Positions 1 to 52,501 of a DNA stretch of 52,501 nucleotides are shown here, piece after piece (within the stretch, counting starts at the first letter, position 1; each line of letters starts with the position of its first letter). The notes beneath the pieces were generated by a model that worked only from the letters and a program-made list of their open reading frames with translations, ran no database searches and was not told the origin of the DNA. The stretch spans positions 1 through 52,501 of the forward strand of contig VGAC01000013.1 in assembly GCA_016870865.1 (NCBI GenBank), given 5' to 3'. The stretch comes from Actinomycetota bacterium. Its GTDB lineage: Bacteria; Actinomycetota; Acidimicrobiia; Acidimicrobiales; Ilumatobacteraceae. Position numbers and translations under genes: made by a program.

Positions 1-2629
1 CCCCCGGTTGCACCGTTACGGGCTGACCCGGTTGCCCCGTTACGGGCTGACCCGGTTGCACCGTTACGGGCTGACCCGGTTGCACCGTTCCGGGCTGACC
101 CGATTGCCCCGTTCCGGGCTGACCCGGTTGCCCCGTTCCAGGCTTACCCGATTGCCCCGTTCCGGGCTGGTCACCTTGCGGGCCACCCTCCTTGCCGCCG
201 CTCGTTGCATACGCGAACTCCGTCTCGCAGTCTGCCTCGGATTTCTGGATGAGTTTCGAGCACATCTTCAGCCACTTTGACTTTCCGAGCGCCAAGTAGT
301 CGGGAGCCTTGCCCGGACGGAACATCAAATCACAATCGGCCTTGTTGAAGCTCGCCAAGCAGTCGTTGAACTTCGCTGTGGGCTGCTTGATGTCCGACAT
401 TGCCGGCTGCGTCTGCGGTGCCTTTGCGGTGTTCTTGGTTCCGGCGATCGGGGTTCCGGCGATCGGGGGCTTTGCCGCTGCAACGATCAGCGTCGCAGAG
501 ATGGTTCCGGCCTGAAAACCTTGGACCGCGGCTTGCGTGGCCGTGATGGTTGTCGCTCCCACACCGACGATGGTGACGCTGCCGGTCGTCGCATCCACCG
601 TCGCAACTTCGGCACGACTGGACGTGTAACGGAAGCCGCCGGGGCTGTTGGACTTGGGTGGGTTGAGCCTGAACACAGCGTCACCGAAAGTCTTCGCCGG
701 AATGCTGAAGTTCGTCAGCGTGGGCTTGATGACCGCGGCGATGGTCGTCGCCGCTCGAGCGACAGTAGTGGTCGGCAAAGCAGCATTGCGGGTCTGCACC
801 GTGGATGCCGTTTGGGTGCGAGCCGTCGTCGGCGGCAAAGCAGCATTGCGGGTCTGCACCGTGGATGCCGTTTGGGTGCGAGCCGTCGTCGGCGGACCGG
901 CAGCATTCTCCTTGGGTGCGGGCACGGTTGTCGGGGGCACATAGACCTCGTCGGCCTTGTAGTTCGGGTTGGCCAGGTTGCGATCTTCCAGTTTCGGCAG
1001 GACCTCGATCGCCTTTGACGCCAATGCCTGAGGCAGTTCTACTTGGACCTTATTCAGGTTCAACGCCGAGGCAGCAACAACTGTTTCCGTTTTGGTCCCA
1101 TCGGCTGTGACGTCGGTTTTCTTCACTTCGCCCGTAGCCGATGCTTCGAGAATCGTGACGCCACCGGTTTCGTCGGTTTTCACCTGAACCGCTGGGGCCT
1201 CGGGCGTGGCCTGTTGTTCGATGACTTCGCCGCTTTCCGTTGTAACGGCCACCTCAAGGGTGCCACCCGACGAGCCAAGCTCGACCGACGGGCCCGATGC
1301 GTTGGCAACGAGGTTGCCCGAGGCAAGCGTGAGGTCAACCGATGGGTCGTTCGACTTGATCGAATCAGTGCCGAGTTCGACTGGCTTGTCATCGCCACCA
1401 CCCGGTGTCGTGAACTGTGCGATACCGGTCTTCATGACGGCGAACACGGACGACGCACCACCGAACTTCAACTTGGCCCGCTTCTTCACGGGGGCCGCGC
1501 CACCCGCAACCGTGGTGGCGGGAGAATCCGGCCCGTCCAACAAATCGTTCGGAATGGTGATGACGTAGTCGTACGAGGAGCGACCACCGCCGGGGGCAGC
1601 CATCCGAACGATGGATACTCCGCCCTTGACGGGACGCGCAGTGGAACCATCCCCCGACACGGGAGAGGTCGCTGACACCGCACCGCTGTCGGTTTCCACC
1701 GACCAGTCGAGGTTTTCGGTCCGCACCAGCAGTGTCGTCGACTGCAACTTCGTCCCGTCGCCACAGAAAGGACAGGTTCCCTCACGCGCCTCGAAGGGTG
1801 TGAGGTCCATGTCGACCGCACCACCCGTCCAGATGTTCGGATCATTCGCAGGGTCATCACCCGCGAACGAGAACGACCACTTGTCGTTGGCGAGATCAAC
1901 GTCGACATACCGGTTGCGCCCCGGCCAGTTCGAGTCGTACACCATGATGCGCGCAACATCGGAGGTCGGGTACTCGATTGCGTACGGCAACACCGCGTGA
2001 CCGCCACCTTCGACATACACGCCGAGGGTGTACTGCAACTTGTCGGATGCGAAGGAGCGCTTCAGTTCGTCGATCTTGTCGGCGAGCGACGCCTTGGTCC
2101 ACTTTTGAATCGAATCTTGCACCTCGGGAACGAACTGCGTCGCAAAGGCGCGCATGACCGCACGGATCTCGTCTTCTTCCGACAGCAACTTGACGGTCTC
2201 GGGAAGTTCGGCCCGGTTGAAGCGCGCCGAGGCGAGCGCGACGAGACCCTCACAGTGGCCGCTTGCGCGCGCCTGGTTGACCATGCGCGCCCACGCGGCA
2301 GCTTCGGCGGTGAGAGTGCATGGCTCTGCAACACCGTCGACGCACACATCAGGTCCCGAACCGAACATCGACACGAGGTCAGCCGTATCGAAATTCAGGT
2401 CGGGGAAAGTCGCCGAAGGAAAGTTCGGGAACGCCCAGCCGTTCAGCTGAGGTTGCATTTGTGTTGCGATCGCACCATCGGGGGCAGGCGCAGAGTTCTT
2501 CGCAGCTCCTGCACCATCCCCGCCACCCGACGACGAACCGCTTCCACTTCCGCCGCCGCACGCGGCAAGTGCAAAAACGGACAAGACGATGACTGCCGCT
2601 CCGGCACGCCATCGTGATCCCACCAACAT
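1..2629 (-). CDS. Large lipoprotein with papain-like domain, Ig-like domain and QPG repeats (C-terminus cut by window edge)
   Basis: The frame starts at ATG 2629 and stays open to position 1, giving 876 residues without a stop. Residues 1-24 form a lipoprotein signal peptide with lipobox ALAAC (Cys24), then a Gly/Ser linker. Residues about 65-255 look like a papain-like fold: GHCEGL (Cys126), GGGHAVLPY (His211) and YDSNWPG (Asp232/Asn234) are spaced like a Cys-His-Asn/Asp triad. A Pro/Thr segment at about 578-619 holds two identical 20-residue copies. Residues about 631-714 match a bacterial Ig-like (Big_2) domain (SPGGFRYTSS, VTIVGVGATTITATQA). A four-Cys segment follows at about 743-790, and the visible end is made of 8-residue repeats of the type QPGQPVTV. 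The signal peptide and repeats are read directly; the protease-like call is by motif only. No family name is assigned. Confidence 0.85.
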   Translation of the reverse strand, partial: MLVGSRWRAGAAVIVLSVFALAACGGGSGSGSSSGGGDGAGAAKNSAPAPDGAIATQMQPQLNGWAFPNFPSATFPDLNFDTADLVSMFGSGPDVCVDGVAEPCTLTAEAAAWARMVNQARASGHCEGLVALASARFNRAELPETVKLLSEEDEIRAVMRAFATQFVPEVQDSIQKWTKASLADKIDELKRSFASDKLQYTLGVYVEGGGHAVLPYAIEYPTSDVARIMVYDSNWPGRNRYVDVDLANDKWSFSFAGDDPANDPNIWTGGAVDMDLTPFEAREGTCPFCGDGTKLQSTTLLVRTENLDWSVETDSGAVSATSPVSGDGSTARPVKGGVSIVRMAAPGGGRSSYDYVITIPNDLLDGPDSPATTVAGGAAPVKKRAKLKFGGASSVFAVMKTGIAQFTTPGGGDDKPVELGTDSIKSNDPSVDLTLASGNLVANASGPSVELGSSGGTLEVAVTTESGEVIEQQATPEAPAVQVKTDETGGVTILEASATGEVKKTDVTADGTKTETVVAASALNLNKVQVELPQALASKAIEVLPKLEDRNLANPNYKADEVYVPPTTVPAPKENAAGPPTTARTQTASTVQTRNAALPPTTARTQTASTVQTRNAALPTTTVARAATTIAAVIKPTLTNFSIPAKTFGDAVFRLNPPKSNSPGGFRYTSSRAEVATVDATTGSVTIVGVGATTITATQAAVQGFQAGTISATLIVAAAKPPIAGTPIAGTKNTAKAPQTQPAMSDIKQPTAKFNDCLASFNKADCDLMFRPGKAPDYLALGKSKWLKMCSKLIQKSEADCETEFAYATSGGKEGGPQGDQPGTGQSGKPGTGQPGQPGTGQSGQPGTVQPGQPVTVQPGQPVTGQPGQPVTVQPG
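7..174. repeat. 24-bp tandem repeats, about seven copies, inside the lipoprotein gene
   Basis: A 24-bp unit (gttgcaccgttacgggctga plus cccg and close variants) repeats head to tail without spacers. Read on the minus strand it encodes the octapeptide QPGQPVTV or QPGTGQSG. Copies differ at a few third and first codon positions and decay toward position 174. The array may continue past the left edge. Confidence 0.9.
773..895. repeat. Two exact 63-bp copies with 60-bp period inside the lipoprotein gene
   Basis: Positions 773-835 and 833-895 are identical. On the minus strand each copy encodes PPTTARTQTASTVQTRNAAL. Perfect identity points to a recent duplication, or to an assembly-sensitive spot, in the Pro/Thr-rich linker of the lipoprotein. 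Confidence 0.9.
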
Positions 2630-2635
2630 GGCCCG

Positions 2636-2641
2636 ACTTTA
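2636..2641 (-). promoter_or_regulatory. Putative -10 box (TAAAGT) of the large lipoprotein gene
   Basis: TAAAGT ends 6 nt before the ATG at 2629, matching the TANNNT-at-6-to-9-nt pattern seen before many genes here. It implies a leaderless mRNA. No convincing -35 was identified. Confidence 0.5.
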
Positions 2642-2651
2642 TGGCAAAACG

Positions 2652-2664
2652 GTGACTACGTCAC
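2652..2664. promoter_or_regulatory. Inverted repeat GTGAC-TAC-GTCAC upstream of the lipoprotein promoter
   Basis: A perfect 5+5 bp dyad with a 3-bp centre lies 10 bp upstream of the putative -10 box, where a -35 element or an operator would be. It resembles half-sites used by CRP-type regulators, but the spacing differs from the classical site. Function is inferred from position only. The rest of 2665-2842 shows no gene. Confidence 0.3.
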
Positions 2665-2842
2665 GTCGCCCGAAGAAGAGCCCGCTTTCCCTACCTGACA
2701 AAGACTTGGACCACCATCGAACGGTCTCAGCCCCTTGACGAATGACAACAGAGGACACGGTCTCCCATGGCACTAAGAGAACCCATCATTGACCAGCCAG
2801 TCGATACTGTTTTGAAGCGGCGTTTGCCGAGAGTGGGGCGGC

Positions 2843-3367
2843 TCAGCCGGCCAAGGCGGCGAGGCGGCTGTCGACCTCGGCCGCAGAGGGTGCCCCGACC
2901 ACGACTTCACGGTCCCCCGAAGCGTCTTGGAAGACCCACGCCGGCTGGCCCGGTACCGCGAAAGATGCGAAGACGGAACCGTCGGCGTCGCGGACGTTGG
3001 CGAACGTCAAACCATGGCGCGAAACGAACCCATCGATCTCGTCTGGCGTGCCGTTCCAGCCGATCCCAACGATCGTGACCTTTCCGGCCCATTTTTTGCT
3101 GGCCTCCTCGACCGAGGGGGCTTCACTGTTGCAGGTGCCTCAATACGGGGCCCAGAACCAGAAGGCGACCGGCGAACCGTTGTAACGCGACCCGAAGTCG
3201 CCGGGCACCGATGTCGACGCGGTGGCCGTTGAATCCGGACCCGAATCGGGCGCGGCGCTCGTCGTGACCGCGGAAGCTTCCGGTACTGACTCGGCGTCGC
3301 CCTCGGCACAAGCGGACACCGCGACGAGAAGTGTGGCAACGAAGAGGCGTCGTATCGCGCGCTTCAC
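2843..3367 (-). CDS. Thioredoxin-like lipoprotein (MPT53/DsbF-like), probable selenoprotein with in-frame TGA
   Basis: The frame starts at GTG 3367, overlapping the gatB stop as GTGA, and ends with TGA at 2843-2845: 174 residues if the in-frame TGA at 3140-3142 is decoded. Residues 1-20 are a lipoprotein signal (VSAC, Cys20). Before the TGA comes SPVAFWFWAPY (65-75); directly after it comes GTCNSEAPS. Read through, this is FWAPY-U76-G-T-C79, the thioredoxin active site with Sec in place of the first Cys. The rest also fits a secreted TlpA/MPT53-type thioredoxin: VTIVGIGWNGTPDEID, DADGSVFASFAV, and the cis-Pro loop GQPAWVF. All 95 codons after the TGA stay open. A SECIS-like hairpin follows at 3102-3121. 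The expected role is extracytoplasmic thiol-disulfide exchange, anchored to the membrane. The alternative is a recent Cys-to-stop mutation or a base error (TGC to TGA). It is the last gene of the lgt-gatCAB operon. Confidence 0.8.
3102..3121 (-). promoter_or_regulatory. Candidate bacterial SECIS hairpin
   Basis: On the minus-strand mRNA the stem 5' G-C-C-C-C-C-U-C pairs with 3' G-A-G-G-A-G-G-C, with one C/A mismatch, closing a GGUC tetraloop at 3110-3113. The loop starts 26 nt after the UGA and begins with G. As I recall the bacterial SECIS model, it requires a G in the first two loop positions and a UGA-to-loop distance of roughly 16-37 nt; both are met. The loop shares GGUC with the E. coli fdhF element. 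Confidence 0.65.
3140..3142 (-). other. In-frame TGA, candidate selenocysteine codon (Sec76)
   Basis: TGA stands at the position of the first cysteine of the thioredoxin CxxC motif, giving U-G-T-C, with conserved family sequence on both sides in the same frame. Confidence 0.75.
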
Positions 3368-4818
3368 GAGCCGCGACGTTTCTGAAGGAGTACGGTGACG
3401 ACCTTGCCGTCGGCCTTGCCTTTGCTGGCCTTCATGATCGATCCAACGATAGCACCCGCCGCTTTTTCTTCGCCGGCACAATATTTCGCCCACGCGTCGG
3501 GTTGGGCCGCTATTGCATCCTCGACGAACTGCGCGATTGCAGAGGCGTCGAGTGCTTCGAAACCCCTCGAAGCGGCGATCGTCTGGGGGTCGCCCCCGCC
3601 TCTCGCGAGCATGTCGCCGAGAACGGACTTGGCCTGTGTTGCGGTGAGTTTGCCCTCACGCTCCATCACCGTGAGCGCGGCCAGATCCGCGGCCGGTAGC
3701 CGCGGCGAGTCGCCTTCGTCGGCAAACGACTGCTGCACCCACACGAGTGCCCGCGCCGCTTCGCCGCCGGCATCGACGACGGCCTTCACATAGTTGTCCT
3801 GTCCGCGCTCGACGACGACCGACACGGCTTCGCTCTCAACGTCGGCTCCGCTGAGTGTGGCGAGCGCCGCACGACGATCCGCCGGCAACACCGGCAGTGC
3901 CGCGCGAACTCGTTCGACCCACGCGGCATCAGGTGCGAGCGGCACGAGGTCGGGTTCGAGGAAATAGCGGTAGTCATCGGCATCTTCCTTCGTGCGCAGT
4001 GTGTGCGTGCGCCCGTCCGCGTCGTCCCAGTGGCGCGTCTCCTGGCGGATCGCACCACCCGTTTCCAAGATGTCGACCTGGCGACGCGCCTCGTATTCGA
4101 TCGCGCGACCAAGTGACCGCACCGAGTTCACGTTCTTGATTTCGCAACGCGTGCCGAGAGGATCACCGTAACGACGCACCGACACGTTGGCATCACAACG
4201 CATCGACCCCTCTTCCATCTTCGCATCACTCGCACCGACGGCCACCAGGATCGCACGCAGTTCGTTCACGTACTGACGCGCTTGTTCGGGCGTGCGAATG
4301 TCGGGACGCGAGACAATTTCGACCAACGGCACCCCGGCGCGGTTGAAGTCGATGAGCGAGTACTCGCTTCCGTGGATGCGGCCACTTGCACCGCCGAAGT
4401 GCGTCGACTTGCCCGTGTCCTCTTCGAGGTGCGCGCGCTCGACGTCAATGCGCACGTTGCCGGGGAGCATGAGGTGACCGTCGACGTTCAACGGTTGGTC
4501 GTACTGACTGATCTGGTAGGCCTTGGGTAGGTCGGGATAGAAGTAGTTCTTACGGTGAAACGTGCACGGTTGCACGCGACAGTTCAATGCAAGACCGATA
4601 CGCATCGCCAGTTCGACCGCGTGCTCGTTCAACACGGGCAGCGCGCCCGGCAGGCCCAGCGTCACCGGGTCGATGTTCGTATTGGGTTCGTCACCGAAGC
4701 GGTTCGGTGACGCGCTGAACAACTTGGTCGTCGTTGCAAGTTCAACGTGGACTTCCAATCCGACGACGAGTTCCCAGCCGTCGGGCAGGCCATTGTCGAG
4801 TTTCTCTCCGGCACTCAT
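3364..4818 (-). CDS. gatB: Asp-tRNA(Asn)/Glu-tRNA(Gln) amidotransferase subunit B
   Basis: GatB binds mischarged tRNA and, with GatA and GatC, converts Glu-tRNA(Gln) or Asp-tRNA(Asn) to the amidated form in the cytoplasm. The product has 484 residues, a normal length. It begins [20 protein letters not shown] and shows the GatB core: [39 protein letters not shown], and the GatB/Yqey tail near the C-terminus ([11 protein letters not shown]). The start at 4818 was chosen because its ATG overlaps the gatA stop as ATGA; the longer open frame upstream has no GatB character. It is translationally coupled to gatA before it and to the thioredoxin-like gene after it (GTGA). Confidence 0.96.
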
Positions 4819-6239
4819 ACCGCACGCTCCAGTTCCGCCGCGACGCGGAACATCGTTGCCTCGCCGAGAGTCGGAGCGAGAACCTGCACGCCCACGGGCA
4901 TGTTGTCCTGCCCGATGCCGAATGGAACACTCATCGCCGGGTGACCCGCGAGGTTGGTCGGAATCGTGAAGATGTCGCACAGGTACATGGCCAATGGATC
5001 GTCGGTTTTCGAACCGAAACGGAACGCAACCGACGGTGACGTGGGGGTAAGGATGACATCGGCGGTTGCATAAGCGCGGGCGAAGTCATCTGCGATCAAA
5101 CGCCGCACCTTCAAGGCCTTGCCGTAGTAGGCGTCGTAGTAGCCCGCCGACAATGCGTACGTGCCGAGCATGATGCGGCGCTTGACTTCGTCGCCGAAGC
5201 CCGCTTCGCGAGTGTCGGCGTACATCGTGTTGATGTCACCCGCCGCCACACGCCTGCCGTATCGCACGCCGTCGTAGCGGGCGAGGTTGCTGCTTGCTTC
5301 GGCCGGTGCGATGAGGTAGTAGGCGGTGAGCGCAAACGACAGCGACGGCAACGTGACGTCGATGATCGTCGCGCCTGCTCTTGCGAGTGCTTCAAGAGCA
5401 GCGTCGAGGCGCGCGAGAACATCTGGGTCGGCGCCCTCCGGCAGGTCGGCGACTCGGCCGATGCGCAGACCCTTGACACCGGCACCAAGCGCGCCGACAA
5501 GGTCGGGCGCGGGCTGCGGAATGCTCGTCGAATCCAACGGGTCGTGACCCGCGATCACCTCGGTGAGAATCGCCGCATCTTCGACCGTGTGGGTGAATGG
5601 ACCGATCTGGTCGAGGCTGCTGGCGAATGCCACGAGGCCATACCGACTGACAAGACCGTATGTGGGCTTCACACCAACCAGACCACACAGTGCGGCGGGT
5701 TGACGAATGCTGCCCCCCGTGTCGCTGCCGAGGCTTCCCGCCGCGAAGCCGGCCGCGACCGCTGCAGCGCTGCCACCACTGCTGCCACCGGGAACGCGAG
5801 AGGTGTCGAGGGGGTTGCGCGTCGGGCCGAAGGCCGAGTTCTCGGTGCTCGACCCCATCGCGAACTCGTCGAGGTTCGTCTTGCCAACGAACACCGCACC
5901 CTCAGCCGCGAGTTTCTGCACCGTCGTGGCGTCGTACGGTGGCTTCCACCCTTCGAGGATTCGTGACGAACACGTGGTCTCCACGCCGCGCGTGCACATG
6001 TTGTCCTTGAGTGCGATCGGCACGCCTGCGAGACGCCCCGGATTCTCACCGCGCTTGACGCGCGCATCGACCTCGGTTGCGACGGCCATCGCGCGCTCAC
6101 GCATGACGAGATTGAACGCGTGCACCTCACCCTCACGCGCGTCGATACGCGCGAGATGTGCATCGAGCACGTCGCGCGCGGTCGTGCGACCGGCAGCGAC
6201 GTCGGCTGCGATCGAAGAGACCCCCGGAAACTCAGCCAC
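4815..6239 (-). CDS. gatA: Asp-tRNA(Asn)/Glu-tRNA(Gln) amidotransferase subunit A
   Basis: This is the amidase subunit, which releases ammonia from glutamine for tRNA-dependent amidation. The protein of 474 residues carries the amidase signature: Lys in [14 protein letters not shown], the Gly/Ser loop GGSSGGS, and [13 protein letters not shown], which together form the Ser-cisSer-Lys site. GTG 6239 is taken as start because it overlaps the end of gatC by 8 nt and gives a normal GatA N-terminus ([20 protein letters not shown]). An in-frame ATG at 6299 would add 20 unusual residues. It lies between gatC and gatB in the same operon. Confidence 0.95.
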
Positions 6240-6534
6240 CAGAACCACCCGACGGTGGTACGCGGAAGCGGCCGTCCTCGGCAGCGGGGGCCGCGGCAAG
6301 AACCTCGTCGCGCTCGAGACAGGGACGTTCGATGTCGGCGCGCAACACGTTGACGAGCGGATACGGCTGCGTCATCGGCTCTACGCGCGCCAGGTCGAGG
6401 TTGTCGATATCGGCGAAGTGATCGAGCATGCCGTCGAGTTGGCGCGTGTAGCGCTCGACCTCTTCGGGCGAGACGTTCAGACGTGCGAGGCGCGCGACCT
6501 TCGCCACGTCGGCGGCAGTGAGACGCTGCGACAC
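6232..6534 (-). CDS. gatC: Asp-tRNA(Asn)/Glu-tRNA(Gln) amidotransferase subunit C
   Basis: GatC is the small subunit that holds GatA and GatB together. The predicted product has 100 residues, as usual for the family, and starts [20 protein letters not shown], followed by the classic [20 protein letters not shown] helix and [14 protein letters not shown]. Start GTG 6534 fits the family; the longer open frame upstream runs into the enoyl-CoA hydratase gene. It starts 11 nt after that gene's stop. Confidence 0.93.
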
Positions 6535-6545
6535 GAATTGGCTTA

Positions 6546-7370
6546 CTAACGACTCACGGGAGAGAAATTCGGGGGGCGCTTCTCGAGGAAACTCGCCACG
6601 CCTTCCTTGAAATCCGAACGACGCAGGGACTCCTTCATGAGGCGCAATGCCTTCTGCTCGGCGTCGCCCAGGGTCAGCGCGTAGTCCGCGTAGACCTGTC
6701 CCTTCATGACAGCCATCGACGTCGGCGAGACGTTCGCGGCAAGATCGGCCGCATAGGAAATGGCGTGATCGAGCAACTGGTCGGCGGGCAGGACGGCATT
6801 CACCATGCCGATGGCATGCGCTTCTTCGGCGAGCACGACGCGGGCCGAGAGAAGAAGGTCGAGCGCGTTGGCGGTTCCGACGAGTCGCGGCAACAACCAA
6901 CTCATTCCGTACTCGGCGATGAGACCGCGACGACCGAACGCGGTTGTGAATTTTGCACCGGCTGCGGCGAAGCGGATGTCACAGGCGAGTGCCTGAACCA
7001 TTCCGATTCCCGCGCACGCTCCGTTGACGGCGGCAATCACGGGCTTGGGCACAGTCGTGGTGAACGACTGCAAATGTGAACCGGACGCCGCCTCGGCACT
7101 GGGTGTGCCGTTGGAGGATCCTCCGATTGACTGCAGCGCATCCATGTCCGCACCCGCACAGAATCCCCGACCCGCGCCGGTGACGACGATCGCACGAATG
7201 GCGTCGTCAGTTGCGCACGACTCGAGCAGGCTGAAGTAGCGCGCCGACAGTTCCGCATTCCACGCGTTCATGCGCTCGGGTCGGTTGAGGGTCAGAAGTG
7301 CCACACCCGGAGCGGGTAAGTCGAAGAGGACGACGTCGCTACCCGAAAGCGGGTTATTGCTGGGGCTCAT
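6546..7370 (-). CDS. Enoyl-CoA hydratase/isomerase family protein
   Basis: A crotonase-fold protein of 274 residues, expected to act on an acyl-CoA thioester in the cytoplasm. It shows LTLNRPERMNAWN, the oxyanion-hole segments GRGFCAGAD (67-75) and GACAGIG, and the downstream segment RRGLIAEYGMSW, which carries a Glu at a usual catalytic position. Substrate cannot be told from the sequence. The gene overlaps the end of lgt by 17 nt and precedes gatC closely, so it is part of the same operon, although no functional link to amidotransferase is known. Confidence 0.9.
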   Translation of the reverse strand: MSPSNNPLSGSDVVLFDLPAPGVALLTLNRPERMNAWNAELSARYFSLLESCATDDAIRAIVVTGAGRGFCAGADMDALQSIGGSSNGTPSAEAASGSHLQSFTTTVPKPVIAAVNGACAGIGMVQALACDIRFAAAGAKFTTAFGRRGLIAEYGMSWLLPRLVGTANALDLLLSARVVLAEEAHAIGMVNAVLPADQLLDHAISYAADLAANVSPTSMAVMKGQVYADYALTLGDAEQKALRLMKESLRRSDFKEGVASFLEKRPPNFSPVSR

Positions 7371-8190
7371 GGGTCGCCATGCTAGACCCGACCCGCCGAT
7401 CTGCCCGAACCTGAATCATAAAAACAACGAGCGACACCACAAGGACAACGAGCGACACCCACTGGTTGAGGCGTAGACCACCGGCCTCGTGGGCGCGATC
7501 GATGCGCAGACCCTCGATGAAAAAGCGCATCGCGGTGTAGCCCGCCGTGTACAGCCAAAAGACCCGACCCGGCCGCAGCGAGTCGCGACGGTTCACGGCC
7601 AGCAATGCGATGCACAGCACCGCGCACCACACCGACTCGTAGAGGAACGTCGGATGAAATGTGGTTCCGGGGTCGTAGCCCGCGGCGATTGCCTTTCCGT
7701 CGCTGACGCGCAACGCCCATGGCAGATCGGTCGGCCGACCGAAGAGTTCTTGGTTGAACCAGTTTCCCCATCGCCCAACCGCCTGTGCAGCGGCAATCGC
7801 CGGAGCGGCAACGGTGACGACTACGGCAACATCGAGGCCGCGTCGTCGTGCGGCCCACATGCCGACAGGAACGCCGAGAGCGATGCCGCCCCAGATGCCG
7901 AGGCCACCCTGCCACACCTTGAATGCATCACCGAAGTTGCCCGAGAAACGTTCCCAGTCGGTAATGACGTGATAGGCGCGCGCGCCGATGACTCCGGCGG
8001 GAACCGCCCACATCGCCACCGCACTGAAGTCGTCCACCGATCCCGCGCCACGCCGTTCGAGGGCCTTACCGGTGATGCGCACACCGAGGATGACACCCAG
8101 CGCGATCATCAGGCCGTAGGCATTCAGCTTCAACGGGCCGACTTCGAGCGCATTGGATGATGGGCTGGAAATCGCCGCGAGGAGCGACAC
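7354..8190 (-). CDS. lgt: Prolipoprotein diacylglyceryl transferase
   Basis: Lgt transfers diacylglycerol from phosphatidylglycerol to the lipobox cysteine of prolipoproteins at the cytoplasmic membrane. The protein of 278 residues is rich in membrane helices and carries the Lgt signature GRWGNWFNQELFG at 139-151, including the essential Arg140, plus HPTFLYES and the C-terminal GYTAMRFFIEGLRID segment. Two likely substrates are encoded in this window: the thioredoxin-like lipoprotein at the end of the same operon and the large lipoprotein beyond it. It starts 3 nt after the hydrolase stop. Confidence 0.96.
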   Translation of the reverse strand: MSLLAAISSPSSNALEVGPLKLNAYGLMIALGVILGVRITGKALERRGAGSVDDFSAVAMWAVPAGVIGARAYHVITDWERFSGNFGDAFKVWQGGLGIWGGIALGVPVGMWAARRRGLDVAVVVTVAAPAIAAAQAVGRWGNWFNQELFGRPTDLPWALRVSDGKAIAAGYDPGTTFHPTFLYESVWCAVLCIALLAVNRRDSLRPGRVFWLYTAGYTAMRFFIEGLRIDRAHEAGGLRLNQWVSLVVLVVSLVVFMIQVRADRRVGSSMATHEPQQ

Positions 8191-8193
8191 GGA

Positions 8194-8958
8194 TCAGACC
8201 CCTGTCATGCGACGGGCAAACGCAACCGAGCCCGCGAAGATAAGGCCGCGGTCGAAGTCCTGTGTGGCTACGTGAAAGCTGCGTTCGAGCGTCACCCGCT
8301 CGACCGGGCCGCCGTACGCGTCGGCGAGGCGGTCGCTTTGTGCGGGGTCGACGACGTGGTCGTTCACCGACGTATAGAGAAGGAGTGGGACGCGCGTCGC
8401 CGCGTATCTCTTCGACAATGGCGCAAGGCCCTCATCCATGAACGACAGCAACGGCCGAACAGGCAGTCCCGGGTAAGCATTCTCCGTGACGTCGGGGTCG
8501 GCGATGTCACTTCCGATGCCGGGCATCACCTCGGTGCCACCGTCGAGAATGCCGCGCATGGCGTTCAGCATTTCGTCGGCGAGTGGGTAGGTCGCGGGGT
8601 TCACACAGACGATGCCCTTGGTCTCGGGGTGTTCGGCTGCCAGCCAGAGCGTCAGCGAGCCACCCATCGAGAGCCCCATCACAACGACATTCTTCGTTCG
8701 TGCCACGAGTCGTGCGTACGCGGCATCGGCATCACGGCACCAGTCGACCCACCGTGTCGGCAGCATGTCGTCGATGCACGTGCCGTGCCCCGCGAGGCGG
8801 GGCATTTCGACATGGAACCCGGCCGCTGCGCACGCTTCGGCAAGACCCCGCATCGAACCGGGATTCCCGGTGAATCCGTGCACAACCACGACACCTGCGT
8901 CGGCGGTTCCTTCGTGCGTCCACGCCTCGGCGCCTTCCATGACGGACGATTCGTTCAT
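8194..8958 (-). CDS. Alpha/beta-hydrolase, carboxylesterase or monoacylglycerol-lipase type
   Basis: A serine hydrolase of 254 residues with the nucleophile elbow GLSMGG (Ser97), an oxyanion-side HGFTGNPGS motif, an acid residue in SVNDHVVDP and a catalytic His in RSFHVATQD. It resembles EstA/Est30-type carboxylesterases that cleave short esters or monoglycerides. The start at ATG 8958 is preferred over an in-frame ATG at 8991 because a TACACT box ends 6 nt before it. It heads the operon that runs through lgt and gatCAB to the thioredoxin-like gene. Confidence 0.88.
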   Translation of the reverse strand: MNESSVMEGAEAWTHEGTADAGVVVVHGFTGNPGSMRGLAEACAAAGFHVEMPRLAGHGTCIDDMLPTRWVDWCRDADAAYARLVARTKNVVVMGLSMGGSLTLWLAAEHPETKGIVCVNPATYPLADEMLNAMRGILDGGTEVMPGIGSDIADPDVTENAYPGLPVRPLLSFMDEGLAPLSKRYAATRVPLLLYTSVNDHVVDPAQSDRLADAYGGPVERVTLERSFHVATQDFDRGLIFAGSVAFARRMTGV

Positions 8959-8964
8959 TGGGCA

Positions 8965-8970
8965 AGTGTA
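8965..8970 (-). promoter_or_regulatory. Putative -10 box (TACACT) of the hydrolase-lgt-gatCAB operon
   Basis: TACACT ends 6 nt before the ATG at 8958, implying a leaderless mRNA for the seven-gene operon. Confidence 0.5.
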
Positions 8971-8995
8971 GAGCGCGTGCAACGTCGGCACTGTC

Positions 8996-9001
8996 TAGCC
9001 T
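8996..9001 (+). promoter_or_regulatory. Putative -10 box (TAGCCT) of the M48 peptidase gene
   Basis: TAGCCT ends 7 nt before GTG 9009. This supports a leaderless start there rather than the in-frame ATG at 8958. Confidence 0.5.
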
Positions 9002-9008
9002 CGGTCAC

Positions 9009-9899
9009 GTGGTGCGGCGTCGTAGAACTTTCATCGACCCCGCGGCCCTGACCGCCGTCGTGCCTGTTCTCGCCCTGTTGCCGGCATGGCTCACCGCCAT
9101 GAGCCTGATTTGGTTCGTCGTCTCGATTCCCTTCGACACGCCGTATTTTTTCTTCGTCACCACCGCTGCATTCGCCTCCGTCGTGATGTTTCTTCCCGTC
9201 ACTCAGCGAATTTTTGTGACCCGAATGCTCGGTGTTCGAGCACCCGACCGTGAACAGCGTCGCCGGCTCGATACCGCCGCACGGATGGTTCTCGCGGCGG
9301 CACGAACACCGGAGCGTCACTTCGTGTTCGCCGTCGAGGTAAGCAGTGACGTGAATGCATTCGCGTGCGGTGGGCACATCCTCGTCGTGAGTTCCTTCGC
9401 ACTCGAGAGTCTCGACGACGATGAATTGCTCGGTGTCGTGGCACACGAATTCAGCCACCACCTCGGTGCGCACACGATCGGGCTGTCATTCGCACAGTGG
9501 TTCAGCCTGCCGGTTCTGCTCTTCGCACGACTCGGCGAATACACGCGCAGAGTTGCGCGCTCGCCGTTGCGTCGGCTCGCCGGGACAGCGGGAATTGCGC
9601 GCCACTCCGTGCGGCTCATCGATCACGGGCTGCGTGGGTTTTCGTGGTTGTTCGGCGCGACGTTGACCACGGCACAACGACTCAACGACCTTGTGGGGCG
9701 GGACGCAGAATTCCACGCGGATCGCCGTGTCGTCGAGCTTGGTTTCGGCCGGCAGTTGTCGCGTGCCCTGACACACGTTGCGGCACGTGACGGATCGTCG
9801 GTCGGACGCAGCCGCAACGAACGAATATTCTCCTCGCACCCACCCGCCCGCACTCGCATTGCGCGCATCGAGGCGCTTTTGCGTTCGCGTTCCCGTTAG
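9009..9899 (+). CDS. M48-family (HtpX-like) membrane zinc metallopeptidase
   Basis: The protein of 296 residues has two hydrophobic N-terminal helices (about 14-38 and 46-64) and then a gluzincin domain: DVNAFACGG (114-122) and AHEFSHHLG, where HEFSH at 146-150 binds zinc and supplies the catalytic Glu. A third ligand is likely the Glu of GRDAEFHADRRVVELG. These are the hallmarks of M48 peptidases such as HtpX, which cut membrane proteins in quality control. GTG 9009 is chosen for its -10 box; GTG 9012 is also possible. It is divergent from the hydrolase operon with 50 bp between starts. Confidence 0.88.
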   Translation: MVRRRRTFIDPAALTAVVPVLALLPAWLTAMSLIWFVVSIPFDTPYFFFVTTAAFASVVMFLPVTQRIFVTRMLGVRAPDREQRRRLDTAARMVLAAARTPERHFVFAVEVSSDVNAFACGGHILVVSSFALESLDDDELLGVVAHEFSHHLGAHTIGLSFAQWFSLPVLLFARLGEYTRRVARSPLRRLAGTAGIARHSVRLIDHGLRGFSWLFGATLTTAQRLNDLVGRDAEFHADRRVVELGFGRQLSRALTHVAARDGSSVGRSRNERIFSSHPPARTRIARIEALLRSRSR

Positions 9900-9919
9900 C
9901 CGCACAAAAGACCCAGCGG

Positions 9920-9925
9920 TAACCT
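9920..9925 (+). promoter_or_regulatory. Putative -10 box (TAACCT) of the heme gene cluster
   Basis: TAACCT ends 7 nt before the hemE GTG at 9933, as expected for leaderless transcription. Confidence 0.5.
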
Positions 9926-9932
9926 GAAGGCC

Positions 9933-10991
9933 GTGGCTGTCCCCCCTGCCGTCACGGCCAACGACCCATCGGCGTTTCTTCTCGCGGCTCGCGGGCTTCG
10001 CGCCCCGCACACGCCCGTCTGGTTCATGCGACAGGCGGGACGCAGTCTTCCCGAGTACCGCGCCTTGCGTGGCCAAGGCAGCATTCTCGATGCGATAAAG
10101 CGCCCCGACCTTGCGGCCGAGTTCACGTTGCAGCCGGTCCGCCGATACGGCGTCGACGCAGCGGTTCTCTACAGCGACATCGTCGTGTCGTCGCATGCGG
10201 TTGGTTTCGGAATCGATGTGGCACCGGGGACCGGGCCCGTCGCGCAACGACCACTGCGCACGACAGCCGACCTTGCGCGCTTGCGACCCCTCGATGCCGA
10301 AACGGACATGGGATACGTGCTCGACACCATCGACTTGTTGGTTGGCGAACTCGAAGTGCCGCTGCTCGGGTTCGCCGGTGCGCCATTCACCGTCGCGAGT
10401 TACCTCATCGAGGGTCGGCCGAGCCGCACCTATGAGAACACCTTGGCGATGATGCGCGACGAGCCCGTGTTGTGGGGCAACGTGATGGAACGCCTCACAC
10501 AGCACGCGGTCGAAGTAGTCGACAAACAGGTCCGCCACGGTGCGGCTGCATTCCAGGTCTTCGACAGTTGGATCGGCGCGCTCGACGATTCCTCGTACCG
10601 TGCCGCCGTTCTACCCCACACGCGCGCACTCTTCACCGAACTACGTCGACTGCATCCCGATGTCCCGGGTATCCACTTCGGCGTTGCCTGTTCGCATCTT
10701 CTCGAGGCAATGCACGACGCGGGTGGTGCGGTGCTGGGCGTCGACCAGACGGTGCGCCTCGATGAGGTTCGCCGTCGGGTCGGCAGTGACGTCGTTCTGC
10801 AGGGCAACCTCGACCCTGCCGCCGTTCTCGCCGGACGCGATCCCGCACTCTCGGCGGCCGACGACGTTCTCGCCGCCAATGCGGGACACCCCGGACACAT
10901 TTTCAACCTCGGCCACGGTGTCACACCGCAGTGCGACCCCGAGGTTCTCCTGGCCGTTGTGCAACACGTTCACGAAAGGACCCGCCGATGA
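9933..10991 (+). CDS. hemE: Uroporphyrinogen decarboxylase
   Basis: HemE removes four carboxyl groups from uroporphyrinogen III to give coproporphyrinogen III. The product has 352 residues and shows the first signature PVWFMRQAGRSLPEYR and the second FAGAPFTVASYLIEG, plus the ending IFNLGHGVTPQ, all typical of the family. GTG 9933 directly precedes the conserved N-terminus. It is the first of three overlapping heme genes; its TGA overlaps the ATG of the ferrochelatase. Confidence 0.97.
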   Translation: MAVPPAVTANDPSAFLLAARGLRAPHTPVWFMRQAGRSLPEYRALRGQGSILDAIKRPDLAAEFTLQPVRRYGVDAAVLYSDIVVSSHAVGFGIDVAPGTGPVAQRPLRTTADLARLRPLDAETDMGYVLDTIDLLVGELEVPLLGFAGAPFTVASYLIEGRPSRTYENTLAMMRDEPVLWGNVMERLTQHAVEVVDKQVRHGAAAFQVFDSWIGALDDSSYRAAVLPHTRALFTELRRLHPDVPGIHFGVACSHLLEAMHDAGGAVLGVDQTVRLDEVRRRVGSDVVLQGNLDPAAVLAGRDPALSAADDVLAANAGHPGHIFNLGHGVTPQCDPEVLLAVVQHVHERTRR

Positions 10992-11899
10992 TTTCCGTCA
11001 TCCTTATGGCGTACGGCACCCCACGCAGTCGCGAGGAGATCCTCCCCTACTACACCGACATTCGCCGTGGCCGGCCACCGACCGACGAGCTGCTCGCCGA
11101 ACTCACCGCGCGCTACGAGGCCATCGGCGGCCTGTCACCGTTGGCAGCAATGACCGAGGCGCAGCGCGACGCCATTCAAAGCGCCCTCGACGCTGTTGCA
11201 CCGGGCGAGTTCCGCGTGTCACTCGGACTGAAGCACGCGCAGCCGATGATCGAAGAGGCAGTGTCCGCCGTCGCAACGACCGGGACAGAAAAGATCATCG
11301 GCCTCGTTCTCGCCCCGCACTATTCGACCTACAGCATCGGGCAGTACGTGGGCCGCGCGGCGGCGGCAGCCGAACCCCATGGGATCGGCGTCGTCGGCAT
11401 CGACTCCTGGGCGACAGAACCCGCATTCATCGACTTCCTCGCCAACGACATGCGTGCCCGGCTGGCAAGGATGCCGGCGAACACCAAAGTGCTCTTCACC
11501 GCACATTCGCTTCCCCAACGCATCATCGATGCGGGCGACCCGTATCCACAGGAATTGCGCTCGACTGCCATGGCCGTTGCAAACGCCCTCGGCCTGCGTG
11601 AACACGAGCAGTGGGACATCGCCTGGCAATCGGCGGGTCGGACACCCGAGCCGTGGATCGGCCCCGACGTACTCGAGGCGATCGATGCGCTGGCTGCTTC
11701 CGACTCACCGCCGGCGGGCGTGCTCGTGTGCGCGTGCGGTTTCGTTGCCGACCACCTCGAGGTGCTCTACGACCTCGACATCGAGGCGAAGAAACATGCC
11801 GAGTCGCGTGGCCTCGTCTTTGATCGCGTCGCCTGCGTCAACGACGATCCCCGTGTGATGGCGGCGCTCGCGCGGCGCACGATCGAGGCTGCAAGTTGA
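10988..11899 (+). CDS. hemH: Ferrochelatase, coproporphyrin type
   Basis: The protein inserts iron into a porphyrin. In actinobacteria the substrate is usually coproporphyrin III (CpfC). It has 303 residues, with the metal-site His in FTAHSLPQRIIDAGDPY and the conserved Glu in ACGFVADHLEVLYDLD, and begins VILMAYGTPRSREEILPYY. ATG 10988 is chosen: it overlaps the hemE stop (ATGA) and has an AAAGGA ribosome-binding site just upstream. A coproporphyrin substrate is inferred from the HemY-type oxidase that follows. Confidence 0.95.
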   Translation: MISVILMAYGTPRSREEILPYYTDIRRGRPPTDELLAELTARYEAIGGLSPLAAMTEAQRDAIQSALDAVAPGEFRVSLGLKHAQPMIEEAVSAVATTGTEKIIGLVLAPHYSTYSIGQYVGRAAAAAEPHGIGVVGIDSWATEPAFIDFLANDMRARLARMPANTKVLFTAHSLPQRIIDAGDPYPQELRSTAMAVANALGLREHEQWDIAWQSAGRTPEPWIGPDVLEAIDALAASDSPPAGVLVCACGFVADHLEVLYDLDIEAKKHAESRGLVFDRVACVNDDPRVMAALARRTIEAAS

Positions 11900-13305
11900 G
11901 CACGGGGTCGATGCCGAAACGGGTCGTCATTGTCGGCGGCGGCATCACCGGGCTTGCCTGCGCACATCGCCTCCTCGCCCTCGATCCGCTGGTCGATGTG
12001 ACGGTTCTCGAGGCCGACGCACGGGTTGGGGGCGTGATTCGCACCTCGCCCTTCGCCGGCCATGCAGCTGTCGACGAAGCCGCCGATGCCTTTCTCCTGC
12101 GCGTGCCCGCCGCACGGAATCTCGCCGAGGAAGTCGGCCTCGGGGGTTCACTGACATCCCCGGCCGTTGCACACGCATCGGTGTGGCGCGGTCGACTTCA
12201 TCCCCTGCCCGAGAGTCTTTTGCTCGGCGTGCCGACGCGGCTGGGCCCCCTCGTGCGGTCCCGTCTCATCTCGACACGTGGCAAGTTGCGCGCCGGACTC
12301 GAGCCGTTCCTGCCTCGCACAGCGACCGACCTCGATTGTCTCGGGGCGTTCATGCGCAAACGCCTCGGCAACGAGGTCCAGGAAATATTGATCGACCCGC
12401 TTGTCGGGAGTATCTACGCCACCGACACCGACTCCTTCTCGCTGCGCGGTATGCCGCAGTTGCAGGAACTCGCATCCGAGGGCCGCAGCCTCATGATCTC
12501 GGCGCAAAAACGCCCGAGACCTGCACCTGGAGGCGCCGAGAATCCCGTGTTTGCTGCGCCGGCGGGTGGGATGCAGGCGCTCACCGATGCCGTGCACGCG
12601 TCGGTGCTTCGTGCGGGTGCGAAGGTGATGGTCAATTCGCGCGTCAGCGGTCTCGACCACGACGGAAAGGACCTCGTCGTTCGTGTCTCTGACGAGGAAC
12701 ACCGATGCGACCACGTCGTGCTCGCATCGCCCGCCCGACGGACCGGCGAATGGCTGGCCCACGCCGCACCGAACGCCGCACGCCTGCTGGCGGCATGGGA
12801 GCACGCGTCGGTCGTTATGGTCACACTCGCGGTGCCGCGACACGCGATGCCCCGCTCCGCCACCGGCAGCGGCTACCTCGTGCCCAAGACGGTGCAGCGT
12901 TTCGTCACCGCGGTTTCCTTCGCGTCACAGAAATGGGCGCACCTCGACGACGGTACGAACATGGTTCTGCGTGTCTCGCTCGGACGTGATGGAATGCCGC
13001 TTCATCACCATTCGAACGACGAACTGCTCTCCTTCGTGCTGGCGGATCTCAAGTGGCACCTCGGTGTCGACTTCGATTCCCATGTGGGCAACGACCATGT
13101 GAGGCTCACGCGATGGGTCGAAAGCTTTCCGCAGTACCGGCCGCGTCACTTCGAGCGCGTCGACCGCGTCGAGGCCCACCTCGCGACGGAATTGCCCAAC
13201 GTCCATCTCGCCGGGGCGAGCTACCGGGGAATCGGTATTCCGGCCTGCATCGAACAGGCGAACGAGACGGCGCGGCGGATCATCGAACGGGTCTCCGTGC
13301 GCTGA
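11896..13305 (+). CDS. hemY: FAD-dependent coproporphyrinogen III / protoporphyrinogen oxidase (HemY/CgoX type)
   Basis: The enzyme oxidises coproporphyrinogen III to coproporphyrin III using FAD and oxygen. It has 469 residues, with an N-terminal Rossmann motif VVIVGGGITGLACAHRL, the flavin-contact Glu/Arg segment VLEADARVGGVIRTS, and a C-terminal flavin motif VHLAGASYRGIGIPACIEQAN. The start is probably TTG 11896, overlapping the hemH stop as TTGA; ATG 11911 is an alternative. No coproheme decarboxylase (HemQ/ChdC) follows, so that step must be encoded elsewhere. Confidence 0.92.
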   Translation: MSTGSMPKRVVIVGGGITGLACAHRLLALDPLVDVTVLEADARVGGVIRTSPFAGHAAVDEAADAFLLRVPAARNLAEEVGLGGSLTSPAVAHASVWRGRLHPLPESLLLGVPTRLGPLVRSRLISTRGKLRAGLEPFLPRTATDLDCLGAFMRKRLGNEVQEILIDPLVGSIYATDTDSFSLRGMPQLQELASEGRSLMISAQKRPRPAPGGAENPVFAAPAGGMQALTDAVHASVLRAGAKVMVNSRVSGLDHDGKDLVVRVSDEEHRCDHVVLASPARRTGEWLAHAAPNAARLLAAWEHASVVMVTLAVPRHAMPRSATGSGYLVPKTVQRFVTAVSFASQKWAHLDDGTNMVLRVSLGRDGMPLHHHSNDELLSFVLADLKWHLGVDFDSHVGNDHVRLTRWVESFPQYRPRHFERVDRVEAHLATELPNVHLAGASYRGIGIPACIEQANETARRIIERVSVR

Positions 13306-13332
13306 ACAGCGGTTTTTTGCCAGAATTGCCAC

Positions 13333-13640
13333 ATGCGCGCGACGCGTCGTTTCCTTCGCAACACCGTCGTCGCCGTGCGCATCCCGGCATTCGGCGTGGA
13401 GGCGAACCTCCCCTACGGCATCCGCGCTGACGTGCTCCAACGTGGCCTGGTTTGTGGCCCGGAAGCGGCCTTGCCGGCAAGCAGGGGAACGCAGTCGTTG
13501 TGGGTCACCGAACAAGCCACGGCGTACCGACGAAGGCCTCGACTTTGACCATCCTCTCCTGCCATCCACCGCATTCGATTGCCTACCGCCACGTGATCTT
13601 CACCAAGTTGGTCAGCCGTCCAGCAGCCGGTGACACGTGA
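13333..13640 (+). pseudogene. Decayed class E-type sortase gene (frameshift plus internal deletion)
   Basis: Two reading frames together spell pieces of a sortase. From 13333 one frame gives VRIPAFGVEANLPYG...ADVLQRG. Near 13446 the homology moves to the next frame as PGLWPGSGLAGKQGN, then VVVGHRTSHGVP, a typical sortase catalytic-His region. Adding a single C at about 13446 restores RGPGLWPGSGL. Right after GVP the sequence jumps to LTILSCHPPHS and VIFTKLV, which match the catalytic-Cys region and C-terminus, so some 50-60 residues between them are missing. No N-terminal membrane anchor is seen. The last stop overlaps the lnt start as GTGA, so the gene once led the lnt operon. Otherwise 13306-13636 holds no recognisable gene. 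Confidence 0.7.
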
Positions 13641-15124
13641 CAGTGCGCGTCTCGCGTGGGGGAACCAAGTCGCTTCTCGCGGGTGTCCTGGTTGCCGGGT
13701 CGATGCCGCCGTGGGGTTGGTGGCCACTGGCTTTCCTGGGCATCGCCTGGTTCCACGTCACCAGCCGTGAAGCGGGGTCGCGCCACGGGGCGTTCGGGCA
13801 CGGTGCCGCTTTCACCCTCGGCTGGTTCCTGCCCGCCACGGCATGGATGTGGTTCATTTCCGCCCCGGGTTGGATCGTCGCCTGCATCCTCTTTGCGGTC
13901 CTCCACGGTCTGGCCGAGAGCATCGTCTGGCGCGCCGAGCGACACGTCGTGTTGCAACCGCTTGCACATGCATCCGTCGAGGCGTTGCGGTTCTCCTGGC
14001 CTTTTGGCGGTGTTCCGCTTGCCTCGCTCGGGATTTCGCAGGCTCAAAGTCCGGTCGTTTCGCTCGTCCGTGTCGTCGGCGTCATCGGGATCACCTGGTT
14101 CGTGTGGCAAGCCGCGACATATCTGGCCGCGCGAAAGCGCCGCTTCGTCGCAATGTCACTCGCCGCTCTGCTCGTGGTTGCCGTTGCACCAACGGGCGCC
14201 GTCATCGACGCTTCACCCGAGGTTCGAATCGCGGTGGTGCAAGGTGGCGGGCCCCAGGGCACGCGCGCGATCAACACCTCCCCACGTGTCGTGCACTTGC
14301 GCCATCTCGAGATGATGCAAACCATCACTCCCGCGGACAAGGTCGACATCGTGGTCTGGCCGGAGAACGTTGTCGACGTGGCCGACTTCGCCGCGTCGAG
14401 CGAATTCGCTGAAATATCCGACGAGGCGAAACGTCTCGGCGTTCCGGTGCTCGTCGGTGTGACCGAGGACGCCGGGCCCGGTCGGTTCACCAACAAACAG
14501 ATCGTCATACGTGCCGATGGCTCACTTGGTGATGGTTATGACAAGGTACGGCTGGTTCCGTTTGGTGAGTACATCCCGATGCGCGGCGTGCTGCGCGCGA
14601 TCGGCGCACCGGTCGACCAGGTGCCAACCGACGCCGTTGCGGGCACGTCGAAGGCATTGCTCGAGGTCCCACTCGGCAGCGCGACCATCAGTGGGGACGA
14701 CGTCGGGGTCGTTCGTGTTGCCACGGCAATCTCGTGGGAAGTGTTCTTCGCTGGTCGTGTGAACGAGGGCGTCGAAGAAGGCGCGACCCTCGTCATCAAC
14801 CCGACGAACGGCTCGTCGTATCGCGGCACGATCCTCCAGACTCAACAACTCGCATCGTCACGTCTGCGCGCCATCGAGTCGGCGCGGTACGTCGTGCAGG
14901 CCGCCCCCACGGGCTTCTCGGGTTTCATCAGCGACAGGGGCGACTTGGTGTCGCGCACGCGAATCGGCCAGGCTGCGGTGATAGTTGCCGACGTGCCATT
15001 GCGCACGGGCCGCACGTGGTATTCGCGACTCGGTGATGCGCCCGTGATCGTTGCGCTTCTGCTCGCATTCGCACTCGTCTCGTACCGTTCACGCAGGCGG
15101 AGCGGTGAACCCACTCGGCGGTAG
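13637..15124 (+). CDS. lnt: Apolipoprotein N-acyltransferase-like protein with Ser in place of the catalytic Cys
   Basis: Lnt adds the third acyl chain to the N-terminal Cys of lipoproteins. The protein of 495 residues has N-terminal membrane helices up to about 190, a nitrilase-like domain (195-470) and a last helix near 475-490. Catalytic Glu (WPENV, Glu243), Lys (YDKVRLVPFGEY, Lys303) and the second Glu311 are present. The nucleophile position, normally Cys in a motif like ICYE, reads AISWEVFF, with Ser366 encoded by TCG at about 14732. Activity is therefore uncertain: it may be a serine variant, an altered enzyme or a pseudoenzyme. GTG 13637 overlaps the end of the sortase remnant. Confidence 0.88.
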   Translation: MTVRVSRGGTKSLLAGVLVAGSMPPWGWWPLAFLGIAWFHVTSREAGSRHGAFGHGAAFTLGWFLPATAWMWFISAPGWIVACILFAVLHGLAESIVWRAERHVVLQPLAHASVEALRFSWPFGGVPLASLGISQAQSPVVSLVRVVGVIGITWFVWQAATYLAARKRRFVAMSLAALLVVAVAPTGAVIDASPEVRIAVVQGGGPQGTRAINTSPRVVHLRHLEMMQTITPADKVDIVVWPENVVDVADFAASSEFAEISDEAKRLGVPVLVGVTEDAGPGRFTNKQIVIRADGSLGDGYDKVRLVPFGEYIPMRGVLRAIGAPVDQVPTDAVAGTSKALLEVPLGSATISGDDVGVVRVATAISWEVFFAGRVNEGVEEGATLVINPTNGSSYRGTILQTQQLASSRLRAIESARYVVQAAPTGFSGFISDRGDLVSRTRIGQAAVIVADVPLRTGRTWYSRLGDAPVIVALLLAFALVSYRSRRRSGEPTRR

Positions 15125-15127
15125 CCT
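15122..15127 (+). promoter_or_regulatory. Putative -10 box (TAGCCT) of the GT4 operon
   Basis: TAGCCT ends 9 nt before ATG 15137. It overlaps the lnt stop region, so the glycosyltransferase operon may have its own start of transcription. Confidence 0.4.
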
Positions 15128-15136
15128 TTCGGTTCT

Positions 15137-16414
15137 ATGACTGGGGGGGCAGACCCGAACGGGCCGTTGCGCATCGCGTACCTCACCTACCGGGGCAAAC
15201 CCCACGTCGGCGGCCAGGGCGTGTACACCCGCCATCTCACCAAGGCGCTCGTTGACCTCGGTCACCACGTCGAGGTGTACGGGGGCCAGCCCTATCCGGT
15301 GCTGGACCCGCGCGTGCCGATGCACCAGCTGCCCAGCCTCGACATCTTCAACGACCTCTACCCCGGTCGATTTCCCGCGTATTGGGAACTCAAGAACCTG
15401 CCGAACATCGTCGAAGCAGCCCTGTTCCTGAAGGGCACTTTCGGCGAGCCGAAGGCGTTCAGCATGCGCGCCTACCGCGCGCTCAAGGCCCGCGTCGGCG
15501 ACTTCGACATCGTCCACGACAATCAGTGCCTCGGTGACGACATCCTAAAGATCGAAAAGATGATCCCGACGATCGTGACGCTTCACCACCCGATCACGCG
15601 CGACCGCGCACTCGAACTCAGCCACACGAAGAGCCGCTACAAGCGCTTGGGCATCGGCCGCTGGTATTCGTTCGTCAAGATGCAGGGCAGGGTCGCCTCG
15701 AAAATGCCGCGCATCGTCGTCGTCAGCGAGAACTCGATCAAGGACATCCACAACGACATGGGGGTGCCCCTCGACCGCATGCGCCTCGTTCCCGTCGGCG
15801 TCGACCCCGATCTCTTCAAGCCGATCGATGGTGTGGTGCGCCGGCCGGGACGACTCATCACGACGGCATCGGCCGACGTTGCCCTCAAAGGTTTGTCATA
15901 CCTGCTCGAGGCAATGGCGAAACTGCGCACGGAACGCGACGTGCACCTGACGATCATCGGCAAACCCAAGCCCGGCAAGAGCGCCGACCTCATCGACTCA
16001 CTTGGCCTGCGCGACGCGATCGACTTCGTGTCGGGCGTTCCCGACGAACGCATCGTCGAACTGTACGCACAGGCCGAACTTGCCGTCGTTCCCAGCCTCT
16101 ACGAAGGCTTCAGCCTTCCCGCCATCGAGGCGATGTGTACCGGTATCTGTCTGGTTGCCACCGACGGTGGGGCACTTCCCGAGGTCACCGGCACCAACGG
16201 TGACACCGTCGTGCAGTGCAAAGCCGGTGACGTCGACTCGTTGGTGGCGGCCCTGCGCCTCGGTCTCGCCGACGCCGACCTGCGCACACGCATCGGTGCC
16301 AACGGCCGTCGACGCGTCGTGGAACGTTGGAGCTGGCGCCATTGTGCGGAACTCACCGTCGAGCAGTACCGCGAGGTTCTCGACATGCAGCACAACCGCG
16401 CACGGAGACGCTGA
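15137..16414 (+). CDS. GT4-family glycosyltransferase
   Basis: A retaining GT-B glycosyltransferase of 425 residues. The N-terminal half has the acceptor-side glycine loop GGQGVYTRHLTKAL; the C-terminal half has RLVPVGVDPDLFKP, then LYEGFSLPAIEAMCTG, the E-x7-E motif that binds the nucleotide-sugar donor. It has no signal peptide and should act in the cytoplasm or at the inner membrane face. Donor and acceptor are unknown. It is first in a run of three overlapping genes with a methyltransferase and an alpha/alpha-barrel protein, which suggests synthesis of a methylated saccharide. Confidence 0.9.
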   Translation: MTGGADPNGPLRIAYLTYRGKPHVGGQGVYTRHLTKALVDLGHHVEVYGGQPYPVLDPRVPMHQLPSLDIFNDLYPGRFPAYWELKNLPNIVEAALFLKGTFGEPKAFSMRAYRALKARVGDFDIVHDNQCLGDDILKIEKMIPTIVTLHHPITRDRALELSHTKSRYKRLGIGRWYSFVKMQGRVASKMPRIVVVSENSIKDIHNDMGVPLDRMRLVPVGVDPDLFKPIDGVVRRPGRLITTASADVALKGLSYLLEAMAKLRTERDVHLTIIGKPKPGKSADLIDSLGLRDAIDFVSGVPDERIVELYAQAELAVVPSLYEGFSLPAIEAMCTGICLVATDGGALPEVTGTNGDTVVQCKAGDVDSLVAALRLGLADADLRTRIGANGRRRVVERWSWRHCAELTVEQYREVLDMQHNRARRR

Positions 16415-17151
16415 TGCTCACCGTTCGTTTCGACAAATTGGGACTCGCTCCCGGCGAACTGTTCCTCGACGCGGGTGCGGGTTTTGGCCGCCACGCCTAC
16501 GAGGCCGCACGACTCGGCGCCCACGTCGTCGCGCTCGACCGGGCCGACGACGAAGTGGTCACCACGCGCAACACTTTCGCCGCGATGGCCGCTGCGGGTG
16601 AAATCACGACCCACAGCTTCGTGGCATGTCTGCGCGGCGACACAACCGGGCTTCCGTTTGCCGATGCGACGTTCGATCGTGTCGTCACCTCCGAGGTGCT
16701 TGAGCACATCGACGCCGACAACGCAGCCATGGCCGAACTGCATCGGGTGCTAAAGCCGGGCGGCGTGCTGGCGGCGACGGTTCCCACGTGGTTGCCGGAG
16801 AAAATCAACTGGATGCTCTCCGACGAGTACCACGCCCCGAAATCACCGGGCGGCCACGTGCGCATCTACTCGGCAACCGAGCTGAAGGCGAAGCTGCGCA
16901 CCGCTGGTTTCGAGATCGTCGGCCAGCACCACGCACATGCACTGCACAGCCCCTACTGGTGGTTGAAGTGTGCGGTCGGTCCGTCGAACAACGACCATCG
17001 GGTGGTCGCCGCCTACCGACGGTTCCTCGAATGGGACATCGTGAACCGACCGCGCGGCATGAAGGTCGTCGAGCGAGTGCTCAGTCCCGTGCTCGGCAAG
17101 AGCTACGTCGTCTATGCACGCCGCGGCGAACCCATCGGGGCATCGCGATGA
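16414..17151 (+). CDS. Class I SAM-dependent methyltransferase
   Basis: The protein of 245 residues has the SAM-binding motif I LFLDAGAGFGRHAYEAARLG, an acidic end of strand 2 (VVALDRADDE), and FDRVVTSEVLEHI with the post-motif typical of methyltransferase type 11. It starts at ATG 16414, sharing one base with the glycosyltransferase stop. The longer open frame upstream lies inside that gene and is not used. Probably it methylates a sugar or lipid made by its neighbours; this is inferred from context. Confidence 0.88.
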   Translation: MLTVRFDKLGLAPGELFLDAGAGFGRHAYEAARLGAHVVALDRADDEVVTTRNTFAAMAAAGEITTHSFVACLRGDTTGLPFADATFDRVVTSEVLEHIDADNAAMAELHRVLKPGGVLAATVPTWLPEKINWMLSDEYHAPKSPGGHVRIYSATELKAKLRTAGFEIVGQHHAHALHSPYWWLKCAVGPSNNDHRVVAAYRRFLEWDIVNRPRGMKVVERVLSPVLGKSYVVYARRGEPIGASR

Positions 17152-18176
17152 AACACGACCTGACGATCAGCGGTGTCATCACCCATGGGGAACTGCACTC
17201 GACCGCGGTTTCGATCGCCCGCCTGCAACTGCCGAACGGAATGATTCCCTGGTTCGACGGCGGGCACTGCGACCCGTGGAACCATGTCGAAACGGCGATG
17301 GCACTCGACACGATGGGTATGCGCCACGAGGCCCGCCGCGCCTACGAGTGGCTGGCGAACACGCAGCGGGACGACGGTGCATGGCACAACTACTACCTGC
17401 CCGACGGCTCGATCGAGGATGCAAAGCTCGACACCAACGTCTGTGCCTACGTGGCGGCCGGGCTGTGGCATCACTGGCTGTGCACCGGTGATCTCGCAAC
17501 GGTGAAAAATCTGTGGCCGGTCGTTAGTTCCGCACTCGAATGGGTGCTCGCCCACCGTCGGGCCGATGGCACCCTGTTGTGGGCCCGCGAAACCGACGGC
17601 ACGCCGTGGGACTACGCGCTCCTCACGGGTTCGTCGTCGATCAGGCACTCGCTGCGTTGCGGAGCGATGCTCGCCGCCCTCGTCGACGACCGTCCCGACC
17701 ACCTGTTGCGCGCCGCCGATGCGATCGACCGTGTCGTGCGAACCGACCTCGCCGCCTTCGAACCCAAGGACCGCTGGGCGATGGACTGGTACTACCCGGT
17801 GATGACCGGCACCATGGAAGGCGCGCAGGCAAAGGACCGCCTGGCCTCGTTGTGGGACACGTTCGCAATGGACGGCCTCGGCATCCGCTGCGTCAGCGAT
17901 GAAGCGTGGATCACCGCCGCCGAGACCGCCGAGTGTTCACTGGCCCACTCCGCCCTGGGCGACATCGACACCGCGGAGAAACTGCTCGCATGGACACGAC
18001 CGCACCGTTGTAACGATGGTTCTTATCTCACCGGCCTCGCCTACCCCGATCGCATCGCCTTTCCGGCCGACGAGCGCACCGCCTACACGGGAGCGGCGAT
18101 CATCCTTGCCGCCGATGCGATCACCGGCGCGTCACCGGGTTCGCGCTTGTTCCGCCACGGCTTTCTCGACCGCTGA
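17148..18176 (+). CDS. Alpha/alpha-barrel protein (prenyltransferase/glucoamylase-like fold)
   Basis: A 342-residue protein without signal peptide. Repeated helical-hairpin motifs such as GHCDPWNHVETAMAL, TQRDDGAWHNYY, DTNVCAYVAAGLWHHW and YALLTGSSSIRHSLRC are characteristic of alpha/alpha toroids (prenyltransferase-like or GH15-like). Several conserved Trp, Asp and Glu in the putative central cavity would suit carbohydrate binding. ATG 17148 overlaps the methyltransferase stop (ATGA). A hydrolytic or transferase role on a saccharide is possible, but catalytic residues cannot be named. Confidence 0.75.
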   Translation: MKHDLTISGVITHGELHSTAVSIARLQLPNGMIPWFDGGHCDPWNHVETAMALDTMGMRHEARRAYEWLANTQRDDGAWHNYYLPDGSIEDAKLDTNVCAYVAAGLWHHWLCTGDLATVKNLWPVVSSALEWVLAHRRADGTLLWARETDGTPWDYALLTGSSSIRHSLRCGAMLAALVDDRPDHLLRAADAIDRVVRTDLAAFEPKDRWAMDWYYPVMTGTMEGAQAKDRLASLWDTFAMDGLGIRCVSDEAWITAAETAECSLAHSALGDIDTAEKLLAWTRPHRCNDGSYLTGLAYPDRIAFPADERTAYTGAAIILAADAITGASPGSRLFRHGFLDR

Positions 18177-18179
18177 TCC

Positions 18180-18815
18180 TCAGCGCACGCGGCGCAGCAC
18201 GCGCAGACTGCCCGTCGCCGACACCTCTTCGAAACGCCCGCCGGCGAGAGCGGGGAGATAGATGTCCTCGTAGGGAGGTCGGCCACCGTCGGTCGGGTCG
18301 GGAAACACGTCGTGGATCGCCAGCAGACCGCCGATCATCACGTGCGGCGTCCAATTCGCGTAGTCGGCTCGGGCCGGTTCGACCCCGTGGCCACCATCGA
18401 TGAACAGAAACCCGATGGGTGCGTTCCAGCACGCGGCAAAGACAGGTGACTCCCCCACGACCGCCACCACGACGTCCTCGAGGCCCGCCCCGGCGATCGT
18501 CGAACGAAAGAACGGCAACGTGTCGATACGACCCGTCGCCGCGTCGAGGAGTGTCGGGTCGTGCCACTCCCAACCCGGCTGGTTCTCCTCGCTGCCGCGA
18601 TGATGGTCGACAGCCAAGACCACCGTGCCCTGCTGGCGTGCCGCTGCACCGAGCCAAACCGTCGAGCGCCCGCACCACGAGCCGATTTCCACGAACGGCG
18701 CGCGGGCCGCATCCCCGCGCAACGAACAGGCCGCATCGAAAAGGGCGTCACCCTCGACTTCGGGCATGAAACCACGCGCCGCCAGGGCATGGCGGCGCAG
18801 TTCGGGATCGATCAC
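18180..18815 (-). CDS. Class I SAM-dependent methyltransferase (MT24-like)
   Basis: The predicted protein of 211 residues has FVEIGSWCGRSTVWLGAAA as SAM-binding glycine loop, VLAVDHHRGSEENQPG, and FLFIDGGHGVEPARADY, a combination seen in MT24-type methyltransferases that work on sugars or antibiotics. GTG 18815 overlaps the nitroreductase stop as GTGA and gives a normal N-terminus (IDPELRRHALAARGFMPEVE). It is convergent with the GT4 operon, ending 3 bp from the alpha/alpha-barrel gene, so a link with that saccharide pathway is possible though not shown. Confidence 0.82.
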   Translation of the reverse strand: MIDPELRRHALAARGFMPEVEGDALFDAACSLRGDAARAPFVEIGSWCGRSTVWLGAAARQQGTVVLAVDHHRGSEENQPGWEWHDPTLLDAATGRIDTLPFFRSTIAGAGLEDVVVAVVGESPVFAACWNAPIGFLFIDGGHGVEPARADYANWTPHVMIGGLLAIHDVFPDPTDGGRPPYEDIYLPALAGGRFEEVSATGSLRVLRRVR

Positions 18816-19471
18816 CAACCGTCCCAGTGGATGATCGAGTCGACCGGTGGACGTGCCGCAGGCTTGAAGTCGGTTCCCTTGGTGTAGGCGAGCGGCGACA
18901 GGCACACTTGCTGCACGGTTTCGAATGGAATACCGAGAATGTCGGCGACCTGCTGTTCCATCATCAGGTGCACGGTGGTCCACGCGGTACCCAGACCGCG
19001 CGCGCGTGCCGCCAGCATGAACGACCACATGCCCGGGAGAATGTTGCCCAGCATCGACGCCGACATCATCGCCGGTGCACCATCCAAGCGCGCGCCTTGC
19101 GTGCAACCGAGGACGAGCACCGGTGCGTCACCCATGTGCTCGCCGAGGAAGTCGGCGGAGTCGGCGGAACGCTTCTGCTGCTGATTGGCCGCGTCGTCAC
19201 CCTTGTCGATCGAACCGATGTACACACCGTCCATCGACTTGTACATGCCGTAACAGTTCTTGTAGACCTCGCCGATCGCCCTGCGCTTGGCCTCGTCACG
19301 CACGACGACGAAGCTCATCGTCATCATGTTGCTGCCCGAGGGCGACTGCATGGCCACCGACACGCATTCGCGCACGACGTCATCGGGGACCGGCTTCGAA
19401 AAATCCAGGCGCTTGCGCACCGCACGGGTGGTGGACAGGAGTTGATCGGGGTTGAGAGGTAGTAATGCCAC
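18812..19471 (-). CDS. Nitroreductase-family flavoprotein
   Basis: A 219-residue FMN-dependent oxidoreductase. The N-terminus TTRAVRKRLDFSKPVP supplies the FMN phosphate-binding Arg cluster; SPSGSNMMTMSFVVV and RGLGTAWTTVHL are further nitroreductase-fold motifs. NAD(P)H-dependent reduction of a nitro or quinone-like compound is the family reaction; the substrate here is unknown. Start GTG 19471 is supported by a TACCAT box 7 nt upstream. It is translationally coupled to the methyltransferase that follows. Confidence 0.87.
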   Translation of the reverse strand: MALLPLNPDQLLSTTRAVRKRLDFSKPVPDDVVRECVSVAMQSPSGSNMMTMSFVVVRDEAKRRAIGEVYKNCYGMYKSMDGVYIGSIDKGDDAANQQQKRSADSADFLGEHMGDAPVLVLGCTQGARLDGAPAMMSASMLGNILPGMWSFMLAARARGLGTAWTTVHLMMEQQVADILGIPFETVQQVCLSPLAYTKGTDFKPAARPPVDSIIHWDGW

Positions 19472-19478
19472 GGGTGCG

Positions 19479-19484
19479 ATGGTA
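19479..19484 (-). promoter_or_regulatory. Putative -10 box (TACCAT) of the nitroreductase operon
   Basis: TACCAT ends 7 nt before GTG 19471, consistent with a leaderless mRNA. Confidence 0.5.
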
Positions 19485-19534
19485 CCCCTCCCCCGCGTTG
19501 TGCGCGGTCCCCTGCCCCTGCCAACATGTGAGCA

Positions 19535-20392
19535 ATGAAATCGGCGCTCGACGACCTCATCGATCTACTCGACCTCGAAGCCATCGAGGTCAACGTCTTC
19601 CGAGGAAAGTCACCCGACGAGAACCGCCAGCGCGTCTTTGGCGGCCAGGTGGCCGGACAGGCCCTCGTTGCCGCCGCCCGCACCGTCGAGGCCGATCGCC
19701 ACGTGCACTCGCTGCATGCCTACTTCCTGCGGCCGGGCGACCCTTGGGTGCCGATTCTCTACAACGTCGACCGCATCCGTGACGGACGTAGTTTCACCAC
19801 ACGGCGTGTCGTGGCCATCCAGCACGGCCAGGCCATCTTCAACCTGCAGGCTTCGTTCCACCTCAGCGAACCCGGACTCGACCACCAGATCAACGGTCCC
19901 GCGAAGCTCGCCGACCCCGACACGCTGCCCGACTTCAAAACACGCATGGCCCCGTACAAACACATCATCGGCGAGTGGTACGACCGTCCGCGACCCATAG
20001 ACCTGCGTTACGTCGACGCCGATCCGTTCTCGCGCGAGGGTGTTCCGACCCTGGGTCAGCGCGTGTGGATGCGCGCCGACGGCAGGTTGCCCGATGACCC
20101 CGTGTTGCACACGTGCATCGCCACCTACGCGAGCGACTTCACCCTGCTCGACACCACACTCCTCCCGCACGGCCTGTCGTGGAATTCCAAGGGTGTGCAG
20201 ATGGCCAGCCTCGATCACGCGATGTGGTTCCACCGTGCTTTCCGCGCCGACGAGTGGATGCTCTACGACCAGTACTCGATTTCAACGTCGAATGCCCGTG
20301 GCCTCGCCGGTGGTTCGATCTACACCAAGGACGGCCAGTTGGCGATCACCGTCGTGCAGGAGGGCCTCGCCCGTGTGAACGTCGATGCGTGA
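19535..20392 (+). CDS. tesB: Acyl-CoA thioesterase II
   Basis: TesB hydrolyses acyl-CoA to free fatty acid and CoA in the cytoplasm. The 285-residue protein is a double hot dog: the first half holds FRGKSPDENRQRVFGGQVAGQ and LHAYFLRPGD; the second has ATYASDFTLLDTT with the catalytic Asp, SLDHAMWFHR, and LAITVVQEGLAR with the conserved Gln. Length and motif order are normal for the family. It overlaps the following PQQ-type dehydrogenase by 8 nt. Confidence 0.94.
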   Translation: MKSALDDLIDLLDLEAIEVNVFRGKSPDENRQRVFGGQVAGQALVAAARTVEADRHVHSLHAYFLRPGDPWVPILYNVDRIRDGRSFTTRRVVAIQHGQAIFNLQASFHLSEPGLDHQINGPAKLADPDTLPDFKTRMAPYKHIIGEWYDRPRPIDLRYVDADPFSREGVPTLGQRVWMRADGRLPDDPVLHTCIATYASDFTLLDTTLLPHGLSWNSKGVQMASLDHAMWFHRAFRADEWMLYDQYSISTSNARGLAGGSIYTKDGQLAITVVQEGLARVNVDA

Positions 20393-21479
20393 CATCCGCG
20401 CTTTTTTCCTGTTTGGCACCTCTCTCGTCATCGCCGTCGCCGTACCGACCGGCGCCACCGCGAGCGTCGACCCGAAAGCACGTCTCACAGCGGTCACGAC
20501 CGTTGCCAAACCCACCGACATCGCTTCGCGCACCTCCGACACGGGTCTCTACATCGCCGAACAGGACGGCAGGGTCGTGCGCTTCGACACCAAAACAAAA
20601 GTGAAGTCGACGGCACTCGACGTCACCGGACTCACCGGGGCGTCGGGAGAACGAGGGCTCCTCGGTCTCGCCTTCCATCCGAACGGCCGCTTCGTCTACG
20701 TCAACTACACCGACGACGCCGGCAACACCGTCGTTGCGCGCTACCGCATGCGCGCCGACAACACCGCAGAGCCCACCTCGCGGACCGTGCTCTTCACCCT
20801 CGACCAGCCCTACGCGAACCATAACGGGGGTGGCCTTGCATTCGGCCCCGGTGGGCGTCTCTACATCGGCACCGGTGATGGTGGCTCGCGTGACGACCCC
20901 CTACGTGCGGGGCTCGACAAATCGTCGATGCTCGGAAAGATCATCGGCATCGACCCACTTGCACGCAACGAGAGGTCCGCCGCCGCACGCATCTGGTCCG
21001 TGGGCCTGCGCAATCCGTGGCGATTCGAGTTCGACGAGGAGATGAACCTCTGGGTCGCCGACGTCGGCCAGGACAAATGGGAAGAGGTCAATCTCGCGCG
21101 CGCCTCCTCTGGGTCGGGACGCAACGCGAATTTCGGATGGAGTGCGTACGAAGGTCTCATGCGTTTCAACAACGACCAAGTCGCTCGGAAACACCTTGCC
21201 CCTGTCCATGTCTACCAACACGGCCAAGAAGGCTGCTCCATTTCCGGTGGGACGAAGATTCGCTCGGCGAAGCTTCCCGCACTCTCGGGTTGGTACGTCT
21301 ATGGCGACTTCTGCAGTGGCCGCATCACCGCCATCAAGGTTTCCGGGAAAACGGTGTCACGCGCCGTGCGCCTCGTCGACAACGCCGGGTCAGTGACTGC
21401 GGTTCGCACCGTCGCATCGGGTGACGTCTATGTCCTCACCCTGGCGGGCGACGTCAGTCGATTGGTGGCGGTGCCGTGA
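20385..21479 (+). CDS. Secreted PQQ-dependent sugar dehydrogenase (glucose/sorbosone dehydrogenase family), copy 1
   Basis: A six-bladed beta-propeller of 364 residues with a signal peptide (about 1-26, cleaving near ATAS). Family markers are RGLLGLAFHPNG, NHNGGGLAFGPGGRLYIGTGDGG with the catalytic His, and GLRNPWRFEFD. It should oxidise a sugar or aldehyde outside the cytoplasmic membrane with PQQ. The substrate is unknown, and PQQ biosynthesis genes are not in view. Its end overlaps the start of a paralogue by 4 nt (GTGA). Confidence 0.88.
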   Translation: MRDIRAFFLFGTSLVIAVAVPTGATASVDPKARLTAVTTVAKPTDIASRTSDTGLYIAEQDGRVVRFDTKTKVKSTALDVTGLTGASGERGLLGLAFHPNGRFVYVNYTDDAGNTVVARYRMRADNTAEPTSRTVLFTLDQPYANHNGGGLAFGPGGRLYIGTGDGGSRDDPLRAGLDKSSMLGKIIGIDPLARNERSAAARIWSVGLRNPWRFEFDEEMNLWVADVGQDKWEEVNLARASSGSGRNANFGWSAYEGLMRFNNDQVARKHLAPVHVYQHGQEGCSISGGTKIRSAKLPALSGWYVYGDFCSGRITAIKVSGKTVSRAVRLVDNAGSVTAVRTVASGDVYVLTLAGDVSRLVAVP

Positions 21480-22597
21480 GTGCAGTCAGGCCCCACCGTT
21501 TTCGTCGTTGTCTGGTTGCTGTGGTCGTGGCCGGCGCGGTGCTGGTGGTCCCAGCCATGGAGTCGACCGCCGGGTCGGGTGGGGGAACGAAAGTCGCACT
21601 TGTCAAGGTGACCGGCGCGAAGCTTCCCGTCGACATCGCTTCACGCGACGGAGACACGGGTCTCTACATCGCAGAGCAGGACGGTCTCGTCGTGCGTTAC
21701 GACCCCACGACCAACGCACGCACGATTGCGCTCAACCTTCGGAGGTTCACGAGCGCCGACGTGGAACGTGGTCTTCTCGGTCTGATTTTCCACCCCGACG
21801 GCTCTCATCTCTACGTCAACTACACCGACTCCCGTTTCGGGACCGTCGTGGCCCGCTATGTCATGCGCGCCGACAACACCGCAGATACGGCAACTCGGAC
21901 GGTGATCTTCCAACTCCCGAGAAACCGTCCATCGGTGCACAACGGTGGCAGTCTCGCTTTCGGTCCGGGCAACCGCCTTTTTGTCAGCACGGGAGACAGC
22001 GGTTTCGGCAATGACCCCGCACGACTCGCGCTCGATCCGACGTCGTTCTTCGGCAAGATCCTGAGCCTCGAACCACTCGCGCGCGATGCAAAGTCGGCGG
22101 CTCCGAAGGTGTGGTCAATCGGACTGCGTAATCCGTGGCGATTCGAATTCGACGATGAAATGAACCTGTGGGTACCCGATGTCGGCCAGAACAGATGGGA
22201 AGAAGTGAACGTCGTCTGGGCGAAGGATGGATCGGGCCGTGACGCCAACTTCGGTTGGAGTGCGTTCGAGGGACGCGTTCGCAACAACAAAGACCAGACC
22301 GCCTACGGACACAACCAACCCGTCTTCGTGTACCCGCACGGCGAGCAGGGGTGCTCGGTGATCGGCGGCACACGCGTGCGCGACAATTCTCTGCCCAGTC
22401 TGCGTGGCTGGTACGTCTTTGGCGACTACTGCACCGGTCGCATCACCGCGATCAAGGTGTCTAACCAGAAGGTGAAGTCGACACGAACAATCGCAAAGGG
22501 TGCAGGGTTCATCACGGCGATCCGCACCGTTGCATCAGGCGGGGTGTACGTGCTCTCACGCGGCGGCGGCATTCGCACCTTCCGTGTGGTCGGCTGA
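21476..22597 (+). CDS. Secreted PQQ-dependent sugar dehydrogenase family protein, copy 2
   Basis: A tandem paralogue of the preceding gene, 373 residues, sharing blocks such as TGLYIAEQDG, YVNYTD, MRADNTA and GLRNPWRFEFD. The signal peptide is about 1-33. The catalytic His is kept (VHNGGSLAFGPGN), but the adjacent glycine-rich metal/PQQ loop differs: STGDSGFGNDP here against GTGDGGSRDDP in copy 1. Substrate preference may therefore differ. GTG 21476 overlaps the stop of copy 1. Confidence 0.86.
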   Translation: MSAVRPHRFRRCLVAVVVAGAVLVVPAMESTAGSGGGTKVALVKVTGAKLPVDIASRDGDTGLYIAEQDGLVVRYDPTTNARTIALNLRRFTSADVERGLLGLIFHPDGSHLYVNYTDSRFGTVVARYVMRADNTADTATRTVIFQLPRNRPSVHNGGSLAFGPGNRLFVSTGDSGFGNDPARLALDPTSFFGKILSLEPLARDAKSAAPKVWSIGLRNPWRFEFDDEMNLWVPDVGQNRWEEVNVVWAKDGSGRDANFGWSAFEGRVRNNKDQTAYGHNQPVFVYPHGEQGCSVIGGTRVRDNSLPSLRGWYVFGDYCTGRITAIKVSNQKVKSTRTIAKGAGFITAIRTVASGGVYVLSRGGGIRTFRVVG

Positions 22598-22627
22598 CCC
22601 CGTACGTAGTGTGCGTCGGGCGCTCGC

Positions 22628-23632
22628 CTAGCGCCGTGCGCCCATGAACATGCTGCGCAGAACCTGGTAATTCTCGACACAGTGTCCGGCGCCCAGCACC
22701 ACCGCCTCGAGGGGCATCGGCGACATGCGCACCGGCACGTCGGTTTCACGTTCGATGCGCTGAGACAGACCCCGTAGCAGGCCTCCACCTCCGACGAGAT
22801 ACATGCCTCGCTGCAGGAAATCCTGCGCCATTTCGGGTGGCACTTTCGACAGGCAGCGGGTCACCGACTGCACGATCTGCGAAACGACCTCGTCGATCGC
22901 AAAGCGCACCTCTTCGGCGCTGAGGTCGATGTTCTTCGGCAGGCCGGTGACGAGGTCACGACCGCGCACCTGCGCGCCGCGCTCGTTGGGCATCGGTGCC
23001 GCGGTACCGATCTGGATCTTGATCTCCTCTGCGGTGCGCTCACCGATTGCAATGCCATGTTCACGCCGCACGTAGGTCTGGATCGCCGCGTCGATGTCGA
23101 AACTGCCGACGCGAATCGCCTCGAGCGCAACGACTCCACCCAGACTGATGACCGCCGTCTCGCTGGTGCCACCACCGATGTCGATCACCATGTTGCCGAC
23201 AGGTTCGTCGATGGGAAGCTCGGCGCCGATGGCGGCCGCCATCGGCTGTTCGATCAACTGCGCATCGGAGGCACCCGCACGACGTGTCGCGTCGGTGACC
23301 GCACGGCGCTCGACCTCGGTGATCGCCGAGGGCACGCAGATGACGACCTTGGGTCGGGTGAAACGCGAGACACCGACGCGCTGCAGCAAAAGGCGGATCA
23401 TGCGCTCGGTTATGTCGAAGTCGGTGATGGCGCCGCCACGCAGCGGCCGGACGGCCACGATGTACCCCGGGGTGCGCCCGATCATGTTCCAGGCCTCGTG
23501 CCCCGTCGCAAGAACCTCGCTGGTTTTGCGGTTCACGGCGATGACCGACGGCTCGTTGAGTACGATTCCACGGCCCTTCATGTAGACGAGCGTGTTCGCC
23601 GTCCCGAGGTCGATCGCAAGGTCACGGGCCAT
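22628..23632 (-). CDS. mreB: Rod-shape-determining protein MreB/Mbl
   Basis: An actin-like ATPase of 334 residues that polymerises under the membrane and guides wall synthesis. It has the phosphate 1 loop ARDLAIDLGTANTLVY, the phosphate 2 loop NMVIDIGGGTSETAVISLGG and the adenosine motif MYLVGGGGLLRGL. The C-terminus is ordinary. Usual partners mreC, mreD and rodA are not adjacent. A TAAACT box 8 nt before the ATG suggests its own promoter, in addition to possible read-through from moaE. Confidence 0.95.
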   Translation of the reverse strand: MARDLAIDLGTANTLVYMKGRGIVLNEPSVIAVNRKTSEVLATGHEAWNMIGRTPGYIVAVRPLRGGAITDFDITERMIRLLLQRVGVSRFTRPKVVICVPSAITEVERRAVTDATRRAGASDAQLIEQPMAAAIGAELPIDEPVGNMVIDIGGGTSETAVISLGGVVALEAIRVGSFDIDAAIQTYVRREHGIAIGERTAEEIKIQIGTAAPMPNERGAQVRGRDLVTGLPKNIDLSAEEVRFAIDEVVSQIVQSVTRCLSKVPPEMAQDFLQRGMYLVGGGGLLRGLSQRIERETDVPVRMSPMPLEAVVLGAGHCVENYQVLRSMFMGARR

Positions 23633-23640
23633 TTAGGACC

Positions 23641-23646
23641 AGTTTA
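23641..23646 (-). promoter_or_regulatory. Putative -10 box (TAAACT) of mreB
   Basis: TAAACT ends 8 nt before the mreB ATG at 23632, in the 26-bp gap after the small membrane protein gene. Confidence 0.4.
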
Positions 23647-23658
23647 GGTCGCTGCCGC

Positions 23659-23883
23659 CTACGGACGTGGTTCGCCGCGGTCACCACCACGCATTTGTGT
23701 CTGTTTGCTGACGACGTTGCGTCGTGCCTCGGGTGACAATGCATCGATGTGTCGACGGAAGTTCTCGATGCCGTCATAGATGCCGGTCTGTCGTTGCTGA
23801 CGAAAGAGGATCGTCGCCAACGCCGCACCACAGCCGAGCGCGAGCAAGGCAAAGATCACCACGGCAGTCTGTGCAGGAATCAC
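23659..23883 (-). CDS. Small single-span membrane protein, unknown function
   Basis: A 74-residue protein with one hydrophobic helix at about 6-27 (VVIFALLALGCGAALATILF), then a short charged cytoplasmic tail (FRQQRQTGIYDGIENFRRH). No family is recognised. ATG 23883 overlaps the moaE stop by 4 nt, and mreB follows 26 nt downstream, so it is likely a real gene of this operon. Confidence 0.65.
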   Translation of the reverse strand: MIPAQTAVVIFALLALGCGAALATILFRQQRQTGIYDGIENFRRHIDALSPEARRNVVSKQTQMRGGDRGEPRP

Positions 23884-24362
23884 GGCCGCGGGACACTTCC
23901 GATGTCATGCGCGCCCGTACCCCAGTCGGTGCCATCGGACCATTCCTCGCGTTTCCAGATCGGCACGGCGACCTTGAGGGTGTCGATGCAGAAGCGCCCC
24001 GCCTCGAATGCTTCGGGGCGGTGGGGTGACGACACCACGACGAGAACCGACGACTCGAGGAGCGACAGTCTCCCGACGCGGTGCAGCATCGCGACACGTC
24101 CGATCGTCGGCCACGCACGACGGGCCTCGGCGACGATCTCCCCCATCCGTGCAACGGCTTTGTCTTCGTACGCCTCATAGGTGAGGTGGCTCACATTGTT
24201 GCGACCATCGGCTTGGTCGCGCACCGTGCCGGAGAAAACAACGACTGCTCCACAAGAGGGTTGCAGGGCCCACGCGTAGGCGACACCGACGTCGAGCGAG
24301 CGGTCGGTCAACGCCACCCAGTCGTTCGACGAACCATCGGAGGGAAGCAGGTGACCCGTCAC
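23880..24362 (-). CDS. moaE: Molybdopterin synthase catalytic subunit
   Basis: MoaE transfers sulfur from MoaD to precursor Z to make molybdopterin. The protein of 160 residues shows CGAVVVFSGTVRDQADG, LTYEAYEDKAV, HRVGRLSLLESSVLVVVSSPHR and the active-site Lys motif PIWKREEW. GTG 24362 is preferred as start because TACGAT ends 7 nt before it; an in-frame GTG at 24380 would add six residues and place the box inside the gene. The product could serve the CoxL-type molybdenum hydroxylase encoded at 48020-50332. Confidence 0.9.
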   Translation of the reverse strand: MTGHLLPSDGSSNDWVALTDRSLDVGVAYAWALQPSCGAVVVFSGTVRDQADGRNNVSHLTYEAYEDKAVARMGEIVAEARRAWPTIGRVAMLHRVGRLSLLESSVLVVVSSPHRPEAFEAGRFCIDTLKVAVPIWKREEWSDGTDWGTGAHDIGSVPRP

Positions 24363-24369
24363 CCTTCGA

Positions 24370-24375
24370 ATCGTA
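24370..24375 (-). promoter_or_regulatory. Putative -10 box (TACGAT) of moaE
   Basis: TACGAT ends 7 nt before GTG 24362, arguing for the shorter MoaE and a leaderless mRNA. Confidence 0.4.
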
Positions 24376-24425
24376 CCCACGCATGACGATTTCGGGCCCG
24401 ACGACCAATTCGGCCAGCGGGAAAT

Positions 24426-24431
24426 TACCGT
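24426..24431 (+). promoter_or_regulatory. Putative -10 box (TACCGT) of the trypsin-like membrane protein gene
   Basis: TACCGT ends 8 nt before ATG 24440, favouring this start over ATG 24383. Confidence 0.4.
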
Positions 24432-24439
24432 CCACGATC

Positions 24440-25204
24440 ATGGCTGACCACGACGAGCGCCTGACGACGGCTCCCGCGCCTCTGCCCCGGCACGAACGTG
24501 CGTGGCGTCATCCAAGCGAGATAGGTCAACAACGCCGCGCGAATGCCCGACGGTCGGCACCGCCTCTCACTCCGTTCGTAACCCTCCTCGTCGGGGTGCT
24601 CGGCCTGGGTGTGATGGCCGCTCTCATTGCGCTCGTGCTACCCCGCGAAGCACCACGAGAGGTTCGCCCGGTGGTGCGAAACGCCGTCGTCGCCACACGC
24701 TCGAGGCCGACGCCTGATGTCGCCACCGGCCCGGCGTTCCCCACCATCGGCGGGGACCGCGTGGTTCTCGCGGTGGATGACGGAGTCCACGTCTCGTTCG
24801 TCACCACCGGCAAGGGTGATGCGACCGTCGCCGACATCGACGGGCGCTCGGTTCCACTTCGCGTCGTGGGCTTCGACGGGGATTTCGGCATCAGCATTCT
24901 TCGTGCCGACTCACCAGTCGACGTTCGCAACGGATTCGAAACTTCGGCGACGACACCCGCGGTTGGATCACGCGTCACGATCGGCCGAGACGGGACAGTC
25001 GGTGCATCGGTCGGCATCCCGGTTGCATTCGACGCCTCGACTTTCGTCCCGCTCACGGGCATGGTTGCCGCGCTCGGCGTTCCCGACTCGTCACCCGTCC
25101 GGGACACCGAGGGACGACTGGTGGGCCTCTACACGATTCGCAGTGGTGTGACGGGCTTCGTGCCGATTGCAGCGGTCAGCGAGTTGTTGTCCCGTTTGCG
25201 CTGA
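24440..25204 (+). CDS. Membrane-anchored trypsin-like-fold protein lacking a visible catalytic triad
   Basis: A 254-residue protein. The cytoplasmic N-terminus has ERAWRHPSEIG, a motif I associate with actinobacterial S1C-type serine proteases, and one membrane helix spans about 46-67. The outside domain has beta-rich blocks and ends DSSPVRDTEGRLVGLYTIRS, which aligns with the GNSGGPVVD.DGRVVG segment of trypsin-like proteases; the nucleophile Ser position is then Asp or displaced. No catalytic His or Asp motif is visible. It is likely a pseudo-protease or a binding domain. ATG 24383 is an alternative start. Confidence 0.6.
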   Translation: MADHDERLTTAPAPLPRHERAWRHPSEIGQQRRANARRSAPPLTPFVTLLVGVLGLGVMAALIALVLPREAPREVRPVVRNAVVATRSRPTPDVATGPAFPTIGGDRVVLAVDDGVHVSFVTTGKGDATVADIDGRSVPLRVVGFDGDFGISILRADSPVDVRNGFETSATTPAVGSRVTIGRDGTVGASVGIPVAFDASTFVPLTGMVAALGVPDSSPVRDTEGRLVGLYTIRSGVTGFVPIAAVSELLSRLR

Positions 25205-25232
25205 CGACGAGACGTTTGCGGCGGCACCCTCC

Positions 25233-25238
25233 TATCAT
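25233..25238 (+). promoter_or_regulatory. Putative -10 box (TATCAT) of the DUF2342 gene
   Basis: TATCAT ends 6 nt before ATG 25245 and supports this start. Confidence 0.5.
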
Positions 25239-25244
25239 CACGAC

Positions 25245-26447
25245 ATGGCCGACGACGACACACCATCGGGGAACTTTCCGTTCGGCTCGTTCGGTGACAA
25301 CAATCCATTCGGTGCGATGCCGTTTCTCGGCGACATCATGAAGTCGCTCGCCGGCCAGGGCCCCCTCAACTGGGACATTGCCCGCCAAGTGGCGTACGTC
25401 GGGCTGGGTCAGGGGGGCTCCAACGTCGACCCGGCAGCGCGAATCGCCTGCGAAAACCTGGCCCCGCTGGCGCACCGCCACATCGTCGACTTTCTCGCCG
25501 GTGCCGATGCCGGCGAGCCCCGCATCGAGTGCGTGACCCCGGCCCAGTGGTGTCACTCCACCCTCGACGCCTACCGGCCCGTTTTCGACAATCTGGCGGC
25601 GGCCCTCTCCCAGCGGCCCGCCGGCGAGACCTTGCCCGATGCGGCGGCCGACCCGATGACGTCGTTGATGAGCGGCCTCATGTCGGCGATGGCGCCGATG
25701 ATGCTCGGCATGACCGTCGGCTCGATGGTCGGCCAACTCGCCGCGCGGGCCTTCGGACAGTACGACTTGCTCCTGCCCCGTGGCAGGGAAGAGCCGTTGC
25801 TCATCGTCCCGGGGAACATCGACTCGTTCGCCGGCGAATGGGACCTGCCACTTGCCGACATTCGCATGTGGGTTCTCGTCCACGAATTCGCCGCACACGC
25901 GGTGTTGCGCAGCGCCCACCTGCGTACCGCATTGTTCGACACGGTGAATGCTTACGTTTCGGCGTTCTCTCCCGATCCCGATGCGGTGATCGAAAAACTG
26001 TCCGGCACCGAGTTCGATGCTTCGAACCCGATAATGGCGTTCCAACAGACGATGTCCGACCCCGCGCTGTTGCTCGGCGCAGTGATCTCGCCCGAACAGG
26101 AGGCCCTGCGCCCCGGGCTCGACGCACTCCTGGCGTGCACGGTCGGCCTCGTCGACTGGATCGTCGACGGCGTGACACAGCGCCTACTCGGCGGCGCTCC
26201 GGCCGTCACCGAAGCGTTGCGCCGTCGACGCATCGAATCGTCCCCATCCGACAAGTTCGTCGAACATCTGCTCGGTATCCACCACACGCGCGAAACGGTC
26301 GAGCGGGGACGCAACTTCATCCGCGGCATCATCGAACGGTCATCAGCCGCGCGGGCACTCGATCTGTTGAATCGTGACGATGCGTTGCCTACGCCCGCCG
26401 AGGTTGACGCGCCCGGTCTCTGGCTCGCACGCCTCGAGATTGCCTAG
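25245..26447 (+). CDS. DUF2342 / zinicin-like protein (F420-associated family) with altered HExxH
   Basis: A 400-residue protein of the family annotated as zinc-dependent metalloprotease or F420-biosynthesis-associated protein. The N-terminus is Gly/Phe/Asn rich (FPFGSFGDNNPFG). The central region has SAMAPMMLGMTVGSMVG and RGREEPLLIVPGNIDSFAG, followed by the would-be zinc site WVLVHEFAAHAVL (His213, Glu214, Ala217, His218). Family members usually carry an HExxH here; this one has Ala at the second His position and a His one residue later, so zinc binding is doubtful. ATG 25245 fits the promoter. Its 3' end overlaps the convergent MFS gene by 59 nt. Confidence 0.82.
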   Translation: MADDDTPSGNFPFGSFGDNNPFGAMPFLGDIMKSLAGQGPLNWDIARQVAYVGLGQGGSNVDPAARIACENLAPLAHRHIVDFLAGADAGEPRIECVTPAQWCHSTLDAYRPVFDNLAAALSQRPAGETLPDAAADPMTSLMSGLMSAMAPMMLGMTVGSMVGQLAARAFGQYDLLLPRGREEPLLIVPGNIDSFAGEWDLPLADIRMWVLVHEFAAHAVLRSAHLRTALFDTVNAYVSAFSPDPDAVIEKLSGTEFDASNPIMAFQQTMSDPALLLGAVISPEQEALRPGLDALLACTVGLVDWIVDGVTQRLLGGAPAVTEALRRRRIESSPSDKFVEHLLGIHHTRETVERGRNFIRGIIERSSAARALDLLNRDDALPTPAEVDAPGLWLARLEIA

Positions 26448-27618
26448 CGGCGCGCATCCGCAACACGAACAACAACATTCCGACGCAACCAACCAGACCG
26501 ACGACGAAGAATCCGAGTTCGCCCGGCAGGCGCAGGACGACAGGGATGAGGCCCGCACCGACCCATGCGAGTTGGAACTGGGTCTCGAAGGACGCGAACG
26601 CGCGGGCACGGTTTGCGTCGGGTGCATCGGACTGCACGACCGCTTCGTAGGCCAACTTGCACGTGGCAGCAAAGGCATTGACCGTCGCTGCGAGAATGAC
26701 GCCACCCGTCACACCACCGACCCAGGTGCAGACGAATCCGCCCACACCGACGGCCCCGAGAGCAACAATGATCATCGTCTCCTCGCGCAGACGGCGCCGC
26801 ACGATCGGTGCGGCCGCGTTGGCCACCATCGTTGCGATCGAGGCGAGCGACACGGCGAATCCGAACCAGACCGTGCCCGCCTTCTGGTCACGTAACCAGA
26901 AGGCGAGGTGGAAGAACATCAGGCCCACGAGGCCTCGCATCAAACGCATTGCGGCCACTGCACGACGCACGCGACGCGACCGCAGTTCCTCGATCTCCAC
27001 CCGACTCCGCGGGGAGGTGGCGATTCGCACGTCGCGGGGTAGATGCCAGGCCGACAACACGGCAGCGACGAAGACAACGACCGATATCACCAGCGTGACG
27101 TGCGGCGAAACGAGTTGCACGAGTGCGGCGGGCAGGACGGCAGCGAACCCGACCACCCCCGACAACAGACCGAGCTTGCTGTTCGCATCGACGAGTTCAC
27201 GCTCCGCGGGTACCACGGTCGGCACGAGCGCGGACTTCGACACCGCATAGGTCTTTGACAACACCAAAGCCGCGAATGCGAGCGGGAAGAGCGTCAATGA
27301 GTCGATGCGGCCGATCATCAGGAAAGAAACCAAGGCGCGCAGGGCCGCAGCGAGTATGACCACGAGGCGACGGCCACCCTTCATCCGATCCACCAGCGGA
27401 CCGATGAACGGTGCCACCACCGCAAAGGGAGTGAGGCTGAGTGCAAGGAAAAGGATGACTTTGCCGCGTGCGGCATCGGGGCTGATCGACAAGAACAGCG
27501 AATCAGCGAGCGCAACGGTCATGACCGCCTCTCCGGCGACCATCAGTGCGTGCGTGCGTGCCAGTACGAAGAAGGCAGGTCGTGGCGGAAGATCCGCCCG
27601 CTTCGTTCGCTTCAGCAC
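26389..27618 (-). CDS. MFS transporter
   Basis: A polytopic membrane protein of 409 residues with about 10-12 hydrophobic segments and the cytoplasmic loop GPLVDRMKGGRRLVV between helices 2 and 3, matching the MFS loop motif. It looks like the drug-efflux/MFS_1 group; the substrate is unknown. GTG 27618 is chosen as start: it is preceded at 6 nt by TACCAT, whereas the longer open frame to 27795 is hydrophilic and lies against the response regulator gene. The C-terminus overlaps the convergent DUF2342 gene. Confidence 0.85.
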   Translation of the reverse strand: MLKRTKRADLPPRPAFFVLARTHALMVAGEAVMTVALADSLFLSISPDAARGKVILFLALSLTPFAVVAPFIGPLVDRMKGGRRLVVILAAALRALVSFLMIGRIDSLTLFPLAFAALVLSKTYAVSKSALVPTVVPAERELVDANSKLGLLSGVVGFAAVLPAALVQLVSPHVTLVISVVVFVAAVLSAWHLPRDVRIATSPRSRVEIEELRSRRVRRAVAAMRLMRGLVGLMFFHLAFWLRDQKAGTVWFGFAVSLASIATMVANAAAPIVRRRLREETMIIVALGAVGVGGFVCTWVGGVTGGVILAATVNAFAATCKLAYEAVVQSDAPDANRARAFASFETQFQLAWVGAGLIPVVLRLPGELGFFVVGLVGCVGMLLFVLRMRAARQSRGVRARDRARQPRRA

Positions 27619-27624
27619 GTACCG

Positions 27625-27630
27625 ATGGTA
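27625..27630 (-). promoter_or_regulatory. Putative -10 box (TACCAT) of the MFS gene
   Basis: TACCAT ends 6 nt before GTG 27618. Same sequence and near-identical spacing as at the nitroreductase gene. Confidence 0.5.
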
Positions 27631-27646
27631 GGTCGGCGCGGCCCGC

Positions 27647-28387
27647 TCAGTCGGTGAAACCGGGTTGTTGGGAGTTCGAGCGCTCGTATTTGTAACCGAG
27701 GCCGCGGATCGTGACGATCTTGTGCGGTGTCCCCGGGTCGTCTTCGATCTTTGCCCGCAGACGCTTGATGTGAACGTCGAGCGTTTTCGTGTCACCGACG
27801 TAGTCGTTGCCCCACACCCTGCCGATCAACGTCTCACGGGGCAGCACCCGTCCCGCGTTCGCAAGCAGAATGTGCAACAATTCGAACTCCTTCAGCGGCA
27901 ACGACACCCGCTCGCCGCGGATGCTGACCTCGTGCCGGTCGGGGTCGAGTTGCACATCGCCGACTGCGAGCACGCCTTCGGTCAGTTCACCGGCTCGATC
28001 GAGCGGCGCGCGACGCATGACTGCTCGCATGCGGGCCACAACTTCACGCAACCGATAGGGCTTGGTGATGTAGTCATCGGCACCAACCTCCAAACCGACC
28101 ACGGTGTCGATCTCGGCAGCCTTGGCGGTCACCATGATGATCGGTACCTGCGATCGCTTCCGCAGTTGTCGGCAGACGTCGATACCCGACACCTTGGGTA
28201 ACATCACATCAAGCAGGACCAGGTCCGGGCGGACGATGTCGAACAACTCGAGAGCCTGCATACCGTCGCGGGCAACCTCGACGCGGAAACCCTCGCGCTT
28301 GAGACCGACCTGCAGGGCCTCGACGAAGGACTCCTCGTCTTCGACGATGAGAATGGTCTGGTGGGCGGTGGCGGCTGCGGCATTCAT
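27647..28387 (-). CDS. OmpR/PhoB-family response regulator (RegX3/PhoP-like)
   Basis: A 246-residue DNA-binding regulator. The receiver domain (11-125) has the acidic pocket VEDEE, phosphoacceptor Asp60 in LVLLDVMLPKVSG and the Lys of YITKPYRLREV. The winged-helix effector domain (about 145-240) has LPLKEFELLHILLANAGRVLPRE and DVHIKRLRAKIEDDPGTPHK followed by VTIRGLGYKYE. ATG 28387 lies 7 nt after the sensor kinase stop. The position behind ppk1 and phoU suggests the phosphate-limitation response, as for SenX3/RegX3; this is inference. Confidence 0.93.
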   Translation of the reverse strand: MNAAAATAHQTILIVEDEESFVEALQVGLKREGFRVEVARDGMQALELFDIVRPDLVLLDVMLPKVSGIDVCRQLRKRSQVPIIMVTAKAAEIDTVVGLEVGADDYITKPYRLREVVARMRAVMRRAPLDRAGELTEGVLAVGDVQLDPDRHEVSIRGERVSLPLKEFELLHILLANAGRVLPRETLIGRVWGNDYVGDTKTLDVHIKRLRAKIEDDPGTPHKIVTIRGLGYKYERSNSQQPGFTD

Positions 28388-28394
28388 GCGGATA

Positions 28395-29537
28395 TCACCG
28401 AGTATCACCGATCTGCACTGGCAGGACGAGCCTGAAGGACGACCCTTCACCCTCCTGTGACCTGACGTTCACCTCGCCACCATGATTCGCCACGATGTGC
28501 CGCACGATCGACAAGCCGAGTCCGGTACCGCCCGTACTGCGACCCCGTGCCCTGTCGACCCTGTAGAAGCGTTCGAAGATCCGGTCAATGTCGGGCTGTG
28601 GAATGCCGATGCCTTCGTCCTCGACCACGATCACGATCAGGCCCGGTTCGCGGGAGAGACGCACGGTTACGGTGTCCCCCCCCTCGCTGTATTTGACAGC
28701 GTTGTCGATGAGGTTCGAGATTGCTGACAACAACTGGGTGTGGTCTCCGGTCACGACGAATTGTCCATCAGGCACGTCGGTTTCGATGCGAACATCGGCT
28801 GCCAATGCGGACCGGGCATGCCGCTCGGCGGCCTCACGAACGAGCGCCACGAGGTCGATGTCGTTGTGTCGCAGTGGCGCATCGAGTTCGATTTTCGACA
28901 GCTCGAGAAGATCGTCAATCGTCTCCGACATACGATGCGCCTCCTTCATTATCTGCAAAGCCAGGTGCTTGATGACCGAGGCGTCCGTTTCGTCCTGCAT
29001 CGCCTCGGCAAGGATCGAAAGCGCACCCACAGGGGTCTTGAGTTCGTGACTGATGTTTGCCACGAAGTCCGTTCGCACCGCGTCAATACGGGACCGCTCG
29101 CTGATGTCCTCTATCACGACAAGGTAGACGCCATCGACCATTTCAACGCTCGACAGGACAAGAACGCGCGGCGGCGGTCCGAACAGTTCCATGGTCTCGG
29201 TTCTGGCTGCCCCCCCTTCGATCGTCTGGCGGATCAACCGGTCGACCGCTGCCTCGACGAGGAGGTCGACGTGTCGCAAACCAACGACGGCCGTTGCCGC
29301 CCGGTTGCGGAACACGACGACCGTATCCCGCCTCGCGAGCACCACCCCCAATGGCAACGCATTGAGCACCGCCTCAAAATCGGGCATCGATTGCTCTGCC
29401 TGTCGCGCAATGACGGAGCGTTGTTCGACTGTCGGCGGGGCCGGCGCTTTGCTCCGTGTCCCTGGTCTGAGCAGTCGAACGCCAGCGATCGCGACAAGGA
29501 TCCCAAGAACGAAAGCGACGGCGATTTCGATGGTCAG
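28395..29537 (-). CDS. Sensor histidine kinase (SenX3/PhoR-like)
   Basis: The core protein has a PAS-like segment (FEAVLNALPLGVVLARRD), a HisKA box DFVANISHELKTPVGALS with the phospho-His, the N box ISNLIDNAVKYSEGG, and G boxes DEGIGIP and STGGTGLGLSIVRHI. The first ATG is at 29387, but the frame stays open upstream and encodes a clear membrane helix, IEIAVAFVLGILVAIAGVRLL, expected for this family. The only start-like codon there is CTG 29537, which overlaps the phoU stop as CTGA, so I extend to it. The length is then 380 residues with His at about 164. If ATG 29387 is used, the kinase would be soluble. Confidence 0.85.
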   Translation of the reverse strand: MTIEIAVAFVLGILVAIAGVRLLRPGTRSKAPAPPTVEQRSVIARQAEQSMPDFEAVLNALPLGVVLARRDTVVVFRNRAATAVVGLRHVDLLVEAAVDRLIRQTIEGGAARTETMELFGPPPRVLVLSSVEMVDGVYLVVIEDISERSRIDAVRTDFVANISHELKTPVGALSILAEAMQDETDASVIKHLALQIMKEAHRMSETIDDLLELSKIELDAPLRHNDIDLVALVREAAERHARSALAADVRIETDVPDGQFVVTGDHTQLLSAISNLIDNAVKYSEGGDTVTVRLSREPGLIVIVVEDEGIGIPQPDIDRIFERFYRVDRARGRSTGGTGLGLSIVRHIVANHGGEVNVRSQEGEGSSFRLVLPVQIGDTR

Positions 29538-30286
29538 GCCTCCGGCACGCCTTCGGGCAACGGGATCCCGTCGGTGTCCTCTCCCGCGAGCCGAGCCTTG
29601 TGGCGCGCGGCGCCCCTCAACTCCGGACGCCAGCCACTCACCGCGTACAGAACTCGCTCACCGATGTTCACGGCATGATCACCGATGCGCTCGTAGAAAC
29701 GCGCCACGACGGCCAACTGTATGGCAACCTGCAGATCGATCGTTCCGGCAAGATTGCATTCGAAGATCGCCTGAACGAACTGCCTCTGCAGTCCGTCGAG
29801 GTACGAATCCATGTCGTCGAGAGCACTGGCCTTGGCCACGTCCTCGGTCTCGAAGGCGTCGAGTGCTGCGGCGAAGAGTTGTTGCGCCTGTTCACCCATC
29901 TTGCTGATGATGCCGCGCAACTTCGGGTCGAGCGCATGTCCGTAGATCCGGCGTGCGGCTTTGGCAATGTTGACCGTGAGGTCGGCACTGCGCTCGATCT
30001 CACCGATCATCTTGAGGATGGCGACGAGTTGACGCAGTTCACCCGCGACGGGCGCCTGCAACGCGAGGAGGCGGTAACACCGGTCCTCGAGCTCGAGTGA
30101 CCGGGCATCGATCTCATCGTCGGTGAGGATCAGATATTCGGCACCTTCCAGATCGCCCGCGAGCAGCACGGTCGTTGCGCGCGGGATCGCCTCGATGACC
30201 GACGCCGCGAGAGTCGCCAGAGCCAGCCGCACCTCGTTGATCTCACCGTGAAAACCCTTACGAAGCTCTTCCATCGCCTCCGCCAT
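29534..30286 (-). CDS. phoU: Phosphate-signalling protein PhoU
   Basis: PhoU links phosphate transporter status to the PhoR/SenX3 kinase and lowers Pho signalling when phosphate is plentiful. The 250-residue helical protein has two PhoU repeats, each with the metal-binding motif: EIERSADLTVNIAKAARRI and FYERIGDHAVNIGERV. It starts 5 nt after the ppk1 stop and overlaps the kinase frame. An alternative ATG at 30274 would shorten it by four residues. No pst transporter genes are present here. Confidence 0.95.
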   Translation of the reverse strand: MAEAMEELRKGFHGEINEVRLALATLAASVIEAIPRATTVLLAGDLEGAEYLILTDDEIDARSLELEDRCYRLLALQAPVAGELRQLVAILKMIGEIERSADLTVNIAKAARRIYGHALDPKLRGIISKMGEQAQQLFAAALDAFETEDVAKASALDDMDSYLDGLQRQFVQAIFECNLAGTIDLQVAIQLAVVARFYERIGDHAVNIGERVLYAVSGWRPELRGAARHKARLAGEDTDGIPLPEGVPEA

Positions 30287-30291
30287 TCCGC

Positions 30292-32412
30292 TCAGCCAAG
30301 GCTATCCGAGCCAGTTCGAGGGTTCCCTTCATTGACACGTCTCGCCTGTTGATCCTTCGCCCAGCGGTACATGCGCTCTTGGGCATCGTCGACGAACTCG
30401 ACCCGACCACGACGACTCCACGAACCGTCGGCCGCGAGCGTGAAGTGCGGGGTGTCGTCATCGTTCAAGTACCCGAGCGCGTGTTCCAGCCATAGACGGT
30501 GTCTCTCGAGAAGCACGGGCGTCAAGACCTCGACACGGTGGTCGAGGTTGCGTGTCATCAAGTCGGCCGAGCCGACATACCACGCCGGCGCTCCCGGTCC
30601 CCCGGCGTTGGCGAAGTGGTAGATGCGCGAGTGCTCGAGGTAGCGACCGAGGATGGAGCGGACCGCAACGTTTTCCGACAGACCCGGCACACCGGGGCGC
30701 AGCATGCAAATACCGCGCACGAGGATCTCGATTCGCACCCCGGCACGCGACGCTTCGTACAACTCGGCGATCATGTCGGCGTCGGCGAGTGAATTGATCT
30801 TCAGGCGGATGAAGCCGTTTGTCCCCGTGTCGCGCTCACGACGAATGAGATCGACGATCCCACGACGCAGAAAATGGGGGGCGACGAGCAGGTGGCGGTA
30901 CCAATTGGTCCTGCTGAACCCCGTGAGATGATTGAAGAGGCGGGTCGTGTCGTCGGCAATTTCGGGATTGCACGTGAAGATGCCGATGTCTTCGTACATC
31001 CCCGCAGTTTCCGCGTTGTAGTTGCCGGTTCCGAAGTGCACATAGCGACGCAGGCCGTCGGGCTCGTCACGTACGACCATCGCCACCTTCGCATGCGTCT
31101 TGAGTCCGACGATGCCGTACATCACGTGCACACCCGCCCTCTCGAGCTGCCTCGCCCAGCTCAAATTGATCGCCTCGTCGAAACGGGCCTTCAATTCGAC
31201 CAGGACCACAACCTGCACGCCTCGTTCGGCTGCCATGATGAGGTTTCGCATGATCGCGCTGTCTGCAGACGTTCGATAGAGCGTCATCTTGATCGATTGC
31301 ACACGCGGGTCACGCGAAGCCTCTTCGATGAATGCCTCGGTCGACGACTGGAATGACTCGTAGGGATGGTGGACGACAAGATCACGTCGCCGGATGAGGT
31401 TGAAAATCGGTTCGTCGGCCTCGCGTGCGGCGAGGATTCGCCCTGCGGTCACCGACGGCCAGGGTTCATCGCGTAGCTCGCCCCGGGGCAGACCGGCAAT
31501 GTGCTGCAGGCACGTGAGGTCGAGAGGGAGACGACTCTCGAAATGATCGGCGGCCCGGAGTTCGAGTTCCTCGAGCAACAGCGCAACGACGTCATCGGGC
31601 ACGCCGGCGACTGTTTCCAACCGCACCGCACGGCCGAAGCGGCGGCGACGCAGTTCCTCTTCGATTACCTGGCGCAGATCGTCGGCATCTTCGTCGTCGA
31701 CTTCAATGTCGGCATCTCGCGTGACACGAAAGACGAAAGGATCACGTACGTCCATTCCCTCGTACAACTCGGTCAGGTGGGCAATGATGACGTCTTCAAC
31801 AGTGATGAAAGTTCCCCCGGCATCGACCTCGATGAGTCGCGGCAGGAGCGGTGGCACCTTGAGGCGCGTGAACCTCTCGTCACCGGTTGCCGAGTCGACG
31901 ACGGTCGCACCGATGCTCAGGGCGAGGCCCGAGATGTAAGGGAAAGGATGTGCGGGGTCGACGACGAGCGGTGTCAGCACGGGAAAGATCCGCTGACGGA
32001 ATTCTTTCGTCAGGCGTTCGCATGTGGGTTCGTCGAGGTCACTCCACGCCACAAGCCGAATGCCGTGGCCGGCGAGCGCGGGCAGGATGATCGTCGTCAA
32101 CAACTCTTCTTGTTCGACGACGAGGTGTCGCACCGTGGCCGACACCTCGGCCAGCACCTGCTCGGGGCTGCGTCCGTCAACACCGTGGAACAGGATGCCG
32201 TCGTCGATCTGGTTCTTTAGGCCCGCGACACGCACCTGGAAGAACTCGTCAAGGTTCGAGGAGAAGATTGCACAAAACTTGACCCGCTCGAGGAGAGGAA
32301 TCGCGGTCTCGCGGGCGAGAGAGAGCACCCGCTCGTTGAAAGCGAGCCAACTCAGGTCACGGTTGAAGAAGCGCTCTTCGATTCCCGAAGGGTACGGCGG
32401 GCGGGTGAGCAT
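30292..32412 (-). CDS. ppk: Polyphosphate kinase 1
   Basis: Ppk1 makes inorganic polyphosphate from ATP reversibly, at the membrane or in the cytoplasm. The protein of 706 residues has the N domain start ERFFNRDLSWLAFNERVL, SSNLDEFFQVRVAGL, HHPYESFQSSTEAF, and the phospholipase-D-like C domains with the catalytic His in GLKTHAKVAMVV and a second in SRIYHFANAGG; GSADLMTRNLDHRVEV is also conserved. It is placed upstream of phoU and the two-component genes on the same strand, so polyphosphate storage and phosphate sensing are probably co-regulated. Confidence 0.97.
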   Translation of the reverse strand: MLTRPPYPSGIEERFFNRDLSWLAFNERVLSLARETAIPLLERVKFCAIFSSNLDEFFQVRVAGLKNQIDDGILFHGVDGRSPEQVLAEVSATVRHLVVEQEELLTTIILPALAGHGIRLVAWSDLDEPTCERLTKEFRQRIFPVLTPLVVDPAHPFPYISGLALSIGATVVDSATGDERFTRLKVPPLLPRLIEVDAGGTFITVEDVIIAHLTELYEGMDVRDPFVFRVTRDADIEVDDEDADDLRQVIEEELRRRRFGRAVRLETVAGVPDDVVALLLEELELRAADHFESRLPLDLTCLQHIAGLPRGELRDEPWPSVTAGRILAAREADEPIFNLIRRRDLVVHHPYESFQSSTEAFIEEASRDPRVQSIKMTLYRTSADSAIMRNLIMAAERGVQVVVLVELKARFDEAINLSWARQLERAGVHVMYGIVGLKTHAKVAMVVRDEPDGLRRYVHFGTGNYNAETAGMYEDIGIFTCNPEIADDTTRLFNHLTGFSRTNWYRHLLVAPHFLRRGIVDLIRRERDTGTNGFIRLKINSLADADMIAELYEASRAGVRIEILVRGICMLRPGVPGLSENVAVRSILGRYLEHSRIYHFANAGGPGAPAWYVGSADLMTRNLDHRVEVLTPVLLERHRLWLEHALGYLNDDDTPHFTLAADGSWSRRGRVEFVDDAQERMYRWAKDQQARRVNEGNPRTGSDSLG

Positions 32413-32467
32413 CCGGGGAGCGTCGGAGGTCGTGGAAGTGAACGGACGGTGATGCCCCAGCGAACCG

Positions 32468-32728
32468 TCAGGCGCCCGTGGTGCCGAGGTCCCATTCGAT
32501 CGATATCAGTTCACGCTCTGCATCGCGAGCCACACGCTCGCTGTTGCGGCGGAACTGCGGGTCGTCACGGGTGATGAGCACGAGGCGCGCAAGTACCCGG
32601 GTACGGAACTCCTCGAGCAGGACCCGGTCGCCGTAGTCGCCATAGACCTCCCAGTGGGGCGCCACGGAGCCCAGGTACACGATGCGGGCATGGGCGCGGG
32701 GTGGCTCGTTGGCGTTGATATCGGACAC
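32468..32728 (-). CDS. Small conserved-looking protein upstream of ppk, unknown function
   Basis: An 86-residue soluble protein with blocks ARIVYLGSVAPHWEVYGDYG and DPQFRRNSERVARDAERELI. No family is recognised. The start GTG 32728 is strongly supported by a perfect Shine-Dalgarno AAGGAGGT at 32734-32741, five nt upstream, and by a TAGCCT -10 box before that, so it is a genuine gene. ppk1 follows 55 nt after its stop on the same strand, so it may be the first gene of the polyphosphate operon. Confidence 0.75.
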   Translation of the reverse strand: MSDINANEPPRAHARIVYLGSVAPHWEVYGDYGDRVLLEEFRTRVLARLVLITRDDPQFRRNSERVARDAERELISIEWDLGTTGA

Positions 32729-32733
32729 GGAGG

Positions 32734-32755
32734 ACCTCCTTGCCGCCTCAGGCTA
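32734..32755 (-). promoter_or_regulatory. -10 box (TAGCCT, 32750-32755) and Shine-Dalgarno (AAGGAGGT, 32734-32741) of the small gene before ppk
   Basis: This is one of the few genes here with a leadered arrangement: a TANNNT box, about a 15-nt leader and a perfect SD. It likely drives the small gene and possibly ppk-phoU-kinase-regulator. Confidence 0.5.
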
Positions 32756-32815
32756 TCCGCGTGGGGCCCCGGCGGCCTCGGGAACTTTTCCCCCGCCCCC
32801 ATCGTCAAAAGGGAC

Positions 32816-33127
32816 ATGAGCCGCACAGCAGGACACATGACCAAGTCGCGCACCAGGGTCGAGACGCCCTTGCTCCCGATAATCGGGAACTTTCGCACCA
32901 CGCAGTGGATGGACCTTGGTCTGTGCCGCGACAACGCCCCCGAGGTCTTCTTTCCATCCGATGGTGCCGGGGTCGAAAAGGCCCGCAAGATCTGCGGCGG
33001 CTGCGAGGTGAAGGATTTGTGTCTCGAATACGCACTCGTCGAGGAAATCGAGCACGGTGTGTGGGGCGGTGCGAGCGAGCGTGAGCGCCGCCGCATCAAG
33101 AAGCGCCGCCGCGACGGCGCGTTCTGA
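32816..33127 (+). CDS. WhiB-family Fe-S transcriptional regulator
   Basis: A 103-residue protein with the four cluster cysteines: Cys37 (GLCRDNAPEVFFP), Cys60 and Cys63 (KICGGC) and Cys69 (DLCLEYAL). The G[VI]WGG turn (HGVWGGASERER) and a basic tail (RRRIKKRRRD) follow. WhiB proteins hold a 4Fe-4S cluster and bind the primary sigma factor to tune transcription. AAAGGGA lies 3-8 nt before ATG 32816; ATG 32837 is an alternative. The WhiB1-like spacing is a guess. It is divergent from the small gene before ppk. Confidence 0.93.
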   Translation: MSRTAGHMTKSRTRVETPLLPIIGNFRTTQWMDLGLCRDNAPEVFFPSDGAGVEKARKICGGCEVKDLCLEYALVEEIEHGVWGGASERERRRIKKRRRDGAF

Positions 33128-33143
33128 CGCGGCTGGTTGTTGT

Positions 33144-33311
33144 CTACTTCTTGTCGGTGTCGTCGGCCTGGCCGTCAGCAAGACCCTTTTTGAATTCTTT
33201 CTGGGCCTGACCGAGGTTTTTCGCCAGCTTCGGCAACTGCGAGCCACCGAACAAAACGAGGACGATCACCGCGACGATGATCAATTCGGGTCCGTCGAGA
33301 AATGCGAACAT
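33144..33311 (-). CDS. tatA: Sec-independent protein translocase subunit TatA
   Basis: A 55-residue protein, below usual ORF-size cut-offs. It has the TatA plan: a short N-terminus MFAFLDGPELI, one membrane helix IIVAVIVLVLFGGSQLPKLA with the hinge FGGSQLP, then an amphipathic helix KNLGQAQKEFKKG and a charged tail. TatA forms the pore for folded proteins with twin-arginine signals. TAGGTT ends 6 nt before the ATG. It is convergent with whiB (stop-to-stop 16 bp). tatC is not in this window. Confidence 0.9.
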   Translation of the reverse strand: MFAFLDGPELIIVAVIVLVLFGGSQLPKLAKNLGQAQKEFKKGLADGQADDTDKK

Positions 33312-33317
33312 GACGAG

Positions 33318-33323
33318 AACCTA
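33318..33323 (-). promoter_or_regulatory. Putative -10 box (TAGGTT) of tatA
   Basis: TAGGTT ends 6 nt before ATG 33311; the same box precedes the VWA gene at 36688-36693. Confidence 0.5.
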
Positions 33324-33353
33324 CCACCACCTTTGCCCGAGTAGAAAAGGGTC

Positions 33354-34157
33354 GTGTTGGAATGCGTGGTCAACGTCAGCGAAGGCAGGGATGCCCGTCT
33401 TGTGTCCCGTATCGCGGCATCCGTGACCGATTCCCCCGTACGGAGTCTGCTCGACATCCACTCCGATGTCGATCACAACCGCAGCGTGTTCACCCTGGTC
33501 GGGGTTGATGCGCCCCGGGCCTTGACGCAACGCTGCGTCGAGCTGCTCGATATCTCCCAGCACTCCGGCGTTCATCCGCGACTCGGCGTGGTCGATGTCG
33601 TCCCGTTCGTCGCACTCGACGGTTCTTCACGCCATGACGCACTCGCGGCTCGCGACGAATTCGTATCGTGGGCAGCAACAGAACTGCGCCTACCCGTCTT
33701 TCTCTACGGACCCGAACGCACCCTGCCCGACATCCGTCGCAGTGCCTGGACGACATTGCCTCCCGACCACGGTCCCAATGTGCCGCATCCAACCGCGGGC
33801 GCGGTGTGCGTCGGTGTGAGGCCCGCGTTGATCGCCTACAACGTGCTCCTTGCCTCGTCTGATCTGTCACTCGCCAAAGGCATCGCCGCACGCATCCGCC
33901 AACCGGGCCTGCGCACACTCGCCTTCATGGCGGGGGGCGCGGCCCAGGTCAGCATGAACATCGTGGATGCCGACAATGTCAGGGTTTCCGACGCCTACGA
34001 CGCCGTCGCGAGCGAGGCTTCGGGGGCGGGAACCCACGTTGCCAAGGCAGAACTGGTCGGCCTGCTCACCGAACGGCACCTTCGCATGAACGACCCCGAC
34101 CGCTGGGCGCAACTCGACATCGGACCCGAACGTACGGTCGAGTCGCGTCTTAGATGA
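33354..34157 (+). CDS. Glutamate formimidoyltransferase-like protein
   Basis: A 267-residue protein matching the formiminotransferase domain of FTCD: it begins LECVVNVSEGRD, has LDIHSDVDHNRSVFTLVG with the conserved His residues, and HPRLGVVDVVPFVAL. The family moves a formimino group from formiminoglutamate to tetrahydrofolate in histidine breakdown. The cyclodeaminase domain is absent, as in many bacterial stand-alone versions, and no other hut genes are near. Start GTG 33354 lies directly before the conserved N-terminus. It converges on the second whiB with an 8-nt overlap. Confidence 0.88.
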   Translation: MLECVVNVSEGRDARLVSRIAASVTDSPVRSLLDIHSDVDHNRSVFTLVGVDAPRALTQRCVELLDISQHSGVHPRLGVVDVVPFVALDGSSRHDALAARDEFVSWAATELRLPVFLYGPERTLPDIRRSAWTTLPPDHGPNVPHPTAGAVCVGVRPALIAYNVLLASSDLSLAKGIAARIRQPGLRTLAFMAGGAAQVSMNIVDADNVRVSDAYDAVASEASGAGTHVAKAELVGLLTERHLRMNDPDRWAQLDIGPERTVESRLR

Positions 34158-34437
34158 TCTTCTTGTTCGCCTGAGCGCGCGCCCGACGCAAACGACGACG
34201 CTCGCGCTCGGAGAGTCCACCCCAAATGCCGAACTTCTCGCCATTTACCAACGCGTACTCGAGACAGTCACCGCGCACGATGCAACCCCGGCATACTTCC
34301 TTGGCCTCGCGGGTTGATGCACCCCGTTCGGGAAAGAAAAGATCGGGATCTACGCCGAGGCAGTTTGCCTCGTCCTGCCAGCCCCGCTCGGTGCTCAGCT
34401 CTGGATCGTCCGCAGATTCGTGTTCTGGGAACTGCAT
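34150..34437 (-). CDS. WhiB-family Fe-S transcriptional regulator (WhiB2/WhmD-like)
   Basis: A 95-residue protein with cluster cysteines Cys26, Cys49, Cys52 and Cys58 (ANCLGVDPDLFFPERG, EVCRGC, DCLEYAL), then FGIWGGLSERERRRLRRARA. The GVDPDLFFPERG block is typical of the WhiB2/WhmD group, which controls septation in actinobacteria; assignment to that group is by resemblance. ATG 34437 is chosen because GGGAGG lies about 7 nt before it; an ATG at 34458 precedes the ribosome-binding site and is unlikely. Confidence 0.93.
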   Translation of the reverse strand: MQFPEHESADDPELSTERGWQDEANCLGVDPDLFFPERGASTREAKEVCRGCIVRGDCLEYALVNGEKFGIWGGLSERERRRLRRARAQANKKII

Positions 34438-34539
34438 GGATTGCCTCCCGTCCCGCACTCACCGACATCCACCGTCGCCCTCCGGCTCGTGTTGACCGGA
34501 CGCTGTCCCCCAACTTGTGGCATGCCCATGACGGCAGGC

Positions 34540-34551
34540 TTGTAATTACAA
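34540..34551. promoter_or_regulatory. Perfect palindrome TTGTAATTACAA in the whiB upstream region
   Basis: A 12-bp perfect dyad in an AT-rich island about 100 bp upstream of the second whiB gene. On the minus strand a candidate -35 TTGCTT with 17-bp spacing to CACAAT lies just upstream of it, so the palindrome would sit at the start of transcription and could be an operator. No gene lies in 34459-34679 otherwise. Confidence 0.4.
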
Positions 34552-34650
34552 CGCGGTTATTGTGCCAAATCCTTGCAAAATAAGCAAGTGCGGAGCCTGC
34601 GCCACCAACGAGGCCGAAAAAATCGGGTCTTTTGCGCCCTGTACCTGCTG

Positions 34651-34674
34651 AAACCCTTGTGGCACACGGGTTTT
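34651..34674 (-). terminator. Hairpin directly after the VWA gene stop
   Basis: On the minus strand AAACCC-GTG-TGC-CAC-AA-GGGTTT folds into a stem with a three-base loop, starting 6 nt after the VWA stop codon. There is no long U tract, so it may be a weak or factor-assisted terminator. Confidence 0.45.
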
Positions 34675-34679
34675 ACGGG

Positions 34680-36680
34680 TCAGCGGGCGCGCGAGAGTCG
34701 TCGTTTGTGTTCGATGAAGTCGACGAGCACGTAGTCACCCAGGGTCTCGGGTGTCGTGAAGAATGCCCTGCCGTGGTTCATCTCGGTGATCCGTTCGATG
34801 AAGGAACGCAGACCGCTCGTGGCATCGAGCATGAACGTGTTGATGACGATTTTCTCGCGCGTGCAGCGCATCACTTCGGCGAGTGTTGCTTCGATGGTTT
34901 CGCGCACCGGCGGGTAGTTGAAGTACACGTCACCGTTCCGGTTGATGTGCGCGGTCGGCTCTCCGTCGGTGATCATGATGATCTGCTTCGTCCCGTGCTG
35001 CTTGGCCAACAGTTGCCGTGCGAGCATGAAACCGTGCTGCATGTTCGTGCCGTAGACGAAATCCCATGACACCGAGGGAATCTGCGCAGCGGTGAGAATA
35101 CGGGCGGATTCACTGAAACCGACGAGGCCGATGTAGTCGCGTGGATACTGCGAGGTGATCAACGAATGCAGTGCCATTGCGACCTTCTTGGCAGGCAGGA
35201 AGTTGTCACGCATCGGCATCGACATCGACAGGTCGATCATCAAGACGGTCGACGTGGTCGTGACGTGCTCGGTTCGTTCGATCTCAAAGTCGTCGGGCTC
35301 GAGGCGCACCGGCGTACCACCCCCCTGCCGACGCAGGGCATTGCGCAGGGTCTCCTGCAGGTCGAGGCGAAAGGGATCGCCGTATTCGTACTTCTTGGTT
35401 TCGTACTTCCGCTCGTGGCCGCCACCCGACTCGCGCATCTGGTGCTGGCCGATCTTGTCCTTCGCCAACTTGTTGAAGAGATCGCGCAGGGCGTTCTGGC
35501 CGATCTTGCGCAGGCCCTTCGGGGTCAGTTCGAGCCGGCCTTCGGTCTGGTTGATCAGGCCCTCATCCTCGAGCATTTTCGTCAGCTGTGCGAGGCGTTC
35601 GAGTGACTGCGCTGCATTTTCGCCGAGCAGTTCGCGCACCCTGTCCATATCGGCCTCGGCGAGCGCCCCCGGGTTCGTGGCGTTGCGCATGAAGTTCTCG
35701 AGTTCCTCGAGGCCCGACAACTCCTGCATCGCCTGCATGGCTTCGCCCATGCCCATCGGCTGTTCGCCACGAAAGTCGTAGCCGCGTTCCCAACCGGCCT
35801 GAGGGGCCATGTTCCGCAGGTGCTCACCCAGACGGTTGGCCTGCCATTGCATGTCCATGTCGCCGAGCAGTTGCTCGGACAGTTGCTGCAACTGAGCCCG
35901 CTGTTCGGGCGTCATCGAGTTCAGCATCGCCTGCATCTGGGCCATGCGCTCGGCCAGCAGTTCGATCAGTTCCTCGATGTTCTGCGGGTTCTCAGGAAAG
36001 AAATCGCCGAACTCCGACATGAACTCGTCGAAGCGGGGGTCTTGGCCGTTCGCGTGACGGTCGAGCATGTCGTTGAGCGCCGACATCATGTCCTTCATGC
36101 GCTGCATGTCCTGTGGGGTCATGTTCTGCATCGCACCCGACATCTGGTCGACGAACTGCTGCATCAATTGTTCACGTAACTTGTCCATCAGTTCTTCGAA
36201 ACGCCGCTGTGCCTCGGCTGACTCGAAGTTGTAGTTCTGCAGACCACGCACCTTGCCGGCAAGATCCGCGGGCAGCATCTCGAGTTCCATGTGCTTCTCG
36301 GCGGCGGCATTGCGCGCGTTGTCCGCGCGACGCTCGTCGCCACTTGCCTCCGCGTCGGACACGTTGCGGTCGAGTTGGTGACGCTCTTCGTCGACGATGT
36401 CGTCGAGTGCGTCGGAGATCTCCTTGTAGACACCACCGAGATCGGACCGTTCGAGAACCTCCTCACGGCGTTGACGTACCTTGTCGAGCATCTCGCGCAA
36501 TCCGGCGATGCGTTCACCGTTGCGGTCGGTCATACCCTGCTGCATCAGGCGGCGCAGGGCGCTGTTCACGTCACCGTGGTACAGCAGGTCGTCCGTGACC
36601 GCCTCGAGCAGCGAGTCTGCGTCGAGTTCGAAACCCTTTTGTGTCCCGTCCCAACGGGAATAGGTGAAACGGGTCGACAT
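34680..36680 (-). CDS. VWA-domain protein, partner type of MoxR/ChlI AAA ATPases
   Basis: A 666-residue protein. Residues 1-450 are mostly charged helices rich in Met and Gln (LRDQ/ERMAQMQAML-like coiled-coil stretches). The C-terminal von Willebrand A domain has the MIDAS motif DLSMS near residue 482 and TDGEP further on, with FVYGTNMQHGF between. Such proteins work with MoxR- or ChlI-type ATPases in metal-cofactor insertion or protein maturation; such an ATPase is encoded at the right edge. ATG 36680 is supported by TAGGTT 7 nt upstream; the frame runs further up but overlaps the cyclase gene. Confidence 0.85.
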   Translation of the reverse strand: MSTRFTYSRWDGTQKGFELDADSLLEAVTDDLLYHGDVNSALRRLMQQGMTDRNGERIAGLREMLDKVRQRREEVLERSDLGGVYKEISDALDDIVDEERHQLDRNVSDAEASGDERRADNARNAAAEKHMELEMLPADLAGKVRGLQNYNFESAEAQRRFEELMDKLREQLMQQFVDQMSGAMQNMTPQDMQRMKDMMSALNDMLDRHANGQDPRFDEFMSEFGDFFPENPQNIEELIELLAERMAQMQAMLNSMTPEQRAQLQQLSEQLLGDMDMQWQANRLGEHLRNMAPQAGWERGYDFRGEQPMGMGEAMQAMQELSGLEELENFMRNATNPGALAEADMDRVRELLGENAAQSLERLAQLTKMLEDEGLINQTEGRLELTPKGLRKIGQNALRDLFNKLAKDKIGQHQMRESGGGHERKYETKKYEYGDPFRLDLQETLRNALRRQGGGTPVRLEPDDFEIERTEHVTTTSTVLMIDLSMSMPMRDNFLPAKKVAMALHSLITSQYPRDYIGLVGFSESARILTAAQIPSVSWDFVYGTNMQHGFMLARQLLAKQHGTKQIIMITDGEPTAHINRNGDVYFNYPPVRETIEATLAEVMRCTREKIVINTFMLDATSGLRSFIERITEMNHGRAFFTTPETLGDYVLVDFIEHKRRLSRAR

Positions 36681-36687
36681 GCAAAAG

Positions 36688-36693
36688 AACCTA
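36688..36693 (-). promoter_or_regulatory. Putative -10 box (TAGGTT) of the VWA gene
   Basis: TAGGTT ends 7 nt before ATG 36680. It lies back to back with the cyclase promoter in a 34-bp gap. Confidence 0.5.
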
Positions 36694-36700
36694 CTTGGCG

Positions 36701-36706
36701 TAGCCT
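36701..36706 (+). promoter_or_regulatory. Putative -10 box (TAGCCT) of the cyclase gene
   Basis: TAGCCT ends 8 nt before ATG 36715. Confidence 0.5.
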
Positions 36707-36714
36707 GAAGGTGC

Positions 36715-37266
36715 ATGCGCGTGCCCCGTACCTTCGCCTTCGTGGACCTGTCGGAGTTCACCCAGTTCACGGAAATCCAGGGTGACGACGCCGCGGGCAA
36801 GCTTCTCGCCTCGTTCCGGGCCGTTGCTCGCGACGTCGCCTCCGAGCGAGGAGTGCGCATCGCCAAGTGGTTGGGGGACGGCCTCATGATCGTTGCCGTC
36901 GACCAGGCCGACGCCATCGTTTTCTCCCTCGACCTCCAACGCCGCGCAGCCACCGTTTGCGCGCCTCTCACCCTCCGCATCGGTCTGTCGACTGGTCGTG
37001 CGCTTCTCTTCGAGGGCGACGATTACATCGGCTCGGCAGTCAACACCGCCGCACGCCTCTGCGACGCCGCGGGTCCCTTCGAGGTCCTCATCCCCGTCGA
37101 CCAGGTCGAGGACCTACCCGACGGTGTGCACACGATTCCGCATGCCCCGCTCGAACTGCACGGCTTCAGCGAGCCTGTCGCGGTGTGCACCCTGTCGGGC
37201 GATCCGCTCGTCGCCGATCGCAACGACACCGGCGAGTTGTGGACGCGGTCCCCCTTCGTGGTGTGA
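36715..37266 (+). CDS. Class III adenylate cyclase-like protein, single catalytic domain
   Basis: A 183-residue protein that is almost only a cyclase homology domain. Metal-binding Asp11 (FAFVDLSEFTQF) and Asp55 (KWLGDG) are present; Lys51 and Asp103 occupy the adenine-specifying positions, and Asn110 and Arg114 (AVNTAARL) the transition-state positions. It should make cAMP from ATP as a homodimer in the cytoplasm. No sensory domain is attached. A GH1-like gene follows 5 nt after its stop, so the two are co-transcribed. Confidence 0.88.
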   Translation: MRVPRTFAFVDLSEFTQFTEIQGDDAAGKLLASFRAVARDVASERGVRIAKWLGDGLMIVAVDQADAIVFSLDLQRRAATVCAPLTLRIGLSTGRALLFEGDDYIGSAVNTAARLCDAAGPFEVLIPVDQVEDLPDGVHTIPHAPLELHGFSEPVAVCTLSGDPLVADRNDTGELWTRSPFVV

Positions 37267-37271
37267 CACGC

Positions 37272-38222
37272 ATGACCCGGTTCGCCACCCGCGCGACCCT
37301 CCCCCCCACCCACGACACACGCGAACGTCAACTGGCCGACCTCGCACGTCTTGCTTCCGTGGGCTGTCGTGATGTGCGCATACGCATTCCATGGGAGGAT
37401 TTCGTTCCCCGCCCCGGCCACGTCGACGAAGCCGCCCGCGAACGCCTGAGCGAGTTCGCCGGGGGTGCCGCGTCGCTCGGTCTCCGCCCGCATGCATCAC
37501 TCTGCGGTCGCAGGTTGCCGGGTTGGTTCATCGATGAACGTGCCTTTTCCGACGAGCGCAGGGCCGACCGACACTGGTCGTTTTTCGTCGACGAAGTGGT
37601 GGCGAGCATCTCGGACTGCGTCGGCGGTGTGATCCCCTTCGAGAATCCCTTCGGGCTGCTGACCCGACTCGAAGAGGTCGCGCTCAACCCCGACAACCCC
37701 GACATGCGGCGCTTCTTCGGAGCGGTGGGCTGTGTCGCCCTGCTCCACCGGCGCACCGCAACCCTGTGCGAACCACTCCGTGTGACCTGCGTTCTTGATC
37801 GACCGGCCTTGCTCCCCGTCTCCCAGACGCCCGTCTTTGCCGCGCTCCCCATCGAGGCCGCGCGTGCGCTGATCGACATGATGCGGGACACCGACGGCAC
37901 GTTCACGGCTGGAATCGACGTTTCGGCCCATCCCTTGCTCGCATCACGAAATGAAAGCGCCCGTTGGGCCGACCTCACATTTCGCGAAGCCCTCAACGTC
38001 GCCGGGGAGCTTCCGTCGTGTCGGATCTCGGTGATCGGGATTCCGGATCATGACGAGCCCGATGCAGTCGCCGACTTCGCACAGGCGGCCGTGGGGGTGG
38101 TGTCGGCACTCGACGAAGCTGGTGTCGAGGTCGACATGGTTTGGCTCGGAGATCATGTCCGTATGCCGAGCGAATTGTTCGGCTCGATCCTGCCGCCATC
38201 AACGGCGCACGACGACAACTAG
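37272..38222 (+). CDS. GH1-like TIM-barrel protein with displaced acid/base motif
   Basis: A 316-residue protein. The segment RIRIPWEDFVPRPGHVDEAAR and the following LGLRPHASLCGRRLPGWFID resemble the second and third barrel strands of family 1 glycoside hydrolases. Where GH1 has the acid/base motif NEP, this protein has PFENPFG, and no clear second Glu motif is seen, so hydrolase activity is doubtful. It is shorter than true GH1 enzymes (about 450 residues). Fold assignment is by resemblance. Co-transcribed with the cyclase-like gene, so a cAMP-linked sensing role is possible but unproven. Confidence 0.55.
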   Translation: MTRFATRATLPPTHDTRERQLADLARLASVGCRDVRIRIPWEDFVPRPGHVDEAARERLSEFAGGAASLGLRPHASLCGRRLPGWFIDERAFSDERRADRHWSFFVDEVVASISDCVGGVIPFENPFGLLTRLEEVALNPDNPDMRRFFGAVGCVALLHRRTATLCEPLRVTCVLDRPALLPVSQTPVFAALPIEAARALIDMMRDTDGTFTAGIDVSAHPLLASRNESARWADLTFREALNVAGELPSCRISVIGIPDHDEPDAVADFAQAAVGVVSALDEAGVEVDMVWLGDHVRMPSELFGSILPPSTAHDDN

Positions 38223-38225
38223 CGT
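38220..38225 (+). promoter_or_regulatory. Putative -10 box (TAGCGT) of the acetoacetyl-CoA synthetase gene
   Basis: TAGCGT ends 8 nt before ATG 38234; it includes the stop codon of the GH1-like gene. Confidence 0.4.
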
Positions 38226-38233
38226 CGGGCAGA

Positions 38234-40120
38234 ATGGCGAGGGTGTGGACACCACGGGTCGACGCAGTCGAGCACTCGAACATGCATCGGTTTCTCGAAA
38301 CCATCGGTGCGGCCGATTCCGATGCGGCGCGGCGCTTCGCCCTGGCAGACACGGGTTCGTTTTGGAACCACGTCTGGACCTTTTGCGGCATGCAGGGTGA
38401 ACGCGGAGGCCGGACGACCCTCGTCCACGAACCCGGTCCTCGTGGCACCGCTTTCTTTCCCGATGCGACCCTGAACGTCGTCGACACGCTTCTGCGCATC
38501 CGCGAGGGTGACGAGACGCGCGCTGCGATCATCGAAGTCGACGAAGAGGGGGGCCGCCGCACGGCGACCTGGGATGAACTCAGGCGCGAGGTCGGGCAGG
38601 TAGCGGCGGCTCTGACGAAGGACGGCGTCGGACCCGGTCATCGGGTGGCGGCATGGATGCCGAACGTTCGCGAAACGGTCGTTTTTTTTCTCGCCACGAT
38701 GCACGTCGGCGCCACGTTCACCTCGACGTCGGCGGACTTCGGCGCGCACGGCGTCCTCGAGCGCTTCGGTCAGACCAAGCCGACGGTGCTTCTCGCCTCG
38801 AGTCACTACCGGTACGCGGGCAAGGACATCGATCTGGCGAACACTCTCGCGCGGGTCCGTGCCGGGCTCCCGGGTCTCGTTCGGAGCGTCGTCGTGGGCG
38901 ACTGTCCGAATGGCGCCACACCCTGGTCCGACTACCGCGGCCCGGCCGACGATGGGCCCCGCCCCCAATTCGGTTTCGACCATCCGGGGACGATCCTCTA
39001 CACGTCGGGAACCACGGGAAAGCCCAAGTGCATCGTCCACCGCGCTGCCGGTGTTCTGCTGATGCATCTCAAGGAACAACAGCTGCACTGCGACGTACGT
39101 CCGGGTGATCGCGTTTTTTACTTCACGACGTGTGGCTGGATGATGTGGAACTGGTTGGTGTCGATGCTCGCATCGGGCGCCACAATCGTCTTGTATGACG
39201 GCAGCCCGACGCACCCGCGGGTCGACCGACTCTGGGACACCTGCGAAGAGGAGCGGTTGACATTGTTTGGTACCTCTGCGAAGTACATCGACGCGATGCG
39301 CAAGAGCGACGTCGCACCACTCGCAGCGCGCGACCTTTCCGCACTGCGGACGGTGTGCTCGACCGGATCACCCCTCGCCCCCGACGGCTTCGACTGGGTT
39401 CGGCACCGCCTGGGAGAGGTCCATCTCGCCTCGATATCGGGCGGTACCGATCTGTGTGGCTGTTTCGTTGGCGGAGACCCCACGAAACCCGTCGTGCGGG
39501 GAGAAATTCAAGGGACGATGCTCGGCATGGACGTGCGCGTCGTCGACGACGACGGACAAGGGGTGGTCGACCAGGTGGGCGAACTCGTCTGTGCCAATGC
39601 GTTCCCCTCCGTTCCCTTGGGTTTCTGGGAGGATGACGGCTCGCGCTTCGAGAGCGCATATTTCACGCGCTTTCCCGGACTCTGGAGGCACGGGGACTTT
39701 GCGACGCAAACGTCGTCGGGGGGCTTCGTCATCCACGGCCGGTCCGACGCGACGCTGAATGTCGCCGGGGTGAGAATCGGCACGGCCGAGCTCTATGCAG
39801 TCGTCGAACAAGACGCCGATGTCGTCGAATGCCTTGCAGTCGGCCAATCGTGGGAGAACGACACACGAATCGTGCTCTTCGTGGTACCTGCCGTCGGCAA
39901 ACAACTCGACGATGAGTTGCGCGAGCGCATAAGACACCTCATCCGGTCCCGTTTGACGCCTCGACACGTTCCGTCGCTCGTGGTCGAAGTACCCGAGCTG
40001 CCCCGCACGCGATCCGGCAAATTGAGCGAACTGGCCGTGGCCGACGTCGTGAACGGTCGCGCGGTGCGAAATACCGAGGCACTCACCAACCCGGAGTGTC
40101 TCGTCAATTTCACTCTCTAG
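38234..40120 (+). CDS. Acetoacetate-CoA ligase (acetoacetyl-CoA synthetase)
   Basis: An adenylate-forming enzyme of 628 residues that activates acetoacetate or a related 3-oxoacid with ATP and CoA. It has the N-terminal SFWNHVWTFCGMQG segment of this family, the AMP-binding loop LYTSGTTGKPKCIVH, the motif CGWMMWNWLVSMLASG, GGTDLCGCFVGGDP, and the hinge/A10 Lys in RTRSGKLSE. Length suits acetoacetyl-CoA synthetase (about 650). ATG 38234 is chosen because the upstream extension overlaps the GH1-like gene. It stands at the head of a likely catabolic gene run. Confidence 0.9.
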   Translation: MARVWTPRVDAVEHSNMHRFLETIGAADSDAARRFALADTGSFWNHVWTFCGMQGERGGRTTLVHEPGPRGTAFFPDATLNVVDTLLRIREGDETRAAIIEVDEEGGRRTATWDELRREVGQVAAALTKDGVGPGHRVAAWMPNVRETVVFFLATMHVGATFTSTSADFGAHGVLERFGQTKPTVLLASSHYRYAGKDIDLANTLARVRAGLPGLVRSVVVGDCPNGATPWSDYRGPADDGPRPQFGFDHPGTILYTSGTTGKPKCIVHRAAGVLLMHLKEQQLHCDVRPGDRVFYFTTCGWMMWNWLVSMLASGATIVLYDGSPTHPRVDRLWDTCEEERLTLFGTSAKYIDAMRKSDVAPLAARDLSALRTVCSTGSPLAPDGFDWVRHRLGEVHLASISGGTDLCGCFVGGDPTKPVVRGEIQGTMLGMDVRVVDDDGQGVVDQVGELVCANAFPSVPLGFWEDDGSRFESAYFTRFPGLWRHGDFATQTSSGGFVIHGRSDATLNVAGVRIGTAELYAVVEQDADVVECLAVGQSWENDTRIVLFVVPAVGKQLDDELRERIRHLIRSRLTPRHVPSLVVEVPELPRTRSGKLSELAVADVVNGRAVRNTEALTNPECLVNFTL

Positions 40121-40123
40121 ACT
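40118..40123 (+). promoter_or_regulatory. Putative -10 box (TAGACT) of the amidohydrolase gene
   Basis: TAGACT ends 6 nt before ATG 40130 and overlaps the previous stop codon; likely start of the 40130-46478 transcript. Confidence 0.5.
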
Positions 40124-40129
40124 ACCCAC

Positions 40130-41455
40130 ATGGTCGCGATACTTCTGCGCAACGGGGACGTCATCGACGGTACGGGCTCTGACCCGAAGCGCTCCACCTC
40201 GGTCCTCACCGATGGAGACCTCATCGTGGCGCTGGGTCGCGACGCCGAATCGCGGGCCGCCGAACGCGGCGGCGACGTGAAGATCATCGATGCGACCGGG
40301 CTCACCGTCATGCCGGGACTCATTGATGCCCACGTTCACGTAACCCTCGGAGAACCGGCGAGCAACGACGAACTCTTCAACAGACGCGAGCCGATTTCGG
40401 CGGCTCTGCTCGCGGCACACAATGCGCGCAAGATCCTGCGCGCAGGCGTGACGAGCTTTCTCGATGTCGATGGTCTGTTCAACATCGGACCCGCACTGCG
40501 CGATGCCATCGACGCTGGAGTCACCGAGGGTCCCCGGATGAAGTCGGGCAGCTATGCGCTGATGACCGCGGTCGGCGGCACGGCGGGCCGAATGATCCCC
40601 AACGAGGGCACCGCGGGTTATGCCGAAGTGGTCCGCAGCAAGGACGAGATGGTCCGCGTCGTGCGACGCCAGGTCAAAGACGGTGCCGACATCATCAAGA
40701 TCCACGTCACCGGCCTCATTCCCGCACACAAGGGAGAGATCCAAGTCTGGACACGCGAGGAGTTGAAGGTCGTGTGCGACACCGCACACGACCTCGGTGT
40801 TCGGGTCACTGCCCACAGCCGTGGTGACCAGGCAACGCTCGATTGTGCCTTGGCGGGTGTCGACATCATCTGGCACGCCTCGTACCTCGGCGAGCGCGCA
40901 CTGGAGGCGATCATCGAGCGCAAGATCACCGTCGGCCCCGTCTTCACCTTCCTCGCCAATCTTGCCGAGTACGGCGCGAAAGCCGGCGCAACAGCCAGTG
41001 CACAGGCGGTGTTCGCCGGTGAGATGGAGGAGACCGGGGCGCGCCTTCGTCGTGCCTACGACGCGGGGGTACCGCTCCTTTGTGGTTCGGAGAGCGGATT
41101 CTCCATCACACCGTACGGTCACTGGCACGCGCGAGAGATGGAAGTGTTCGTCAACCAACTCGGCCTCAGCCCACTCCAGGCCATAGCCTGTGGCACGTCC
41201 ACCAATGCAATCGCCCTTGACCTCGCGGGGGAAATAGGTGTCATTGCCCCCGGCGCCAAGGCCGACGTTCTCGTCGTCGATGGGCACCCCGAGGTCGACA
41301 TCACCGTTCTCGGCGACAAATCCCGCTTCCGCCACCTCCTCTCCCGCGGAAAGGAAGTGGATCTCACCCCGATTCCCGACCGATCGCCCCTGCGCGGCGA
41401 GCGAGTCGAGGCGTGGTCAGCCGTGCCCCTGACGTGGGAACTCGTCCACCCCTAA
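40130..41455 (+). CDS. Amidohydrolase-family protein (imidazolonepropionase/prolidase-like)
   Basis: A 441-residue metal-dependent hydrolase. It has the leading beta-sandwich strand ILLRNGDVIDGTG, the metal motif HVHV (His68, His70 in GLIDAHVHVTLG), the Lys usually carbamylated in ADIIKIHVTGLIP, later metal His residues in VTAHSRGDQ and WHASYLG, and the Asp region replaced by CGSESGFS. Cytoplasmic. The family opens amide, lactam or ring bonds; the substrate is not deducible. It is first in a run of six same-strand genes with two SDRs and two P450s. Confidence 0.85.
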   Translation: MVAILLRNGDVIDGTGSDPKRSTSVLTDGDLIVALGRDAESRAAERGGDVKIIDATGLTVMPGLIDAHVHVTLGEPASNDELFNRREPISAALLAAHNARKILRAGVTSFLDVDGLFNIGPALRDAIDAGVTEGPRMKSGSYALMTAVGGTAGRMIPNEGTAGYAEVVRSKDEMVRVVRRQVKDGADIIKIHVTGLIPAHKGEIQVWTREELKVVCDTAHDLGVRVTAHSRGDQATLDCALAGVDIIWHASYLGERALEAIIERKITVGPVFTFLANLAEYGAKAGATASAQAVFAGEMEETGARLRRAYDAGVPLLCGSESGFSITPYGHWHAREMEVFVNQLGLSPLQAIACGTSTNAIALDLAGEIGVIAPGAKADVLVVDGHPEVDITVLGDKSRFRHLLSRGKEVDLTPIPDRSPLRGERVEAWSAVPLTWELVHP

Positions 41456-41500
41456 CATCATGAGGCGCCGTGGGGGCGCGGAACGGGTGGGGCGAACACA

Positions 41501-42247
41501 ATGAAGACCGCGATCGTGACGGGAGCCGCAGGGGGCATCGGCAACTCGATCTGCCAGCGACTCGGCCTCGAGGGATTTCGGGTGGTGCGCGTCGACGTCG
41601 CCGGGCCCGACATCGACCTCCCCCTCGATATCACCGATGCATCGGCCGTTGACACCGCGATCGCGGCACTCGACCACGCGCCGGATGTCGTGGTGAACAA
41701 CGCCGGCATCGTTCGCTTTGGACCGCTCCTGAGCATGTCGCACGCTGACTTTCGCGCGGTCGTCGACGTCAATCTCATCGGAACCTTCAACGTTGCCCGT
41801 GCTGCTGCCGTGCGGATGATCGCCGACGGCATCGCCGGAACGATCATCAACATCACGTCGATGAACGGCGTCGTACCCGGACCGAACGGCGGGTCGTACG
41901 GAGCCACCAAGTCGGCAGTCGCGCTCCTCACCCAACAGATGGCGATCGAATGGGGTTCCCATGGAATCCGGGTCAACGCCATCGCCCCGGGGCTCATCAA
42001 TGCCGGCATGGGAGCCCCCATTTACGCAGACCCAAAGGCGCGTGCGGCGCGCGAGGGTGCGGTCCCGCTCGGCCGACTCGGCTCGGGTGACGACATCGCA
42101 AATGTCGTCGCATTCCTCTGCTCATCGGATGCCTCCTACATCACCGGGCAGAACCTGCTCGTCGATGGTGGCGTCACGATGTCGGTCATCAGCCGCCTTC
42201 CGCGGCCCCAGTCGGTCGACTCCGTCGGCACCGGGCTCACGCGCTGA
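41501..42247 (+). CDS. Short-chain dehydrogenase/reductase, copy 1
   Basis: A 248-residue classical SDR: cofactor loop TGAAGGIG, VNNAGIV, catalytic Ser in NITSMNG, Tyr and Lys in SYGATKS, and PGLINAG after the active site. An acidic residue at the end of strand 2 (VRVDVAG) suggests NAD(H). A G-rich stretch 5-15 nt before ATG 41501 may serve as ribosome-binding site. It shares one base with the next SDR gene, so both are co-translated. Probably oxidises an alcohol intermediate of the cluster's pathway. Confidence 0.92.
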   Translation: MKTAIVTGAAGGIGNSICQRLGLEGFRVVRVDVAGPDIDLPLDITDASAVDTAIAALDHAPDVVVNNAGIVRFGPLLSMSHADFRAVVDVNLIGTFNVARAAAVRMIADGIAGTIINITSMNGVVPGPNGGSYGATKSAVALLTQQMAIEWGSHGIRVNAIAPGLINAGMGAPIYADPKARAAREGAVPLGRLGSGDDIANVVAFLCSSDASYITGQNLLVDGGVTMSVISRLPRPQSVDSVGTGLTR

Positions 42248-43023
42248 TGCGACCCGTGGAGGACCTCTCCGTTGTCGTCACGGGCGGCGGGTCCGGCATC
42301 GGCGAGGCCATCGCCCGACGATTCGCCCGTGGTGGTGCACGCGTCACGATCTGCGGACGTCGGGAGGAAAAGTTGCGCGCCGTTGCCGAGGACCTCGGCT
42401 CGGCATGCGCCTGGCTCACAGCCGACGTCACCTCGACGACCGACCGTGTCGCCATCGTCGACACCGCCATGCGGCACGGCGGTGCCATCGACGTTCTCGT
42501 CTCCAACGCCGGCAACATGTGGCGCCGTTCCGTCGAAGAGTGGACGGATGAAGGCCTGGCCGGGATTCTCGCCAACAACGTGATCGGGGGGATGATGCTC
42601 ACCCAGGCCGCCCTGCCTCATCTCGTCGCCGCACGCGGAGCGGTGATTTTCGTCGGCAGCATCTACACGAAACGTGCCTATCCGGGGGCCGCCCCGTACG
42701 CCATCAGCAAGGGTGCGGTCGAGACGCTGACCCGCGTCCTGGCCGCCGAACTGGGCCCGCGCGGAGTCCGCGTGAACGCGGTCCGGCCCGGTGCGGTGCC
42801 GACCGAGATCAACGTCAGATCCGGCGATTTCACGCCCGACGAGGCGACGGCGCGACTTGAGTCGATGGCAGCGCACCATGCCCTGGGCCGCATCGGGACC
42901 ACGGAAGAAGTCGCCGAGTGCGTCGAATACCTTGCCCGCGCCGACTGGACCACCGGGGCCGTTGTGAGTGTCGACGGCGGACTGAGTCTGGGCATCATCA
43001 CCGATGAAGCGAAGGAGATCTGA
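42247..43023 (+). CDS. Short-chain dehydrogenase/reductase, copy 2
   Basis: A 258-residue classical SDR with TGGGSGIGEAIARRF, the NADP-favouring Arg pair in ICGRREEK, VSNAGNMW, Ser in FVGSIYTK, and Tyr/Lys in PYAISKG. It is only distantly similar to the neighbouring SDR, and the different cofactor loop suggests a different cofactor. Stop and start overlap with genes on both sides by one base. Confidence 0.92.
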   Translation: MRPVEDLSVVVTGGGSGIGEAIARRFARGGARVTICGRREEKLRAVAEDLGSACAWLTADVTSTTDRVAIVDTAMRHGGAIDVLVSNAGNMWRRSVEEWTDEGLAGILANNVIGGMMLTQAALPHLVAARGAVIFVGSIYTKRAYPGAAPYAISKGAVETLTRVLAAELGPRGVRVNAVRPGAVPTEINVRSGDFTPDEATARLESMAAHHALGRIGTTEEVAECVEYLARADWTTGAVVSVDGGLSLGIITDEAKEI

Positions 43024-44246
43024 TGGAAACCTTCACCGTGACCTCCTACGAAGATGCACGCGACGTGTACCGACAGAAGGATCTTCGCCAGGCACTCTAC
43101 GACGCGGGCGAAATCGTGATGGGTGGGGTTCTCGTCAACCTCCACGGTGACGAACACCGCGCGCGGCGCCGTCTCGAGAACAGGTTGTTTCGTCGCGAGA
43201 CCCTCGTGCGTTACGAGCGTGACTACTTCCCCGGCATCATCGACGACACACTTGCGCCGCACGTCAGCCACGGCTCGGTCGAGCTCGTCCATCTGTCCCA
43301 CCAACTGATGATGAACCTCGCCGCGCTCAACGCCGGGGTCGACCGACCACTTGGCACCCCCGAGGAAACCAACAGGTTGTATTCCTACATGATGAAGTTC
43401 ATCGAGGGGGCTACCCTGGCCCACACGCTCCGCGACCCCGACGCGGTGAAGTCGGAAGTCCGTGACTCGATGGGCCGTTTCGAGGCCGAGTTTCTCGCAC
43501 CATCGATCGCCAGGCGGCATGAGTTGATCCGCGGATGGCGGGCGGGCGAAATAGGCGAGGACGCACTTCCACTCGACATTCTCACGGTGCTGCTGCGCAA
43601 CGAAGACTCGCTCCACATCGACCAGCAGACGTTGGTTCGGGAGATTGCCTTCTTTCTCCTGGCGGGGGCCCACACATCGGCGACCGCGTTCGTGCGCACG
43701 ATCGACAACCTCTTTTCATGGCTCGCCAAACACCCCGAGGATGCCGAACTCGTGCGAACGAATCGTGAATTCGTTCAACACGCCGTCTACGAGACGATCC
43801 GGCTCAATCCCTCCAGTCCAACCGGAATGCGACGGGCCCTGGCTGACGTGGTGCTGCGGAACGGCACCGTGGTGCCCGCCGGCTCGAGCGTCGTCATCGA
43901 CCTCATGTCGGTCAACCGGGACAAGTCGGTATTCGGTGCTGATGCCGCCGAGTTCAATCCTCACCGTGGCGAACAGGCTTCGGGTGTGAGCCGCTGGGGT
44001 CTGTCGTTCGGATCCGGCATGCATGCGTGCATCGGACAAGAACTCGCCGCCGGCCTCAACGAACGGTCCGCGGACACCGCCGACTACGAATACGGCCTCT
44101 CGACCGTGGCGGTCCAGGCGATGTTCGACCGCGGCGTGAGACCCGACGCGACCCGGCCCGCGGCAATCGATACCGCGACGAGTCGGCCCTATTGGTCGTC
44201 CTACCACGTGCTGTTCGGTCCCTCCGCCGCAGGGATGCGTGGCTGA
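43023..44246 (+). CDS. Cytochrome P450, copy 1
   Basis: A soluble bacterial P450 of 407 residues. Heme-contact HRARRR lies in the C helix (45-50); the I-helix motif is AGAHTS (214-219), with His217 where Asp or Glu is usual; ETIR (257-260) is the ExxR motif; and FGSGMHACIGQE holds the heme-thiolate Cys336. P450s insert one oxygen from O2 into a substrate using electrons from a ferredoxin; a 3Fe-4S ferredoxin gene is nearby. It overlaps the second P450 gene by 8 nt. Confidence 0.92.
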   Translation: METFTVTSYEDARDVYRQKDLRQALYDAGEIVMGGVLVNLHGDEHRARRRLENRLFRRETLVRYERDYFPGIIDDTLAPHVSHGSVELVHLSHQLMMNLAALNAGVDRPLGTPEETNRLYSYMMKFIEGATLAHTLRDPDAVKSEVRDSMGRFEAEFLAPSIARRHELIRGWRAGEIGEDALPLDILTVLLRNEDSLHIDQQTLVREIAFFLLAGAHTSATAFVRTIDNLFSWLAKHPEDAELVRTNREFVQHAVYETIRLNPSSPTGMRRALADVVLRNGTVVPAGSSVVIDLMSVNRDKSVFGADAAEFNPHRGEQASGVSRWGLSFGSGMHACIGQELAAGLNERSADTADYEYGLSTVAVQAMFDRGVRPDATRPAAIDTATSRPYWSSYHVLFGPSAAGMRG

Positions 44247-45465
44247 GACCTTGCGCCTCGGGTCGTGGGCCGCGGCTCGCGAAGCGCTGCGCCACCGCGA
44301 TCTACGCCAGGGTCTCTACGACGAGGGTCGGGCGCTCATGGACGGCGTCGTCGTGAACCTCCATGGCGGACCCCACACCGAGCGGCGGCGGCTCGAAAAC
44401 CGCCTCTTTCGGCGCGACACCTTCGCCTACTGGGAGGCCGAGCTGATTCCGGTGCTCCTTCGTGAAACCCTCGCAACCCATCGGGCGGACCACCCCGACG
44501 TCGACATCGTGCCCGTCGTGCGCCACGCCATGTTGCGCCTCGCGGCCTGCGTCGCCGGCCTCGACATCGGTGCCGATACAGCCGACTTCCTCCGCCTTGC
44601 CGGGCTGATGACACGACTTGCCTCGGCCTCGACGGTCGTCCACGCAACCGGGGACAAGACGACCATCGTCGCCGACGGACTCGCCGCACTCGATGAGTTC
44701 AAGTCGGCGTTTCTCGCGCCGGCTTGGGCCCGTCGTGAGACGTTGATCCAGGACGTCCGTGCCGGCAAGCGACAAGAGAGCGACCTGCCGCGCGACGTTC
44801 TCACCTTGCTCCTTGCGGCCCGCGCGGACCACGACCTGTCGAGCGGTGACATCGAACGTGAGGTTGCCTACTTTCCGTGGGTTGGTTCGCATTCCACATC
44901 GATCGCGCTCGTTCACGCTCTGCACCATTGCTTCGAAGCCGATGCCCGGGGACCGGGACTGATCGACGCCCTCGTCGCGACACCCGAACTTCTCCAACGC
45001 TTCGTCCATGAATCGCTGCGACTCCATCCAGCCAGTCCCGAGGCGGTGCGGCGCGCGGTGTCCGACGGGCAACTGCCAACCGGCGAACGTTTCGCGGCCG
45101 GGGACACCGTCGTCGTCGACATGTTCGCCGCGAACACCGACAAGGCCGTGTTCGGTGACGACGCCGATCGGTTCGACCCCACGCGGACCATCCCGGTCGG
45201 CGTGACGCCGTGGGGTCTCACCTTTGGGTCGGGTTTTCATGCCTGCCTCGGCCAGGAACTCGCGGGCGGACTGCCGCCCGGTCAGTCCGATGGTGATCGG
45301 CTGTTCGGGGCCATCACCGTGATGATCTCCACCCTTCTCACAGCGGGTGCTCAACGTTCCACACGACATCCTCCGGTACGCGACGAACGCACCACTCGAC
45401 CGGTTTGGCGCTCCTACCACGTCGTCTTCGAAGACCACGTCGCGCGCGAAAGGAACCCCTCATGA
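44239..45465 (+). CDS. Cytochrome P450, copy 2 (divergent paralogue)
   Basis: A 408-residue paralogue of the preceding P450, sharing the N-terminal pattern DLRQ.LYD.G and LENRLFRR. Heme Cys336 lies in FGSGFHACLGQE and the ExxR motif is ESLR (258-261). The I-helix reads VGSHST (215-220): the Ala is Val, the acid is His and the Thr shifts by one, so oxygen activation may be altered. GTG 44239 overlaps the first P450 gene. The two proteins may act as a pair or as a heterodimer; this is speculation. Confidence 0.88.
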   Translation: MAETLRLGSWAAAREALRHRDLRQGLYDEGRALMDGVVVNLHGGPHTERRRLENRLFRRDTFAYWEAELIPVLLRETLATHRADHPDVDIVPVVRHAMLRLAACVAGLDIGADTADFLRLAGLMTRLASASTVVHATGDKTTIVADGLAALDEFKSAFLAPAWARRETLIQDVRAGKRQESDLPRDVLTLLLAARADHDLSSGDIEREVAYFPWVGSHSTSIALVHALHHCFEADARGPGLIDALVATPELLQRFVHESLRLHPASPEAVRRAVSDGQLPTGERFAAGDTVVVDMFAANTDKAVFGDDADRFDPTRTIPVGVTPWGLTFGSGFHACLGQELAGGLPPGQSDGDRLFGAITVMISTLLTAGAQRSTRHPPVRDERTTRPVWRSYHVVFEDHVARERNPS

Positions 45466-46478
45466 GCACACCTTTTGATGTCGTCGACGTTCACGCCCAC
45501 ATCCTGCTGCCCGGGGTGATGGGTACTTGTGGGCACGCCGGACCCGAAATGGGCGTCCGTCCGGACGGTACCCAATTCTTCCGCGCCGGTGACTACGTCC
45601 TTGAAAACGTGAAGTTCATCGACAGTCCGTTTTCCGATGCCCAAAAACGGATCGAGCACATGGACCAGATGGGAATACGGCAACAACTCGTGTCGCCGAA
45701 CCCGATCACGTTCTTCTACCACCAGCCCGCAACCGAAGCGATCCGCTTCAACCAGCGTACGAACGACGAGATCGCGGAGATCTGCCGCCACAATCCACGA
45801 CTCGTCGGCGCAGCCGGCCTGCCCATGCAGGATCCGGAGGCCGCGTGCGCAGAACTGCACCGCGCCGTGACCGAACTGGGTCTCAAGAGTTCGTACATCG
45901 GCGCCGACGTCACCGGCGTGCCGCTCTCCGACCGACGTTGGAGCGACCTCTGGGCCGAACACGAGACGCTCGGCGTGCCGCTCGTCGTTCATCCCGAACC
46001 TCGCACCGTCTCACGGGCACCGGATCCCATCTTTGGTCCGTGGGACATGGACATCATCCTCGGTTTCGCCGTCGATGAAACACTCGCCGTTGCCCACCTG
46101 CTCTTTGGCGGGGTGCTCGACCGACATCCCCGACTGCACGTGCACGTCGCCCACGGCGGTGGATTTGCTCCATTCCAGAAGGGTCGACTCGAGGCGGCCC
46201 TAGAACGTCGTCCGTGGGGCAAGGGCCTCTTGCAGCGTGGCTTCGACGAACAATGGGCACAAATGTCGTTCGACACGGCGGTTCACCGCACCGACGCGCT
46301 CGACTTCCTCGTACGCACCGAAGGCGCGGATCGCGTGCTTCTCGGCAGCAACTTCGCGGGTTGGGACCTCGAGGAGAAGTACCTCGAAAAGATCACTTCA
46401 CTCGGCCTGTCGCAAGTGGACACAGCGAAAATCCTCGGGGGCAACGCCCGACGTATCTTTGCCATCACCGCCGTTTAG
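45462..46478 (+). CDS. Amidohydrolase_2 family protein (ACMSD/5-carboxyvanillate decarboxylase type)
   Basis: A 338-residue TIM-barrel metal hydrolase or decarboxylase. It starts with the metal motif VDVHAHILLPG (His11, His13), has LVVHPEP and HVHVAHGGG with further metal His residues, and GSNFAGWDLEEK near the end. The group contains ACMSD and gamma-resorcylate decarboxylases, which act on carboxylated ring or ring-cleavage compounds. ATG 45462 overlaps the P450 stop (ATGA). It is the last gene of the run and meets the ferredoxin gene with a 4-nt convergent overlap. Confidence 0.87.
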   Translation: MSTPFDVVDVHAHILLPGVMGTCGHAGPEMGVRPDGTQFFRAGDYVLENVKFIDSPFSDAQKRIEHMDQMGIRQQLVSPNPITFFYHQPATEAIRFNQRTNDEIAEICRHNPRLVGAAGLPMQDPEAACAELHRAVTELGLKSSYIGADVTGVPLSDRRWSDLWAEHETLGVPLVVHPEPRTVSRAPDPIFGPWDMDIILGFAVDETLAVAHLLFGGVLDRHPRLHVHVAHGGGFAPFQKGRLEAALERRPWGKGLLQRGFDEQWAQMSFDTAVHRTDALDFLVRTEGADRVLLGSNFAGWDLEEKYLEKITSLGLSQVDTAKILGGNARRIFAITAV

Positions 46479-46705
46479 TGCAGTGACAGCGGCACACCGT
46501 CGGTGCCGTACACGATGATCGCCTCACCGGGACAGTCCCGCGCGATGCGCAACAGTTTCGTCTCTGCAACTTCACTCACTGCAACGCCAACCGTGGCGAG
46601 TTCATCGTCATCGAAGACGAATGCGCCGGGGGCGTCGCCCACGCAGCGCCCCGAACTAATGCACGTTTCGCGATTGATGACGACGCGGTAACCGTGTCCG
46701 GTCAC
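46475..46705 (-). CDS. 3Fe-4S ferredoxin
   Basis: A 76-residue ferredoxin with the pattern Cys15-x5-Cys21 and a distant Cys58-Pro (CISSGRC, RDCPGEAI), the arrangement of actinobacterial single-cluster 3Fe-4S ferredoxins that feed P450s. It overlaps the CoxM-like gene by 4 nt, so it is expressed with the molybdenum hydroxylase operon although its natural clients, two P450s, lie on the opposite strand next door. Confidence 0.9.
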   Translation of the reverse strand: MTGHGYRVVINRETCISSGRCVGDAPGAFVFDDDELATVGVAVSEVAETKLLRIARDCPGEAIIVYGTDGVPLSLH

Positions 46706-47523
46706 CGGTACCCCGCGGCCAGCAGCGCACGCTTGGTCAAAACCGAGGCGAGGTGCCGTCGGTAGTCGGCATTCGCATTGAGGTCCTCGGGTGGGTTTGT
46801 GCCATCGGCGGCGAGCGCCGCAACCGCGTCGACACCCGCTCCGCTCGCCAAGGCCCGCGAGGCGGCATCGGCACGACGCGGCGCGCTGCCCATGTTGACC
46901 AGTGCTATGCCGGGCTGGTCGCCGGCCTGCACCGCGACACCGACGATCGCATAGTCCATCGAACGTCGCACGAACTTCTCGTAGCCGAAGCCCGCACCAG
47001 TTCGCTTCGGAAACTCGATTGCGGTGAGGATTTCATCCGGCCCGACCGCGGTTTCGAGGAAGTCGACGAAGAAGTCCCCGGCCGCGACACGCCGTTCGCC
47101 GCCCGCACCGGTGACAACCATCGTTGCCCCCGTTGCCAGGGCCACCGACGGCAGATCGGCCGCGGGGTCCCCGTGGACGAGTGAACCACCGATCGTTCCA
47201 CGGTTGCGTACCTGCGGGTCGCCGACAAGAGCGGCAACGTGTGCGAGAAGCGGAACGTGTTGCGCCACGACCTTGGAGCGTTCAACGACACGGTGACGTG
47301 TCAGCGCACCGATACGCAGCACGGGGCCCGTGTCGGTGATTTCCTGCAACTCGGCGATGCCACTGATGTCGATGAGAGTGGATGGGGACACGAGGCGCAG
47401 CTTCATCAGCGGGACGAGCGAATGGCCCCCCGCGAGAAGCTTCGCATCGTCACAAGACGCCAGGAGCTGGAGGGCTTCTGCCACCGAACCCGCCTGCTTG
47501 TAGTCGAAACGTGCCGGGATCAT
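46702..47523 (-). CDS. FAD-binding subunit of xanthine dehydrogenase-family enzyme (CoxM-like)
   Basis: The medium subunit of a molybdenum hydroxylase, 273 residues. FAD contacts are [15 protein letters not shown] and [21 protein letters not shown], the two classical CoxM motifs; the C-terminal domain has [15 protein letters not shown]. It passes electrons from the iron-sulfur subunit to an external acceptor. ATG 47523 is chosen because it overlaps the small-subunit stop as ATGA. Confidence 0.93.
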
Positions 47524-48023
47524 GCCCACTCACCCGCCCCTCCGTTGGTCGATGCCCACTGCACGGCACGGACAATCGTCTCGTATCCGGTGCAACGGCA
47601 CAGATTGCCTTCGAGGGCTTCGCGGATCTCGTGCTCGTTGGGTTTCGGGTTCTCGACGAGCAATGCGGTGCTCGCCATGATCATGCCCGGCGTGCAGTAA
47701 CCGCACTGCAGGCCGTGCTCCTGGCGAAACCCCTCCTGGACCGGGCTAAAGCCACCACTCCCGTTGCCGACCCCTTCGACCGTCGTGACCTTGTGACCGT
47801 TGGCCTGAACCGCGAGTACCGTGCAGGATTTTGCGGCCTCGTTGTCGATGAGCACCGTGCAAGCCCCGCAATTCGAACTGTCACAGCCGACGTGTGTACC
47901 CGTCAGACGGGCTTGTTCACGAAGGAAGTGCACGAGCAGTGTGCGGGGCTCGACCTCGTCGCTTACTTGGCGACCATTCACGGTGACGGTGACGTGGGTT
48001 GTATGCGTTTCGATCGTGCTCAC
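47520..48023 (-). CDS. 2Fe-2S subunit of xanthine dehydrogenase-family enzyme (CoxS-like)
   Basis: The small subunit, 167 residues, with two clusters. The plant-type cluster is bound by Cys47, Cys52, Cys55 and Cys67 ([10 protein letters not shown] and SC); the second by Cys107, Cys110, Cys142 and Cys144 (CGYC, CRC). It relays electrons from the molybdenum site to FAD. GTG 48023 overlaps the large-subunit stop as GTGA; the longer open frame upstream lies inside the large-subunit gene. The last two subunits and the ferredoxin follow in order. Confidence 0.94.
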
Positions 48024-50332
48024 TTCGACCCCCTCAGGATTGACCAGATTTTTTGCGGTGTTGCCGGCATGTCGATGTGCTTGACGCCGAGATGACTCAG
48101 GGCATCGACAACCGCGTTGATGACGGCCGGCGGCGCCCCAACCGACCCCGACTCGCCGACGCCCTTCGCGCCGAGCGTGTTGCTGGGATTCAAAGTGACG
48201 GTGCGTCCACTCACGTAGCCGGGAAGGTCGGAGGCAGCAGGCACCAGATAGTCGATGAGGGTCGCGGTTCGCGGCACCCCGGACTCGTCGTACTGCATGT
48301 GTTCGTAGAGGGCCTGGGCGATTCCCTGGGCGACCCCACCGTGCACCTGGCCTTCGACGAGCATCGGGTTGATCACCGTTCCGCAATCGTCGACGAGGTA
48401 CATGTTGCGAATCTCGACTCGGCCAGTTTCGCGGTCGATTTCAACGACGCAGCAGTACGCACCAGAAGGAAAACTGAAGTTGGGCACCTGCTGGAAGACG
48501 GTTGCGTCGAGCGACCCGGGCTCCATACCGGCGGGCAACTCGAGCGGTTGAAAGCTCTTCCACGCGACCTGTGACCACGGCACCGACTTCGACGGGGTTC
48601 CACGAACGTGGAACTCCTCGTTCTCGACGACTATGTCGTCTTCGGTCGCCTCGAGAAGGTGCGCCGCGATTTTCTTTGCGCGCTCGAACACCCGGGTGCT
48701 CGCCGTCTTGACACCCTCGCCCCCGACGGCAACGGCACGCGAGCCCATCGTCCCGATGCCCTGCGGTATGACGGCCGTGTCGCCATGGCGAACGCTGATC
48801 CGGTCGAAGTCGATACCGAGTTGGTCGGCGGCGATCTGGGCGAACGTGGTGACGGTGCCCTGGCCGTGCGGCGAGGCGCCGGTGTAGATGATCGCGCTTC
48901 CGTCGGGCTGCACGCGCACCTGTGCGGACTCCCAGGATGCCAGGTGTCCGAACGCCTCGAGTGATCCGGGGGGGCCGAAGCCCGCGATCTCGAGCCACGA
49001 CGAGAAGCCGACACCGAGCAGTTTTGCGGTCGGATCAGCCAGTCGTGCCGCCTGCTCGGCCTTGAGTGCCGCGTAGTCGACGTGGCGCAGCAACTCGTCG
49101 AGGGCACCCGCGAAGTTTCCGCTGTCGTACACCGCGAGGGGACTGTGCGTCTGGTACGGGAAGCCGTCGGCGGGAATGAAGTTCGTCTTGCGCACGTCGA
49201 TCGGGTCGACGCCTGTTTCGTCGGCGACAAGGTCGATGACGCGCTCGATCATGTACGAAGCTTCCGGTCGACCCGCACCGCGGTATGCCGCGACAGGAGT
49301 TGTGTTCGTGACGACGTTGCGCCACGACACCGCGACTTTCGGAATCTTGTAGCAGCCCGCCGACATTGCCGTGGTGAGAACCGGCAAGCCCATTCCGGTC
49401 GCATCGGGATACGCGCCCTGGTCCTGGGTGACCTGCACCTGCAGGGCGAGAATCCTGCCCGAGTCGTCGAACGCGACGTCGACCTTGTGTTCCTGGGCAC
49501 GGCCGTGGAACATCGCAACCATGCACTCACTGCGTGTCTGGGTGTACTTGACGGGGCGGCCGAGTGCACGCGACAACGCCGCCGCGAGGAAGATCTCCGA
49601 TGCAAAGTTGATCTTGGCTCCGAAACCGCCGCCGACATCGGGTGCGATCACACGCGTCGTGTCCTGGGAGATCCCGAAGAACGCGGCGATCGTGTTGCGA
49701 AGATGGTGGGGGGCCTGGAACGCCGCCCAGACGGTGAGTCCCGCCGGTCCCCAATCGGCAAGAACCACGTTTGGCTCGATGGGCACCGGCGCACAGCGGT
49801 TGTTGACCAGTGAGAGGCTCGCGGTGTGGGGGGCGGCGGCGAACTCCGCCGACAGGTCCTGCGTGTAGTCCTGGAAAAAAACGGTGTTGCCCTGGAGAAC
49901 CGGGTGGATCATCGGTGCATCGGGGGCGAGCGCCTGGGCAAGTGACGCCACCGCGGGCAGCGACTCGTAGTCGACGATGACCGCCTCGGCAGCGTCGGCG
50001 GCGGTGTAACGATCGGCCGCCACGACAACCGCGATGACGTCACCGACGAAACGGGCGACGTCGCCGGTGATGAGAGGCATGTCCATACCGGGCAGGCTCG
50101 ACGGACGGGCCGGCAAAGTGGCGATGTCGGCAGCGGTCCAGACTGCAAGGACACCCTCCATCGCCCGCGCACCCGAGGTGTCGACTGCAACGATGCGCGC
50201 ATGAGGTTCGGTGCTCCGCACCACCGCCATGAAGGCACAAGCCGCCGGCGCCAGGTCATCCACGTACTGTCCCTGCCCGGTTATCAGATTCGGGTCTTCC
50301 TTGCGCAGAACCCTGGCACCAATCAGCGACAT
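48020..50332 (-). CDS. Molybdenum-binding large subunit, form II CoxL / aldehyde oxidase-like
   Basis: The catalytic subunit of a molybdenum hydroxylase, 770 residues. Molybdopterin loops include [11 protein letters not shown] (230-240) and [16 protein letters not shown]; the active-site Glu727 lies in [12 protein letters not shown]. The active-site loop reads AYRGAGR (349-355), the form II signature, and not the AYxCSFR of true aerobic CO dehydrogenase, so the enzyme more likely hydroxylates an aldehyde or N-heterocycle. A GGGAGGGAA ribosome-binding site precedes ATG 50332. The order CoxL-CoxS-CoxM-ferredoxin, each overlapping by 4 nt, forms one operon. Confidence 0.93.
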
Positions 50333-50378
50333 GTTGTTCCCTCCCCCGAGTTCGGCGATACGCCTGCGACTGCTGCCG

Positions 50379-51089
50379 TCATGCTAGGCGTGAGACCGTC
50401 GCCGCGTCGCCCCCGCCCGCCCAGGCCACCAAGCGACGCACGAGGCGCGCGTGGGTTGGTTCTCCCAGCGAGACGCCGTCGTGCCCGAGCGAGCTGTAGG
50501 CGCGGCGGCCGCCGTGCGAATCGCAAACCCAGACCGTCGGAAACTCTCCCTCGGGGCCGTCGGACGACATGAGCACCTCGGAGCCCGGTCGCGCAACGAT
50601 CTCGCAATAGCGCTCGTCTATGACCTCGAGTGTGTCGATCCCGGCGACGACGGGGTGGTTTCCCGCCTGCGGGCGGCGGTCGACGCGCATGGCCGCAGGG
50701 GCCGGATGCCAACTGCGGCCCCATGTCCAGTCACCGCCGATGACGCCCGGCCACCCCTCCCAGTCGGTGAAGCACAAGAGGCCGGTATGCAGCGCGCACA
50801 GGCCGCGACCGGCGTCGAGGTGGCGCGCGACGGCATCACGCAGGTCCCCCGGTGTGGTGCGGGCCCACTCCGCACGCTGCTCATCGGTGTACCTCGCATC
50901 GGTCATGGTGAACCAACAGGCATAGACCGTGAGGACGTCGAATTGACCGGAGTTCAACTGACGCGCGGCATCGCCCAGGTCGTCGACAATGGCGCTGGTG
51001 GCCACGGGTGAGAGCACACCGGCGAGTACTGCCGACGACGACGGGAAGTTGTGCGCCCATCCACCCGTGAGGATGAGATTCCGGAGCAC
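50379..51089 (-). CDS. ThuA-like domain protein
   Basis: A 236-residue protein of the ThuA (trehalose-utilisation) group with a class I glutamine amidotransferase-like fold: NLILTGGWAHNFPSS, FDVLTVYACWFTM, GRGLCALHTGLLCFTDWEGW and GHDGVSLGEPTHARLV. ThuA proteins are linked to sugar (3-keto-glycoside) metabolism, but the role here is unknown. It starts 14 nt after the ATPase stop, so it is co-transcribed with it. Confidence 0.8.
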   Translation of the reverse strand: MLRNLILTGGWAHNFPSSSAVLAGVLSPVATSAIVDDLGDAARQLNSGQFDVLTVYACWFTMTDARYTDEQRAEWARTTPGDLRDAVARHLDAGRGLCALHTGLLCFTDWEGWPGVIGGDWTWGRSWHPAPAAMRVDRRPQAGNHPVVAGIDTLEVIDERYCEIVARPGSEVLMSSDGPEGEFPTVWVCDSHGGRRAYSSLGHDGVSLGEPTHARLVRRLVAWAGGGDAATVSRLA

Positions 51090-51103
51090 TGCGGGCGCTC
51101 CCG

Positions 51104-52501
51104 TCAGGCCTTTGATCTGTAGGTTGCGCTCGTCCCCGTCGAGTCCTTGTTCAGGCGCTTCGACAGGTGCAGCCCCTCGAGCACGAACTCCACGGCGCTC
51201 GCGACAACCGCGGGAGATTCGTCGCCACCCGTGAAGACGTTGACGATCGGTCGCAACGCAGCCACCGATTCGAGCAGTCCGACGAGCTGGGCCGAGGTCA
51301 CGTCTTCACCCGTGTGGACGATGACGCCGCCCTCGAACGCCGCGAGAACCTCGTTCACGTTTTCAACACTCACCGTGGCCGGTGTCGCGAGGCGCTTGTA
51401 GACCTGCAGCACCGCGCTCTTGGCGAGGTGGTCGAGGATCGCACCTTCCCGGCCGTCTTCGAGCACCTCGACTTCGACCTTTCCCGACGTCGACGCGGCG
51501 AGGGCCTCGAGGTCGCTGACACGCGGCGACACGACCAGATCACCGGCACGCAACGCGCGACGCACCGCATTGGCCACCATGATTTCGTGGTTGCTGACCG
51601 ACAGACGCACCGACACGCCGCTGCGCTGGCTGATGTTGTTGCTCGCACGGGCGAGGTGGCTGAACGTTGCAATGACCTCGTCCATGAAGGCGGGCATGTG
51701 CACCTCGACGCCGCCACTTGCCGCAGGACGCGCCTCTTGGCGGATGATCTCCACCTCCGTGGAGATTTCCAGCGGATAGTGGGTACGGATCTGGCTGCCG
51801 AAACGATCCTTCAGCGGGGTGATGATGCGTCCGCGATTCGTGTAGTCGTCGGGGTTGGCCGAAGCCACGAGCACGACGTCGAGCGGCAGACGAATCTTGT
51901 AGCCACGAATCTGCACGTCGCGTTCCTCGAGGACGTTCAGCAAACCGACCTGGATGCGCTCGGCGAGGTCGGGCAACTCGTTGATTGCAAAGATGCCGCG
52001 GTTGGTGCGCGGCACGAGGCCGTAGTGCAGTGTCAATTCGTCCGACAGGTAACGCCCTTCGGCGACTTTGATCGGGTCGACTTCGCCGATGAGGTCAGCG
52101 ATCGAGGTGTCGGGCGTTGCCAATTTCTCGCCGTAGCGCTCGGAGCGGTGCACCCACACGATCGGTGTGTCATCGCCCATCTGGGCCACCATGTCGCGCG
52201 CGTGACGCGACACCGGGTCGTACGGGTCGTCGTTGATCTCGCTGCCTGCGATGATCGGCATCCACTCATCCAAGAGACCCGTGAGCGAGCGGATCATGCG
52301 GGTCTTCGCCTGACCGCGCTCGCCTAAGAAGACGATGTCGTGACCTGCCAGGAGTGCGTTCTCCAACTGCGGCATGACCGTGTTCTCGTAGCCCAAGACC
52401 CCCGCGAACAATGGTTCACCGGCGCGGATCTTTGCGATCGCATTGCGACGCATCTCGTCTTTCACCGGCACCGACTGCCAACCCGACGCGCGTAGTGCAC
52501 C
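51104..52501 (-). CDS. MoxR/ChlI-type AAA ATPase (N-terminus cut by window edge)
   Basis: A magnesium-chelatase-I-like AAA+ ATPase, at least 455 residues. Walker A is GERGQAKTR, the Walker B/ELP region is GIFAINELPDL, sensor 1 is LVASANPDDYTNRGRI followed by PLKDRFGSQI, and an acidic C-terminal domain follows. GTG 52471 could be the start, but the frame continues to the edge with residues (LRASGWQS before VPVKDEMRRN) that look like family sequence, so I treat it as partial. It probably works with a VWA-domain protein such as the one at 34680-36680. Confidence 0.88.
   Translation of the reverse strand, partial: GALRASGWQSVPVKDEMRRNAIAKIRAGEPLFAGVLGYENTVMPQLENALLAGHDIVFLGERGQAKTRMIRSLTGLLDEWMPIIAGSEINDDPYDPVSRHARDMVAQMGDDTPIVWVHRSERYGEKLATPDTSIADLIGEVDPIKVAEGRYLSDELTLHYGLVPRTNRGIFAINELPDLAERIQVGLLNVLEERDVQIRGYKIRLPLDVVLVASANPDDYTNRGRIITPLKDRFGSQIRTHYPLEISTEVEIIRQEARPAASGGVEVHMPAFMDEVIATFSHLARASNNISQRSGVSVRLSVSNHEIMVANAVRRALRAGDLVVSPRVSDLEALAASTSGKVEVEVLEDGREGAILDHLAKSAVLQVYKRLATPATVSVENVNEVLAAFEGGVIVHTGEDVTSAQLVGLLESVAALRPIVNVFTGGDESPAVVASAVEFVLEGLHLSKRLNKDSTGTSATYRSKA

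Follow-up and report, generated by a model that had tools for sequence, protein, structure and literature searches.

A predicted exported thioredoxin-fold selenoprotein with a UxxC active site and a conserved SECIS hairpin in Ilumatobacteraceae

Does a TGA codon at the active site of a thioredoxin-like gene end that gene, or is it read as selenocysteine (Sec)? The question is raised by one frame in the window, by which we mean the whole stretch of 52,501 nucleotides analysed here, from contig VGAC01000013.1 of a member of the Ilumatobacteraceae (class Acidimicrobiia). The original prediction placed a thioredoxin-like lipoprotein at 2843-3367, with TGA exactly on the first redox cysteine, and proposed, among other things, three sequence-based checks: an alignment of homologues at that codon, a search for a bacterial SECIS element and a search of the genome for the Sec genes. 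The frame itself proves exact. It lies on the minus strand, which the prediction left unstated, and has its GTG start at 3367 and its TGA stop at 2845-2843, with the in-frame TGA at 3142-3140 taking the place of residue 76 within WAPY-U-GTC. A mechanical listing of open reading frames under table 11 ends at this in-frame TGA; after it come 98 codons, rather than the 95 first counted, with a thioredoxin fold. The features on which the argument draws are the following.

2843..3367, minus strand: predicted selenoprotein CDS, encoding 174 aa of which residue 76 is Sec; conserved in relatives.
3140..3142, minus strand: TGA, predicted to be read as selenocysteine 76, which opens the UGTC active site.
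3131..3133, minus strand: Cys79, the presumed resolving cysteine of UxxC, invariant in the 19-row and 49-row alignments.
3102..3121, minus strand: SECIS hairpin GCC-c-CCUC-GGUC-GAGG-a-GGC, with its loop GGUC at 3113-3110, 26 nt after the UGA.
3308..3319, minus strand: lipobox V17-S18-A19-C20, read from the sequence itself; the signal peptide is residues 1-19 (3367-3311).
2942..2944, minus strand: Pro142 in a QPA motif, assigned to the cis-Pro loop of the predicted fold; Q141, P142 and A143 are invariant in the 49-row alignment.
3364..4980, minus strand: upstream gatB ORF, whose true start is probably inside the ORF.

The gene product reads, in order, as a lipoprotein signal ending in VSAC, a low-complexity linker, FWFWAPY-U-GTCNSEAPSVEE and a thioredoxin-like domain. 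Both the lipobox signal and the stretch FWFWAPY-TGA-GTCNSEAPS were part of the original prediction and both are present, the lipobox ending at Cys20. Judged by eye, the export signal consists of the VSAC lipobox after a hydrophobic stretch, and a permissive pattern finds a lipobox-like tetrapeptide 5' of the active site in 29 of 30 family loci. The cis geometry of Pro142 would follow from the modelled fold. In one relative outside the 19-row and 49-row alignments (L109, 3279-3332), the gene has the Sec form and the second active-site Cys codon is Phe (UxxF).

The GTG start overlaps the stop of gatB as GTGA. A gatB-like ORF is present in 10 of the 81 loci compared; motif searches, for which many flanks are incomplete, place a dihydrolipoamide dehydrogenase ORF upstream on the opposite strand in 39 of the 81 and a lipB-like ORF upstream in 20, and the neighbourhood in the window is gatCAB instead of either. 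Comparison of these 81 loci gave no functional lead from the gene neighbourhood. Elsewhere in the window, a second putative lipoprotein gene lies 3' of the selenoprotein gene, from 2629 downwards on the minus strand, with a frame that opens MLVGSRWRAGAAVIVLSVFALAAC, and tandem repeats occur near the window start (seven copies of 24 bp at 3-169 and two copies of 60 bp at 773-895).

The TGA codon is constant among close relatives. When 150 genomes of the family were searched at the protein level, 148 gave some match and 96 a close homologue with a TGA-bearing row, where for unfetched loci the TGA is taken from the table with its position unchecked; in the best loci fetched from this search, TGA stands at the same column in 30 out of 30. 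Scanning named genomes yielded 125 relatives, and the best 80 of these (63 + 17) all have TGA at the site, though the two sets may overlap in genomes. Because the scan patterns (WFWAP[GYT] and CNxEA[PA]SVE) disfavour Cys paralogues, which mostly have WAPWC and CR, the 80/80 count speaks for constancy within the clade and is no free sample of Sec versus Cys. Record titles of the named relatives are mostly actinobacteria, Ilumatobacteraceae or Acidimicrobiia, and titles like Bifidobacterium breve look wrong. Cysteine occupies the Sec position in 11 distinct homologous sequences. The alignment of homologues thus bears out the placement of the TGA on the redox cysteine, with the codon kept in relatives and Cys found in related genes.

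The protein stretch after the TGA is under purifying selection, with dN/dS of 0.09-0.15 in six pairs for which dS is near or above 1. In a tree built on 118 columns and 104 chosen rows, the window's clade comprises 84 Sec sequences and 1 Cys sequence (support 96/92); the rooting and long branches of this tree limit claims on the origin of Sec. The alignments also contain some unusual loci. One genome (G016; locus L133, G016:C154:59000-63000) carries Sec and Cys forms of the same protein in tandem, and at two loci (L061 and L030) the C-terminal half of the Sec gene passes, after FPNVRE, into a different lipoprotein-like frame, through deletion, fusion or misassembly.

Recoding of UGA in bacteria is tied to a hairpin close downstream, for which the rule given in PMC13188914 is a loop of 3-9 nt, a stem of at least 4 bp and a G in the first two loop positions, 16-37 nt after the UGA. 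The window hairpin, which starts 18 nt after the UGA and has a 4-bp stem plus 3 bp, conforms to this rule. Its loop GGTC, at +30 to +33, and the paired 4-bp stem are found in 77 of 77 distinct sequences, and the codons that make it up are frozen: the Ser codon is TCG in 77/77 against 28% elsewhere in the genes, and the Val codon is GTC in 77/77 against 33%. Folding energy relative to synonymous shuffles is lowest at the TGA, with a mean Z of -1.07 (42-nt windows, 80 genes), compared with -0.67 and -0.66 in two overlapping windows and -0.48 to 0.23 in the others.

Among 76 aligned sequences, 94.7% of the hairpin cells are paired, pair 27-36 is U-A instead of C-G in 3, and pair 24-39 is altered on both sides in 19. 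The covariation score and the number of cells with double changes exceed 500 of 500 shuffles, while doubly changed pairs and pair types, two of the five covariation measures, are unexceptional (matched by 63 and 32 of 500 shuffles), and all such comparisons are to be read in the light of the fact that shuffling of related sequences overstates covariation. RNAalifold arrives at this apical stem independently, its covariation term being just -0.09.

The hairpin also separates Sec genes from Cys genes. Across all homologues collected, the conserved SECIS core is present in 87 of 94 Sec sequences and in none of 11 Cys sequences; the seven Sec genes without it belong to other families of the class, and the Cys copy of the tandem pair in G016 is without it. 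The generic bacterial SECIS rule, tried as a discriminator, failed, in that all 94 Sec sequences satisfy it but so do 10 of the 11 Cys sequences. When the genome of the window was searched for SECIS elements of the same type, one strong match emerged, which is this gene (6.2e-21), the next being 0.018 (150 of 1915 candidates scored); in the next five of 22 weaker matches, no GGTC hairpin of the form tested is preceded by an in-frame TGA. This search covers the present hairpin type, and selenoproteins with other SECIS forms may exist in the genome. The outcome of the second proposed check is favourable: downstream of the TGA lies a conserved hairpin consistent with the bacterial SECIS model.

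Is the genome equipped to insert Sec? The assembly is a draft of 1.95 Mb in 42 contigs, 96% complete. It contains tRNA-Sec at C16:15818-15909 (64.7 bits against a gathering score of 47), called by ARAGORN as SeC with anticodon tca, and adjoining genes for SelA (401 bits) and SelB (261 bits), all of which the third check had sought; the fourth component, selD, was not found in this 96% complete draft. SelD is above cut-off in 114 of 150 genomes of the family and present in 12 of 12 other genomes of the genus searched. In one relative (G094, locus L182) the gene order is gpsA, one ORF, selD, and contig C34 of the window's own genome (G000:C34:10-1368; L183, L184) matches that stretch up to just past gpsA, where the match ends at base 10; the contig thus stops some 1.2 kb before the place of selD in G094, and the rest of the G094 stretch (3.2 kb, comprising the intervening ORF, selD and what follows selD) has no match in the genome. 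A contig break is the likely explanation for the missing selD, without proving its presence.

Across the 150 family genomes, a close TGA homologue and SelA occur together in 91, the TGA gene alone in 5, SelA alone in 26 and neither in 28 (Fisher p 7e-11, a statistic that ignores shared ancestry), and the five genomes with the TGA gene and no SelA are all drafts. Two further observations concern the Sec genes. Among the matches listed, SelD itself has a TGA in 18 rows from several genera of the family, against 0 of 12 rows of the window's genus; and about 3 kb from selA there is a possible exported thioredoxin-like lipoprotein with a CQTGTC motif (L019:2875-3906, G000:C1).

Taken together, tRNA-Sec, SelA, SelB, the retained TGA and the SECIS hairpin support the selenoprotein claim, Sec being predicted at residue 76, and it is against this evidence that other readings of the codon have to be weighed. 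The TGA might have arisen from a Cys codon by mutation or by a reading error, in a gene that is dead or misassembled, as would suit an in-frame stop that closes the ORF in the mechanical listing and a source genome that is a draft in 42 contigs. Yet such an accident would have to recur at the same codon in 30/30 and 80/80 loci, leave dN/dS at 0.09-0.15 downstream and coincide with frozen synonymous codons that form a hairpin, and we consider a pseudogene or sequencing error extremely improbable. UGA could instead be decoded as an amino acid other than Sec, either by a general change of the code to Trp or by programmed readthrough, and UGA is indeed read as Trp in other bacteria. This is very improbable here: both the selenoprotein gene and gatB end in TGA, as do many relatives, the genome has tRNA-Sec, SelA and SelB, homologues have Cys at the site, and 11 of 11 Cys homologues are missing the SECIS core. 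On the strength of the conserved TGA, low dN/dS, SECIS and Sec machinery, we reject pseudogene, sequencing error and general recoding. We conclude, with a probability of roughly 0.96, that the gene encodes a genuine UxxC selenoprotein with Sec as its nucleophile, an extracytoplasmic thiol-disulfide oxidoreductase that belongs to the MPT53/DsbF/ResA group and is presumably anchored by a lipid.

What kind of oxidoreductase might this be? Three Pfam models (AhpC-TSA, Redoxin and Thioredoxin) are all above their gathering scores, the best match, with UxxC, being AhpC-TSA (PF00578, 31.2 against 26 bits). The protein passes no NCBIfam model cut-off, and its best match there, ResA, is far below cut-off. 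A profile search of solved structures gives MPT53 (1lu4) at 105 bits (1.3e-29) and DsbF (3ios) at 101 bits (2.6e-28), both matches covering the entire domain, the next at 50 bits. The AlphaFold2 model has a mean pLDDT of 84, with domain blocks at 93-98 and low values in the signal and linker, and a fold search with this model again ranks MPT53 and DsbF first, at rmsd 1.3 and 1.1 Angstrom. The kinship with MPT53 and DsbF that was originally claimed is accordingly the top match both by sequence and by fold.

Under the selenoprotein reading, SelB and Sec-tRNA-Sec would recode the UGA, directed by the downstream hairpin, and the protein would be exported and then lipidated, its anchoring in the membrane being expected from the lipobox. 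A disulfide in the substrate (or a peroxide or some other oxidant) would be the target of the selenolate, and Cys79 would resolve the intermediate via a selenenylsulfide. The redox direction of these steps is a separate matter, and we give even odds to a real selenoprotein whose role is peroxidase-like or reductive (ResA/CcmG-like), not oxidative as for MPT53/DsbF, a role compatible with our preferred reading. Sec usually lowers the redox potential, which counts for such a role, as do the best matches to AhpC-TSA in Pfam and, far below cut-off, to ResA in NCBIfam; VKOR, moreover, was not found in the draft genome (96% complete). The closest solved homologues argue the other way, since MPT53 and DsbF oxidise hirudin and did not reduce insulin (as described in PMC3853704), and DsbD_TM (PF02683, the one model searched), the donor of the reductive route, was likewise not found in the draft. 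With neither VKOR nor DsbD_TM found in the genome, the redox partner is missing, and the case raises the question of where an exported selenoprotein gains or loses its electrons when searches for two expected partner families both came back empty.

A more speculative thought, and one that we regard as rather unlikely, is that the Sec machinery in a genome of about 2 Mb is kept mainly for one exported lipoprotein. It is suggested by a clade that is nearly all Sec (84:1), by VKOR and DsbD not being found in the genome, and by SelD of the genus having no in-frame TGA (12/12). According to a 2006 survey, every selenoproteome includes FdhA or SelD as a selenoprotein (PMC1794560); in the present one, that part could fall to an exported thiol protein.

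Beyond the family, the family profile matches some protein in 271 of 296 genomes across the class. TGA is carried by many of the rows listed for several of its families and orders, and loci fetched from outside the family provide 9 distinct sequences with TGA at the active site; Sec-containing redoxins therefore look common in the class. The class-level loci L169-L181 and further listed rows include redoxins with in-frame TGA in other families or orders, some genomes having several such rows (e.g. G402), and two of these loci (L173 and L176) retain the GGTC loop on a different stem.

How new, then, is this selenoprotein? The original prediction called it likely new, which calls for milder wording. 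We found no paper naming the clade in the open-licence literature, but UxxC thioredoxin-fold selenoproteins are already known as a kind, because Table 1 of a 2026 review (PMC13188914) lists UxxC in a Prx-like thiol:disulfide oxidoreductase (PF00578), a redoxin (PF08534) and a thiol-disulfide isomerase-like class (cd02966). The text of that paper has no word beginning actinobacteri, actinomycet or acidimicrobi. Use of Sec in the phylum Actinobacteria was described by 2006 (PMC1794560) and has long been known (PMC1794560, PMC5029168). In PMC5649159, most sponge symbiont bins, drawn from various phyla, are reported to have SelA and SelB; two of the bins are Acidimicrobiia, and Sec machinery may thus already have been noted there for the class. 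The present locus adds a well-supported selenoprotein clade to an actinobacterial class for which we found little selenoprotein literature, and illustrates how a simple ORF call comes to end at the active site. It also offers many natural Sec genes with a near-invariant SECIS, together with Cys genes without the SECIS core, among them a Sec/Cys tandem pair.

Several known systems invite comparison. The NCBIfam families NF041054 (WAxxUGC_long) and NF053656 (TUGYCR) are also thioredoxin-fold selenoproteins, and they match 19 and 12 of 49 clade members at E <=0.01. The window protein differs from both, scoring 12.4 bits against a cut-off of 300 for NF041054, whose motif name gives UGC where the window protein has UxxC, and 11.3 bits against a cut-off of 100 for NF053656. 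The UxxC selenoproteins of PF00578, PF08534 and cd02966 in Table 1 of PMC13188914 share its motif, and PF00578 and PF08534 are above gathering here, a likeness drawn from domain and motif description. As for MPT53 (Mt-DsbE, 1lu4) and DsbF (3ios) of Mycobacterium tuberculosis, PMC3853704 gives DsbD or Rv2877c as their presumed partner, whereas DsbD_TM was not found in the genome of the window. Like the window protein, they have an exported thioredoxin fold and an active site with two-residue spacing; their site is CxxC, in contrast to the UxxC of the window protein, which comes with a SECIS and in which Sec is predicted to replace the first Cys.
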